Source of the DNA: Plicaturopsis crispa FD-325 SS-3
Taxonomy: Eukaryota; Basidiomycota; Agaricomycetes; Amylocorticiales; Amylocorticiaceae
Length of the DNA: 64,000 bases
Assembly (NCBI GenBank): GCA_000827205.1
Contig: KN832561.1
Coordinates: forward strand, 159,170 to 223,169
Reading direction: 5' to 3'
Shown: positions 1-64,000 of the stretch, piece after piece
Layout: the number at the start of each line of letters is the position of its first letter
Position numbering within the stretch: position 1 is the first letter of the stretch
The notes under the pieces: model-generated
Database searches by the model: none
What the model saw: only the letters and a program-made list of their open reading frames with translations
What the model was told of the DNA's origin: nothing
Position numbers and translations under genes: made by a program

Positions 1-858
1 CGCAGTCTCGGTCGGGCAGATCATAAACGATGATCTGCGCTAGCTGGGTGGTCCCCGAGCTAGTTTGCTCCGCGGCTGCCGCCTTGAGGTAATCCCCGAG
101 GAGAGGAATCTTGGAAACGGAGTCCAACCTGCAGGCCGTTGAGTCCATCGTATACATGCGACCTAGGAGACGAGGACAGACCATGTAAAGTTTGGAACCT
201 GTGCGACCGCCAATGCCTTGGCTTTCAAGGTTGCATCGGTGATGTTTGCCGCCGCAGCCTGGACCTCAGACTGATAGTACGGACTGAGGAAAGGCTATGG
301 GAACTATATGTTAGTATACGGAACCAGCGAAGTGGCCCTAGACTGACGGTAGCGCCAACGAAAGGATTGCCTGCTGAGCTCGAAGGCGTGGACGTAGGCG
401 CAGATGTGCTAGAAACGGACGAGACAGTCGTCACGCTCGTCGGTGACGTTGTTGGAGTTGCAGACCCCGGCCTGATTTTTTTATTCAGCCCAGTCTCACG
501 GGCTGGTAGCAACACACTTACAAGCACTGTGAATAATATTCGCCATTTGCGACACATGTACTTCCAGCTACGCAGGTCGTGGGTCCAGCTAGACATTATC
601 CGAGTCAGCAATTGCCCACCAGTGCCAAGAACGCATATGCACTTACTCCACCCAATGCCACCGCATTGCCCGTCTGTCGGTTGTTATAATGCATTAGCCT
701 ATTTGATCAAGACAGCAAGAATTCTACGTGCATATGGGTGACTGCGCACTGGCAAAAACGTCCGTCAGAAACATTTCCGAGCGACATGCAGTGAAGAGCA
801 CTTACTGTACCACAGTAGCAAGAGTAACCAAAGCGAGGAGCGCAGAGAACTTGGACAT
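1..858 (-). CDS. cel6A: Cellobiohydrolase II, CBM1-GH6 (partial, C-terminal part off left edge)
   Basis: Secreted exo-cellulase that releases cellobiose from cellulose non-reducing ends. Exons spliced by eye give a signal peptide beginning MSKFSALLALVTLATVVHAQ, then SPIYGQCGG, a complete CBM1 cellulose-binding module with the usual cysteines and aromatic face (TGPTTCVAGSTC, YYSQCLPG), a Ser/Thr/Pro linker, and the start of the GH6 catalytic domain (GNPFVGATPFLSPYYQSEV, NITDATLKAKALAVAQVP, then VYDLPDRDC at the window edge). The ATG at 856-858 is followed by a 53-nt first exon. A 17-nt second exon (732-748) appears to end at a GC donor. The catalytic aspartates lie beyond the window. The CBM1-linker-GH6 order is typical of white-rot fungi. 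The family call is firm; the single-gene symbol is by homology. Confidence 0.93.
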
Positions 859-906
859 CGCGGCAGCTTGGTAGACCACTGAGGCAAGTCCTTGCGCTGC
901 AGCCTA

Positions 907-913
907 TTTTATA
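907..913 (-). promoter_or_regulatory. TATA box of the cellobiohydrolase gene
   Basis: TATAAAA on the minus strand, about 50 bp upstream of the cel6A start codon, a usual position for a strongly expressed secreted-enzyme gene. Confidence 0.5.
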
Positions 914-2512
914 GGCCCTTGTGCGTACCTGGTACGGCTTCAGGCCCTCCTAGGTCCTCCTCGTATGACCCTCCCTGCATACATAGTAAGCCCGGTGTTG
1001 AACCGAAACCTCAGCGGATAGACGTCGGGGACATAATGGCGGCGCTGGCAAGACACGTTTCTCGGGGTCACCAGACTATGAGCGCGCGACGCAGTGTCAA
1101 TAGATTCTGAATGAGAGCATTATAGGGCAATTTATCCGGGACAGCTGGGCTCAATGATGTTGCCGGGACAACGTCGGAGGTACATTCCTGAATATAGACG
1201 GATTCGCTGGTTGACATCTCGAGGCTCGAGTCAAGGAGTCCTGGGCGAAAACCGCCTCTTGGATCAGCTTGATACGGCCACTCACTAACAGACATCTACT
1301 GACTTACTGAGAGCGATAGCGGACGTTCTCGAGGCAGTGTCAAGAGCATATACATGCATATGAGCAAAGCCTCGTCATTGATACGCCCAAGATACGCCCT
1401 GTCGTGAGGAAGGACTTCCATCTAGTCAGGTCTACCACCTACTGGATACTTCGATCAACGAGAACAATACACAGGAAGTGAATGAATTCCTTTCCGATAT
1501 CGCACCGAATTCGGAACCGCAGTTGAGAAGAGCTCTCCTTTGACAAGAGTGCCAAGTCAAGCGACCTTAACGAGTGCTCTCGGAGCTCGAGTGGGTTGTC
1601 TTCCAGGAACCTCTCTAGAGCTGCTTGAATGTTTTGGAGAGGTCGTAAAAGCAGTGAAAGCCGCGCCGTTGGTCAAATGAAATGAGGATCATGACAGTCC
1701 AACGTGTGCGCACCAGCCGTACAAGTTCACGACGCAATCATCGAATAAAGTCTCATGCACACGGCTAGTAACAGACATTCTCTAAAATGAACATCGAGTG
1801 AGCTGGGGAGTTGGTGCGAGGACTGGAGTCACGTACTTGGGGCGATTGCAAGTCCTAGCTTTACACACTTGTGACATACATGTCATCTGATAGGAATGCG
1901 AGAGGTGTTCGTACCCCGTACTATCAGCATCATGGCGATACACACCAAGGCTCTGGTCATCCGTCTGACAGGGCCACCAGATGTGCCTATGGGCACTGAG
2001 GCGCATCAAGCCTCAGCATATACCGTGGAGCGGTTAATACAAGAGAGCAACTCTATCTCGTTAGATGTCCTGAATGCTCTGATCATGGCCTAGACGCTCA
2101 CCAAATATATTTGAGAACACTGCTCAAGCTGTGCAGATGGCATTCCCCGCATTTTACGTCGTGTCTCCCAGCTGCGCGAGCAAGGCTGAAAGGACTCGCA
2201 GACCGTGACGAACGTATTGCGGATATGACACTACATGATGGCGGGATGCCAGGCCAAGAGCGCCCGATCGTGGTACTGCGCTGCCAAAGGAGGTCAAGCT
2301 CGAGATCGATCATTTAATAACATCGCTCGAATCAATGAGATACACGGAAATTTGAGAGCAAACCAGTTCATGAAATCGGTAGGATGCACGGTGAGCAATC
2401 ATGCGAGCCAGAGAGTTGCGAAATGAAATGGCGTTGGTGGTAGATCCGGTACAACAAGAGATAGTCGGTCGCAATGTGAGATAATGGCAATGATCCCTGG
2501 TCCATCAGCGCA
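914..2512. other. Intergenic, no recognisable gene
   Basis: About 1.6 kb between the divergent side of cel6A and the 3' end of the NECAP gene. Only short open frames are present and none shows a recognisable domain, a convincing signal peptide or a coherent exon chain. It presumably includes the cellulase promoter. One CTGGGG at 1803-1808 fits the loose CreA/Mig1 consensus but is too weak to call. Confidence 0.6.
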
Positions 2513-3432
2513 TCATGTTCGTCGCTTTGGAGCGCTAGGCGGAGGAGGCAAGAGGGGCGGTATGCCTCCGCCGGAACCGAAGGATCCTCCGGATTTTTCG
2601 GATCCCAATAAGTTGCCTCCAGAGCTAGTGCTAGGTTTGCTGCGGCCAGGAATAGCGATAGAGAAAGTTTGTCCTTCCTTCAGTGAATAGTCTTTCTTTG
2701 GGCCGGCTGGCACATGCGGAGATGGCGATTCAGATTCTGGCGACGGCGGATTCATGCGGGCCTTGTAACGTCTGGAACAGGGCATGTTAGATATGCCGCG
2801 CCAACGGGATACGAAGACCGCACTTCGTATAATCCTGCAGAGCAACATCTATTGTGTTCATTAACTTGGTTAGCTGTGAGCTGATTGTGGCGGCTGGGTC
2901 ACTTACTGAAATCAAAGCTGTCGGTCCGCTCAGCGAATCCCATGCCAATGTAGGCCTTCTTTCCCGCGTCCTCAACCCGGACTACGAAGTAACGCGACGA
3001 GTCGAGAACGGGGTCTACTGCTGGCTTCATCGGATCGTATTCCGCGCGAGCAAATACTGGTGCATGAACGTTCGTGTAAGCTGAGCAGTACAGCTGCCAT
3101 ATCACAGGATAAGCCTACATTCGCCTTCAGTAGGCCGCATCAGATCGACACAGTAGGACGTACACCAGATTACTCACCATTGGTAGCATCCTCGAAAAGC
3201 AACGATGCGCCGTTCGCCTTCTCGACAATACGTAGCCTGCCCTTCCACAGAGGGGCGGCAAGATCGCCCCAGTCGCCCGCGCGATGTCCCTCGTTGGCTT
3301 TCAAGGGCGGAATCTTGTACACTGTCGAAGGTGGCATCAGAGACGAACTAGCAGATTTTTGTTTCCTGCGCAACCTGAGATTTCCCGGGCGATGTAAAGG
3401 ATCGATTCTATCTCATCGTTGAAGTCGTCCAT
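2513..3432 (-). CDS. NECAP-family adaptin-ear-binding coat-associated protein
   Basis: Endocytic accessory protein expected to bind AP-2/clathrin at the plasma membrane. Five exons join in phase. The first, [19 protein letters not shown], leads into [18 protein letters not shown], then [60 protein letters not shown] and [12 protein letters not shown]. These match the NECAP PH-like (PHear) domain from start to end, including the conserved [12 protein letters not shown] stretch. The tail is Ser/Pro/Gly-rich and basic, ending APKRRT. Introns are about 50-90 nt. The start lies 223 bp from the divergent CSN8-like gene. Family assignment is confident; splice edges were inferred by eye. Confidence 0.88.
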
Positions 3433-3655
3433 GGCGGTAAGGATGAAAGAGGTCTTGTGGCTGTCACAGTCGTGCGCGACGACTCCAACGACGCGCCACA
3501 ATTATAGCACCGTGACTTAAGGTTACTGCAGACTTCAATAACGTTTGCTCACTGTCGAGACGACATTAATCGCCGAAACATTCATCGCCTGCAAGTAATA
3601 GGCTGCTTGCCCTGACCCAACTCTAGCGCTTTAAATTCATAGTACAGACTCGAAA

Positions 3656-4828
3656 ATGGCTAATGGGCCCCCGACACCTCCACCAACGACCGCGGCAGAG
3701 ATGCTCGACGATGTGAGGACAAGCGCACTTGAGTCTACGGATACAGCTGCTACGCCTCCTAGCGGATCTGGACCAACACCAGCAGATACAACTGCGCCAA
3801 CATCGATACCATCTGCTCCTGCACCAGCGACTCCTGCCACACCCCAGCAGTTCACGACAATTTACCATCGGGTATTCCCTACACTGGCCAGATTTGCCGA
3901 GGAGGGAAATATCAAAGGACTTATCTTCTGCGCAGAGGAAGCCGACCAGAATGTACGTTTGTTCTTTCAAAAAGCGCGTTTCATGACCTAGGAATGTTGA
4001 CGCGTTTCACGGCGGTGCAGGGGGAACACGAGAGACAGCTGCCCCGACTTTTGCTCACGGCGCCGCTGGTTCTTGCATATCTCATCGAGGACACTCCGTG
4101 CGTTCTCTATAATATCCCTTATTCTTTAGCCCGTAATAAATTCTTTCGGACGCGATCACGTAGATCTTATGCGCGCTATGCTTTGACGCGACTGTCCGAT
4201 TTTCTAACTTCCAATCCACTTCCTCAAGCCCTGATGCAGCTTGTGGCGGCGACCTGGGAGCGCAAGCACGAGAGAGTGTATCAACGCGCTGCTACTTTGT
4301 GCGCCCTCACCGCACGTCCAGATTTCCTGGACCCGCAGCTTGGGGCCCTGATTGTGGGAATGACCGAATTATTCGTAGGTTCGTAACATATCACCCGTCC
4401 ATGTTACACTGCGCGGCCCTACTAACCTATTTGGCACAGTATCTTTCCGGCGCCGAACCTTTGCGACTTTGTCGAAGGCATACACGTCACTCCCTATATC
4501 ACTGGCAGGAACATATCTGGGACTTACGCCAGATGAAACGGTTGCAGGTCAGCTACATTGTATCCAGTATCAGTGTTATCGATCCGTTGCGCTGAGTTCC
4601 CGTGCGCCAGAATTCACAAAGGGTAACTGGGCCTACGATTCCTCGGCACAGGTTTTGACACCGCCCGCCGATGCCTTGACTGCAACGCGGTTCGATGGTA
4701 GAGTTTCCGGTGCGTGTGCACCGCTGGGCTGTCAAATCTTTGCGAGTTGACACTTTGTTCTTCAGGATCATCGTCGTTGGCTACGTTCCATGCCGTTGCA
4801 GATGGTGTGGCGAAGCTAGAAGTCTGAC
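3656..4828 (+). CDS. COP9 signalosome subunit 8-like PCI protein
   Basis: Spliced exons give a Pro/Thr/Ala-rich N-terminus (about 60 residues) followed by a helical PCI-type region of the CSN8/PSMD8/eIF3k kind: YHRVFPTLARFAEEGNIKGL, LLLTAPLVLAYLIED, ARYALTRLSDFLTS, then SKAYTSLPISLAGTYLGLTP and a winged-helix end finishing ATFHAVADGVAKLEV. CSN8 belongs to the COP9 signalosome, which removes NEDD8 from cullins in the nucleus. The length (roughly 230-250 residues) and the short final helix suit CSN8 better than Rpn12, but the three families are hard to separate by eye. The gene has about six exons and is convergent with the next minus-strand gene. Confidence 0.72.
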
Positions 4829-4966
4829 CCGATGTTACTGTAGAGAAAGCCCACTTGTATCTGTCCATGTTCTCATCATCAGCATCGTCATTGTAAGGCT
4901 CAATTGTTTCCAGCATAGCTGAACCTCGATCGAGCTGTTTATGCAAGTGTTATTCAGGGGAGATGA

Positions 4967-5856
4967 TCACAATGTACCCAATTCCTCCAACCCACTGCCC
5001 TTCCGTAACTTTGCGACTATGACAGCAAAGCGGCCATCTATTTCCTCCCTGAATATGGGTTCCCCATCGCTGTCGACCGGAATGAGGGCTCGCGCCTCGG
5101 GCGAATGCTTGATAAGCTCCCGTTTGAGCATTATGGAGTTTTTCTTGTGGGATTCACGAGCTGCCTCTTCGCGGCGAGCAGCCTGGGCAAATTCCTCGGG
5201 AGTGCGCGGCTCCGGAGGGGCTATAAGTAGAGGATCGCATCCAAACCTATGGCAAAAGCACGATGAGCATGCGCGTAACTTGCGGTAGTCGATAGAGGCA
5301 TACTCTTTCCATAACTGTTGCCTGAGGTCCTCTTTAGAGACCTTCGCCTTCACTGCAGCGGGGAGAAGTTGCTCAAACATATGGTACAACGCATGAGGTC
5401 TCCTCGCGGGTTCTGTCAATGCTCGCGTCTCCATTATCTAGAACGAGCCGAAGTCAGACATGGCGCGACACAGATGCGCAGTCGATTCGACGGAGAACTC
5501 ACGTTGAAAAACAACGCCATATCAGAGTTGAAAGTGACCCCATAGTCAAATCCGTCCTTGCCCAAGATACGATAGTATCTTATGCTTGTTTCTTGGTATA
5601 CGATCTGCTCTCGCAGTGCAGGATTTTGACGCATAAGCTCGGCATATTTGATGGTGAGCGGTATACGCTCATCCTCCGGTGGCACTTCCTTCAATTGGGC
5701 CGTGGCTTTCTTCAGTCGTGCAAGACTCAGACACCAGTCTGGATGCTCGGCCTTGATTTTCTTCAGCATGGAAGGAGGGCCCTCCGGAACGGGTACGGTC
5801 GACGACGCCCATCGTATCGCAGACAAAACATCCTCGGAGCTCGGGACTACGGACAT
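4967..5856 (-). CDS. Conserved-looking protein of unknown function
   Basis: Not recognised. Three exons join in phase through two clean introns (near 5435-5498 and 5249-5286). The product is about 260-285 residues, soluble and charged, with no signal peptide or membrane segment. Visible stretches include WCLSLARLKKATAQLKEVPP, RYYRILGKDGFDYGVTFN, EQLLPAAVKAKVSKEDLRQQ and a helical Arg/Glu/Ala-rich part before LIPVDSDGEPIFREEIDGRF. Codon choice and even exon joining argue for a real gene. The 3' end is ambiguous: reading stops at 4967, or a further short intron could extend it to a stop near 4900. It is convergent with the CSN8-like gene and divergent from the SR-protein gene. Confidence 0.72.
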
Positions 5857-6298
5857 CCTGCGTAGAAGGTGTGCCGTCTCGACAACAGGGAAATTTTAGG
5901 AAGGCAGCGACCTGCTACCGGGCTCTTATACTGTACACGATATGTGGGGGCATGTGCGCTTTTACGTCGAGATCGAAAGGCCTTTGTCAATTTTTCGAGC
6001 GACGGTGCAAGACAAGCCTTTCAAGGTACATAGCGTTTGCCTGCACTCGCCCGAGAAGTGTATGTTGACTTGGACCTGGACCTATGTTTCCCGAGTGTTT
6101 ATTGAAGCAAAAGCCATGATTTTGAAGAATGTAGACCTTCAGCTGCAGTCAACGATGCAGTAAATTGAGTCAAGTTGTGGCGAGAACGCACGGACCATGA
6201 TGGAAATTTCGAAGTCCGTCAGAATTGGGTTTCCTTATCCTGCCCTCTCCCAACACGCTCCCCTCATACACCAACCACCACCTTCAACTTTGACAACA
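5857..6298. promoter_or_regulatory. Divergent promoter region
   Basis: A 442-bp space between an unknown minus-strand gene and the SR-protein gene. The 60 bases before the SR start are pyrimidine- and CCACC-rich, typical of a strong fungal promoter/5' leader. No TATA box is clear. Confidence 0.4.
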
Positions 6299-7915
6299 AT
6301 GGCCAGACGTCTCTATCTCGGCAGTAAGCTCTCATTTCTCTTTTATGCGGCTTGAAAGTCGTTTCTCAATATTTGTGACCCACAGGATTGCCTCCTGATG
6401 CTCGTTCAGACGACGTTTCTAAGTTATTCGAAGGCTATGGTCGTATTATTGACTGCCGTGTTATGACGGGTTCGTCCAATAAGAGTAGAGATCCAGACGA
6501 CGCAGGGCTCAACAAACCTACTTCAGGCTTTGGATTCGTCGAGTTTGAGAGCTCCAAGGCATGTAATCGTTTTTTTCTTCGCCGCAAAATTTGTCTAAAT
6601 TTACGACTTTTTGTTCAAACAATACAGGACGCTGAGGACGCCGTCAACCAATTCAATGGGAAGCCCTTCCTAGGCGTGAAGTATGTCCGGCTTTCTGCTC
6701 ATGATTTAGCATGTTAATATCCGTCCCTTTCTGAGCAGTATCGTCGTTGAATTTGCCAAAGAGAGTCGTCCTCGTCGTGACGTCTACGAGGGAGACCGCG
6801 GTGGTCATGGGTATGGCAAATCATGATGTCACAGACGAACACTAACAGCCTTTATACATTTTTCAGTGCACCCCGGTCCCGTAGGCCTCCGGGTATTCGT
6901 TTGATCGTCTCGGGTATATCCCGCGACACCAGTTGGCAGGTATGGCCATTTCTTTGACCGTCCGTGTTATGTCCGACCTCCTCGTGGTGGTAAACGTCTC
7001 CTTGGGAATACGCTCTGGTCGCACCCCCCGTTTGTTTCTTTTGGCCTCAGCATTTGTACGGCTCTGGACCCGGACGCAAAAACGTGGTTCCACGGGGACT
7101 TGTCGGATTGCCTTTCGCCTTTCTTTCCGGACGCGGTGTATAATCGAACGTCAGCGCCTAATGTAATGCCCTCGCTCTTAGGATCTCAAAGACTTCGGCC
7201 GCGCCGCTGGAAGCGTCTCCTTCGCCGATATTGACCGGGACTTCCCTGGCCAGGGGTGAGTTGTGTCATCACCGTTTGCTTCCCATCTGTACTGATCGTC
7301 GTGCAACGTAGAATCCTTGAGTATCTGGCTCGTGAAGACGCGGAGCGTGCCGTCAAGGACCTTGACGGCTCCGACCTCCGCGGCAAGCCTGTGCGCGTTG
7401 CCATCGACGATGTTGTGCGTTCAAACTTGTTTCTCCGTGGGGTTGACTTTATTGATCCAGTCCTATCTGCTGATCAGCGTGGCGGACCGGACAACTACCG
7501 CCGGGACGACAGAAGGGATGATCGTCCTCCGCGCGATGACCGGTACAGAGACGATCGCTACAGAGACGACCGCTACGACCGTGGCGGCCCTTCTGCCTAC
7601 AGCAGGCGTGACCGTTCGCGCTCTCCTCCCCGCCGGAGCGCCGTCGACCGCGATGATCCTCGACCCGCCAGGTCTCCGCCCCCTCGGTCGCTCAGGGAGG
7701 ATGACAGAAGGCCTGCAGGGTACGATGATTACCGGCGGGGAGGCTACTATGATGACCGCAGGGCACCTGACTATTATTATGACCGCCGTAGGGACGATTA
7801 TGACGCACCTCCGCGTAGGAGCAGCAGAGACGACCACCGCTCGCGTCGGGACGAGAAGGACGATCGGTACGATGACAGGCCCCCGAGGAGCGGGGATGGC
7901 GGTTGGGCTCGTTAA
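6299..7915 (+). CDS. SR-type splicing factor with two RRMs
   Basis: Nuclear RNA-binding protein of the SRSF/Srp2 type, acting in splice-site choice and mRNA processing. The first exon encodes MARRLYLG (RNP2 of RRM1), continued by RLPPDARSDDVSKLFEGYG and RNP1 GFGFVEFESSKDAEDAV. RRM2 follows (RLIVSGISRDTSWQDLKDFG, then SVSFADIDRD, LEYLAREDAERAVKDLDG). The C-terminal third is an RS/RD/RGG-rich tail with repeated DDRYRDDRY units and SRSPPR. Short introns interrupt both RRMs; one (6559-6627) uses a GC donor and one between the RRM2 halves (6940-7181) is four times longer than the rest. The tail may begin directly after AIDD or after a small intron ending at 7479. Confidence 0.9.
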
Positions 7916-8875
7916 ACAAAACGGACCGGGATCGGGCACACAGGTACTCGTACGGGAGGGTGTATCTTCTGTCTGGATGGCGTGTATCCGGCGCCTGGCC
8001 CTGGCGACATGGCCCACGGATGGCGTGCATGCTAACTCGGTGTGGTGTCCCCCCGATTCCTATTACTGGTCCTTTCCCTCTTCCCGTTGTGGTTGGTTAT
8101 CCCCCGAAAATTGGTCGAAATGGCGTTGTCCTACTGTATACGAGCACGGTCCTGTACGAAACATGCCTCCTCATGGTTATTGGCCCTATTTTGCTGTGTC
8201 CGTTGGTGCCCGATGGACCTTGGGACTTTCGAACTTCAAGACTTCAAGACGATTCTTCTCCGAAGTTACCCGGTGGGCTGTTGGTGGCTCAGAACTCACG
8301 TTGCAACATGTCCGTTCCGGAACGCGTTCGAAGAGGCACAACCCGTCGTATCCGCTGCTGTGTGCGGCACAGGATCCAGGAGATGAGTCATGAACACACG
8401 GATCCGCTGCCACGTCTTGAATACTTCGCATTAACCGTGGTTTTCCACTACTCGACTGGTTCGCTTCGCCTGCGAACCGTGCCTGGGTTCGCGAAGCATA
8501 CCCCCGGTCAATAGCTCGCTGTGTTTCAAGCATGGGAGAAGCCGCCAGCGTCTACGTTTCCTCGCTTATCACTGCGTCGACTGATCGTATGCTGGGATCT
8601 CCACACAGCATGGACGCGTCCGAGGGATGGCTGAATGATTCATATACGACTTTCCACAGCCAACCTTTTTTGCTGCCTCAGTATCGTTTGCGTGTCGACT
8701 TCCTGTGTTCATACCGAACTAGTAATAAATTTCTGAATCTCTTCACCGGTCCAGGGGGGCATCTTGCGTGTGCACACGTCCGACTATTGGGAGAAGAGCC
8801 CGTTTATGCTTCTTGTAAAAGGTACGGTACGGTCAACTATGGAAGGGTGGATTTCAATACACCGGGCTCCGAGTC
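7916..8875. other. Convergent intergenic region
   Basis: About 960 bp between the 3' ends of the SR-protein gene and the tubulin cofactor E gene. Open frames here are short or continue shadows of the SR repeats. Nothing coherent was seen beyond expected 3' UTRs. Confidence 0.55.
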
Positions 8876-10995
8876 CTACGATATACTGGTGTCCAAGAAA
8901 ATATACACTTCCGATCCCTCCTCGAGCCCCCACCACTCGAGGTCATGCGCGTCATCCTCCACGTTCATCAATGCAAAATCGCCATCTCGCATGCGCAACC
9001 AAAGCTCAAGCTGCCGTACGGATGGCCGGGGCTTGAGCGTTTTGAGTATCTTCAGGCGAAACGTACGCAACAGCATGGTTGGTAAGACGCGAAGCTGCGA
9101 CGGTGGTGCTGCGGGTGCGCTAGAGTCCCTCGACGGACGCGAGGTACAGCGGTAAATGTTGAGCTCTGATTTTCAGCCGGGCAAATCGGGTCAGAAAAGT
9201 GTGGCAAGTTGTCCCGGATCGCGCGTACTCACGGATGAGATGGTTGCTCAGTTTGTCCTGGTGGTGCCGTTTCCCTACTGCGGAGCTTTCATCCGGCGTG
9301 CCGTGCACTGGATGATAGGGTAGGTAGGCATCAACGGATCATCCAAAGCTAATTATGCAGCAAGTGCACTGACGGGTGCAGAGATCTCGCCACCTGGGGT
9401 GCAATTCGGAGCGCGCATCGTCGTCTGCGGGCCCGTGCTTAACAATCCACGACATGTAGAAAAGTTCACAGTCGGTGCGGTCCCGTGCAGATATCTGTTC
9501 GACGGATCATGGAGCAGCTGCATGCCAAAGGAGAGCAAGATGACGCACAGATGCGGCGTCTAGCGTGCGGAGCGTAGGGATTCGAGCGACGGCAAACTGC
9601 CTCGCGTAAGTGTCTGATCGTCGGCCAGAGGGGGAATACGTGAGACGATCCGGACGAAGCGGTGGTGGGAGTGGTAGAACTGCGCACCTTCCGCCAGTGC
9701 GGTACCGTTGATGCTGAGCGTCTGGAGTGCGGGGCACCACATCGCTAACGCGTCGATATCGGACCATGCTCTCAGTGCCGTAAACGATAGAGATAAGTTC
9801 TGCAGCGATTTGAGCGGCGAGTCGCTTTTGACCTGAGGCGGCGAGATGGACTTCAACGGGTTTGCGGTGAGGATAAGGCGATTAAGCCTTCGGAATTCAT
9901 GGGGTTATGTCCCGCAAAAATCATGGCGGGATGAGAAACGTACGATGGGAAAGTCCAGAGCGTGGTTGCTACATGTTCCCAGTCATCCAGTTCGTTCGCG
10001 TCGAAATTGAACTCTTCGACGGTGAGTGACGCGGGCTCCTTAGAGGGGGTACTAGGCCCAGGGTCCCGCGCAAGGCGGCGCATAGAATTGTAGCCAAGTT
10101 CTACCGTCTTCAATGACGGCATAGCTCCAATGATTGGCAAAATTTCTTCCCAGGTAACGCGGGTGTCGCTGAGCTGCAGATCGGAGAGCTTGAGAAATGC
10201 GCGGGACGACGATAAAGGATCACTGAATGGCAACAGCCGGGTCCGACTGCAAAGGGGTTGGGAGTATCAATTGAACAAGTTCACCGTTCATAAAGATAAA
10301 AGCGGCAAACTTGAGGGCCAAACGTTCGAGAGCGGGCAACTCTACGGCGATCAGGGCTACCATATCCCAACTCGGCAGAAGACTTGTAGACAAATCGAGG
10401 CCACGAACACCTGCATCGGTGTCATAGTCATGATTCTGTGCTTAGAATCATACGATGAGTAAATGAAACGCACTGGGGCAGGTATTGCGTATCTCGCCTG
10501 GTGGATCGGAGGTGGCGACGTATTCATCATCGTCGAGGCTGACCTCTCGCAGCCTCCGGAGGTTGGAAAACTTGCCGCGTATCTTATCCAGTCCGGGAGC
10601 CTCAACCTCGATCGCGCCGTTGGACGAACCAAGAAGGACGCGTTCTTGAGACACCGCGCCGCGTGGTGCTTCGACGTATTTCGCCGTCAGCGCTTGTAAG
10701 AACGAGCGTCCGTATACAATGGACGCGGATGGGCGGATGAACGAGCCAGAATTATTGGAATAACTAGTTCTCTATCGCGTCAATGACCGATATGTTTTCG
10801 CGATGGTACCGATGCAACTTACCGGCAGCTGAAGTACCGCTTCCCATCTTTGACACCGTCATGTTTACCGCGTTTGGGATCGTCCCATTCAACGCCTAGC
10901 CAGACACCGTTCGTACCGTCGACATTTCCTACAAATCTGATAGTTCCCAGGTAGCCAGATAGAGCAATCCGGGTGCCAACAGAGGACAAAGCCAT
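8876..10995 (-). CDS. Tubulin-folding cofactor E (TBCE/Alp21/Pac2 family)
   Basis: Chaperone that helps assemble and take apart alpha/beta-tubulin dimers in the cytosol. Start MALSSVGTRIALSGYLGTIR opens a CAP-Gly domain with VWLGVEWDDPKRGKHDG and GKRYFSCR. Next come SGSFIRPSASIVYG, then leucine-rich repeats (VRGLDLSTSLLPSWDMVALI, ELPALERLALKF, LKLSDLQLSDTRVTWEEILP, LKTVELGYNSM, LQNLSLSFTALRAWSDI, LQTLSINGTALA). The end, RTFRLKILKTLKPRPSVRQL followed by EEGSEVYIFL, fits the C-terminal ubiquitin-like domain. The order CAP-Gly, LRR, Ubl is diagnostic of TBCE. There are about nine exons; those between 9160 and 9560 were only partly resolved. It shares a 164-bp divergent promoter with the HIBCH gene. 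Confidence 0.9.
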
Positions 10996-11159
10996 GAATG
11001 CATGAATCTCGTGAACTTCAATAAATCGCCCAAAACTAATGGGCCACGTGGGAATTGGCCGAAAGAAAATCGTAACCGTCTTCGGACGAAGACGGTCAGG
11101 GCTGCTGCCGACCGGTGACCTCCACAACACGATACAGCTGATACTTTCGCCCTACTCGA

Positions 11160-13068
11160 ATGTTGGCAAGAACGGTCAAGGGAATGTCTGGTAAAGGCGG
11201 CATATCCGCCACTCAAAGAACTGCCGCAATAGCGAGGCATATGGCTACGAACGCGCAGAACAATGCAGACGCGGCGAAAGTGCGTACCCCGCTTTCCCTC
11301 ACGCGTTTCTTCAGCTCATCAAACATGGCGCATAGACTGCACCCATTCGGTTTGAACAGAACATGGCTTTGCGGACGTACATCCTCAACCGTCCCTCAAA
11401 GCTGAACTCGCTCAATGACGCAATGCTCGCACCTATGAAGTCCCAGCTCGAGGTATGTACTTCGCATGCAATCTTGGTTGACCATGCTCATTTGTGCGCG
11501 TAGAAATGGGACAAGTCCGATCTCTGTGGGTCTATCGTTGCACAAGGAGAGGGAAGAGCGTTCTGTGCCGGTGGAGATGTCGACGGTGAGCCAGTGCTAC
11601 ATATTATGCCCTCGCATGGACTGAGAATAATTTGGTTTCCCAGAGGTCGTTCGAAATGCTGAGAACGAGGGCACCCGTCAAAAAGCGATCGATTTCTTCC
11701 GACGCGAGTGAGCTACTGATCCGCTCCTTGCTAAAGTCTTTTTGACATATTCCAAATATACAGGTACGAGCTAAACTACCAGCTTGCCCAATTGAAGAAG
11801 CCATACGTAGCCCTCATGGACGGATTCACTAGTATGCTATTTGCTATCATTCCAGCGCCAGTTTCTGATGTGCATATATACAGTGGGCGGTGGCGTCGGT
11901 CTATCTTTCCCTGCGCCCTTTCGAGTAGCAACGGAAAACACACAGTTCGCTATGCCCGAGGCCAAAATTGGATTTTTCCCCGACGTCGGCGCAAGCTATT
12001 ATCTTCCTCTACTGGATGGCGAGTTGGGAACGTATCTGGCGCTGACATCCGAAGTCGTTAAGGGACGTGACGTCTAGTAAGTATTTCGACGTTCCTCCAG
12101 ACCCTGCATTGACAAAGAGATTCAAGTGAGCTGGGCATCGCGACACATTATGTCCCTTCGCACCGGATATCCACCCTGCTTGATCGCCTGTCAACGACGG
12201 AGTCCCCATCGTTCGACAAGATCGACCGGACTATATCCGAATTGCATTTTGAACGCTTGCCTGAAGAGCACAGCGCGTCTCTCCGAGGTGACATCCGCGT
12301 CGCCATTGACTCGTGTTTCGCGCATCGTACCATTGGGCCCATCTTCGGAGACCTCAAGCAATTGATTGCGAAGAGCGAGAATGCGGAAGTGACTGCATGG
12401 GCTAAGAAAACCCTGCGGACACTCGAGGACAGGAGTCCAACAAGCCTCGCTATCTCTCTGGAGGCTATCAAACGCGCTGAAAAAGGCTTATCCCTTCACC
12501 AAGCCCTGAACATGGAGCTAGGTATTGCTACGGCATATTGTGTGCGTTGTTATGTCTTAGGCTGTACGATTTGTGTCGCGTTATTAACTGTCGAACTGGT
12601 GTGCAGAGCGGCGCAAGCCCCGATTTCAAGACTGGCGTCACGGCAGTGCTGGTCAGCAAATCGAAATCGAGGCCACAGTGGTCGCCCAATTCCATCGATG
12701 GTGTATCCGCGAAAACCGTCCACCCCTTCTTCGACCCCGCATCTCAATTCCGCGCCGCGACGCCCACTTTCTCGCCGCCAGTGCCTTCTCCGTCTGAGGC
12801 GCGCGCTGCATCGACGCCTGCGGAACGCGATCCGATGTTGTTTGCACTTCCCACCGAAGCCGAGGTTCGGGATATAGTGACAGGGGCGACACCAAGTTCC
12901 GGCGGCACGGGATTACAGTTGGAGGAGCTGTTCAACAAGCTCGAGGAGCGCTACGCCGGGAAGGAGGGGTGGCTGGAGAAAGTGCGCGATGTGGTCGAGC
13001 GGAAGTGCAAGATCGTGGACAACGGCGGCGACGGAAATTTCGTGTGGCTGCAGTGGAAGCGTCGCTAA
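11160..13068 (+). CDS. 3-hydroxyisobutyryl-CoA hydrolase, mitochondrial
   Basis: Valine-catabolism enzyme of the crotonase fold that cleaves 3-hydroxyisobutyryl-CoA. The first exon ([14 protein letters not shown]...) is basic and acid-free, like a mitochondrial presequence. The crotonase core follows: [36 protein letters not shown] (oxyanion-hole GG), YVALMDG, MGGGVGLS and [19 protein letters not shown], the stretch that separates HIBCH from ordinary enoyl-CoA hydratases. The C-terminal half ([44 protein letters not shown]) and a late [10 protein letters not shown] are also HIBCH-like. The product is about 480-500 residues. Intron 1 (from about 11280) has an uncertain 3' edge, so 10-20 residues before ALRTY may be missing from this reading. 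Confidence 0.9.
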
Positions 13069-15561
13069 TTTGCTCCCCCGTACTTGTTTAGTTTCTCGGC
13101 AGTGGATCTAATCCTCTTTTCGCAACGCTTGTGTGATATTTTCGACTGAAATCTGACATATGGACGTCCTGCAAGACCCGGAGACACTGGTTGCGAATCA
13201 TGGTGTGTACATTGATTGTTATGCTTCGCGGGAATTCTTGACTTTGATTTGGGCGCTGCTCAGAGGGCGTAGGAACTTTCATCTCGATGGGAAGTTAAAC
13301 ATGTTTAGGATTGATCGATAGAAGCTCCGACATTGACACTGGCCGCAACTACAGCTTGAAAGCGCTCGTCGATCAAGCAACGACAAGTTACCCCGCGATC
13401 GCACTGGAATGGTGCAAGCATTGTGCCACTCTGCGGGTTTTGTCAAGCGCACTCTTTAGAGTATCGTGACCATTGATAGCGCTGACTACTACCCCGTAGA
13501 TGAAGACAACTAATCATTCTCGGTAAGCATATTCCGTTGATTGTCGGAACATTATATTTGACTGTAATTTCTCATCTATGCTATCCACCTACTAGTCGAC
13601 GTTGCGCTGACGAGAGCCTGATCCACGGATGGTATTGGAATTACTAACGACGCCGCCTGTCGGATCGCTTGCGTAGTACTTTCCAGTATTGCTTTCAAGG
13701 TCCAGCTTCGTCACGGTTCGGCTGTTCAAGTCTCAGTCCTGAAGGGGGTCTCTAGGGAGTTGCATTTGGAGCAGAACATTGAGTAAACGTCCCAATGCGT
13801 TCCATCTACACACTCTCATATCTCGTGTGCTGACATGCTGTTTCTGCTAGGTTGCCAAAAAGCGTCGATAGCGCTTTAGCCTTGCCCAATCTGAGGCGCC
13901 ATCATCTGGAATTCAACGCCGCGGACCCTTGGTCTAGTCCGAATGTTCTGCACATGTCCGAATGCACAGAGAAGGTCCGCGACGATACCTTGCCACGAAC
14001 GTAAGTAAGAATGACAAGCTTGTAGACCAGTATTTCCCGATCAGAGGGTCTGCATAGCCATCCGGAGAGCAGCGAGGAGCACGAGACATTAGAGTCTTGC
14101 CATGTCAGGCTACGGGGATATCGGTTATCTTCCGCCTGCTGAGGTCAGTGAGCCACGGCTAAGATCGTTTGGACCAGGGCAGATTGCACAGATCCCTCTC
14201 CTGTGCATGACGGCTCCGTGGCACCGAAAACGATGCCGCCGGGAACGTCAGCGAAATAGGTTTGACTCAGAATGAAGTGCGGCAGCCGGTGGAACGTCGT
14301 CGGTGCGTGGCTGCGTTAAATGGCTAGACTAACGATGTGCAACGCTCACGTTCATCTCCACAGTAGTGCGCTGTGTCTCGCGTATCTTTGCACCGGACTT
14401 GATTTGTGTGCGGTTTGCACAGGCCGAAAGAAATGTTTCTTCCAGCCTACAGTCCATGTGGCGCGACGCGTCCGAGTCGGGATCAAAATCGTCGGTCGAT
14501 ATCAGAACATGTCGGCAATACGCGCAGGACATTGTTGAGGTACGTGGGATGCTGTATAATGCTGTGGAATTGCAGACCTGGCCATTAAACACGTTTCACG
14601 CTTCTCTATCGGCGGCACGACATTCGCACTCGAGACGCGATTTTTACATCCTGCGGCGTACCCTGACCTGCGGCAGGCAATTATGTCAGAAATGTATTCT
14701 TGAACCGTTTCATAGCCATAGGCGCTGAATGCTCGAGCAGGACCATAGCAACACTCTCAAACGTAACATTCATGGGGATGTCCTGGGCAAGAGACCAAAG
14801 GCTGGATTTGACAGAACGATCTACTCCTTATCAAAGAACACGGTCGCGCTCCGGTAAACCGTAGAAAGCTAGCACTGCGCACTGTGCGCTTGATTACTCA
14901 GAGCGCTTGGCGTGCAATAGCAACCTGAATAATAGCAGCGGTTGAGGTTGCAGTGACGAGATTCTGCTCGTTGCTCAGTAAGGAGCGAAACGCGAAGGTC
15001 CTCGGATAGACCTAGGACGAGAAGACAAGCAGCTCCTGCCATGTTCGAGTCATTCGGGTTACTTACGGAATGAAAGCGATTTTGGCGGAGGTAACGCAGG
15101 TACAGCCACCACGTTTCATAGATCAAGGAACCGAGGGCCGTGGATTGCGACGGGGTCCAAGCGAGTCAGTTCAGACCTGCTCAGACGCGTTCGAGCAGAA
15201 GACTCAGCTGCGGCAAATATAGAGGATCAAAACAGTGTCCGAAATCCCGGGTCCACGATCTATCGGGCAACCAAGAACTGACGATATTCCATTTCCGAAG
15301 AGGCGAACACGGAGGTAGACGACGCGCATGAGATCTATGGCGCTGCGGTCGGCATGTCCATCTGGACCTAGCGGTTCGCCATACTCAGCCGAAGAAACAA
15401 GTCACAAACGGGAGGCTGCGTTTGTGTCCTCTTAATGTTTCGATCAAGGAGGATGCGGCGTTCTGCCCGTGTATAAAGAGCACACGCCGTTGTCAGTATT
15501 GCCACATTCAACAAATAACCCGTTCAACGCACCTCGCCTATCTATCTCCTCTTCACCACCA
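13069..15561. other. Long intergenic region, no supported gene
   Basis: About 2.5 kb of lower-GC sequence between the HIBCH and IDO genes. Short frames exist on both strands (for example 14366-14728 plus and 14869-15126 minus), but none has a recognisable domain or a consistent exon chain. The last 150 bp hold a CT/CA-rich leader before the IDO start. Confidence 0.55.
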
Positions 15562-17041
15562 ATGGATATCATACACCTCGTCCCATCACCCACCCATATC
15601 CTCCGCGTTGGGCTCTCGCTCATGAGCTATTCGCTGCTCACAAACAGCTGGAAGTCATGCGATACCAAGACCACACAACCACGCCTACTCGACGTCAACT
15701 CGGAGACCGGATTCTTTCCGCCACGCCCGCTGCCTCGGCTGCCGAAAACATTCAGCGCATGGGAGAAGGCGTTAGAGGACGCACGAGAGGTTCTGCGCCT
15801 AGCAGACGACGATTCCGACGAGGCACTTGAGCTGCGAGAGGCAGGGGAGCAGTGGCGTGCCAACATCCGTTCGGTAGGCACGGTTCCTCGTCATTGGTAG
15901 CACAAAGGCAACTGACTCATCGCATCATCAGTGGCCTGTCCTTAGCACGGAATCGCTGTCCGAGCTCCGGTGTCGTCAGCGTGCGCATCTTGTGCTCGCA
16001 TGGCTCGTGAATTTCTACGTCCACTCGATGCCGCACAGCAGAGAGGATGGCCCAGTGCACGTGCCACGGTCGCTCGCCGTGCCATTAGTGGAGGTGTCGC
16101 AATCGCTGGCCATGGCGCCTGTCCTGACGTTCGCGGATACCGTCCTGTGGAACTGGGATCTCGTAGACCCCAGCCTTCCCCTGTCTATAAACAACATGCG
16201 GTTCGAGAATGTGTTCTCGCAGACCGACGACGAGCGGAATTTCTACCGCACGTCGGCCGCCGCCGAGTTGCGCGGTGTCGAGATGCTGCGAATAATCGAC
16301 GACTATAACAACATACCTGATGTCAACGACTTCACGGCCACACCTAGAATCGCGCGTGACCTTGCCCGCTTGACGACCATAATCGAGGATCTCAGCGATA
16401 TCATCCAGTCCGTCCGCGATGTCGTCGACCCACACGTCTTCTACTGGAATATACGCCAGTGGTTTGAAGGCAGCGATGCCAAGGGCCCGACGGAACCGGG
16501 GTGGATCTACGACGGCGTCCCCAATTCCGCCGATCTTGATTTGAGTGGTCCATCCGCAGGGCAGAGCAGTGTCATGCACGCCCTCGACATCTTCCTCGAC
16601 ATCGACCACAAGCTGGCCCAGCGGAGGTCGCCTGCGCCCTCCGAGGCAAATGTCAAGGCAGACCGCGGGTTTATGGACCGGATGCGACGCTACATGCCGG
16701 GCAAGCACCACGAATACCTCGACCAACTGGCCGCAACACCACGCCCGATACGTGATTTGGCGCGACGGACGCCAGCGCTTCGGGAACGATACGACGAGAC
16801 GGTTACCGCGTTGAAGAAGCTCCGGGATCTGCACATGCGGATAGCCGTTCTATATATCGTGACAATGTCGCGATCAACACCAGGGGGGAGTTCGGGGTGC
16901 CCGGTCCTTGCAGCGATGGAGAGGAAACAAGCGCGAGAGGCAGCGGGGCGGGGGCCAGCACGAGGGACAGGAGGGAACGAGCTATCAGCGCTACTCAAAG
17001 CGGGACGTGATGCGACGAGACGTGCTCTGTTGAGGGACTAG
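15562..17041 (+). CDS. Indoleamine 2,3-dioxygenase
   Basis: Heme enzyme that opens the indole ring of tryptophan to N-formylkynurenine, first step of the kynurenine/NAD route. Two exons, joined after WRANIRS, give about 475 residues. Diagnostic parts: NFYVHSMPHS; a Phe/Arg-rich active-site stretch in MRFENVFSQTDDERNFYRTS; the proximal heme histidine in MRRYMPGKHHEYLDQL (aligned with His346 of human IDO1); and the Gly-rich loop RGTGGNELSALLK near the C-terminus, matching the human GTGGTDL segment. The start MDIIHLVPSPTHIL is the first ATG in the coding frame that gives a family-like N-terminus. Confidence 0.94.
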
Positions 17042-17969
17042 GACCTCGGGGGTTGAGACATTGGACAGATCGCTTTCGAGAACCGGAAAACATGACTTAC
17101 AAGGGACATTTCGCACTTTTACCACCGCTCTCATACATACTATGTTGTATCCATTAGACCCATCTGTTCGCCGACGATATACTTACCGTACCTATTCCAC
17201 TAATATATGTGGTATTTATTGACTCCTACGAAGCCGAAGATATTGTGAAGATAGAAGGCATGGCCTAAACATCTATCGAGGAAGCCATGATCAGCGAAGG
17301 GGAAATTGTTCGTTATAGAATCCTAACATACGCGCTGTGTAGTGGAGAGGGCCATGCAATGTTGAGGTCGGGGAAAGCCACCGATAACCTTGGCTGGCCG
17401 CAATCTGAGTACTTATAAGTTTTCAACGCGAGAACACGAGGTGCGCGCATCATAGTGCTCCACGATGCAAATCCTCGGAATGCTTTGGTGACCGGACGCT
17501 GGGACCTAGCTGCCACGGGAATGAACAAGAATCCCGGAACAGCTCATTAGGGAAGTAATTGGACAGAAAACATCATAGCGGGCTGCACGACTCACAACAG
17601 AATGTATATTGCTCGCGGTAGGTAGCACGATCTTGTATCGTGGCGAGACATCCAAGTTGCTCGACCCTCCAAGTTTCCTACATACAAATTTCGTAACACT
17701 CGTTAGTGAAATGTTAGAACTTGCTATAGCTTCCCATGCATAGTCGTAGAGACGCATTCGTAACGGTGAATTCGTGACAAGTAAATGCTTGAATTTGGTG
17801 GTTTAGACGAGGAGCACTTCAACTTTTTTGAAGTCTCCATCGATTCTCGTCTAACGCGCAAAGTTCCCACGCCACAGGCGCGTGACAAAAACAAAACGCG
17901 TCCAGGCTGTCCGTCGCTTTCTCGTCTTGCCTTCATCTCGCTTTCGCGTGTAACAAAGTCTACAAAATC
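17042..17969. other. Intergenic region upstream of RPA1
   Basis: About 930 bp with only shadow-like short frames. The final 120 bp hold the RPA1 promoter, including an MCB element annotated separately. Confidence 0.5.
17896..17901. promoter_or_regulatory. MluI cell-cycle box (ACGCGT) before RPA1
   Basis: A perfect ACGCGT lies 69 bp upstream of the RPA1 start codon, with an ACGCG half site at 17854-17858. In yeasts this motif binds MBF and drives G1/S expression of replication genes, RPA genes among them. Its role here is inferred. Confidence 0.5.
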
Positions 17970-20148
17970 ATGTCGCAACTCACAGGAGGAATCTGCAAAC
18001 GTCTTAACGAGGCCAACGCCGACGACCAGTCGCTGTTCAACTCGGAACATACGGTCCAGTTTCTCTCCATCAAGAAGGTCACACCAACCACCTCCAATAC
18101 GAGCGCGTCTGTCGACAGATATCGTATCATCATTTCAGATGGCACACACTTTCTCCAGGCGATGCTTGCGACACAGCTAAACCACCTAGTCGACGAAAAC
18201 GCGATCGGGAAGAACACTATCGCCGTCATAGAGAAACTGACGTGCAATTTCGTCCAGGAAAAACGGTGCGTCTGCTCGCAGCTGTAGATATGCGCAATGT
18301 ACTCACTTGATATCGGAAGCTTGATCATCATACTCGCTCTTCGCGTGGTCCAAAAGGACGCGGAGAAGATTGGTGAGCCTGTTGGCGCCATCGCGCCCTC
18401 AGTAGCCGAGCAGAACGGCCAGAACGGCACAGCGCCTCCCATTGCTGGCCCTGCCGCAGCTACTTCATCCACGGCTGCACCAGCTAAACAGGCTGCACGT
18501 GCACAAGGGAAGGGCGGACGACCAAATTCTATCTATCCCATCGAGGGACTGAGCCCCTACCAGAACAACTGGACGATCAAGGCGCGCGTCACACAGAAAT
18601 CGGAAATCAAGACATGGTCGAATCAGCGAGGCGAGGGCAAATTGTTCAATGTGACGTTAATGGACGAGTCCGGAGAGATTCGGGCAACGGGTTTTAACGC
18701 CGCCGTGGACGAGCTATACGACAAGCTCGAGGAGGGCAAGGTGTACTTCATATCGAAAGCCAAAGTGAACTTGGCGAAGAAGAAATTCTCGAACTTGGCG
18801 AACGACTACGAGCTCGGGTTGGAGCGTTCCAGCGAGGTTGAAGAAGTGAGCTTCAGTCCAGTCTTCCTACCGAATCGTATTGATGTGTGCATAGTGCCAC
18901 GAAACGACAAACGTACCGATGGTGAAGTATTCCTTCGTCACCCTCTCTGGCTTGGAAGAGATTGCGAAGGATTCTACTTGTGGTACGTTAGCTTGTCGGT
19001 GTTCTCGTGCCCCAGCTACCTAACGCATCTCAACAGACATCATCGCCGTTGTGAAAGAAGCTGGTCCTGCCACAGAATTTACGTCGAAGATGAACAAGCA
19101 GGTACATTGAAAAATTTGAGCCGTAGCAACAAGCCCACTAATTGGCGTGCTCGACACTAGCTCCTCAAACGTGAATTGACTCTGGTAGACAAGTCTGGCT
19201 TTTCCGTCCGCATGACATTGTGGGGGAAACAGGCAGAGAGCTGGAACGCCGATGACTCTCCCATCATTGCCGTGAAAGGCGCCCGCGTCTCGGATTTTGC
19301 AGGTAGGTACCGCGTCTCTTGAATCGTTCGACACCTCTGACGGTTAGCATAGGGCGTTCACTCTCCCTAAGCATGTCCAGCACCCTCACCGTCAACCCTG
19401 ACATCGAGGAGGCGCATGTACTCCGCGGTTGGTACGACGGCTTCGGCGCGCAGCAGTCTTTCCAGGCGCACACATCCACTGGCACTGGCGGCACGCAGGG
19501 CGGATTCAACCGCGCCGAGCTGCGCAACATCACGGAGGTGAAGGAGCTGCAGCTCGGCATGAGCGACAAGGTCGACTACTTCAGCACGCGCGCGACGGTG
19601 ATGCACATCAAGGCGGACAACATCGCGTACCCCGCGTGCCCGACGGAGAAGTGCAACAAGAAGATGACGCAGATGAACGACGGCTGGCGCTGCGAAAAGT
19701 GCGACCGCACCTTCCCGAAGCCGCAGTACCGCTACTTGATCTCCATGGCCGTCGCGGACTGGTCCGGCCAGATGTGGCTGCAGGGGTTCAACGATGCTGG
19801 TGTCACGGTGATCGGGCGGACTGCCGACGAGCTCCTGGAAATAAGGGTGCGCATAACGTTGCTGGCGCACTGCACACGCATAAACTGACCCGTTCATTAG
19901 GACCGTGATGAGGCGGAATTTAACACCATCATCCAGAAGGCGAACTGTTCCACGTTCAACTTCGCATGCCGCGCGAAACAGGATACTTACAATGTATGGG
20001 CTCTGCTTCCCGCCTTACTGCCTTGGCTGACGGTGTGCTCTAGGATCAAACCCGCGTCCGCTATGGCATCCAAGATGTCAGGCCCATCGACTATCATGAG
20101 GAGGCGGTCAACCTGCTGGCCCTGCTTCGCTCGCCGTGGGCGCAGTGA
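17970..20148 (+). CDS. RFA1: Replication protein A large subunit (RPA70)
   Basis: Main single-stranded-DNA-binding subunit of the RPA trimer, used in replication, repair and recombination. The start [19 protein letters not shown] opens the N-terminal OB fold ([20 protein letters not shown]). A Pro/Ala linker leads to [20 protein letters not shown] (start of DBD-A) and [20 protein letters not shown], the typical RPA70 DBD-A core. DBD-B follows ([20 protein letters not shown]). DBD-C carries its zinc ribbon, [19 protein letters not shown] followed by EKC, with [20 protein letters not shown] after it. The end is [12 protein letters not shown]. About eight short introns; length close to the usual 600-620 residues. 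Convergent with the Nudix gene, 185 bp apart. Confidence 0.96.
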
Positions 20149-20333
20149 ACAGCAACGTGCCGCGTCTTGAAATCAGTTTTATTTTAGTATCGTGTTTTCT
20201 GAAGGCTTTCTGATCAATCGTTCCCGGTTCCTCTGTACGCAATACAATGCATCCGTGTTGATATCACTGGGTATATATCGTTCGAGATAACTTGTACGCA
20301 ACCTTGTCCCCGCGTCGTAGGGCGGTGGTTCCC

Positions 20334-21557
20334 TCACAGCTTCGCCGCTGCGTTTTGCGGCTGAAAAGCCGCCGGCTCAATTTCCGTAAACACGTCGAAG
20401 TTGCGGTAAAGCACCATCTCCGAGCAACCCTATGTTATGCGTACGGTCAGCGAACTGGTGTATGGACTCGCCGAGAAAAAGACCATACCGCTTTGCCCAT
20501 CCGCGCATGCACGCGGTGCAGCCGTCCCTTCGAACCGCCGCGGGTCTCGTCGCCCTCGTAGGTGAGCACCGCCCGGCCCTCCGCGTCGCTGCCCACCCCT
20601 ACCGGGTTTATCGACATGCGTCCGAACTCGCCGCAGGAGAGCTCCTCAACCTTCGACCGCTCCGCGGGCGTATTCTGCCGGGAGGAGAGAATGCCTGCAA
20701 GTGTTTCGAGTAGATAATATTGCGGCGGCATGAACGCGATTTTGCGTGCCCTGAACTCTGCGAGCGCGTCGGCAGGGTGCAGGAAGCGCGCGGAGACGAC
20801 TTCCTGGCCGCCGTCGGGCGTGGGGATACGCTCCTGCCGCCCACCAGAGGAGAACCCCGTGGACGTAGCTGCAGGGAGGAACGCGACATAGAACTGGGTG
20901 CGGAAGCGGCTTGTGCCGCGCGCGTCATGATCAGCTGGGGCGGTTCGTCCACGACAGTACATGGCACATGGCGGCTCACCGAGGGACGTTCGTGGGTGTA
21001 GTCCACGAGGTGAACGGCAGGAGCGCTGTGGTGTCGGGCGTCAAATGGTGCTCTGAGAGAAACTCCCGGAAGAGCAGACGGTGCGAGTGGATTAAAAGCC
21101 GGGCGTCATTTAGCGCAGACTCTGAGGGAGGCGCCTGCGCGGAGGACGCGAGGAGCAGTCCGGACTCCTCGAAAGTTTCGCGTATGGCGGTTATCTCGAG
21201 CGATTCGTCCTGCTTCGCGTCGTAGTTTCCTCCTGGAAATACCTGGACGCATTGGTCGATACATGATCAGACACTCATAGCAGTAGAGCTCGAAACAATG
21301 TTACTCACATGCGCCCCGCCAAATGATCTTGCTTCCGGGTTTCTCTGGACTAGTAAGACCTCGTTTCGCGAATTGATAACCAACAAGCTTGCTGAAGGTC
21401 GCGGAGCACTACCACTGGCAGGCTCCCCGGGTTTTGTCGAACGCGATTCCAAACGGCGGCTTGTGGTACTAGACATCGACCGCAGAGAACTCTTCCGAAT
21501 TGCAGGTCTCGGGAATGTACTTAGGTTTCTGCAAGTAAATCGTGAAGCCAGGAGCAT
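20334..21557 (-). CDS. NUDT19-type Nudix hydrolase with C-terminal AKL
   Basis: Probable CoA/acyl-CoA diphosphatase. Sequence shows LVINSRNEVLLVQRNPEARS, then an intron, then the Nudix box GGNYDAKQDESLEITAIRET continuing FEESGLLL; the REx2EE core is intact. Downstream come TPTNVPRRFHTRFYVAFLPA, SARFLHPADALAEFRARKI and MPPQYYLLETLAGIL, all typical of the NUDT19/RP2p subfamily. The last exon (about 20334-20420) reads VLYRNFDVFTEIEPAAFQPQ then NAAAKL-stop, so the protein ends in a peroxisome-targeting AKL. The upstream ATG at 21557 adds a basic, Ser/Arg-rich, acid-free leader that resembles a mitochondrial presequence; a start at MSSTTSRR about 80 nt further in is equally possible. Confidence 0.88.
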
Positions 21558-24164
21558 CAAGGTATCATGAGACAATGGGAGACCTGCCAATATGTTGCGC
21601 ACTGAGTTTGCGGGGAAGGTCGCGGGACCGGCATCCCGGCCCGGGCCCATTCGTAGCAGAGTCTGTGATCTTGTTTGGTTTGCCATCCCTAAGTTTCATA
21701 CTTCCAATGTTCCATACGTCGAGCGCCCACACCATCGTATATTCCGAACACAACGTCAAGATTCAAGTTACAAGGCTTCGTGATCATGACGTTGCACTGC
21801 TGTAGCTGGCGAGATCCGACCTTGACATGTACGAGCATCGATACACACACTGGCATGTTTGGCGAACAGTTTTAACAAATTCGAACCGTTTTCTACGATC
21901 GCTTGCGCCTCAGTGCCGTCTTAGCCAGTGTCAGAAACGAGGACTGGCTTCTTCACGAGGTGCGTCGTCTGTAAAAGCCGTCTTTTTTCATGACACAGCA
22001 GGCAATTGCCAGTGGCTGTGTGACACAGCCATCGACGGTCGACTCATTCGACTCACTCGACATAAGCCTCCGCTATCTTACGGTATCAGATTATGCCCGT
22101 AATCCATGCTGTGAAGCTGTATAACAGCTTTAGCCTCGAGGTGACGTCTGGGCCAATAATTTTACCGTGAGCATGGTCTCGTACTCTCAAATCACGCCAC
22201 GGATTTTTGCTGACACCGAGGTGCTACAGGTAATGTGTCGAGACCGTATTTCATACGATGTTACATGCCTCCGCGTAGCCCATGGCTACCTGTCGATCGG
22301 ATTTTGCCTTCGGCAAGGACATCTTGCTGTAGCGACACGATTGATTGTTTTCTCTGTATCACCAGGCCCCAACACGCCGTCCCCAATCTCCGCCACGCCA
22401 GTACTTCCGCGTTGTGCTACATTTTTTCAATTACTCCTCGTGGCGAGAGAGCAATCTACTCCATCCGCAGGTGCTTTTCTTCCGTCAGATCTTGCACCGC
22501 GCGATATGGGAAGTACGGTAGCTCCGCCCCCAGATATGACCGCTTTGCCACATCTACTCATATCGGTATGTCCCTAGATTTTTCCACCGCTGATCGATGC
22601 TCCACTCATTGGTCTGTTAAGGGCACAACAGCCCGTCCAGCCCAGGTTCTTTGATGCTCATGCGCATCAATGAAATTTCGAATCGCAACCAAGGGCGTAT
22701 TGCTGTAGACGAAACAGGTCCAAAGGCGGCGAGCTCGCTCGCTCGAGAACGACGATCTTTGGAGCCTTATCAAACGGTTCAAAAAATCGCAGAACCTTCA
22801 AGTGAGCTGTGTTGCGGATCTCTGTATCGATATGGCTCTTTGCCTCCAGCTCACGAAGATTTGCTCCAGGCGCAGGTATGGATGTCATACGTCGATCATG
22901 AGGTGCTCTCACTGTCGCATGTTTCTGGTTCCCAACAGCGCTCATTTCCAGCCTCCCGGCGCGATCGACGTTTCGAGCACCGTCGGGTGTGTGTGCCCCA
23001 GCCCATCGTCGGCTTGGTCAAAGCGCGGGCGCACATTCGTTGCGAGGGACAGTGTATGAAACCCAACCTGGTCCTGAGACTACATCTTTCTTTTTTTCAT
23101 CATGCTCACGCCGACGGCGGAGAATCGCGGCGTTGCTGTACAGCTTTACGGGAAGCTGCACGTCCTGATGCGCTGCGCAATGTTCGCTACATGTACTGCA
23201 CCCTGGACCCGTCGTGAGTTTCCTTAAAAGTTCATTGCTCTGTGTCTGACGTCTTGATTTCGTATATTTAGGAAGCATCCTAGGGATGTACATCGAAGCT
23301 GATGCCTTGACCTATCTCGGCATAGATTGCCTCACCCCATATGTCGAGAGACCGTGGCATGTTCCGTGTCCTACCTTCAATTGAAGTGGCCGCCCATTCC
23401 CACCGATGGCCACCGACAAGCTTTTACGATCTGGGGGTGACTCCGCAGTACAAGTTCATACCCACATTAAACCCAGTCGGCCAACTGGACAACTTCCTTC
23501 CTCAGACAAGCTTCGTGTTTCATCGACATATGCTCCGACAAACGATTGTGGGTGAGTCAGGTCGGCCCTACATATCTTCTCTGTAGTTAAACTCAGTGAT
23601 TTATACGACTTCTCAGAAAGCGTGCCATAGTCCGATGTTAAACGGAAACCGCTCCGGCTTCGTGCGCACAACCGGAACTACAAACGGGAGTATTTGTTTG
23701 GGCGCGCTCATTCTCATCGATCCCGTTTTGGCCGTGGCACTGCTCGCTGGCCCCACGTCCAGGCTACTCCCTCAAGGGGATACGGGCCCTCACCCGCCCA
23801 CGGTTAGCCTTGCCAGTGTATCTTGCTCCGGCACCTCTCCTTGTTCGGCTTCGTACTTATCTGCTAATTTTACCTGTCCCTTTCACTGCGCTTTCAAGGC
23901 GACAACAAGTTTCACAGGCTCCGCGGCGACCTAACGTCTCTCGTATGCTATAGAATATGCTTGCGGCCCACCCGTAGCTCGCGCTCCTCTCCCTCGGCGT
24001 TCAAGTGGGTCCCGCCCACTCTGTGCATTATGAATCCGACCCTTTTCCTCACTAAAAGCCACGTGATGCGTGTGCGAAGGAGAAGAAGACTTTGTGGGTA
24101 CATCTAGTACTGACGCAGACACCAACTAGCTCATTCGTTTACCAGGCCTTCCAGGACAAGCACC
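21558..24164. other. Gene-poor region, nothing supported
   Basis: 2.6 kb between the Nudix and DUF1989 genes. Frames of 80-190 codons occur (22167-22577, 22651-23217, 23341-23586 plus), but they do not join into a family-like protein. Pieces such as SFYDLGVTPQYKFIPTLNP look protein-like yet end at once. It may be decayed coding sequence. Confidence 0.45.
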
Positions 24165-25307
24165 ATGTCCGCCAATCGACTCACCCAAGCTGCTTACCAG
24201 AGTCTCCCCGGCGGCCCGCTCGATGTCGACCGATCGTTATATGATAGCATAGCATCTACTGCAGTGATCCAGCCAACCCGCGTACCCTCGTAGAGAAGTT
24301 CGTCATGCCCATCAGAAGCGGGCGAGCGTGGCCCGTGAATAAAGGTGATGTGTGCCGGATCATAGCAATCGAAGGTGCACAGGTGCGCCGTGTCTTTACT
24401 TCATGCTATCGACGCGTGTGAGCCTAAGAGAAAATTGGCGGGACATCTCGACAGGTTGGCGATCTGAATATATGGTCGTTGCATAACCCGCGGGAGCGCA
24501 TGTGGGCCGCCCGCACGCGCCAGCTGCAGCGCGCGCACGTGTCGGTGTACGATCGGCTTTGGTCGACGCTTCCTTTCCTTCGGCCGCTCGTCACTATCAC
24601 CGCCGACTCCCTGCGGGATTACGGCACCGATAGCGATGGGGGGCGCGTCCATGATCTACTCGGAACGCGCTGCGACCCGTATGTGAACAGGATGCTGGCT
24701 GGAGTCGGTACGTCGGACGACCACTGCGATACAGTATGACGATGGATTTATTGTTTGCACTGTCTTGCAGACTTCGATTATCACTGTCACTCGAATCTGA
24801 CCCGTGCTATACGCCCATACGGTCTAACCGAGTACGACGTGCATGATGTATTGAACGTCTTTCAGTGCACGGGACTGAATGACAATGATCAATATTATAT
24901 GAAGACATGCCCTGCAAAAAAGGGGGATTACCTTGAGGTGCGTAGGAGTCTCGCGTGGACTGGTCGTCTCTGTACTCATCTGCTATAATGCAGTTTATTG
25001 CGGAGACTGACATATTGTGCGCACTCTCTACATGTCCTGGCGGTGATCTGTCGAAAGCTGTGGGCCCCGTTTCTCTCTCTGCCGTGCACGCTCAGTGCTC
25101 ATAAGTGAGTGACGAGCATAGATGTGGGGCGAGGGCGCCGCCGACAGTGATGCTGCGCTTGAATGCTGCCGCCCCCTCGGCGTTGAAGTATGGCGGCTTC
25201 CCGCTGGATTCCTTGAGAAGCGCGGCTGGCAGGAGGCAGCCATACACGGGCGCGCGTATACAGGCGGCCATGGTCTGAAAGAGGTGGAGTTCGCTGAGGT
25301 AGCGTGA
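24165..25307 (+). CDS. DUF1989 (urea carboxylase-associated) family protein
   Basis: Member of the family found beside urea-degrading enzymes in bacteria; exact reaction unknown. Start MSANRLTQAAYQSLPGGPL, then DPANPRTLVEKFVMPIRSGR, VCRIIAIEGAQVGDLNIWSL, NPRERMWAARTRQLQRAHVS, RVHDLLGTRCDPYVNRML, DFDYHCHSNLTRAIRPYGLT, EYDVHDVLNVFQCTGLND and CALSTCPGGDLS. The conserved histidines and cysteines of the family (HCHSN, TRCDPY, CPGGD) are visible. Five or six exons; the last begins MWGEGAADSD and includes CRPLGVEVWRL. The N-terminal frame changes before DPANP and needs either a 29-nt intron (24228-24256) or a frameshift. Confidence 0.86.
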
Positions 25308-25516
25308 TGCGAAGCCTTAACGTCGCATACAGAGACGACACGGAAATATTGCGTATGTTCACTACATGAAACGATGGTAAAAAAACAAAGACAGTTATCA
25401 TTCATCCTATCATCCTCCACCCCGGCCTGTGATCTACATCGTTCTTTGTTTCCTACGAATACATTCCGAGCGTTCGTCTATTCCCAAAACCCGAGTAAAC
25501 GATAGTGTCCAGCGTC

Positions 25517-25966
25517 CTAGGAGGCGAAAGGACAGCCACGCGCATGTCCGCCCCGCCATCCACAGTGGCAGCATTGCGGCGCACTCCCCCCTCGACCGTT
25601 GTGAGCGCGGGGGCCTGTCACGTACGCGGGCTCGCCGAACGCCTCTTCGAGTAGGAGCTCCATGTCCTCGCTGATAGAGTTAGGGTGGATGTAGTTCTCG
25701 GGCGTGGGTGTAGTGCCGCGCCCGATCGACCCGTTGTCGCTGCTGCGATCGCATATGGTGATCTCATCCTCATCGCGAACCCCGAGCGGCCACACTACAG
25801 GCTCGCAGCGACCAGACCTCGACGCCCTGCAGCTTGAATGCGCACAACCGACCGCCGAGAAGGGTTGCCACCGCTTGGTGAAGCGGTCGTAGATGTGGCG
25901 GGATCGGGGTTGCGCGTGTGCGTGCATGGTGTGAATGCGGTGAGATTGGATGATAGTGGTGGTCAT
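25517..25966 (-). CDS. Small hypothetical protein, possibly frame-shifted
   Basis: Not recognised. A 149-codon uninterrupted frame starts at ATG 25966 and ends in a Cys/Gly/His-rich tail, CCHCGWRGGHARGCPF. A minus-strand TATATATA run sits about 160 bp upstream (26127-26135). No signal peptide or membrane segment is seen. In the middle, another frame reads LLGGRLCAFKLQGVEVWSLR, more protein-like than the corresponding part of the long frame, so the gene may have two compensating indels or unseen splicing. Whether it is expressed is uncertain. Confidence 0.4.
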   Translation of the reverse strand: MTTTIIQSHRIHTMHAHAQPRSRHIYDRFTKRWQPFSAVGCAHSSCRASRSGRCEPVVWPLGVRDEDEITICDRSSDNGSIGRGTTPTPENYIHPNSISEDMELLLEEAFGEPAYVTGPRAHNGRGGSAPQCCHCGWRGGHARGCPFAS

Positions 25967-28240
25967 GGGTGAGTGCAATGAAAGCGTATTGATGCTTAGC
26001 TATGGCGCGGTGGATGTTGAGCGTTAAGCTATTGCTTGTGCGTTCGCGTAGACTTCTTAGTGAAGTCGGGCGAAGAGGTTGGTGGTGGTGGGTGTCGAGT
26101 GCTGGAGACAGAAATTGGCCGCGCAGTATATATATCCAGGCGCGTCGGAATTTGAACAGGGCACGAGATACGATTGAGGAGCCCATTGTCTATGTGTGAC
26201 ACATCGGCAAACAATGAGCGGAAGACTTGGGCAGCAACTGTGGACAATGGCCAAAGCGGTATGTGATCGGATTCAGGGTCGTATTTCCGGCCTTTGTCCA
26301 GCTATTACGACGCTGAGTTGGTGGCCGATGCAAATACGTGTTGCCATCCGCTAGCACAACTGCATGCGGGTTCGCGATCCCATTGAGAGGTGGAGGAGAC
26401 TCTGTGACTTCCGTTGTTAGCGATGCTGGAAAGTCAAGAAGAAAATATGACTTAATTTGGTATGTGCATATGAGTGACCATCCCAACTACCGCACAGAAT
26501 TTTTGGTAAGAAACGGGTACGATCTCTTGGGGTGCAATTCAACTTACGCTCGTATTGCAAGTTTGACTTGACTGCGTACAATACAGTGAGCCCTTCGATT
26601 TGCAAGATATGTGGCTACCACGTTGTATTTTACCGTATGTCCTCCTGATAGGACTAATTCGTCGTGATATTCCAACCAAGAACAATCGACAGTAGACAAC
26701 GAGAGACGGGATTGAAGAGAGACCACGAAAAATGAACCACTCAACGGATGTCGTCAGTAGCCGCGGAGTGTGAATTTTGTCGTAATCAACCGCGCTCTCC
26801 AAGCTTCGGCTTTGCGCGTCGCAAAGTCGCAGCATTCTCTGCGAATTCTATCGCTTCAAGTCGCCCTCTCTCCCTACCAGTGGTGTCACTTCCCGAGATG
26901 CTCAAGCTGCACGAAATTCCATTATATCCTTATATCGGCTTACGTGCCTCTCGTCCCTGTGCAGCGATCTACAAGAAACGAGGGTCTCGGACTCTGGACC
27001 GGCCTAACAGCGCTTAGGGTGGGACATATATGCTTTGAAGTCTTTCCAGATCTGGGAGGCTACTGTCTTGTACTAGTACGAGGCTCAATGCATCATATAC
27101 TCTGCTCCTACAAGTCTCTAACGTTGTGCGCAGGGACAAGCTTTCGACCCCATACTCGCCTTCTCACCCCTGCCGAAAACCCATCCAACTTCGACCTGTG
27201 CATATCACCTGTGATCCCGTTCCTGCTGATCCACGCACACTTCCATCTTGCACGTCCAATGTGCGAGTGACGTTTCACACGATCCCGACGAGCATTCATG
27301 TCCTCGTTTCTGTCCCGCTCTATCGTCCAAACCTGGATCTCTCTCCATCTGTCAACGCGCAATGTCTCTCACATTGGCCTCTGTCTCCCTTGTCCTGACC
27401 TGTTTCTTGCCGACTCAGGATATGTCGGCTTGGGCTTTTGAGTACACTGCCACCACGTGGGCTCCCACTTTTGGTGTTGTATCTGATAACATGCTCCGGG
27501 TCTTAACTCTGCTGTCTCCTGCTGTCTCTCGCTCCACTCCTTGGGGGAATCATGCCTTACCCCTGCATAGTGATGCTCTGACTTGCACGCAACTTGTACC
27601 TTGGGGCTGATGCCATGTCTGCTCTCCATTTGCCGTCGATGCCGGGAGCGCATCTACATCCTGATCCAGTTCACATACGGGTGAACTCAATGATTCACGC
27701 ATGAGTTTTGTGCTGTGGCAAGTATCGGTCCGACGGTGATTGATATATCCGACTTATCTCCGCACCTGCTGCTCGTTGCCATTCGACTCTTCCTTCTCCT
27801 CCCGATAGCACCTTATTGACTCGACGTGTTGGATCCGAGCGGTGATGTGGGTCGAAGTCGAGGCGAGGGACCTGGGCCTTTATGAAAGGAGATTTGCGAT
27901 CAGCATCCAGTGCGCTTCCCCACCTTTCCTTACTCGTTATAAAATGGAGATTAATTAGATCTCTTCAGCTAAACTGACTGCAGATCATTTGCCCCGCATC
28001 CTTGCATCTAGAGCGGGTATTGATCCTGATGTCCAAGTGCTCGCGGCAGCGCTGAGCGAAGTCTCATGGAATGTCCCTCGTATCGGTTCTTCAACGGTCC
28101 GCTGCGGCATCGAAAAGCCCATGGGCGCCCAGACGATCTCCAACGGTGCTGCATAGATTGACTGTTGTGATCGGACGTTACAGTCGAAACTCACAGGTGT
28201 GTTCAATCCTTTATCCACTCGTTCGAGAGGTTTATCTCGA
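25967..28240. other. Long region without supported genes
   Basis: About 2.3 kb of lower-GC sequence. A TATA-like run is at 26127-26135 for the minus-strand ORF. A hydrophobic 82-codon frame at 27362-27610 is noted as rejected. Nothing else coherent was found. Confidence 0.5.
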
Positions 28241-28249
28241 GGCCAGGAG

Positions 28250-28945
28250 GTGTCGACAATGCACCGAGGAGATTGCGCGCCTGCTCCTGGGGCTCCTGTA
28301 CAGTTGGCCGACACATCGTGGGATAAACAAGACGCCTGAGGTTAGATGCAGCTGTTCGTACCCTCGATGTGCTCATGTTGACGGACGTCGACACTCCGTC
28401 TGTGAGATCAGAGACCACCCGGTTCATATGGTATGAGTCAATTCACGCATCGTGACCCTGCTTAATTCGCGTGTCTAACTCCTTGTCTTCGTAGTCCTCT
28501 TTTACGAGTAATATGTAACAGCAAGGCAGCCCCACGTACCGCTTGAGCTTTTCGGCCAAGTCTCGGCGCTGATTAGGACGGGATTTCTTAGACATCTTCC
28601 TCGCGTTTATCAGTCAGTGGTTCGCTCATTGCATTGAACCAAACACTAATCACTGCTCTTAGAAACAGGACAATATGGCTCGGGGGGATTATTTCTCAAT
28701 GTGCGAGGGAGGGCCTACAGCCTACAATACACCACTGTACGCTGTGAAGACGACACTACAACGATCCGTTGAGTTTTCCGTTACTTCGATATACCGCCCT
28801 CCGGTCTAAAAAACAATTGATGTGAGTCGTTATATTATATGCTACGTTGTGGAAGTATTCTCAACGATTCCGTTTCTTCTGTCGCTGCGCGATGTGCCGT
28901 GCTAGCGCAGGCCAGTTTCCTGGCCAATCACCTGGTACCGTGTAG
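28250..28945 (+). pseudogene. Relic of a third carboxylesterase (3' end only)
   Basis: Degenerate copy of the last exons of the esterase found downstream. Clear points of match to 32150-33060: LLLGLLYSW near 28280-28310 (intact copies LGLVHWQ and LGLYSWQ); GTCCTCT...AATATGTAAC at 28494-28518 (the VLSYNQYVT exon); a stretch through 28710-28830 aligned with the GRGYETT...IHHFD...SSGIE exon and its GTGAGTC donor; and CAVLAQASFL at 28893-28922 (intact copy CAVLAQAGFL). Frames are broken in between and the 5' two thirds of the gene are absent. This suggests a local array of at least three copies. Confidence 0.62.
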
Positions 28946-30087
28946 GTGGCCTCTGGAAGCGCGTTATCAGTCCCTGAAGTGCCAATCTCTTGGGTATGTC
29001 ACGTAGCATTTGCAGTAACAGACTTGACCTAGACCAGTTTGAGACCCTGGCGGCACGCTAAACATCCTTGTCAGGCTTTTTTGTGGCGTATAGACGAGAT
29101 AGAGTGAATCATATCCACGAAACCCGCGCTCGCTCCGAGTCTGGCGCTCAAGAACAGACCACGAGCAGCGCACAGTACACTTCATCGACTCGGGAGCAGC
29201 GCCAGCAATGGCCGGGGCCGTCAATCCAACGACGACGCGCGGACAAAGCAAACAGGAGACACGGACGTCAGACGGAGGAGATCTTGCGATCACTGCCACG
29301 TGCGAAGTATGTACGTCTCTCGCTCCCTATATCTGTCCTCGATCATCCCGTCCCCGTCTTCTTCCCGCTTCGTTCAAGGGTCCGGGACTCAGTCGGGCTC
29401 TATTGTCTTTGGTGTTCACAACGCTTTCAGACTTTTGCAAACCCACAACGTTTGACGTTGAACGCTCTGCGTCCTCTACAGGGCTAGGACCGCAGTATGC
29501 CTTAGCATGCCCTGATATGAATAATTATAGTTGCACCAATCTACATCTGTCAGCAGGAGCCAGTGTGGGAGTCACCCGATCTACTCTCGACGTCACAGGG
29601 TCATCTCAAGCCGGACTCGAAATCAAAACGATCAAAGGAGACGGCAGGTGACGCATTACTTCTGGCGACGAGGACTCCAAGGACGTGTCGATAGTCGTGA
29701 AACCTCATTCACTCGTGAAGGATCGACTAGACGCCGGGCGGACAGAAACCAGCATATGGTTCAATTGATGTCAACCATCCCTGCTACACAAAGTTGCGGC
29801 GGCATATTCGATACAACTGCTAAACGTTACAAGTATGTAATGCACCCGAATCAAAATCATTGACCGATCATCGAGATTAATTAATGTACCCGACGGCATA
29901 GGGATTAGTATAAAGAACAACGTCGTCGATGCCGATGAACTGAGCACCGACGCTTTCCCTTCGTTCCTAAGCTCCTAGCTGTGGGCTCACCCCAAGCGGT
30001 TGCGTCTGAATATCACAGTTGGGTCCTTACAATTTTATATGATCCCAGAAACTGATTTGTAGCTAGACCAGGGACTGCACACGAAAA
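28946..30087. other. Intergenic, promoter side of esterase copy 1
   Basis: About 1.1 kb with shadow-like frames on both strands. A TATAAAG at 29909-29915 lies roughly 175 bp upstream of the esterase start and could serve as its TATA box. Confidence 0.45.
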
Positions 30088-33087
<3,000 letters not shown>

Positions 33088-33436
33088 GAGCGCGCTTGGA
33101 CGCTGCTACTTATCACTGATCATTGGTGGGCAGCGTCGCAGTTATCTGAACGGTTGTATCACATACCTTAAAAAAAGACATTTCGTAATGACCACCAAGT
33201 CAATCCGATCCTCATATTTGGGCATCTTCAGCTGGATGGTTCGTCGTCTGCGGCTGGGCCTCGCAGAGACGAAGACCATGGATTGAGTGAGGCAAAAGCA
33301 GGCAACTTGGGCAAGTTCGAAGTGGCAAGCGCAGCGCCACAAAAACAAGCTGCGACAAACAACAGCGCCTCATCTCCTTACTGTAATTTACTTTGAGTCC
33401 TTGTACCCTACTCAAACCTCCGTCTTAGTGTTGAAC

Positions 33437-35460
33437 ATGGCTACCGCTCTTGCTGCGTGCGTATTTACTTGTCATACCGTCTATTTCCTTGCTAAACGCC
33501 GCATAGTCTCTTACCGAAACCTACATATGCACCGGCGGTGTCCGACGATGAAGACGACGTCCAAACTGTAACACCAGGTCCAGCACCATCGCAAGCTCTC
33601 ATTTCGCGGCTAGCAGTCCCACCTTATGGCCAGCGCGCAGGATGGAAACCCTCTTCTCCGGACGATTTCGGTGCGTGATGAAAAACTGTCCCTCTGGTCG
33701 TTTCATTTACAATTGTGGGCAGGTGACGGCGGTGCGTATCCCGAATGCCATGTCGCACAATATCCTTTGGAGATGGGCAAGAAGAAGGTGCGCAACAATG
33801 CTATCATGTATTGCAGTGTTTCTCACAAGCATCCTGCAGCCCTCGTCTGGAAACACACTAGCACTCCAAGTCGATAGCGAAGGAAATGTTCGATACGATG
33901 CCATTGCTCAGCAGGGCCAGCGACCCGGGAAGATCGTGCAGTCCCAATTTAAGGACCTCGTACCGCTAGCCCACCGCAAAGACCTCGACGACGATGCGCG
34001 CATAATGGAGCGGCCTTCCGAAGAGGAAGTGCAGGCCACAGCAGACAGGACTCGCGCCGCTCTCGAGAAGCTCACGAATGGCAAAATCAAGGCCTCCCAG
34101 CCGAAACATGTCCCTGATGGCCAGGGCAAAACCAGCTTCATTCGGTACACGCCCGGCCAGCAGGGCGGTGGCGACTCGGGCCTGAAGCAGCGGATCATCA
34201 AAATGTCCGAGATCGTTGAGGACCCAATGGAGCCTCCGCGCTTCAAGCACAAGAAGATTCCCCGTGGACCTCCTAGCCCGCCGCCCCCAGTGCTACGCAG
34301 CCCGCCCCGGAAAGCTACAGCCGCCGAGCAGAAGGAGTGGATGATCCCGCCGTGCATTTCCAATTGGAAGAACAACAAAGGTTTCACTATTCCTCTCGAC
34401 AAGCGACTGGCTGCCGACGGTCGAGGTCTCCAGGATGTAAGCCCGCACTTTGTAGTCGACTGTGTACGGAACTCATGATATCCTGCAGGTTCACATCAAC
34501 GACAATTTCGCAAAATTCTCGGAAGCATTGTTCGTGGCTGACCGACATGCCCGTGAGGAGGTGCGGCAACGGTCCATGATGCAGCAAAAACTTGCGCAGA
34601 AGGAGAAAGAGTCGAAAGAGGAGAACCTACGGCTGCTCGCCCAGCGTGCGCGCGAGGAGCGGGGCGGCATCGCGCCCGCAAAACCGACCGCCGCGACACA
34701 GGCCGCGATGAAGTCCACTTTGGCAGCATACGGCAGCGACAGCGGGAGCGGGAGCGGCTCGGAAGACGAGGACGCGGGGAGCGAGGAGGACGAGGACGCG
34801 CGGCGCGTGCGCGACCAGATGCGCGCGGAGAAGCGGCGCGAGCGCGAACGCGAGCTGCGCATGAACAACATGGGCACGGAGCAGCGCGCAAAGCAGCTCG
34901 CGCGCCAGCAGAACCGCGATATCTCGGAGAAGGTCGCGCTCGGGCTCGCGAAGCCGACGATGTCGAAGGAGTCGATGCTCGACTCGCGGCTGTTCAACCA
35001 GGAGTCGTTATCTGGCTCGTTTGCGGACGAGGACGCGTACAACCTGTACGACCGGCCGCTGTTCCACGGCTCTACTGCCGCTGCCGCGATATACAAGGCG
35101 CGGGGGAATATGGCGGAAGGGAACGAGGACAGCTTTGGTGGGGGGACGGAGGAGGGTATCGGAAAGGCCTTGGACAACGATCGGTTTGGTCTTGGGGAGG
35201 CGCGTGTTGGGTTCGAAGGCGCTCGCGACCAGGAGATCAGGGAAGGTCCGGTGCAGTTCGAGAAAGACACTGGCGATGTGTTCGGTCTCGACAAGTTCTT
35301 GGACGAAGCCAAGTCTGGGCGAAAACGCGGCCTGGACACTGAAGCGTGCGTTGCTCTTTCTATCATCCAAAGCGTTCATTGATTACTGACTTGCGGCTCG
35401 GTTCTTAGTGGTGGTGCACGGAAGCGCCAACAACTGGAGAAGGCGAACGAACTAGAATGA
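33437..35460 (+). CDS. SNW1/SKIP/Prp45 pre-mRNA splicing factor
   Basis: Spliceosome component that stays through both catalytic steps and also acts in transcription. The N-terminus MATALAALLPKPTYAPAVSD leads to PPYGQRAGWKPSSPDDFGDG and AYPECHVAQYPLEMGKKK, all standard SNW-family landmarks. NTLALQVDSEGNVRYDAIA follows. The signature itself is ISNWKNNKGFTIPLDKRLAA then DGRGLQDVHINDNFAKFSEA. After it come a long charged helical region, an acidic GSGSEDEDAGSEEDEDARR stretch, and the C-terminal FGLDKFLDEAKSGRKRG. The gene has four or five introns, the first after a 23-nt coding exon. It lies between the two esterase copies on the same strand, which suggests the esterase duplication spanned or flanked it. 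Confidence 0.95.
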
Positions 35461-36598
35461 GCGCTATCGGTGTGTCTTATGCCTCTTGTTAATTTTGCTT
35501 TGTATGTAGCATATATATGTGTCTCGGAATCGTATAGCGAACTTCCGCCCACCTTGCTTGGATTGAGGCACCTACCCATACGGTGTTCTGACGACCATAT
35601 CTCGTTTTATGTCGTCGAATATTTATATTTGACGCCCATTCTTTACAGGTCTATCAACGCTTGCGGGTGCGACTTCCTCTCTAGCTTGCACCCTTACCCT
35701 TTCATTTCTGGCCGATGTGCAAAGGTTCGCGCGACGCCGGCCGCAGTGAGGTGGCCACTCCAAATAGCTCTTGCTCACAATCCCCTGCAGGCCCTGGTCC
35801 CCACCAGTCGTACTTCACCAAAAAAACAACAATTCGCGGGACACTGACGTCCAGGTTCGGCCCCCTGCATGCCCGAACACCACCATCATCGGTTACACTC
35901 TATTTGCACTTTCATCGGGCTGCAATCGTCCTTGGTATTTTATTCCGGACGGAAGCAGACTGGAAGCTTTCAAGATTCGGACCAATTATCGCGAGCGCAT
36001 TGGACGGAGGCAAAACGTTAAACGCGCGCTGCTGCTACCTTCAATTTCGCATAGGCCTGCCAATGGCCACTGTCCGAGCTCCGTATTCCATAGAAGACAA
36101 TTGTCACTGGCAGACATGTTTCCTTGCTTGGTATAAGCACCCGGATGCCAACCTAATGCCAACTAATTTGTTGAACGCTATGCAAAGATAGTCATACCGT
36201 CGGCTCAGCACGCGTTCCAGCTTGAATGCTGTTTGATTGCTGTGCTAGGAATTCAGACGCTTGGACGAGGTGGGCATGGGTAAGGTAAGCACTTACTGCA
36301 CCCAAAATGCACCCAGATTTTGATGAGAAGCCCAATGCGGAGTTTGTAGCGCAACACACGCGACTTAATGGTTCGCAAGTAACTTGTAAGTACTCCCCGG
36401 TACTTCCAGTCGTACAGTGCGGCTACAATAATCTGCTATAGGTTCCCCGGAAGTGAAACGACTATAAAATGCCCAGGAGAATTACTTTGGGGATCATCAT
36501 TCATCGCTCTTCGTTTTCTCCGGACACACCAGGTCTGTATGGTCGTAATTCTGCTTATAGACGGCGACGCTTACACGTTCAACAGGCAACGTACAGGC
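35461..36598. other. Intergenic, promoter side of esterase copy 2
   Basis: 1.1 kb between SNW1 and the second esterase. Short frames only. Contains a TATA box annotated separately. Confidence 0.5.
36463..36469 (+). promoter_or_regulatory. TATA box of esterase copy 2
   Basis: TATAAAA about 130 bp upstream of the chosen ATG at 36599, spaced as for a regulated secreted-enzyme gene. It also favours that ATG over the upstream in-frame start at 36539, which would leave only about 70 bp. Confidence 0.45.
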
Positions 36599-39598
<3,000 letters not shown>

Positions 39599-40423
39599 GG
39601 CCTCGGGCCGTGTGCATTATCGCCACACTCTTTGATTTCTGACATCTAATACGGACTCACTCTAGTTATCCTCTTTTCCCATCCGCATGCATTTTTGCCC
39701 ACTGCAGGTCCTTCTGTTCTAAGTAGCGAAAGACCGCGCCGCGTGGATATACCTTACATTCATACCTACATGCCTTTATTTACCCAATATGTGCTCTTCC
39801 AGCTTGGACGCTGGCCTCAATTAAAACTCCTGATCCGTGGCACTATCTGGCACAGAGTGTTCACATGTTAGCGCAACAGGGAGCTCATTGTGGACAGTAT
39901 GTATTTCTGGCATGTTGTGGCAGTGGGCCGGTCAACTTGGTTCAATATCTTGGTCAAGATGTGGTCAAGATGAGATTGTTCGTACATATGTAAGTGCAAG
40001 GTTAAAGTCCTCTCGGGGGAAGAATCCACTTGTCCAAGACTCCGAGATATTGGTTGCCTGCCAAATGGTGCAGGCCCCGAATCGAAAATCGACTCGGGGA
40101 ACATGAAGGGCCAAGAGTCCAAAGGGGGCGAGGTTGGCGATAACGCTCGGGACTTGGCCTTATTGTCGGAAGTACAGGTAACGGCAATTCAATCCTCTTC
40201 GGAAGACTGCCTATCTCCTCATAATCATCAGCTACTGTCGCAGGGACAAGCAGAATATCGGCATGAGGAGCAATTGCCGCCGGTCGGAGGGTGGCCAGCG
40301 TAATGTCAGCCCGAGTATCGGCAGTCGAAAACGCGGCGGACACCGTCCAGAGGGCGATCATACGGAAGAGGATAACACCACTTTGCGCGTAGAAAGACGG
40401 GGAAGACGAGACGATATGAGCGT
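39599..40423. other. Convergent intergenic region
   Basis: About 825 bp between the 3' ends of esterase copy 2 and the SNF2 gene. A 119-codon minus-strand frame (40002-40361) is open but shows no domain; it is listed as rejected. Confidence 0.5.
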
Positions 40424-44807
<4,384 letters not shown>

Positions 44808-45003
44808 TCCTGCCAGCCGTACCAGATAATTTTGACGGTCGTTGTCGTCGCGCGATTCAGAACCAATTTGCTGCGAACTTGAACGCGACAGTGGTCACTG
44901 GTCACCGACTATTTTGCACAGCCCACGTGGCCTCGGCTAGCGATTCATACGCCCAAATTTCCGAGTCGAGGTCGACGCCGCCGTTCTCCGTACTTCGTTC
45001 GCC

Positions 45004-45878
45004 ATGTCTTGCTCTAAACTACGGCCGCTGGGCCTCTCGTTTCGCCTCACAAGTCAAAGATGCACTGGTAGACCATTGGTCTTCACCCGCCCAAAATCTA
45101 CGGTGTCACAGACCAGCCAGGAGAATTTGCCGTGGCCAGATTACCTCGCCATCCGACGCGGCAAGCGGAAATGGGAGACTGTGCGTTTACAATGGAGGTG
45201 GTTCTCCCTGTAGGAGGAAACTGACGACAGGAGGAACAGGCCGTAACGATACCGCTAACAATTGGTGGTTTCATTGGCGGATCCATGTATTTCGGCTCGA
45301 TGGAAATTGACGCGACGAAACCCATAATGGTGCGTACGAATGTTATAGCAGTACGCGTCGTCGTCGTAGAGCTGAAATGGTTTTCTTTGTGTAGGGTATT
45401 GACCCTATGTTCTTCGTTGGTGGATGCGTGGTCTCGTGTGCAGGTGCGTCCCGTTCTACGCAGTCCATCGTGACGTATGTCTAATCTCAGAGGCGCAGGT
45501 TTGGGCTACCTCTTAGGTCCCGTAATCGGCAGCGCATGCTGGCGTATGACTCACCGCCGAACGATGAATCTCATCGAGGCCCGCGACCGCGAGTTCCACC
45601 AACGTATCGTCAAAAACCGTGTCGACCCGACCTCGCAGTCTGCTACCAATCCCGTACCCGATTACTACGGTATGTCCCAGCCTGTCTACGAGCTACAGTG
45701 CAGCCGCTTGATCATTTCTCCCTTCACCGCAGGCGAGAAAATAGGGTCGCTTCATCAGTACAGACAGGTACGTTTTTAGCGCAACTTCGCTGCATCTGAT
45801 CCCCACTGACCAGGTCTCTTCTAGTGGTTGAGGGATCAGGCAAGGTACAAGCGGAAAGCATCGTTGCCGGAATCATAA
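45004..45878 (+). CDS. PAM17: PAM17, subunit of the mitochondrial presequence import motor
   Basis: Inner-membrane protein that helps organise the TIM23-PAM import motor. The N-terminus (MSCSKLRPLGLSFRLTSQRC) is basic, as for a mitochondrial presequence. Family landmarks follow: LPWPDYLAIRRGKRKWE, TIPLTIGGFIGGSMYFGSME (first membrane segment), TKPIMGIDPMFFVGGCVVSC and GLGYLLGPVIGSACWRMTHR (second membrane segment), then [40 protein letters not shown] and a short lysine-rich end. Four or five short introns. The match is end to end. Confidence 0.95.
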
Positions 45879-46673
45879 GATATTTCTAATGTGTTTTGCC
45901 TCGAGCTTGATCAATTTACGAACGTTCGAACTCTATGTCGTCCAGATCATTTGCTATGATGCATGCTGCGATGCTGAACTGTATACCGAGAAGCAGTCAG
46001 TTGGACCCTCGAACTCATGACGATACTTGCAACTAGTAGCGTCACTCAGACAAAATATGCAGATTTAGCGCGGCGCGGTAGTTAGGTAGTTTAATAACGT
46101 TTGGTACTAGTCACATACAACAAAAGTGCATGTATCGTGAATGTCCTCGGCAATGAAAAGTGCCATCTGGCTAGCAGCTATAGTAGAGAGAGCCGAATAC
46201 ATGTCGTGCGCCGCAGGGCACGTACCCGTGCAAGAGTCCGTGGCGAAGAGTAATCGAAAGTTGCCCGGGTCTGGCTAGCAGCTACAGTATAGCGAGGGTC
46301 ATCCGGTGGACCGTGGCTCCGTAGGGGCGGTCGAAAGGTGCGGTAAACAATGGTAGCAAAGTCGAGGACTCAATCCGAGAGTTCCAGGAGCGGTCTGCTC
46401 TGGTAGCGTGAAAAAATAAATAGAGCGGTACGACGCCATACAACAGGCCCTGCATCGCGTCAAACGTTAGCGCCAGCCAAAAATAGCGGATGAAAAAGAC
46501 ATACCGAGGGGAACGCAATAAATTAGACGAATAGAGAGCGTAGGGGTAAAGAACGTGGGGGTAAGATAGTGTCTGAGCAGAGCAAATGCTCGTAAACCCC
46601 GCGAGTAGACTGTAGGCCGTATTCTATGGGAGAGTCCAAGGTATCGTAATCGTCCAGATGTATCCGCGCGCGC
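45879..46673. other. Convergent intergenic region
   Basis: About 800 bp between PAM17 and the SH3 protein gene. No coherent frame and no RNA gene; a T-loop-like segment on the minus strand near 46000 lacks the rest of a tRNA. Confidence 0.5.
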
Positions 46674-47692
46674 TTACCGCCACGACAGCGGCGGGTGCGC
46701 GGGGATCACGTCTGGGCGCTCCTGGAGGCAGAAGCGGGGCACGACGCCCTTGGGCGCGTCGCTCTTGCCGACGCGCTGGACGAGGCACCACTCGTCCTCG
46801 TACTCCTCGAGCATGCGCACGGCCTCGCCGAACTGGATCGCGAGCTCGTCCTCGAGCGCAGGGTCGAACGTCATGCAGACGGACATCAGGCGCGGCAGCT
46901 TCTTGTCGGCGCGGCTGGACGTCGTCGACTTGCGCTGCGAAGACGGGAACGAGGAAGAGCGAGGGCTGGGTGCCGGTGCCTCGGTCTCAAAGGGGGATGC
47001 GGTTTTCAGTTTGAGGGACGCGGGGGGCGTGGGTGGGGGAGCGGTCTTTGTTTTGTTGGAGGGGATGGGGGGAGGCGGGGGGAGGTAGTGCTGGGCCTCT
47101 GACCGGTTGGAGCCGTTGTAGGCGGGGGGAGGGGAGTACTCGGGGTTTGCGATGGTCAAAGGCTTGTCCCATTTGGATTTGGTGCGGAGGGACGACTTCT
47201 TCTTCACGGGGCTTGGCACGGATACGGGACCAGAAGCTGTGGAACGGATCTGGGGAACCCATGTGGTCCCGGGTGCTGGTGTGGGGGGAACGAGGACTGC
47301 AGCACCAGGTTTCTCCACTTGAGCCCACGACTCGACACCGAAAGGATTCCACTTCTCCGTCGACATTCCATCAACGACATCGGACGGTGCAGACCGTCTG
47401 CGACGTCTCCATGCGACGAGTCTCCAAGTAGCGAAACCTGGGATTGAGATATGGGGATAAGAAAAAGAAGAAATTTTTTATTGAGGCAGAAATACTCACC
47501 GAGCATGATAACACCAAGGATGACGATGATGATAGTCAATGCGGTGAGGGTATGGGTCGTAAGCTTGGGCGCTGCTGCAGCGGCAGTCGATTGTGCAGTT
47601 TCTGCCGCGGCAGAAGAAGAAGCAGCTGCCTGGGGCGAGCGGCGCTCATTTAATTGAGCATGCGCACGGATGCGAGAAGCAACAACAGCCAT
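46674..47692 (-). CDS. Membrane-anchored SH3-domain protein
   Basis: Two exons. The short N-terminal exon (MAVVASRIRAHAQLNERRSP, an Ala-rich spacer) ends in one membrane segment, TALTIIIVILGVIMLG. The second begins with a strongly basic stretch (WRLVAWRRRRRSAPSD), then a Pro/Ser-rich linker (PPPAYNG, HYLPPPPPIPSNK, a possible SH3-ligand region) and a C-terminal SH3 domain: PRLMSVCMTFDPALEDELAI, GEAVRMLEEYEDEWCLVQRV, GVVPRFCLQE. This layout suggests a plasma-membrane adaptor for actin or cell-polarity signalling; that is inference. The stop codon is embedded in a sequence that also reads as a 5' splice site, so the C-terminus may be longer. Confidence 0.82.
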
Positions 47693-48340
47693 TGTGAGTG
47701 TGTTAACGGTCGCAAAAAAAGAAAGGAAGGCGGTCTCGGGGAGGGGAAGACCTAGGCGAACAGAGAGAGGGATGGGGGGAGGGGGGAGAGACAGAGAGCC
47801 GAAGCAGCGAAACATTTTCCATGGCGGCGTGGTTTATATGGGGGCACAGCCATGGATCATGATATTGGCAGGTTTGATCATGATGGCAGCATATCGACAA
47901 GTCGGTCACCGACGCTATTGAGCGCTATTGCGGCAGTCAAGTTCTTCGGTCCAGATATTCGCTGATACTTGTCGTGCGACTCGTGCCTATCATTGAAACA
48001 CGAAACAGGAAATTCAGCGATGGATTGTGTCCGGGACTCCCGATCGAGGCCGGGACTGAACGTCGAAGACGGGGACCGGAGAACTCGGCGGATCAATATG
48101 TGGATATTAGATCTAGATGTAGTTTAGAGCGCGGGGAGATTGGGTTAGCCAACCACAGTACTGCTCAGTGCACAACTGGATGCTCGAAGTGTCTGGGGAC
48201 AAAGACGAAACAAACGTCAGCAGCTCGCACTTATCGTCGACAGAGATGGAGGAAAAAAGCCAATGGTCGAGAGGAATGTCCGCAAAACCTTTCGAAACTG
48301 ACTGAAGCTCATGGTAGATGTCAGTGAACTCGTAGTATAA
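47693..48340. other. Intergenic region
   Basis: About 650 bp between two minus-strand genes. The part next to the SH3 gene is purine-rich on the plus strand (pyrimidine-rich leader for the gene). Nothing else was seen. Confidence 0.45.
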
Positions 48341-51300
48341 TTAGATAGTATCCATAAGTTGACTCGATACAGCTCGATACAGCGACCTCGCACCCTCGGT
48401 AGGCACATAGCCAGTCACGGCCCCCAGAACCATGGATTCCACCTTCCGTGGAGGCATGGTCCTCACCATCTCGCCAGCGAGGGTATGAATAGCCTCTGCA
48501 GCAATAGCCATCCTCTCATCCATAGAAAACGGGACAAAGGGAAGAACAGTCGTCACTCGCGACAGCAGCGACGCCTAGAAACGTATTTCGTTAGCACGTA
48601 CGACAACGACGTAACAGATAATGTCTTACTCCTAGACGCTTGGAGACCCGTGGTCGCAGCAGGCCCATCAGGTCTACATACTCCTCGCGGGACATGAGCT
48701 CGTCGCGGTTTGGCCGTTCAGCGTGGTGCTCGAAGACCAGGTCGTGGCCGACATTGGAAGTGCCGAGCCATACCACATTGCGTACGTCAATATGGCGACT
48801 ACCAGCTTCAGGAGAGCAACGTCCTGTGATCAAGATGTCAGCAAACCTGAGAGCTTTGTAAAGCACCGTATTCCTGACCTAATTCCCAGGGCATAAGCAA
48901 TGAGCATAGTGTCTTTTCGTCCTCGACTTTCTCGATCTCCTGGAATGTATATTTAGCAAAGCAAGCAGTGGTAAAAAAAAGGCTGCGACATACATCGAGA
49001 ACGACGACACATCGCTTGCCCTCGTTTTCCTTCAGAAATTCCGCTAATGTGAGTTTTGAAGGCTCCTACGAGAACATCAGACGAGCGTCGAAAGTACAGG
49101 CAGTGGAAAACGTACTTCATAAGGGCTCATAGAATAAGATTGCCATAAATCGTTATTGGATCGTAACGTCGTCATATTTACCGTGTGGGTGGGTACGTCA
49201 AGGAGATGGCCGACTAAGATAAAATGGGTTAGAGAAGACGGGTAGCATACTATGATCAGGACTTACACTTTCGAGCCAGAAGACTCTTGCCGTGTCCGCT
49301 AGGACCTGCAAAGCCATCAGGAGGCTGAACCTTCAAGCATGATAAGATATAGACTCACCGCAAAACAAGACAACGATAGGCGCTATCGAAAGCTTCTGGG
49401 AGTGCATACTCAAAACCCGGAACAGTTGCTCGATCGCGCGGTCTTGACCGATGAGATCATACCGCAACCGCGTCAATGGCCGGAAGAACGAGCGGTGAAT
49501 CAGAGCAGACGTCCGGCGAGTGTGTGGCGCGTCCGCGCGGGCAACATAATACCGCGTCGCCGGGTCCATTCCTTCCAGCATTGTTGGGGGCGGAGGCGTT
49601 GGCGTGGGGGAGCCGTCTCCGTCATTGCTGCCCAGTCTCGAATCGCTCCGTGGTGGATTGTGCTCTGGGTTCTTCAGCGCAGAAGGATCCGCACCATAGG
49701 CCAGCAGAGCTTTCACGATCTCCATCTTGTGCGTCAGTTGGTCGTTTGTCAGTGTGAACGCTAGTGCCGATTGGGGGCCGACTTGGTCATTGGGGCCTGC
49801 CTCTCCGCTTTCCAGTACCCGGCGAACCTGTTCGGGATCATCGCTGGCGATGGCGAACATGAGCGTCGGGCGAGGAGTTGCGATGGCATGCACAGGAGAA
49901 TGCAAGACGGAGGTTGGGCGGGTAGAAGGTGCGGTATGGAGGACGGGACGACATATAGTTGTCTCGTCGTAGGCAAGCCCTTGGAAATCTTCGTCGTCCG
50001 AATCGTCATCACCGCCCCATACTGGCTCTGAAAGCCTGCTGGAAGCCCGACGAGAAAACCGTTCCGCGTACGAGAACCGACTGTTGCGGACAGAGGAGCG
50101 GACAGAGGAGGAATCCCGCCACGACTGGGAATGTGATATAGGTGCACTTTGCGGTTCGTCGCTTGGATCCGGCAGATTTGTTAGGTGGTCACCGTTAGTA
50201 TCCGACCCGAAGAATAAAGGAGAAATGGTGCGAGCGGGAACGAGGGTATTGCGAACGTGTTCGGGTATGGTTGATGGATGTGCAGAAGAAAGCTAGATGA
50301 TATGCATAAGAATTGTGCAATGCCCATGATATTTTCACCACTTACCAAAGGATTATTTGATAGAGAATAGCCTGATGATACACTTGTAGCGGACGACATG
50401 TAAAACCGTTTGGAAAGATCTAATGTTGAATCAGTGACCTTTGCCTATCGACGAGAAGCGTTTAGCCCATACCTGGCTTATAGCTAATGCTGGATGGACG
50501 ACTAGATAACATTGGAGAAGATGCAGTTACGAATGCAGATTGTGATGATGGTGAAGAGGAATCTAAAATGGATGACTATTGGGTTGTGAAATTGTCAGTC
50601 GCCAGACGTGCAGTTTGCGCGACAAAAGGACTCACAAGGCGAAGTGGCTTCAGCCGTCGAGCGGCTGAAGTTGAGGGTGAATGTGGTCGATGCGACTCGT
50701 GGGTATTCCCATTACTAGGGGAGCCAGAACGGGAGGTGGTGGAAGGATTTAAAGGACTGGAAGCGCGAGACCTAGTCGAAGGTGAGAAGTCGGTGGCGAC
50801 AGCGGGTCTCGTACGAGACGACGATGGTGGGATACTCTGAGAGCTACGATTAGAAAGCAGTGGCGAGTTCTGAACGTGGCCCTGAAATACGATAGATGGA
50901 TAAGTAATTATCCATCCAACTAACGCGGCAAAGAAAACCAACTCACAAATGTGGTAGAACGTCTGAACCCAAACGGCACCTTCGTCGATGGCTCACTATC
51001 TACCGGAGACTTTGCAGGCGCTGCTGCTGTGATGGGCGAGCGACCGCGAGATGATGCAGATAGCGGAGTCCTCGGAGACGCAAGGGATACCGGGCGTGAA
51101 CTATTCGACTCAGTCGCAATGATCGTGCCAGTGCGTCCTCGAGGTAAGGGAGGCGGCGTGAAGACTCGCTCATGGTCTCCAGATGATCCTGCTGAATGCA
51201 GGCGACGATGCTGCTCGGTGGGAGTCGGCACAATGGTCCCAGACCGTTCACGATTGAATGGCGGCGGTGTGAATACACGTGCACGCGCACTGCCGGGTGT

Positions 51301-54300
51301 CACGGTAGGGCTGGGGGCCCGCGATGTAGATGGAAGCAAAGGCGTTCGCGCACCCGCGGTCGATTCTGGTGAAAATACCGATGGGTTGGGTGTTCGACGT
51401 TGATCGGGAGATACAACCACGGAAACGTCTGGCTGCGCAACTGGTGAATCGTTGCCGTCAAATATGCTATTCAGAATGTCGTAGCTTTCATTTGACGATC
51501 CCTCAGGCTCAACGGCCTCAGTATCTTCGGCTTCGAGCGTTAAATCCGGATCATGCGATGCGACGTATGACGGATAGGCTGCGGAAGTTGACGGAGACGA
51601 TCTGCGGGATTGGAGGCTGCGTGGTCGAATGTCGTAGCTTTCATTTGATGATCCCTTGGACTCGACAGCCCCAGCGTCTTCAGCTTCGAGCGTCAAATTC
51701 GGATCACGCGACGCGACGTATGGTGGATAGGCTGGAATGGAAGTTGACGTAGACGACTTGCGCGATTGCCGGCTACGCGGTCGCGAAGGCGGCGACGATT
51801 GCAACCGCGGACTCTCTTCACGACCTGAATCCAGGAAGGCCAAGCCACCTGCACCCTTGGACAATCTCTGCGACAGCTCCGAGAGGGCCCTGGAGAATTT
51901 GTCCGTGGCATCCTCAGAGTGGAAAGACTCATCGGGGTCGACGGAATCGTCTGTAGGGTGCGCTAGGTGAGAGATTGCGGAGTCGACCAAGTCTACGGAT
52001 TCGTGCGCAGGTGTTGCCTGAACCTTGTTGGCGTCGGCGCAGTGAAACGTGTCGTCTGGATCTGCCTCCTTCTCGTCCTCCTCATCCTCCTCCTCTAGGT
52101 CGGAATACGAAGTGTACAAAGAGACCAGCGTGTCTCGCTCATCTCGAGGAGACGATGCCGAGAAATCAGCTTGTCGGATGGTAGGGTCTGCAGAGGACAG
52201 AAGCTCCGGAGAATTCGGCGCCTCCTCGTCAACGATCATCTCTAGCATAGTAGGCATTGACGGTTCAGAGCCATCGTCTGTGACCGCCGATATTGTGAGC
52301 TCTGACACGGCACGCTCTCGCTTGACAAGTGCGGCTGTCATGACTTCGTAACTGAGATGTCGGGCAGACGATGTCATCGAAGATGGTGACCCCTGGGAAT
52401 GGCTGGTAGGCGGTAAGGGGAAGAGGAGGCGGGATAGGTCTGGGTCTGTATCGTCGTCAGCAGACGCATCGGTGGTCATCGTGTTGTCAAATGAATTCGC
52501 CGTCACGTCGCCCTCATACTCTTCCATCGACTCGTCAGCATCGACGCGGCTTGCGGGAAGCAGTAAACGGGACACGTCCATGTTTGTGTCGTTCTCGTCG
52601 AAAGACGCGTCCTGAGCCACACTACTGTCCAATACATCATCTTCAAAGTCCTCGGTAGACGGGTCGTCATTGTGATGAAGAGGAGGATGCGACTTGTCAG
52701 GGATGGCGGTAGATGCATCTGTAGCTATCCCGACGTCTAGAGGGTCAACGCTCACAGCGCTGTCGTAATTTTGTATGACGCGATCGGAGGGGAAAATGAA
52801 TCGGGATAGGTGGGGATTGTCATCGGAGGTATACCCTGCTGCTCTATTGTCAGATGTGTCTGGGCTGATCTCAATGCCAGAATCATCGAACAAGGACTTG
52901 GCATTGGCAGCGACGGGTGGGTCAGAAGGCTCGGAGAGGCTGTGAGCTGGGCCGCCCGCAACCACGACGCCAGCGTCAAAGGTTTCCGGAGACACGTGGT
53001 CTACAGAATTTTCGACTGCTTGGTTGGTGTCGAGCTCGTGAACAGATGCATTTGATGCTTCCGCAAGAGTCGTGACAGTGTCATCCTCTTGCGAAGAATC
53101 TTCACCCCCGTCCTCGGATTCAAGCGAGTAGTGCTCAGGTTCGCCCAAGTCTGAGTCGAGATCTGAGTATTGCTTTCCAGAACCGGGGGTGGGTGTGACG
53201 TTCTCCCCATCAGCAGAATTACCAGGTGCAGCACCTGTTATAGGTGTAAAAAAGGGCGGCGGGTGGGATTGCACATGAAATGCGCCCAACCGTGGCGACA
53301 GTATCCTCACAGCAGGTGAGCCAAACGGCGACGCGAGCAGGTCGAAAGTCGAAGACCGATGTGGATTTTGGGTAGGTGGAGACATGCGAAATGGGGTGGG
53401 CCCGGTCCAGCTGTCTGCGTAGCCGGAGTCAATTGAATCCTCGCGACGTAGCCCAGATTCGCAGTAGTCGCGCGAAAAGTTGCGCAAGGGTGCCGGAGAC
53501 ATCTCCACGGGGGACAGAAACTCAGCATATGCATGCTCATTGCCGACTGGGGAGGATGGACCGTGTTCGGCAATTGGTTCCAGGACCGGATGAACAGTAT
53601 CCACGGGCTCGGCCTCTTCAGAGGTATACGCGGTGGGACCGGAGAATAAAGGCGAGTAGAGGGCAGTGTAATATTGTGTGGTATCGTCGTCGTCGTCGTG
53701 CGAAGGGAAAAGAGTGTCTGAGTTAGCACTGTCGGGGGCATCGTTTTCGTCGGCAGCGGGGAATATGATGCTGTTCGTTGTCTCGTCGTCGTCTTCGCTA
53801 TCGAATACGGACGACGAAACACCAAGTACGCTATCCGTCGACTCGGTGGAATGACGGCGGCCGTAGTGCTCCAAGAATGACGAAAACCCTTCGACCATAG
53901 TCGATTCCTCCCCGTCCTCGACGAGTGTCTCTGAGTTCTCCACGGCAGAATGCAGCTCATCTTCCTCCTCCTCGTCCTCCTCGTCCGAACTAATCACGTC
54001 GCCCAGCGCCATGAGTAGCCCAGACATGCGTGGGGAACGAGGCGACGAGCGAAATGAGCTCGCGGGCGAGTTAACCGTCACCAAAGGCACATTGTCCATC
54101 TCTTTGTGAGGCAGGGTGTAGGATGAGATGGACGTGTTCTCGTGGTCCGCGTATGCGGCCGCGAACGCATCTGCCGAGGTTGTTGCCTTGACATTATGGA
54201 GGAAATTACACGAGTCCGAGAACAGACAACGGCCCTTGGAGTAGAACGGACACGGTTTTGCTGGCAAGTTTCGACGCGTCAGTAGGTTAGAGAAGGTCCC

Positions 54301-54351
54301 AAAGACAAGCGGCGCACTCTTAATTCTCCATGGCGGTTCAGAGGATGCCAT
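48341..54351 (-). CDS. CCCH zinc finger - ankyrin - ClpB-D2-like AAA+ fusion protein
   Basis: One start (MASSEPPWRIKSAPLVFGTF) and a chain of exons in compatible phase give a protein of roughly 1,900 residues. A CCCH finger lies at residues 34-52 (C-x7-C-x5-C-x3-H). A very long Asp/Glu/Ser-rich, probably disordered region follows, with a tandem 51-residue repeat. Pro/Ser linkers lead to two ankyrin-like repeats (TLMFAIASDDPEQVRRVLES, KMEIVKALLAYGADPSAL). The AAA+ module has DLIGQDRAIEQLFRVLSMH, Walker A GPSGHGKS, Walker B RCVVVLDEIEK, VVWLGTSNVG and sensor-2-like EGARSLYRAV. The ankyrin plus single ClpB-type domain layout resembles animal CLPB/SKD3. The alternative is two genes, 48341-50399 and about 50576-54351, but the junction SYKPDLSKRFYMSSATS splices in phase. 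Confidence 0.72.
51478..51783 (-). repeat. Two-unit tandem repeat inside the CCCH-AAA+ gene
   Basis: Two adjacent units of 153 bp (51478-51630 and 51631-51783), an exact multiple of three. Each encodes SNESYDI..., RSRQSR or RSLQSR, YVASRDP or YVASHDP, and LTLEAED. Units differ at a modest number of bases, so the duplication is fairly recent. Confidence 0.8.
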
Positions 54352-54490
54352 CTGCTACATCGAATTCGACGGTAAAAGGCAGAGTTCAAGTTCAACATAC
54401 GCGACCTGTAGGCGCTTATTTTGGCCAAGTCAACTTCCGAACTCCGACATCACAGCACCATAGCCTCCGCGTCCGTCTCCGAGATCGCAA
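54352..54490. promoter_or_regulatory. Compact divergent promoter
   Basis: A 139-bp space between the CCCH-AAA+ gene and the glutaredoxin-like gene. No TATA box was seen on either strand. Confidence 0.4.
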
Positions 54491-54904
54491 ATGTCTCGTT
54501 TGCCTCGTATACCGCGTCTAACTCTATTCTCTGGACCAAACTGTTCCCTCTGCGACGTGAGTGCCTTGCTTTTCTTACATGCGAGGACCCACAATTTTTC
54601 TTGTGTGTGTACAGACGGCCAAAGCGGAATTGGCGAGGGTCAGGCAATCTGTAAGTGCCCCCCAAAATGCCAACGGAGATATCTCAAACTGACGGAGGGA
54701 TAATCGACGAATGCCTACCATCAGCGCTCGTTCGAGCTGGAGACCATCAACATCCAGGATCAGGGTCAGGAGAAGTGGAAGAAGAAATATGTGTATTGGA
54801 TCCCCGCTCTGCACCTCGACGGCAAGGAGGTTGCGAAAGGTCGCTGGGACGCTTCAGCTGTGATTCAAGCCTTGGACACCTGGGAGAAGAGTGCGGGAAA
54901 ATGA
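54491..54904 (+). CDS. Glutaredoxin-like protein (DUF836, YDR286C type)
   Basis: Small thioredoxin-fold protein. Three exons give about 90 residues: MSRLPRIPRLTLFSGPNCSL, CDTAKAELARVRQS, RSFELETINIQDQGQEKWKK, YWIPALHLDGKEVAKGRWD, ending TWEKSAGK. The CxxC redox pair is in NCSLC, near the start of the first helix as in glutaredoxins, with a cis-Pro in IPALHLDG. The small size is normal for this family. Its TGA stop (54902-54904) overlaps the ATG of the next gene. The physiological substrate is unknown. Confidence 0.88.
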
Positions 54905-55953
54905 CGGCCGTAGAGCTGGGGGACGCCACGGATCCCTGTTTTGTCGTTGACACGGCGCCTGCCCATCGCTCGCAATGGACTTTCTGGTCGTACTATGATC
55001 GCGATGCTGATTCAATCATAGGTGATCAAGACACCGACGACGACGACATTGACGGCGCTTACGAGCGACGTTGCTTTAATTGTGGCGCCTCAGATCACGC
55101 CGTCTCCGCCTGTCCTACACCAAGGAACTCACAACTCATCTCCCTCTCACGTCAACTCTTCGAGTTCTACCGCACAACCCCCACATCAAATCCCGAAAGG
55201 ATACATGTCGTAGAGGCATGGAAGCAGCAGCGACTTGACTGGCTCGATGAGTTTGACCCTGGAACTCTAAAAGGCACATTACTTCGTGAGGCCCTAGACT
55301 TGAGCGATGGTGAGCACAGCGGAGAATGGTTGCGGAACATTGCCCTCTGGGGATATCCGCGCGGCTGGATTGGCTACAAGGATCCGAGGGAGAGAGTTTA
55401 TCGGAGGATAGCATACGAGGACGCTGACATGCATGGTCCGGATGACGAGCAAGTCGAATTTCTCATCTTTGGCGACGAAGGCGAGGAGGAACGGGTTGTC
55501 TTGAAACCCCCACTGAGTGACGCACAGCCAGTCTCCGACACCTCGTCCGATTCGGATACCACCTCTGCCTCGGAGCGCTCTACCTCAGAGGCCGCCCCGG
55601 AGCCCTCCGAATCGCAGGCCGCCACCACGCCACCGCTACGACGATGGGCAGAATATCCACCCACATATTTCTCCTCTGCCCTACTCCCAGTATACAACGG
55701 CTATGCACTTCCGCCTCTTGAATCGGACAGCTTTACGAGTGACAGGAAAGCCTTATGGGGCCAGATAGCGAACGTTCCATTCTTGCCCAATGCAGCTCTT
55801 CCTGCAGCTCCGCCGCCGCCGCCGCCGCCGCCACCGGGAAGTCCGCCCCCACTACCTCCATCTCCCGGGACACCATTACTGCCGCCTGAGCCCCCTCAGG
55901 ATGGGCTCGCTGAGGATGCCGACGACGAAGTCGACATGGATATGTCTGATTAG
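54901..55953 (+). CDS. CCHC zinc-knuckle/PSP-domain protein (ZCCHC8-like)
   Basis: About 350 residues in a single exon. MTAVELGDATDPCFVVDTAP begins at the ATG that overlaps the upstream stop. A zinc knuckle CFNCGASDHAVSAC fits C-x2-C-x4-H-x4-C. The segment GEWLRNIALWGYPRGWIGYK fits the PSP motif of ZCCHC8 and SF3B2-type proteins, which takes part in nuclear RNA surveillance (NEXT) or spliceosome contacts. The C-terminus is Ser/Asp-rich, then a polyproline run encoded by CCG repeats near 55811-55835, then an acidic end DDEVDMDMSD. The frame stays open upstream to 54655, but that part overlays glutaredoxin exons and looks like a shadow, so 54901 is preferred. Confidence 0.8.
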   Translation: MTAVELGDATDPCFVVDTAPAHRSQWTFWSYYDRDADSIIGDQDTDDDDIDGAYERRCFNCGASDHAVSACPTPRNSQLISLSRQLFEFYRTTPTSNPERIHVVEAWKQQRLDWLDEFDPGTLKGTLLREALDLSDGEHSGEWLRNIALWGYPRGWIGYKDPRERVYRRIAYEDADMHGPDDEQVEFLIFGDEGEEERVVLKPPLSDAQPVSDTSSDSDTTSASERSTSEAAPEPSESQAATTPPLRRWAEYPPTYFSSALLPVYNGYALPPLESDSFTSDRKALWGQIANVPFLPNAALPAAPPPPPPPPPGSPPPLPPSPGTPLLPPEPPQDGLAEDADDEVDMDMSD

Positions 55954-56682
55954 CCATGCCCTCGCCAGGCTAAAAGCATTCTATACGTCCATTCCTTCTT
56001 TGCATCGAGTCGTATTTACCTCTTTGTTCAATGACATGGTAGCAGTCGAGTCCGAAAATTTATATGGTAATTCATACCACGCGACGACTTCAATCATTCT
56101 CGTCTCCCAAACAGTGTCCTTCTGTAACTTCATGCCAGGCGCACCTTTCTTGCATTCTACACATTCAGGGCCGCGACTGCTACACCTCCCGTTCCGCGGT
56201 CAGCTGTCTGGTGAGTGGGACGTGCAATCACTGCAAGACGCTCTTTAACTATATCTACGTCAGTACCCGCTACCCTTCACCGGTGGGGTAAATGTCTACA
56301 AAGATCATGGTTCCCCGAATTCTCCAGCCCTTTTCAAGAGCAGGTGTTGCTATTCCGGATCGTTCACCTGGTCGTCAGCTCATTGCTCAGCCGCTTTCTC
56401 ATCTCGTGATACACTGACCGGTTTCAGGTGACTACACAGCAGATGGTCCTCGTCCCTATACTCTCACATGTATGGTCGACCAGCATTTCGGTGTCACTTA
56501 TAAGTCAACGCAAGCAACTTTTTGAAGTGCGTCCGTGACATTGTAATCCGGAGTCAATGCTGCTTACACACATGCCATATAAATGGTGCCGTCCTTTCCG
56601 ACTCCTTAAGCCTCCATCCTTATAATAGCTCGTAGGATGCGGACAGTACGCAAGATTCGCCCCCACAGAATTGTACAACACC
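55954..56682. other. Intergenic region
   Basis: About 730 bp between the PSP-domain gene and the alpha/beta hydrolase gene. No coherent gene or RNA was found. Confidence 0.5.
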
Positions 56683-57699
56683 ATGCAGACCATTTCAGAA
56701 AGCCCAATCATCGAGATACCCGATGTTATGCCGTTCAGTGAGTACATATTCGTCAGCTTCGTCCATACCAATCGTTTGACCTGCTCTCCAAAGCCAAGGG
56801 CGTGTTCCTGCCGCTGCTGGAGGCCAAACGAGCAGAGATCGAAAGCGTCCCACGGAAGACATTCAAGTTCGGCGGCCTGGACAGGAACCAGGTGAGCGCA
56901 CTTACACAATATATGATATTTCATGCCATCCTTACATGTTTTCCAGCTCGACGTGTATTACCCGTCCACCCACGGCAAAGCACCGGTGCTATTCTTCGTG
57001 TACGGTGGTGGCTATACCCACGGAGATCGCATCCTCCCTGACACGTCTTCCTTGGTATACGCCAACATAGGCTCGTATTACGCACGGCAAGGCTTCCTCA
57101 CCGTCATCGCCGACTACCGCCTCGTCCCCGGCGTCACCTATCCTGGTGCTTCCGAGGACGTCCGCGATGCCATCGTCTGGGTCATCGACAACGCCCAGAC
57201 TGTGGCGTCCGCCGACGTGCAGCCGGACCTGGAATCAATATTCCTGTACGGCCATTCCGCCGGCGCGTCGCACCTCGCGACGCTCCTGTTTGACGAGAAC
57301 ATCCTCGCATCATCCGCCGTGCTCTCCAAGCTCCGGGGCGTGATTTTGTCAGGCGGTCCGTACACATTCGGGCCCGGACCCTACCCGGAGTTCGTCACCC
57401 ACTACTACGGCGAAGAAACAGTCAAGCTAGAGCCGCTGGGGCTGGTGGTCGGGGCTTCGGACGCGCATATAAAAAAGCTCCCCGAAATCCTGCTTACCTG
57501 GGCGGAGCGTGAGCTCCGTGTAATCCAGCCTGCTATCGCCACTTTCAAGCCGGCGCTCGAGAAACGACGTGGGAAGCCGGTGGAAGAAATCATTGGAAAG
57601 GGTCACAACCATATCAGCATACCCATCTCTCCTGGAAGTGGTGAGGGGGAGGAGTACAGCGAAGACCTGGTTAGGTGGATGCGCGCCCGTCTGGTTTGA
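56683..57699 (+). CDS. Alpha/beta-hydrolase (esterase, HSL/BD-FAE type), apparent frameshift near N-terminus
   Basis: Cytosolic-type hydrolase of about 320 residues without a signal peptide. Start MQTISESPIIEIPDVMPFSE, then LRPYQSFDLLSKAKGVFLPL, RKTFKFGGLDRNQ, LDVYYPSTHGKAPVLFFVYG, oxyanion motif YGGGYTHGDR, FLTVIADYRLVPG, nucleophile GHSAGASHL, and the catalytic His in GKGHNHISIPIS. The C-terminal two thirds are one clean exon from about 56947, after an intron following DRNQ. Between YI at about 56747 and LRPYQ at 56757 the frame shifts by one and no intron of normal size fits. So the gene has a one-base deletion, or the sequence has an error. Confidence 0.82.
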
Positions 57700-58164
57700 A
57701 GGCATAGCGTATGTATGGCATGCATCTGGTACATACTCATTTCCCAATTCATAGGGCCTACGGCTTGTCGTGGGACTAAGTCTTGAGACAACTACAAGTG
57801 CCAACGACGTCAATGATAATTGATAGCGGTAAAATAACGACGATGTAGATGCCCGTGGACGACTTGGAATGAAATATGGACGACGTAAACCCAAAAATGT
57901 GACATGAGAGACGAGGAAAATACAAAGGGCAAAGCAGGACGATGGGAAGGATGATGAGGGGATGGACGGGTGTAACCCTTGTATGCTACGGATTTGAATG
58001 AGAGTAACTAAGCAGGCGACGAGATATAATTAGTTCGGCGGAAATCGTATAAAACATTGAACACTGCACTGGCGTGATCGTGACGGCGTAAAAGCAGAAC
58101 TCAGAGGCAAGATGGCGGGGAAGAGATGTAAGTAGCGGGTCCGTCCATAGTCCAAGGATTCTAA
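57700..58164. other. Convergent intergenic region
   Basis: About 465 bp between two gene 3' ends. Nothing beyond expected 3' UTRs was seen. Confidence 0.5.
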
Positions 58165-59611
58165 TCATTTTGGAGAATACGCAGGAGGGCTGCTAGACGC
58201 GCCCTCCACACGTCCACCGTCACGGTGAACAAAGACCTCGGGCGAGCCCGGTGACTCCCGGGGCGGCTTTTTGGACGGGGACGCGGGGCCGGCGATGTCC
58301 CCTGCGCTGGAACTCGGCGTGTCTCCGAGGTTCGCGACCTGCAGCACGCGCCGTGCGGCAGGCGTGGTGGGGCTCCCCGCGCTATCCTCAAAATCCACTA
58401 TCGCGTCGGTGTTGGGGTTCCAATTTGCCAGCGACATGTGCGAGTTCGAGTGGCCGGCGTGCGACGACGGCGGGCTGCTTGAGCGATGCGGGGATAGTGG
58501 CGGCCGCTGCTGCATGAGGGGCTGCACAGAGCCGCCTGTAGACGGACGAGAGCCCATACCTATGGCGGGTGCGGAGGCGGAGGGCGGGAGGTTGAGGGGA
58601 GCGACGGCGGAGGGACGTCTGTCTAGAAAATTGGCGGGGGCGGCGTGGTCTGGTGGCGGTGAGTTGGGCGGGGAGCCAACGCGGGAGGGGGTAACGTGGC
58701 CCACGAGGCCGTACTGGTAAGGTCGTGGCTCGGGCTCATCTATGAGATCAAGTCGTCTATTGCGGTCTTTGACGTGCCGCACAGGCCGCGCATCCGCGAT
58801 TTCATCCTCGATGTTTTTCTCAAATATGGCATCGAAATTTTGCCGTCTCCGTCTGCAATACAGTGAGCTTTGAGAGAAGACGTTTCAAAAGCACGGAATA
58901 CATACAGGAGGAACCAGATAAACGCGATTATGGCGATGAGACCGACAACCCCACCGACAACGCCGCCAATAATCGGGCCTAGATTACTGTTCCCGTTGTT
59001 GTTGGTCGCCTGTTGCGCAGCTTTGCTAGCACCCGTGAGGACCGTCGTCACCGCGATAGACGTTGCGGGGAGCGTGGACGTCACAGTGACAATCGTCGGC
59101 ACGACGGCTCCGTCCGCGAGTGTCGTCGACGACTGCGACGTGATCACCGTCGGCGGGGGCGTGGACAACGTGATGAACGAGCTCGTGGTGAGCTGCGTGC
59201 TGGACGCCGTGGATGTGGTAGAGCTGCTCTGCGATGTACTGGAACTCGAGCCCGAACATGGCGCGTACAACGTCGCGGTTGGCTGCGTCTGGGTGCTGGT
59301 GAACGTCACTGTCACTGGTACGGCGACTGTAGACACACCCCCGGCTGCAGATACGGTAAAAACAGGAGCACAAGATACACGACGTGCTGTTGCTCACCTG
59401 CGATCGTGCTAGTTTGGGTAACCTCCGTGCTCGATAGACATCCTCCTCCGGAGGCGGAACCACTCGCGAGGCCAGGAATCACGCATGACTGCGACACGAT
59501 CGTTGTCACGGACGCGGGTATCGTCGTGACACTGCTGGACGTAGAAACCGAGGAGCCTACGGATGTGATAGTGGTAAATTGGGTAGCGGTCGCGGTCGAG
59601 ACGCAGGCCAT
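58165..59611 (-). CDS. Mucin-like single-pass membrane protein (Wsc/Mid2-like layout)
   Basis: Extracellular part almost entirely Ser/Thr/Val (SSVSTSSSVTTIPASVTTIV, STTSTASSTQLTTSSF), so probably heavily O-mannosylated. One membrane segment follows a Gly-rich turn (LGPIIGGVVGGVVGLIAIIA FIWFLL), then a basic stop-transfer RRRRQNF and a cytosolic Pro/Ser-rich tail of about 200 residues with RRPSAVAPLNLPPSASAPA and PPAYSPK. Four exons. No signal peptide follows the ATG at 59611; either the protein inserts by its membrane segment or a short 5' exon was missed. The layout resembles cell-wall stress sensors, but no WSC domain is present, so the role is inferred. Confidence 0.75.
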
Positions 59612-60116
59612 ATTGAAGCGGGTGCAGCAGCACTTCTAGGTGGTTAGAAACGGCCAAGATGTGTCTCTCTGGTGGTGAAATGGCAAGCCAGAGATACGAA
59701 GATATTAGTGAAGATAGAGAAAAGAGAAAAGGAACGAGGAAACGGAGAACGAGTGGAACAGAGCAAGGAGAGTCGAGAACGACTTGAACAGGATGGTTTC
59801 GGAAAGTTCGCCGTGCTCGCCGTGCGCAGCTGTGCGCAGCCACTCTCATTTCCTCTCACCTCTTTACAATGCTTGCATCAGGCGTGAGATTTGAATGGCA
59901 AAGGCTGTTCCATTGACAGATCTATGCAGAAGTAGAGCTACAGGGTCTAGAAATACGAGGCAGAAAGGATATATAGGTGGTGAGAAAGCGAATTAGTCGG
60001 GCTGTATTAATGTTTTATCGATAATGCAAAAGAACGTGTCCGTCCGCGATGGTCCAGCATTGCACTTCGCGTGCTCATTCAAGTGGATGGGTGGGTTGCG
60101 TCAAGGCATGGGAGTC
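59612..60116. other. Promoter-side intergenic region
   Basis: About 500 bp between two minus-strand genes. No clear coding exon, although a missed 5' exon of the mucin-like gene could lie near 59640-59850. Confidence 0.4.
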
Positions 60117-61223
60117 TTATATAGCGGTTGCGCTAGACGCAAAAGTGGGAGTGGGCGCACGCGCCGGGGGCTCTGCTTCTGGCGCAGGAGCCGGGGGAGG
60201 AGGGGGGTTGCTGGGGGGTCGGGTGGCGTACCGAGGGAGCGATTCGAGGGGCCTCGAGATGAGGAAGCCTATATAGAGATTGTGAGATGCTATGCCAGAG
60301 CAAGCGTGCAAGAGAAACGCACCTTTCAATCCCGCGGCTTTCTCACCTTGCCGTCCGAAGCCGTAGCCGGCGTGGCTACTCGCCTTGTACGCGCCGAATT
60401 CAGACATGTCGGCCTTCTCGTGAAGCGTGGGGCTCGACGAGCGAGAGGACATGAAGGAGGGCGGGGCATTCGTGAAGGAGCGGCTGTCGCGGATGGTGGT
60501 GGGGAGCACGCCCTTCTTCTCCGCGCGCCAGGACGTGAGCGAGCGCTTGTCCTTCGCAGACTCGCGGAAGATGAGGCCGACGAGGATGTTGACACAGCCG
60601 AGCGCGAAGACGAAGAATGCAGACACGAGCGAAAAGTCGTCAACGTGGTGTGACAGGATGGCTGCGCCCAGTCTGTTGTCGGCGAATCAGTCAACGCATT
60701 CCATGACATGGAGAGTGAGACGACTTACAAGCACTGGAAGATGCCCAACGCGCCCACACCGAAAGAGCGTCCTAGTACGGGGAAGAAGCGATCGAAGAAA
60801 GCTGACGGCCACCCGAGCTCGGAGAGAATGAGGATTATAACTTGGAAGATGATGAGGAGACGGTTGACGACCGCCCAGAACACCCCAGCAGGCTGATTAG
60901 GGACTGTGCTTCCTCTAGTGCGCCAAGTATGTTAGTTCCAGACCGAAGAAATACAGCCGAATTTACGCACTCAATGTAGTCGCAGTCGATCATAGACGAG
61001 TCGTCGGTAGCGTTCGTGCCAGACTGCTTGGCAGCCTCAAAGTGGTTGACGGCTTGGATGTCGGTGACCAACACAAATATGCTGCTCGCGAACACGAGCG
61101 TGAGCGCGATTAAGCTCAGTATGCGGACACCGTTCAGGCCGAGAAAAACATCTGCAAGATCGGTTAGTTAATATTGCTCTGATATGGTATACTATGCCAC
61201 TCACAAGCACGGGGAGGCATCAT
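60117..61223 (-). CDS. Four-TM fungal membrane protein (DUF7598-like)
   Basis: Exons join from MMPPRAYVFLGLNGVRILSL. Membrane segments: ILSLIALTLVFASSIFVLV; VVNRLLIIFQVIILILSELG; GVGALGIFQCLLGAAILSHH; VSAFFVFALGCVNILVGLIF. A Cys/Asn-bearing loop (GTNATDDSSMIDCDY) lies between the first two. The cytosolic tail is Ser/Pro-rich with repeated small motifs and ends in PPSNPPPPPAPAPEAEPPA. The layout is that of fungal tetraspan proteins of unknown function; the DUF label is from memory of that family. Five or six short introns. Confidence 0.75.
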
Positions 61224-61987
61224 TTTAGTGGATGTGGGCAAAAAGGTCGTTGGGGGAGGATATCAATAAGAAGTCGTGAGCAAATGTGCTACAGTGATTT
61301 GAGGAGGCTTAAAGCGTGGATAGGTGGCCCAGCACCAGCAGTCCCGACCCGTGAAGAAGTGAAAAGATGAGGAGCCCGGAAGAGTTGGATAAAGCAGAGA
61401 AATTCCGTTCAAGGTTTTATAGCCCAGGATCCTCCGCATAGCCCGCTAGCCGTCCATTGTCGGCAAAGAGGTCAATGAGCACAAGCCTATTGTTTCCCTA
61501 TTCGTCTTGAAACGTACAAACTCGGGTGTAGGCGCGTTGTACCACATTGCAGTCTTTGGCAGAACAAGAATAGAGAACAAAGAGAAAGTTGCAAGCGCGG
61601 CGCGGCGACGCGTAAATAGGGGTTGTATGCCTATGTTAGGAAGTACCAATTTCAGTTCCCTCAGGGCCCACCGTCCCCGCCTCCCACTCTTGCTTCCGTT
61701 GTTTTTGTTGGCAAGTTCCAGATACTTCGCAGATACATTGTACAACGACGTCCTTGATTGCTCCTTTATGAGCGTGGAATGGAACTCTTCACAAGGGAGA
61801 AGGTTGGAGACAGTGTATGTGCTATCATATTTCTGGACATTTCTGAGCTAATTCGGATTCGCCAGGTTCTGACAATATATCGTAGTTTTGTCCTCAAATC
61901 CGCACCTAAGACATAGGTAGTCTTGCTTTGTCGTGACTGATAGTGCAACACTTTGGTACGACTTATTTCTTGTTAGTTGTTACCGCC
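61224..61987. other. Divergent intergenic region
   Basis: About 760 bp between the four-TM protein and the Cys-rich protein. A 114-codon plus-strand frame at 61507-61851 shows no domain. Nothing is supported. Confidence 0.5.
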
Positions 61988-63551
61988 ATGACAGGCTGGA
62001 AAAACATCGCTATCGACGAGCAACCGTCGCATCCCTTATGCCCAAAGGTTCTGCAGGTCATGCAGGCCGTGTACCGCCAGGCAGACTCACTGAACGTACC
62101 AGCGGCTATCGACCATTGGTGGTTCTCGCCGTCCATATCTTACCAGGTCGACCCCGCGTCCCTGGAGCCCAGTATCGTCATCATCAACCTTAGGGAGGGG
62201 CAGCCCGACCAGCCGGCTATGGACAACCATTTCATGATCAACTTGAATACGAAGAGGGTCCACGACAAGTTCAAGGATGAGCGGTTCTCTGCGCCCCCGG
62301 AGATACTCGGCGTTTTGGAGGAAATTAGGACGTATGTGGTGGACAGTGTTAGGAGACAGAATACGATCCGCGACAAGGCTGTCCGGGATGCGGCGGCGAT
62401 TCGGGCGAATGCCAAGAAGGAGCAGGAGAATCGCGTCAAGGTAAGTACATTGTGTCTCATTCTATGATCATAAGCAGTACTTACCCCGTCGCCTCTCTGT
62501 TATTTAGTCTTACATTGACCGTTTGGTCGAGGTAGCAGGATTAGGCGCAGCGCTTGACAGAGCTAGCAAATCGCACGGAGTCGTCGAGAAGTGTCCTCTC
62601 TGCGACTCACGCCTTCTCTCCTGTGCCGATTGCCGCGTTTTTGGATGTAGCGGCGCCGCCGCTTCCTGTGAAGGGTGGAAGCTCGATGGCATGCGGCAGT
62701 GCAAGCAGCATCCTGGATCCTTCTACTGCGCTGCCTGTCTTGCAAAGCCGGAGACCAAGCTGACGCAATGTAGCGCATGCGATGACTGGGTCTGCGTGAA
62801 AGACATCCCCCGGTGTGTTGGGAGGCCTCTATCATCTGCGTCACAGAACCTCGTCCGTACTGCCGACGATTCACAGTACGAGGCTGCTGATGCAGTCGCG
62901 CGTCAACACCCTACGAAGCTTCTTACTTGCGCGCAATGCCGTCCTGAAATCGGCGAGCCTGGTTCTTGGGAGACCTGCGATAACGAAGGATGCTGGTCGA
63001 AGAAAGACAGAAGCGCCGTCTGTCATGAATGCTCTCCTAGAGGCGGCCGCATCTGCTTAAACGGTCATTACTGGACCTGCGACACATGCGTCGCCGACTC
63101 CCAGCGTAGCGTCATTGTCGCCTGTCCAGATTGCGAGCGCGAGTACTGTTGGCAGTGCAAAGCCATCGACAGATGCGACGTCTGCGGGTTCGTCAATCCC
63201 TGTCGCGACTGCGGGGTTAGCCAAGACTACGACGTGGGCAGCGACAACGACGACGATTACTCCGCTACGGAGGACGATGACACCCCTCGGCGGGTGCGGC
63301 GCATGGAGTACTGTGGAGACTGCGGGAACACAACCGCATGCCGGCCGTGCATCGAGAAGGGCAACACGCTGTACGTCTGCGAGAGCTGCAACGAGGAAGG
63401 CTGCGCCGATTGCGCCGTGGAATGTAGTGAATGCGAGGCAAAGCTGTGTATGCGGTGCTCGAGGGAACAGTGTAGGTGTGGTGCGCCAGGTCCAGAGGCG
63501 ATGGTGGAGATGGTGTATGGTGGGGACGACTATTACGATGAAGAGTACTGA
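61988..63551 (+). CDS. Cysteine-rich zinc-binding protein of unknown function
   Basis: Two main exons. The N-terminal part (MTGWKNIAIDEQPSHPLCPK, DHWWFSPSISYQVDPASLEP, then a helical RDKAVRDAAAIRANAKKEQE) is soluble and unrecognised. After the intron, about 340 residues hold many CxxC pairs: CPLCDSRLLSCADC, CKQHPGSFYCAACLA, CSACDDWVC, CAQCRPE, CPDCEREYCWQCKAIDRCDV, CRDCG, CGDCG, CESCNEEGCADC and CSECEAKLCMRCSREQCRC. The spacing recalls RING/B-box or IBR-type zinc ribbons but fits none cleanly. An acidic DNDDDYSATEDDD run breaks the array. A region near 62820-62900 lacks cysteines and may be a missed intron. Confidence 0.8.
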
Positions 63552-63975
63552 GCTCAGCTTGCATACTTCGAATTATTGCACAATATTGCACGCGGTAGCT
63601 CGATAGCCGGAAATGCTGCGATGGCCATTTGCTGAGTTGCTCTGTTCATGATTTCCCGCTTGCTCAAATAATGGACCGCAGCCAGTCGAGACTTCTATGC
63701 AATTTTCAACGGGACAGTACGGTGAATCCGGATGATGATATGTACGATTATGAAGGGCATATTGAAGTGCTGGATAATGCATATGTACGCGAACGCTGTT
63801 TCCGACGACCGCGTCGATAAATAGGGATCAGGCAAATGACGATGAAGCATTAGTTGAGCCACGTATGCTGAGAAAACTCGATAAAACCCAGGGATGCAAA
63901 GCGATTTGAATAAGTAAAAAAGAGACTCTGGCAGACCCTCCAGAAGGTAGAGATGAAAATACGACTCGCCACGGC
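63552..63975. other. Intergenic region
   Basis: About 420 bp; a 63-codon plus-strand frame (63629-63820) shows no domain. Confidence 0.45.
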
Positions 63976-64000
63976 CTAATCCTTTTTCTTCGTGGTCACC
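63976..64000 (-). CDS. Possible C-terminal end of a gene entering from the right edge
   Basis: The last 25 bases read on the minus strand as VTTKKKD-stop, a lysine-rich C-terminus. Only eight codons are visible, so this is a guess. Confidence 0.2.

Follow-up and report, generated by a model that had tools for sequence, protein, structure and literature searches.

The glutaredoxin-like gene and the open reading frame directly behind it, here called ORF2, share the four bases ATGA, and at this junction two coding frames meet and switch beyond chance. The window, a stretch of 64,000 nucleotides of Plicaturopsis crispa (C8:159170-223169, from a genome of 33.2 Mb in 49 contigs), places the TGA that ends the first gene at 54902-54904 and the ATG that begins the second at 54901-54903, as given in the initial annotation. 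The junction reads GAG AAG AGT GCG GGA AAA TGA in the glutaredoxin frame, and ORF2 opens in the -1 frame with ATG ACG GCC GTA (Table 1). Since the gap between the genes is nil, any full glutaredoxin mRNA includes the ORF2 start codon, and a separate ORF2 message would need to start inside the glutaredoxin gene; the earlier remark that ORF2 has no promoter space outside that gene is borne out, as is the 4-nt overlap. We tentatively read the locus as two separate head-to-tail genes carried, at least partly, on one message, from which ORF2 would be translated mainly through leaky scanning.

Table 1. Features around the glutaredoxin-like/ORF2 junction, in positions of the window.
Feature	Position	Strand	Remarks
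Divergent gap, CCCH zinc-finger frame to glutaredoxin ATG, 139 nt	54352..54490		Presumed shared promoter and 5' UTR; putative promoter role
Glutaredoxin-like gene, three exons, 93 codons	54491..54904	+	CDS 54491-54556 + 54615-54650 + 54725-54904; both introns GT...AG
Glutaredoxin-like exon 1	54491..54556	+	ATG context TCGCAA|ATG, C at -3; CSLC motif; PF05768
Intron 1, 58 nt	54557..54614	+	Glutaredoxin frame free of stops; retention would leave ATG 54491 open to 55951, 462 codons
Glutaredoxin-like exon 2	54615..54650	+	PF05768 match
Intron 2, 74 nt	54651..54724	+	If retained, stop at 54690
Glutaredoxin-like exon 3, including stop TGA 54902-54904	54725..54904	+	PF05768; coding signal in frame
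Sole AUG between both starts in the spliced message	54789..54863	+	Out of frame, 24 codons, A at -3
GGGAAAA heptamer, slippery register, immediately 5' of TGA	54895..54901	+	Junction sequence
ATGA, ORF2 start and ORF1 stop	54901..54904	+	Sequence
ORF2, ZCCHC8-like protein, 350 codons, no intron	54901..55953	+	Open frame, ZCCHC8 match and coding model
ORF2 residues 56-158, ZCCHC8-aligned stretch: zinc knuckle and PSP-like region	55066..55374	+	Sequence match

Both the glutaredoxin-like gene and ORF2 look like real genes. The predicted glutaredoxin-like protein matches the PF05768 (DUF836) profile over residues 9-84 and profile positions 1-76 of 77 (E 4.5e-16; 59.4 bits, cut-off 26) as well as the PDB entry 1wjk (E 1.2e-6); a PF05768 search of its own genome returned this gene only, with no second copy. 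Residues 56-158 of ORF2 align with human ZCCHC8 chains in the PDB (7z4y_A, E 7.3e-7; 7s7b_B, 1.3e-6; 7z52_A, 3.6e-6), and the zinc knuckle is complete, with the spacing C-x2-C-x4-H-x4-C (C58, C61, H66, C71). The zf-CCHC profile reached 14.2 bits on ORF2, under its cut-off of 20.8, and the PSP domain profile (PF04046) had no ORF2 match at E <= 1; in the whole genome this profile gave a single match at E <= 10, at C8:465405-465542. Because the ZCCHC8 match includes the knuckle but both Pfam models stay below cut-off, the label "ZCCHC8-like" is used, and the ORF2 product is predicted to be a ZCCHC8-like, RNA-surveillance-type protein; by homology it may act as a scaffold of the NEXT complex that binds MTR4 and RBM7. 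The initial annotation had named a zinc-knuckle/PSP gene, a designation that agrees with the ZCCHC8 alignment over the knuckle and the PSP-like region but not with the PF04046 profile; its pairing of a redox protein with an RNA-surveillance-type protein is upheld by PF05768 on one side and the ZCCHC8 match on the other. A search of the genome for a second ORF2 copy found none, only ORF2 itself and one match at E 0.8. The next Met in ORF2 is residue 177, past the ZCCHC8-like part, and thus the ATG at 54901 is the only one in ORF2 that yields the conserved part.

The switch between frames was scored with a 3-periodic coding model whose training set comprised 56 frames totalling 60 kb, drawn from a 263-kb part of the same contig; the model was then retrained without ORF2. 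In the retrained model the best switch falls at 54897 (19.06 bits), 0.9 bits from the value for 54901 (18.18) and about 18 bits above the absence of any switch (0.30 or -6.69). With ORF2 among the training frames the corresponding scores are 20.95, 20.04, and -0.19 or -1.61; the result holds when ORF2 is omitted, at slightly lower scores. Over exon 3, the model without ORF2 gives the glutaredoxin frame +0.199 bits per codon and negative values to the other five frames (-0.216 for the ORF2 frame); over the first 150 bases of ORF2 it gives the ORF2 frame +0.116 and, again, negative values to the five others. Under the coding model the glutaredoxin frame shows no coding signal in exon 1 (66 nt) or exon 2 (36 nt); when ORF2 is divided into seven blocks of 150 bases, a different frame outscores its own in two. 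An upstream extension of ORF2, into the frame open from 54655, was considered and rejected on its negative score over exon 3 (-0.161, or -0.216 in the retrained model).

The letters ATGA are by themselves ordinary, since A precedes 593 of the 2692 TGAs that close frames of at least 30 codons in the 263 kb, and one third of the synonymous recodings of the glutaredoxin (n = 5000) end in ATGA. It is the meeting of two coding frames that the switch scores place beyond chance. At nine of the 593 sites in the 263 kb the ATG opens at least 350 codons; among these nine, only here do the 90 upstream nucleotides yield a clearly positive score in the ORF1 frame together with a negative one in the ORF2 frame. 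A scan of the 263 kb, made by a coding model with ORF2 in its training, looked for stop/ATG pairs that lie at offsets from -40 to +100 and are flanked on either side by coding signal; 16 pairs passed, one at offset -4 (this junction) and none at -1, the other 15 being unfiltered candidates. A uniform distribution over the offsets would lead to 0.11 expected pairs at each; offset -4 is favoured beforehand because TGA provides two of the three ATG letters. A single case cannot show selection for the overlap, and the overlap alone does not prove an unusual mechanism. The coding scan also listed a candidate close pair at 18285 (+) (C8:177454), in which a TAG is followed 9 nt behind by an ATG that opens 287 codons.

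Under the tentatively favoured explanation, one message would arise from the 139-nt divergent gap, cover both genes at least in part, and probably continue beyond 55953. Some initiating ribosomes would skip the glutaredoxin AUG, meet one more AUG, and then initiate at 54901; ribosomes that have just terminated at the UGA may restart there as a minor addition. The first AUG has C at -3 and the second has A, confirming the favourable start context already ascribed to ORF2, a single AUG lies between them, and the + strand of the gap (54352-54490) contains no ATG. These start contexts and the scarcity of AUGs are compatible with leaky scanning; as a caveat, such marks are not rare, since 6 of the 22 crude starts compared have no purine at -3 and 41% of 5000 recodings have one or zero internal AUG. 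The intervening AUG at 54789, which itself has A at -3, speaks against leaky scanning. Green-algal bicistronic genes, which share the short 5' UTR, the less favourable first start context and the few intervening AUGs, are reported to be proven cases of leaky scanning; there the evidence is experimental and many spacers are longer, whereas here the marks are at chance level (PMC11291117). In yeast, CPA1 is reported to be reached behind its upstream frame by leaky scanning (PMC8573964).

The two-gene message itself has reported counterparts, and the earlier statement that polycistronic transcripts occur in Agaricomycetes is corroborated by accounts for Plicaturopsis crispa with three other Agaricomycetes and for Ganoderma lingzhi. 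For Plicaturopsis crispa, 314 loci with read-through transcripts are reported, involving 717 of 9,073 transcribed loci with a mean gap of 364 nt (PMC4503453); for Ganoderma lingzhi, 1272 polycistronic loci with a mean gap of 434 bp (PMC11590231). This wide occurrence counts in favour of a shared message; the gaps in the described cases, and the reports that the genes of these fungal polycistronic transcripts are also transcribed alone (PMC4503453, PMC11590231), count against it. The reported units consist, like the present pair, of tandem genes, probably joined here on one message; they differ in their intergenic distances from the stop/start overlap described here, which is known from genome sequence alone (PMC4503453, PMC11590231). 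We count the junction as an extreme case of the known Agaricomycete two-gene units.

The reported solo transcription in Plicaturopsis (PMC4503453) accords with an alternative only slightly less likely than the favoured explanation, namely that ORF2 has its own capped messages starting within the glutaredoxin gene, so that the overlap would be a by-product of compaction and the two-gene message a read-through. Two ATTGG words (inverted CCAAT) at 54629 and 54795 would suit such internal starts, but this is about the number expected by chance in 600 nt. Neither a TATA-like word nor a run of 10 pyrimidines occurs in the interval 54352-54960, an absence that argues against internal starts with little weight, as the 139-nt gap equally lacks both. 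A comparison of poly(A) signals was uninformative: no AATAAA-like hexamer with at most one mismatch occurs in ORF2, in the 397 nt after ORF2, or in the 5' gap. If ORF2 has its own messages, the locus would be an ordinary example of a compact genome in which one gene harbours the promoter of the next. Leaky scanning and internal transcription start are each at least as likely as termination-reinitiation.

Coupled termination-reinitiation, in which ribosomes that finish the glutaredoxin at the UGA would restart on the overlapping AUG in the manner of victoriviruses, is possible without specific support at this locus, and we regard it as unlikely. The stop-to-start distance is zero, and AUGA is the reported victorivirus signal, functional in fungal cells (PMC6631646); the four bases are identical here, the ribosomes are likewise fungal, and two separate products would be expected in both systems. 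In contrast to the victorivirus signal, which according to the same source needs an H-type pseudoknot just upstream (PMC6631646), the junction has AUGA at its border but no such element above chance directly upstream: a simple pseudoknot scan of our own design, evaluated with single-base shuffles, found no candidate in the last 40 nt and, when extended to 60 nt, one at chance level that 47 of 200 shuffles equalled or bettered. Folds around the junction are ordinary (four z-scores: +0.88, +0.87, -0.10, +1.47), and ATGA is, as counted above, common by chance. The UGGGA motifs at 54845 and 54881, candidates for motif 1 of the calicivirus TURBS type that would pair with 18S rRNA, give no specific support; they follow from the protein sequence, with two observed against 2.1 expected in 5000 recodings. 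The initial annotation had taken this geometry as a sign of termination-reinitiation, which the ordinary folds, the pseudoknot scan and the protein-derived UGGGA motifs leave without specific evidence. It had also described the upstream ORF as short, at about 90 codons; the length is accurate (93 codons), but frames that permit classical reinitiation usually span, according to a review, fewer than 10 codons in yeast and fewer than 30 in mammals (PMC5972666), and since 93 codons are not short by that measure, only coupled, virus-like reinitiation would fit.

Reported precedents for such coupling are of mixed bearing. Cellular cases are few in the review consulted (PMC5972666), and reinitiation by 80S ribosomes is reported to be inducible in yeast (PMC11952965). 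Fungal reinitiation after long frames has been reported with a short spacer: the IGG1/IGG6 spacer of Glarea lozoyensis likewise gives a fungal message a second frame downstream of a long one, but places it 9 bp after the stop, was optimised by its authors, and involves no overlap (PMC10352335). Still less probable is a stricter version in which the ZCCHC8-like protein would be obtainable solely from the spliced glutaredoxin message, by virus-like restarting at AUGA; joined forms would come by side routes, through retention of intron 1 or a -1 slip on GGGAAAA, and the junction would set the ratio of separate to joined products.

Explanations that join the two frames into one product fare worse. 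A splice switch, by which the message with intron 1 spliced would give the glutaredoxin and the message with intron 1 retained a single 462-codon protein ending in the complete ORF2 sequence, draws on the uninterrupted frame (54491-55951) of the message that keeps the intron; the ORF2 frame across exon 3 is, however, open by chance in 16% of recodings and carries no coding signal there (the -0.161 or, with ORF2 omitted from training, -0.216 given above), and the long form would lose half of the glutaredoxin, which makes this a very improbable arrangement. Comparably slight is the chance that an assembly or sequencing indel in the short A run has split what is truly one fused gene: because ORF2 lies in the -1 frame, the loss or gain of one base at the junction could connect the two frames, and the assembly letters alone were examined; such an indel would need to coincide with the coding switch, the stop and the ATG, and the unbroken 1143-codon frame nearby speaks against many indels. 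Finally, a -1 frameshift on G GGA AAA ahead of the UGA, yielding a glutaredoxin-ZCCHC8-like fusion, is scarcely credible, even though the X XXY YYZ heptamer (54895-54901) is in register, the post-slip codon is the ORF2 ATG, and GGGAAAA is present in just 2.1% of 5000 synonymous recodings; the heptamer was noticed after the fact, no downstream stimulatory structure is evident (z +0.87 and +0.88; no pseudoknot candidate in 60 nt), and frameshifting needs no ATG at the switch point.

If both proteins come from one message, the locus would offer a compact native test of the route by which fungal ribosomes arrive at a second frame; as no spacer separates the genes, each mechanism predicts a different response to minor alterations of the first AUG, the stop and intron 1. 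A limited search of the open-licence literature found, among the papers listed, no description of a stop-start overlap between two nuclear fungal genes. Pattern searches in a collection of viral contigs returned no match for ORF2 and 21 for glutaredoxin exon 3, none of them confirmed, and in a collection of prokaryotic genome contigs nine for ORF2, again with none confirmed; these collections say nothing on conservation in fungi.

The gene pair is flanked on both sides by further coding sequence. Downstream, an exon of an alpha/beta hydrolase gene occupies 56923-57699 (+) (PF20434 BD-FAE, 66 bits). Upstream, the 1143-codon frame at 50920-54351 (-) runs divergently from the glutaredoxin-like gene, with 139 nt between the start codons, and close to its N-terminus one CCCH zinc finger is predicted (PF00642; 21.0 bits, cut-off 20.5); next to the ZCCHC8-like gene it would be another candidate RNA-binding gene.
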